A DNA stretch of 5,763 nucleotides from the NCBI GenBank assembly GCA_003557545.1, contig PWOD01000113.1, positions 1-5,763 on the forward strand, given 5' to 3'. Positions 1 through 5,763 of the stretch are shown here, one piece after another (the stretch's first letter is position 1; every line of letters starts with the position of its first letter). The position numbers and the translations under genes are program-made. Below the pieces are notes generated by a model that was not told the DNA's origin, made no database searches, and worked only from the letters and a program-made list of their open reading frames with translations. The stretch comes from a bacterium. GTDB lineage: Bacteria > T1Sed10-126.

Positions 1-654
1 GCCCAGTGTCTGGTTTGTCCACTCATCCTTACAGGTGTACAGATCGAGCAGAAGCTGCACGAGTCCTTCAGCATAACTGCGCTTACTCATCGACACCGAC
101 ATTTCACTCAGGATAATCGCACACTCACTCGTTTCCCGATATGTTGCGTACGTGCCGTCGTCAAGCTGCACCGGCTGTCCGTTTTTCTTTATATACTGCG
201 GTTTCGAGCTGGGTTTCATCTGTTGAAGCATCACTTCCGGGGTAAACTTATCCTTAATATAGCGTAAGTTTTTCACCGCGAGCATATTAGGATCTTTAAT
301 GTGGCGTTTAAGCCGGTCCATCATCGGCAGACAAAACTCATCAAGCGCCGTGGATTTTTTGCTGGCAGCAGGACCAACAAATATCACAAACAGATTGCAG
401 TAGAACTTGCTTGGATACCATTTTATCCATGCTTCACGCTTTATGACCGTCGACAGGAGAAACAGCGCACTCCACGTGCAAAAAAGTGACGGCGTTTCGA
501 TTCCTCTTGTCGCGTAAATGAAATCCGTAATAAAACTCTTACTCTTCGGGAGGAACTTATCGAACGGGTCTACACCACCATACTCCGGGTTGTTCCACCA
601 AGGATTAGGGTCTTTCGATTCATCGAACGGAATCGGAGCAGTTGGTTCTTCCAT
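1..654 (-). CDS. DUF3987-like phage primase/helicase ATPase, N-terminal part (partial, runs off left edge)
   Basis: The frame is open from ATG at 654 to the window edge, giving 218 codons without a stop. A hydrophobic strand (NLFVIFVG, residues 87-94) leads into a P-loop-like GPAASKKST (94-102), which fits the place of Walker A but lacks the usual Gly before Lys. A second hydrophobic strand ending in Ser-Glu (CAIILSEMSV, 178-187) could supply the Walker B acid. It is followed by an L-L-D-L-Y-x-C-x-D-x-W segment (202-212). This order resembles DUF3987-type phage/plasmid primase-helicase ATPases as I remember them; the family call is an inference. The start is 1 nt past the polymerase stop (TGA-T-ATG), an in-frame TAG lies just upstream, and no good Shine-Dalgarno is visible, so translation probably depends on reinitiation. 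Likely role: unwinding or priming DNA at the phage fork. The C-terminal catalytic part lies outside the window. Confidence 0.62.
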   Translation of the reverse strand, partial: MEEPTAPIPFDESKDPNPWWNNPEYGGVDPFDKFLPKSKSFITDFIYATRGIETPSLFCTWSALFLLSTVIKREAWIKWYPSKFYCNLFVIFVGPAASKKSTALDEFCLPMMDRLKRHIKDPNMLAVKNLRYIKDKFTPEVMLQQMKPSSKPQYIKKNGQPVQLDDGTYATYRETSECAIILSEMSVSMSKRSYAEGLVQLLLDLYTCKDEWTNQTLG

Positions 655-655
655 A

Positions 656-3307
656 TCAGCCAGTCCATTCTTCTACGTTGTACCAGTCGTCACCGACTTC
701 AATATCAATCGGGAATGAAACCTTATGCCCAAAGATATCAAACGTGCGCTCAAGCGCCGTTCGAACAATCGGGGCAATGTCGGAAAGCGCGTCTTCCCGT
801 ACTTCCAGAAGTACCGAGTCATGCACCATACCCATCAACAAGCAATCGTCTCGCTTGTATACCTTGTGGTACAACTCGATAAGCGCGTAGTTCATAACAT
901 CGGCGGCGACACTCTGGATTGGAAAGTTCAGACCTTCACGCACGATTTCGTTTTCCTGGCCCTGAAAGTAGCGGACCCGTCCAAAAGCATTCGTCAGTTT
1001 CCTGGTTTTCTTTACGGTACTAACCGTTTCGTTGTACCACTTATCGTATTGCGGATGCAGACTGCGATAGCGTCGATCGATCTCCTTGAACTGGTTGAAT
1101 GTAAGCGTGAGCGTAGGGTCTTCCTGCATGATCTTTTCATAGATCCCCCGCAAACTGCCGCCGTAATTCCGCCCGAAAATGTAGCGTTTTGCCAGGTTAT
1201 AGCGACTTTTCCAATCGGGATGAGACTCATCTATGTTGAACAGGTTCTTAGCGTTTACCGCATGAGGTTTATCTCCGTGACCGGCATCATAATCGGCGAA
1301 TGCTTTAAGGAGCACATCATCTTCGGATACATAGGCGAGCACACGTAGTTCCAGGTTCGAGTAATCGGCTTGCAGAAACTTCCAGCCTTTCTGTGCTTTG
1401 AACAGTTTGCGTGCTTCATACGGAATGTTCTGAGCGTTGCCGACACCAAGCTTTTTCTTGTCGCCTGAAGCAAGCCGCCCCGTATACGTACCGTGAATCT
1501 TGTACGGGAAATGCACCCGTCCGTCGGGGCCGATCTCGTAGCTTGTGTAGGTAGACAGTACCTTGCTTCGGTCCTGGTACTGGTGAAAAAGTTCTATAAA
1601 GCGTTGCAGCTTATACAGCCGGCGTTTTTCGTCCTCATGCTTTTTTGTCCTTCGCTTCAGATTTTCAATCTCATTCAGTCTATTGTTCAAGGCTACCGTA
1701 AGCCGCATCATCTGCTGTTTATCAATCGCCGATTGCCCCGACTCCGTTTTTGCAGGCTTCACTACATAGATAAGCGGTTGCGTCTGGCGGATCGCTTCAA
1801 TGTCTCCAAGAAGCTTTCGGTATGCTTTCGTGTTGGTCTTTTTGTTAGAACCGGGAGCGGTATACTCTGCAAGCTGCTGCTTTTTCTTCTTGAAGTTAGG
1901 CGGTTCAATTCCATACAGTAACCACCGGATATGCGCACCGCTGGAAAGATTGAATGTTGCAGGAAGTTCAAACTCTTCGTGGATCTGCTTATCTACAGCC
2001 TCAACTTGCGCTTGTACATCGCTTCGAAACTTCTGCAATCTGCTCTTTGAGATCGGCAACCCATTGTTCATCATTTCCTGACAGGGGGGAATAAGCCCGA
2101 TGGAAATATCATGGTACACTGTCGGCGAAGCAAACTTCTTCAGATCCTTGAGCATCGGGTCCAGACACTGAAGCAATACGACCGCATCACGAGCATTGTA
2201 CAACCTGAGCGTTCGAGGATCCATGTCTATCATACGGCTTGCATTTCCGACTACAGCGTCTTTCCAGAACGGCGTGTTGCCATACCGGGAAACAATCTGT
2301 CCGAGCCCATGGGGCAGCTCCGGGTTTATCGCATGATCGAGAAGCAGTATATCGTGCTCTACATTACGCACCGGAAATCCCCGTGCTTCCAGAACTCTCG
2401 TGTCATACAAAGCATTCTGGAATACCGTCGGGCAGACTTTAAGCACTTTCCGCAAGGCAGCATTTATCTTCTTTTCGTCGCTCGGTTTCCACAACTGCCT
2501 TCCGTACTGCGAAATATGAGGAATACTGATTGCATCTTCGCCGGACCAGGCTATACCCGTTACTATGAGTTCAGCCCGATGCGCGATAAGGCTTGTCGCC
2601 TCGATGTCTACACCAATACGCTTTTTCTCTTTCGCTAACCAGTTCAGGGTTTCCACAATTTCTGATGCGGTAGGAAATAGCTTGAAGTTCTCGCGCGGTG
2701 GCTTGTACTTTTTCGTCACGAGTTCGAACGCTTTTATCAAATCGTTTATCCATGTCGACTCCTGCTTTATCTGCCCACGCATAATGAAACTTGGATGAAA
2801 GGTCGGAACCGCAAGCACATCATACGAACCTTCCTCCACCGGATGCAGCTTCCCGTCAGTCCATTTAAGCGGGTAAATAGAGCCACGAACCTTGCTTATG
2901 CTCCCCTCAATACCAAGCGCATGTGTAGCGTGCGCGCCAAGCGGAACAATCACTTTCGCCCCTACATCCTTAAGTTCCTGTAGCAGCCCCGGCCTGCAAT
3001 GTTCTTTTGCTTCCCAGCCTTCAGTTGACTCAATGTTGTTTCCCGGAGGCCGACAAGAGATCACATTGGTTTTGTGCAGCGAATAGTACGGAAGGTCGGT
3101 GTATTTGACCGCTTTGCGAAGCCACTTTCCGGCAGGACCGACAAAAGGCTCGCCCTGGGCATCTTCGACTTCGCCAGGAGCTTCGCCCAACAACACGACT
3201 TGCGGCTTCTGGATTCCACTTAAGCCCCATACCTTGCATCCTCCGTCAAGCGGGCATGCGCTGCACTGTGCTGCTTTCCGCTTGTACCTGTAGTTCTCGT
3301 ACGCCAC
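656..3307 (-). CDS. Family-A DNA polymerase with N-terminal uracil-DNA glycosylase and 3'-5' exonuclease domains
   Basis: This 883-aa protein joins three domains. Residues ~10-200 resemble family-4 UDG: GEAPGEVED (41-49), PFVG (54-57), TNV followed by CRPPGN (80-90), HPS (171-173), and four cysteines spaced for a 4Fe-4S cluster (C15, C18, C85, C104). Residues ~205-390 are a DnaQ-like proofreading exonuclease with D234/E236, N298/D302 and Y370/D374. Residues ~395-883 are the Pol I core: FNLSS (452-456), TGRLAS (609-614), NAQNIP (624-629), motif A DYSNLELR (D648), motif B K707-x3-F711-G-x2-YG, NFPIQS (794-799), and motif C H829-D830-S831. No 5' nuclease domain is present. Oddities are an enlarged basic thumb, Tyr at the usual O-helix Arg position, and HDS instead of HDE. 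The start is GTG at 3307: AAGGAG sits 8 nt upstream and an in-frame TAA four codons before it blocks extension. The expected role is replicative synthesis with proofreading. UDG fusion to a phage polymerase is known from SPO1-like phages as I recall. Confidence 0.95.
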   Translation of the reverse strand: MAYENYRYKRKAAQCSACPLDGGCKVWGLSGIQKPQVVLLGEAPGEVEDAQGEPFVGPAGKWLRKAVKYTDLPYYSLHKTNVISCRPPGNNIESTEGWEAKEHCRPGLLQELKDVGAKVIVPLGAHATHALGIEGSISKVRGSIYPLKWTDGKLHPVEEGSYDVLAVPTFHPSFIMRGQIKQESTWINDLIKAFELVTKKYKPPRENFKLFPTASEIVETLNWLAKEKKRIGVDIEATSLIAHRAELIVTGIAWSGEDAISIPHISQYGRQLWKPSDEKKINAALRKVLKVCPTVFQNALYDTRVLEARGFPVRNVEHDILLLDHAINPELPHGLGQIVSRYGNTPFWKDAVVGNASRMIDMDPRTLRLYNARDAVVLLQCLDPMLKDLKKFASPTVYHDISIGLIPPCQEMMNNGLPISKSRLQKFRSDVQAQVEAVDKQIHEEFELPATFNLSSGAHIRWLLYGIEPPNFKKKKQQLAEYTAPGSNKKTNTKAYRKLLGDIEAIRQTQPLIYVVKPAKTESGQSAIDKQQMMRLTVALNNRLNEIENLKRRTKKHEDEKRRLYKLQRFIELFHQYQDRSKVLSTYTSYEIGPDGRVHFPYKIHGTYTGRLASGDKKKLGVGNAQNIPYEARKLFKAQKGWKFLQADYSNLELRVLAYVSEDDVLLKAFADYDAGHGDKPHAVNAKNLFNIDESHPDWKSRYNLAKRYIFGRNYGGSLRGIYEKIMQEDPTLTLTFNQFKEIDRRYRSLHPQYDKWYNETVSTVKKTRKLTNAFGRVRYFQGQENEIVREGLNFPIQSVAADVMNYALIELYHKVYKRDDCLLMGMVHDSVLLEVREDALSDIAPIVRTALERTFDIFGHKVSFPIDIEVGDDWYNVEEWTG

Positions 3308-3315
3308 GTTTTGTT

Positions 3316-3321
3316 CTCCTT
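3316..3321 (-). promoter_or_regulatory. Ribosome binding site of the polymerase, fixing a GTG start
   Basis: AAGGAG on the minus strand lies 8 nt before GTG at 3307, with an in-frame TAA overlapping its upstream side. There is no ATG in the reachable frame upstream, so this site decides the non-ATG start. Confidence 0.85.
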
Positions 3322-3340
3322 ATAGGTAAATGGGTTCAAC

Positions 3341-3354
3341 CGACCTAAAGGTCG
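3341..3354. repeat. 14-bp palindrome in the gap before the polymerase gene
   Basis: The two 6-nt arms (plus strand CGACCT and AGGTCG) are perfect inverted repeats around AA, in the 50-bp gap between the RHH gene and the polymerase. In RNA it would form a 5-bp stem with a 4-nt loop about 20 nt before the ribosome binding site. No U-run follows, so it is not a terminator. It could be an operator or an RNA processing site; that is inference. Confidence 0.45.
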
Positions 3355-3357
3355 CTC

Positions 3358-3570
3358 TCAGGAGCCTTCCTGCTTACGGGAAGGTCCTTTTTCAGTCAGC
3401 TCCGGTTTTGAATACCCTACTGTATTCAGTTTTTCCCCAAGTGCTGTACGAATCAACGCACTCACGCCAGAGGAACAGCCGACGTTCAAGTGCTTGCGTT
3501 TCGCGTAATCTTTCGCGCAGTCGGCAAGCGGCTTCGGAAGACTCACATCAAAGCGTTCACTTTCTTTCAT
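3358..3570 (-). CDS. Small ribbon-helix-helix-like (CopG/Arc-type) protein, putative DNA-binding regulator
   Basis: This 70-aa protein has the outline of an RHH fold: a short strand with alternating side chains (RFDVSLP, residues 6-12), a first helix (PLADCAKDYAKRKHL, about 14-28), a turn containing SSG, and a second helix (VSALIRTALGEKL, about 36-48). A basic, probably flexible tail follows. RHH proteins bind DNA as dimers with the strand in the major groove, often at operators near their own gene. The ATG at 3570 has AGGAG 9 nt upstream, and the gene overlaps the end of the preceding gene by 14 nt. The next downstream gene is the polymerase, after a 50-bp gap holding a palindrome. An operon regulator or accessory DNA-binding protein is inferred. 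Fold assignment is by eye and moderate; a different small helical protein is possible. Confidence 0.6.
   Translation of the reverse strand: MKESERFDVSLPKPLADCAKDYAKRKHLNVGCSSGVSALIRTALGEKLNTVGYSKPELTEKGPSRKQEGS
3361..3392 (+). terminator. Intrinsic-terminator-shaped hairpin on the plus strand
   Basis: On the plus strand GGAgCCTTCC (3361-3370) pairs with GGAAGGTCC (3379-3387), forming 9 bp with one bulged G and an 8-nt loop, followed directly by TTTTT (3388-3392). It lies inside the last codons of the RHH gene, and the minus strand shows no U-run after the stem. If active it would stop transcription antisense to the operon. On the sense mRNA the same stem could protect the 3' end of the upstream message. 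Confidence 0.45.
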
Positions 3571-3892
3571 CAGATTTGGCTCCTATTCGCTTAAGGGCGT
3601 TATCCGCGGTTTTGTATGCAACCGTCCCCGGCGGAGAATTGACCATAATGCTCTCCAGTGCAGCCTCGAGGAACCCGAGCTTCCAGATATTCGACTGTTC
3701 TCCTTCTTGTGGACTTCCCCGGTTATCCGTATAGTCGTCATAAGAATCCAGCAAAGAACATAGATTGCTTCGCACATCAAGGATAAAACTTATTTGTGGT
3801 GACGGCAGTTCTTCACGCTCAAAGTAGTCCCTGATGACTGTATCTGCGGTCCTCAGTAGACTTCTAATAGTATCTTCTTTGGCTCGTGTCAT
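3557..3892 (-). CDS. Hypothetical protein, 111 aa, in the replication operon
   Basis: I do not recognise this protein. It looks mostly helical: residues 1-28 form an amphipathic charged segment, about 33-52 another (ISFILDVRSNLCSLLDSYDD), then an acidic/polar loop (54-67), then a helix around 69-84 (WKLGFLEAALESIM), and a basic C-terminus. There is no signal peptide, membrane segment or metal-binding cluster. ATG at 3892 overlaps the previous stop as ATGA, with GGAG 5 nt upstream, and the end overlaps the RHH gene by 14 nt. Its position between a candidate ssDNA-binding protein and the polymerase suggests a replication accessory role, but nothing in the sequence itself proves this. Confidence 0.8.
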   Translation of the reverse strand: MTRAKEDTIRSLLRTADTVIRDYFEREELPSPQISFILDVRSNLCSLLDSYDDYTDNRGSPQEGEQSNIWKLGFLEAALESIMVNSPPGTVAYKTADNALKRIGAKSDERK

Positions 3893-4434
3893 AACAACTC
3901 CACACTGAATGGCTTAACGCTCGGATAGATTACCGACCAGGGGTAATCATTCTCCGAGAGAAACTGAAAGATGTCCTGCACCTTTGTCTTCTTATCCACG
4001 AAAAGCAACTTATGCGCTTTTGCGTTGTTTGCCGAAATCTGCGGTGCAGCTTCTACTGTAGTCGTAGCAATTTCGCTTACCGTGAACCCAAGCCATTTGC
4101 CCGGATTACGGCGCGTAACTCTCAACGCTCCGCAAAGGGAAAACCACGCCGGTTTCCGTTCACCGGATCCACGCCCAAGCACAAACGCCCCCCGGTCAAC
4201 CGCCGTAGACACAAGCTGCATCACCTCTTCATCATTTTCACTTACGTCCGCGTCGATGATAACCAGCATAGCCTGCTTCAACGAAAACTCCCGCACGTTC
4301 TGTTCAAGCGCCGATATTACATCAACCGGTTTAAGCTCCTTAGCATTCGGCTTTCCAAGGTACAGATGAAACGCGACGGCCCCGTGATAGGGGCCGCCGT
4401 GTACCGGTTCAAGTACCAGTGAATCGATAAACAT
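3889..4434 (-). CDS. Hypothetical protein, 181 aa, in the replication operon
   Basis: I do not recognise this protein. It appears to be a soluble alpha/beta protein: strands near AVAFHLYLG (19-27) and AMLVIIDADV (55-64), a helix following it (about 68-80), a glycine-rich turn FVLGRGSGE (84-92), and a C-terminal strand-helix-strand (HKLLFV 141-146; about 150-161; WSVIYP 166-171). It has a single Cys (C101). There is no signal peptide or membrane span. The ATG at 4434 shares its A with the upstream TGA (TGATG), and no clear Shine-Dalgarno is visible, so it is probably translated by termination-reinitiation in fixed ratio to the DUF669-like protein. The next gene starts inside its stop codon. 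A replication-linked role is inferred from position only. Confidence 0.82.
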   Translation of the reverse strand: MFIDSLVLEPVHGGPYHGAVAFHLYLGKPNAKELKPVDVISALEQNVREFSLKQAMLVIIDADVSENDEEVMQLVSTAVDRGAFVLGRGSGERKPAWFSLCGALRVTRRNPGKWLGFTVSEIATTTVEAAPQISANNAKAHKLLFVDKKTKVQDIFQFLSENDYPWSVIYPSVKPFSVELL

Positions 4435-4901
4435 CAGTCGCGCAAATCCGACTTATCAGCCTGAATATCACCGATGTTCATGCGGGGTTCACCGGTCCTC
4501 TTGTCAGCACGATGGTAAAGCCGAATCCAGACTTCCTGATCGGCAAACTTTTCGAAGTCAACCTCATCATTCTTGTTCGGCTTTACGCTGGCAGCCGCAC
4601 AAAGCTGCGCAAGCTGTCCGATCGATCGCTCTTCGAGGTCCGGGCTGTAGCTGGGATGATCCTCATGGAGAAAGAAGATCGGAAGGCGAATGAGCCGACC
4701 TTTCACACTTTCTCCGTCGGACTGTTTCGGCCCATCAACCACTTTCCCCTGGATCTGGTAGATAGTCATGTTCTTGCCTTCCGGGGCGTTTTCCGAAAGC
4801 GGCCTGAGCTTCACCTTGTAGTCGCCCGCGTCAAACAGATAGTCGCCGCGCTGGATCCCGTGGGACTGACTGATACCTGGAACTGTCATTCGATTAGCCA
4901 T
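4434..4901 (-). CDS. DUF669/OB-fold-like protein, candidate single-stranded DNA-binding protein
   Basis: This 155-aa protein has the pattern of phage DUF669-type proteins: a short N-terminal stretch, then DAGDYKVKLRP (24-34), a strand-rich core (MTIYQIQGKVVDG 45-57; KGRLIRLPIFFL 67-78), an 'ERSIGQLAQLCAAASVK' helix (91-107), and a late strand DQEVWIRLYHR (121-131) before MNIGDIQ. It ends in a polar, mildly acidic tail (DKSDLRD), as in many SSBs. DUF669-like proteins usually sit in phage replication or recombination modules and are thought to bind ssDNA; family placement here is by remembered pattern, not search. ATG at 4901 has AAGGAG 6 nt upstream and was preferred over the internal ATG at codon 5. 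It is the first gene after a candidate promoter at about 4942-4954 and would lead the replication transcript. Confidence 0.68.
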   Translation of the reverse strand: MANRMTVPGISQSHGIQRGDYLFDAGDYKVKLRPLSENAPEGKNMTIYQIQGKVVDGPKQSDGESVKGRLIRLPIFFLHEDHPSYSPDLEERSIGQLAQLCAAASVKPNKNDEVDFEKFADQEVWIRLYHRADKRTGEPRMNIGDIQADKSDLRD

Positions 4902-4907
4902 AGAAAT

Positions 4908-4913
4908 CTCCTT
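4908..4913 (-). promoter_or_regulatory. Ribosome binding site of the DUF669-like gene
   Basis: AAGGAG lies 6 nt before ATG at 4901. It selects this start over the in-frame ATG four codons later. Confidence 0.8.
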
Positions 4914-4922
4914 GGCTTGCTT

Positions 4923-4949
4923 AAAAATTACCCGACATACAGTCAGGTA
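4923..4949 (-). terminator. Candidate intrinsic terminator ending the upstream small-gene transcript
   Basis: On the minus strand TACCTGAC (4949-4942) pairs with GTCGGGTA (4936-4929): 8 bp including one G-U pair, loop TGTAT, then A and TTTTT (4927-4923). The G-U pair becomes a C/A mismatch on the plus strand, so the signal is stronger for minus-strand transcription. Stem stability is modest. It overlaps the -10 box next to it. Confidence 0.45.
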
Positions 4950-4954
4950 TTATA
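4949..4954 (-). promoter_or_regulatory. Candidate promoter -10 box (perfect TATAAT) ahead of the replication genes
   Basis: The minus strand reads TATAAT, which predicts a start near 4942-4944, about 41 nt before the DUF669-like gene. No convincing TTGACA-like -35 is found 16-18 nt upstream and there is no TGn extension, so it may need an activator or a phage factor. It lies in a 115-bp intergenic region, the longest in the window. Confidence 0.45.
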
Positions 4955-5016
4955 CGTGCTGAGCGGAATTGCACCGCCTCGTTGAGGGCTACGCCTGCGG
5001 CGCTCCCATGCACGAT

Positions 5017-5041
5017 GCTCACCGTGAGCTATGCCTGCTCA
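5017..5041. repeat. Direct repeat copy A (25 bp), at the 3' end of the 81-aa gene
   Basis: It matches 5286-5310 at 23 of 25 positions. It starts with a perfect inverted repeat GCTCAC-C-GTGAGC (5017-5029). Read on the minus strand it is TGAGC-N7-GCTCA-N3-TGAGC, so the middle arm can pair with either outer arm. It contains the last three sense codons and the TAG of the 81-aa gene. Confidence 0.75.
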
Positions 5042-5274
5042 GCTTGTTCTTTGAGCAACCACTCCGATAGCTCGTCACGGTATTGTTCTGGCGTCACGTC
5101 TCGCCGTTCGACATCAATTTGACCATGGGTACCCGCTCCTCCCCATATAGCCTCACGGACATCACCATCCGTTTCCCATCGTAGCAGCTCATCTCTTAAT
5201 CTTAATACAAGCCGCTCGAAGTCCTCCGCGCCGATCTGTATCGTTACCTCGTATGCTGCTTTCGGTGGCTTCAT
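5029..5274 (-). CDS. Small hypothetical phage-type protein, 81 aa
   Basis: I do not recognise a named family. It has a strand-like start (YEVTIQIGA, residues 8-16), an amphipathic helix (DFERLVLRLRDELLRWETDG, 18-37), a Gly-rich turn (WGGAGTHG, 44-51), and a second helix (TPEQYRDELSEWLLKEQAEQA, 61-81). The layout resembles small proteins often found in phage accessory regions (strand, helix, Gly-rich hairpin, Y-x3-L-x2-W-L ending), which is recollection, not a search result. ATG at 5274 has GAGGA 6 nt upstream. The gene sits almost exactly between two near-identical 25-bp repeats: one 11 nt upstream of its start, the other covering its stop. That suggests a cassette or a duplicated regulatory end. 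Confidence 0.72.
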   Translation of the reverse strand: MKPPKAAYEVTIQIGAEDFERLVLRLRDELLRWETDGDVREAIWGGAGTHGQIDVERRDVTPEQYRDELSEWLLKEQAEQA

Positions 5275-5285
5275 CCTCGCTCCTC

Positions 5286-5310
5286 GCTCACCATGAGCTA
5301 TGACTGCTCA
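5286..5310. repeat. Direct repeat copy B (25 bp), between the 67-aa and 81-aa genes
   Basis: It matches 5017-5041 with two substitutions. It is non-coding here, 7 nt after the stop of the 67-aa gene and 11 nt before the start of the 81-aa gene. The TGAGC-N7-GCTCA-N3-TGAGC pattern is kept, although one substitution shortens the tight palindrome to GCTCA-N3-TGAGC. Confidence 0.75.
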
Positions 5311-5317
5311 TACACGC

Positions 5318-5521
5318 TCAACCACCACGTTGCCACCGCGCGTGCCATTGAATCCAGCCATTGCCCGACCTTTCCTGTTTCTTCCGCTCGGCGGCCATGG
5401 CGTCGGCTTGTACTGCTGCATTATTCGCAATGTCTCGTGCCGATAACTCACCTTTCACGTCTTGACGCATTTCTTCCACCATCGCCGCCCGAGCGTCTTC
5501 CACCCAGTCTTTGTCGCGCAT
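5318..5521 (-). CDS. Small charged helical hypothetical protein, 67 aa
   Basis: I do not recognise it. The sequence is largely one charged, Ala-rich helical stretch (residues 3-52, rich in E, R, K, D and A, including the DWVEDARAAMVEEMRQ segment), followed by a Gly-Asn turn and a Trp-rich basic end (WIQWHARWQRGG, 56-67). No membrane segment or signal is seen. A longer frame begins at 5545, but the start at 5521 is preferred: AGGAGG lies 7 nt upstream and its ATG shares its A with the preceding TGA (TGATG). The Trp/Arg-rich end could contact nucleic acid or a protein partner; that is speculation. Confidence 0.7.
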   Translation of the reverse strand: MRDKDWVEDARAAMVEEMRQDVKGELSARDIANNAAVQADAMAAERKKQERSGNGWIQWHARWQRGG

Positions 5522-5763
5522 CACTCTGCCTCCTGTAGCGCGCACCTTGCAGTCTCAGCATAAGCCGCGCCTCTATCACCGTGTTCACCAACGCTTTGCG
5601 TGTATGCAAAATCATCGACGATGGACTGCAACGCCTCGCGCAGGCGCTTGTTCTCTGCGAGTAGGTCGGGAGCTGCGAATATTAAGTCCGCGTCTGCAAG
5701 CGACAAATATGTGTCTGCGATGAGATCAGGACCGGACCCCGGACTTTCGGTGTATATTCGGGA
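5521..5763 (-). CDS. Partial small phage hypothetical protein ('AAPDLL'-type), C-terminal 80 aa
   Basis: The frame is open from the right edge to TGA at 5523-5521, so the N-terminus lies outside the window. A TTG at 5706 could be read as a start, but the 19 codons upstream are open and fit the same protein, so I treat it as running in. The segment DADLIFAAPDLLAENKRLREAL resembles the widespread phage/prophage pattern 'ADARLIAAAPDLLxAL', here ending in a coiled-coil-like helix, then a linker with GEHGDRGAAYAETARCAL before the stop. The function of that group is unknown to me. It overlaps the next gene by 1 nt. Confidence 0.68.
   Translation of the reverse strand, partial: SRIYTESPGSGPDLIADTYLSLADADLIFAAPDLLAENKRLREALQSIVDDFAYTQSVGEHGDRGAAYAETARCALQEAE
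5529..5534 (-). promoter_or_regulatory. Ribosome binding site that sets the start of the 67-aa gene at 5521
   Basis: AGGAGG lies 7 nt before ATG at 5521 and inside the alternative longer reading from 5545. This makes the longer start unlikely. Confidence 0.8.

Follow-up and report, generated by a model that had tools for sequence, protein, structure and literature searches.

What does a uracil-DNA glycosylase (UDG) domain do when it is built into the N terminus of a viral DNA polymerase? The question is raised by a window of 5,763 nucleotides (the whole stretch of DNA analysed here, contig PWOD01000113.1), in which a minus-strand ORF at positions 656–3307 encodes an 883-aa protein with UDG, 3′-5′ exonuclease and family A DNA polymerase parts, as delineated from the ORF itself, Pfam, PHROG_17 and a structural model. 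An earlier note, made from the sequence alone, had placed a UDG domain at 2708–3280, corresponding to residues 10–200 of this ORF, on a replicative phage polymerase, and had offered uracil excision, sensing of uracil or a modified base, and a structural clamp as its possible jobs. Our literature search found no study testing the function of the UDG domain on phage polymerases.

A family-4 UDG domain on a family A polymerase

The gene starts with GTG, and an AGGAG ribosome-binding-like sequence, read directly from the DNA, lies 8 nt upstream (3316–3320, minus strand). Pfam profiles matched the protein at residues 34–190 (UDG, 8e-20), 215–389 (DNA_pol_A_exo1, 8e-8) and 536–876 (DNA_pol_A, 2e-50), while PHROG_17 gave one unbroken match from residue 33 to 881. 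On the minus strand, the UDG domain thereby occupies residues 1–200 (2708–3307), the proofreading exonuclease residues 205–395 (2123–2695) and the polymerase domain residues about 536–880 (668–1702). The exonuclease residues D234, E236, D302 and D374 and the polymerase residues D648, K707 and D830 are intact in the same chain as the UDG domain, as expected of a member of the family A DNA polymerases. The AlphaFold2 model of the full-length protein, computed from an alignment of nine proteins of the clade described below, had a pLDDT of 86.2 and a pTM of 0.80, and for its residues 205–880 the matches to Klenow-type structures reached a Z of 36. Because comparison of the whole model with the PDB listed Klenow-type and theta polymerases only, the UDG domain was modelled and compared on its own.

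The first 208 residues predicted alone gave a pLDDT of 93.6 and a pTM of 0.90, and this model resembled the family-4 UDGs 4zbx (Z 23.6), 1ui1 and 1ui0 (Z 23.3), came close to a tie with UdgX (Z 21.3–22.4) and matched TDG/MUG at Z 13–14. The sequence agreed, with a Pfam UDG score of 71.7 bits (cut-off 24.3), NCBIfam matches to type-4 UDG (2e-26) and family 4 (3e-25), and a PDB sequence match to Thermus thermophilus UDG (1ui0, 6e-22). The curated full-length NCBIfam cut-offs were missed (92.9 bits against 250, and 89.1 against 125.3), so we name the domain family-4-type rather than a curated equivalog; such cut-offs govern naming and say nothing about structure. Sequence matches and model together confirm that the presence of a UDG domain on this viral replicative-type polymerase, as the earlier note had proposed, is well beyond chance, and specify it more exactly as a predicted family-4 UDG.

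Alignments to the Thermus enzyme define the active site. Mutants of Thermus UDGa place the uracil pocket at E41, G42, E47, F54, N80 and H155, with N89 positioning water, H155 acting as the main catalyst and E47 barring thymine entry (Xia et al. 2017, PMC5387724). These seven positions correspond to E42, A43, E48, F55, N81, N90 and H171 of the window protein, where every pocket residue of family 4 is found, alanine and glycine both being normal at the second place of motif 1 (PMC10359453). Aligned to 1ui0, motif 1, GEAPGEVED, spans residues 41–49 (3161–3187) and contains E42, A43 and E48, and motif 3, TNVISCRPPGNN, spans residues 80–91 (3035–3070) with N81 and N90, the roles of these residues following the same mutant study. 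Motif 2, HPSFIMR, spans residues 171–177 (2777–2797), with the catalytic H171 located by alignment to the T. maritima UDG. The four cysteines needed for a 4Fe-4S cluster are likewise present: C15 and C18 (3254–3265), C85 (3053–3055) and C104 (2996–2998), all on the minus strand. From these residues, we infer that the domain would hold a 4Fe-4S cluster and excise uracil.

The segments GEAPGEVED, TNV (residues 80–82), CRPPGN (85–90) and HPS (171–173) and the four cysteines are thus all where the earlier note had read them, and its view that the gene is not an obvious dead relic agrees with the intact pocket, Fe-S cysteines, and exonuclease and polymerase residues. The profile search and structure prediction that it had suggested returned a family-4 match and a confident UDG fold, and neither loss of a key catalytic residue nor absence of the fold was seen. 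We considered UdgX identity and rejected it on motif: UdgX is defined by the KRRIH R-loop and a GEQPG motif (PMC10359453), whereas the window protein has GEAPG and carries no KRRIH between N90 and C104, in accord with the earlier exclusion of a UdgX-type covalent trap.

Genomic setting and host

Downstream of the polymerase gene lies a DUF3987/primase-helicase-like protein cut by the window end (1–654, minus strand; phrog_14296, 2e-10), and the order of polymerase then primase is the same in the uncultured tailed virus vir526. A single-strand DNA-binding-like protein is encoded at 4434–4901 (minus strand; phrog_378, 1e-4). Also on the minus strand, positions 3889–4434 encode a 181-aa protein for which neither Pfam nor PHROG gave an above-threshold match. 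Its relatives lie close to the gene for the UDG-bearing polymerase in four of the clade viruses (best 4e-19), and it is possibly a member of the replication module.

Each of the 16 clade virus records contains one UDG, the fused one. Neither dUTPase (PF00692) nor thymidylate synthase (ThyA) was matched in these records; as they are mostly fragments, the failure to find a dUTPase or another UDG counts for little. SPO1 and LysYB1, both larger phages with degenerate UDG domains, do have dUTPase; this contrast with the clade, where dUTPase was sought by the PF00692 profile, is descriptive. In other phages with the fusion, 7-deazaguanine-type genes (QueD/QueE-like, GTP cyclohydrolase) lie beside the polymerase at L026 (1–1372), L033 (441–2329) and L034 (1–2210), and a split form, with UDG plus exonuclease and polymerase in separate ORFs, occurs at L028, L029, L033, L034, L059 and L060.

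The host was sought from the bin that holds the window contig. The bin looks bacterial and has its own PolA, but the tetranucleotide profile of the window misfits it (r 0.26, against more than 0.9 for most contigs), and contigs C155, C12, C20 and C111 are further composition outliers. Bin membership was therefore dropped as host evidence, and mis-binning of the window contig is probable. No bacterial 16S was matched in the bin, and the Cas1-bearing contig of the bin has no CRISPR array to match against the window. Among close relatives, the sole host label is Methanomicrobiales, as deposited for vir526.

Loss of the catalytic histidine among relatives

A single-sequence scan of viral contigs gave no matches, whereas alignment-based scans recovered a clade of proteins that are 31–44% identical to the window protein and lie on viral contigs of 8–50 kb; one scan of genome contigs returned matches to the polymerase part only (residues 570–879), with no UDG fusion. 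In all 17 clade proteins, the cysteines C15, C18, C85 and C104, the pocket residues F55 and N81 and the exonuclease residues D234, E236, D302 and D374 are invariant. Four other positions vary, with H171 and E42 each kept in 13 proteins, E48 in 14 and N90 in 11. The fold by itself could account for the conservation of N81 and F55.

The catalytic His has been lost three times within the clade, being replaced by Asn in the L044/L045 pair, Gln in L064 and Asp in L077, and again in the polymerase of phage PaBG. On a tree of 33 polymerases, made by a quick method from the part after the UDG domain and with many forks weakly supported, the L044/L045 pair, L064 and L077 are each placed among His-bearing kin, and all five main pocket residues are retained in 18 of the 33. 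The losses differ in extent. In L064, H171 and N90 are missing but E42, E48, F55 and N81 are still there; as its recognition residues are kept, and as the H155S mutation in Thermus UDGa lowers k2 by more than three orders while leaving Km nearly unchanged (PMC5387724), the L064 domain could, by analogy, still bind uracil. In L044/L045 and L077, E42 and E48 are changed as well as the His, and these domains may bind uracil poorly.

Selection on the His-less domain was gauged mainly from one close pair, other His-less pairs being near silent-site saturation. Between L044 and L045, the UDG part had an omega of 0.064 (bootstrap 0.028–0.122), which points to strong purifying selection, whereas the exonuclease gave 0.125 and the polymerase part 0.206. 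Constraint on the His-less UDG part is thus no weaker than on the polymerase part of the same proteins; the intact UDG domains of L047, L048 and L049 gave 0.04–0.08. The UDG domain therefore appears still constrained where excision should be gone, and, judged from these sequences, excision looks dispensable in the clade and the fold does not. Repeated loss of a catalytic residue while the domain is retained is the new point here, and a modest one. With a His that comes and goes in a domain under continued selection, the clade sets excision apart from a second role. It also offers natural pairs for direct comparison: the window protein, L042 and L075 with complete pockets, and L044, L064 and L077 without the His.

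Possible roles of the domain and comparison with known systems

Taken together, these observations lead us to favor, as the probable reading, that a small tailed virus uses the gene product as its replicative DNA polymerase, with a family-4 UDG as the N-terminal domain, and, jointly with this, that the domain is an active UDG, kept on the replicase to survey for uracil, with a further non-catalytic DNA- or uracil-binding role. Where the viral DNA is being replicated, the tethered domain would look for uracil arising from cytosine deamination or dUTP use, and uracil excised by it would leave an abasic site to host repair. Because an abasic site left by a UDG in single-stranded template would be a block, the timing or placement of excision would have to be controlled. 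A second, excision-free role, in which the domain would bind DNA or uracil beside the polymerase as a reader or processivity module, is suggested by relatives that lose the catalytic His yet retain the cysteines, the fold, and the Asn and Phe that bind uracil.

The simplest competing account is an ordinary active UDG fused for repair, whose sole job would be uracil excision during replication, the His-less relatives being isolated losses in decay. The complete pocket of the window protein and of most clade members, the five main residues kept by more than half of the polymerases on the tree, and the lack of a separate UDG or dUTPase match in clade records all agree with it. We nevertheless regard it as doubtful, since three independent His losses left the cysteines and fold in place, the His-less pair has the low omega given above, and SPO1 and others retain the domain though its pocket is largely gone. 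These same losses speak for a purely structural or processivity module, in which the domain would grip DNA or brace the exonuclease and polymerase in the manner of vaccinia D4, with excision incidental; several lineages keep the domain without the catalytic residues, and many of the predicted viral structures that match the UDG fold are long phage DNA polymerases, several at 11–17% identity. Retention of every pocket residue by the window protein and most of its clade would be superfluous for a pure clamp, however, and with N81 and F55 invariant in the clade, we judge this account unlikely.

A reader of hypermodified uracil in the viral genome, such as 5-hydroxymethyl-U, is very improbable. 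Some phages with the fusion do have modified DNA or the genes to make it, including the dUMP hydroxymethylase of SPO1 and 7-deazaguanine genes in BSP7, Youna2 and MaInes. The glutamate that blocks thymine, a C5-methylated uracil, in the Thermus enzyme (E47) is kept in the window protein as E48, which disfavors such a reader here; moreover, no gene of thymidylate-synthase type was found in clade records, and SPO1, whose thymine is modified, has a degenerate pocket unlike that of the window. The interpretation in the earlier note is thus partly supported: its sensor and structural-clamp options gain from the His-less relatives that keep the domain under selection, whereas a sensor of 5-hydroxymethyl-U in particular is disfavored for this protein.

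As a kind, the UDG-polymerase fusion is not new: many phages have it, and the structure of one such polymerase has been deposited. The window protein joins UDG, 3′-5′ exonuclease and polA in one chain, as do the polymerases of SPO1, phiLo and PaBG, and 47 phage records match the UDG domain by sequence, many of them within annotated DNA polymerases. Among annotated phages, the closest relative over the full length is the DNA polymerase of vir526 (Caudoviricetes sp., BK063670), which has the same three domains, a complete pocket and cysteines, and a primase gene next to it; it is 33.6% identical over 99% of the length, so that about two thirds of positions differ. The family-A polymerase of Thermus phage phiLo (PDB 9QHS, released 2026-03-25) likewise carries an N-terminal UDG followed by exonuclease and polymerase, but is 1175 aa long, only 28% identical in the UDG part, and has Gly at the N90 position; of the two structure comparisons, 9QHS came up in the one made with the UDG domain alone. 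SPO1 is the namesake of the family, and related UDGs in the PDB carry the SPO1 polymerase name. Its gp31 also has an N-terminal UDG domain on a phage DNA polymerase (Pfam 4e-22), but lacks the Fe-S cysteines and has Ser for N81 and Met for F55, and the phage encodes dUMP hydroxymethylase and dUTPase, in contrast to the clade records without dUTPase or ThyA matches. The DNA polymerase I of Pseudomonas phage PaBG, described with a uracil-DNA glycosylase domain in 2020 (PMC7412058), has lost, unlike the window protein, N81 and most cysteines together with the catalytic His. Thermus UDGa (1ui0) shares the pocket residues and cysteines at about 30% identity, but is a free-standing repair enzyme outside any polymerase.

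Outside the family, a UDG needed in replication apart from excision has its precedent in vaccinia D4 (PMC10253040), resembling the role proposed here as a UDG within a viral replicase; unlike the window domain, D4 is not a family-4 Fe-S UDG and is a separate subunit tied to the polymerase via A20. That a replicase can sense uracil has its precedent in the archaeal family B polymerases (PMC3210769). Both parallels are analogies of function, not descent. We tentatively raise the possibility that the UDG of this clade serves the replicase as an integral processivity module or reader of uracil, with excision optional: a phage or archaeal-virus counterpart of D4, or of the archaeal uracil read-ahead pocket, that evolved on a family A enzyme. 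The replication role of D4 was described in 2023 as apparently unique among DNA glycosylases (PMC10253040), and a second D4-like case, if true, would alter that apparent uniqueness.
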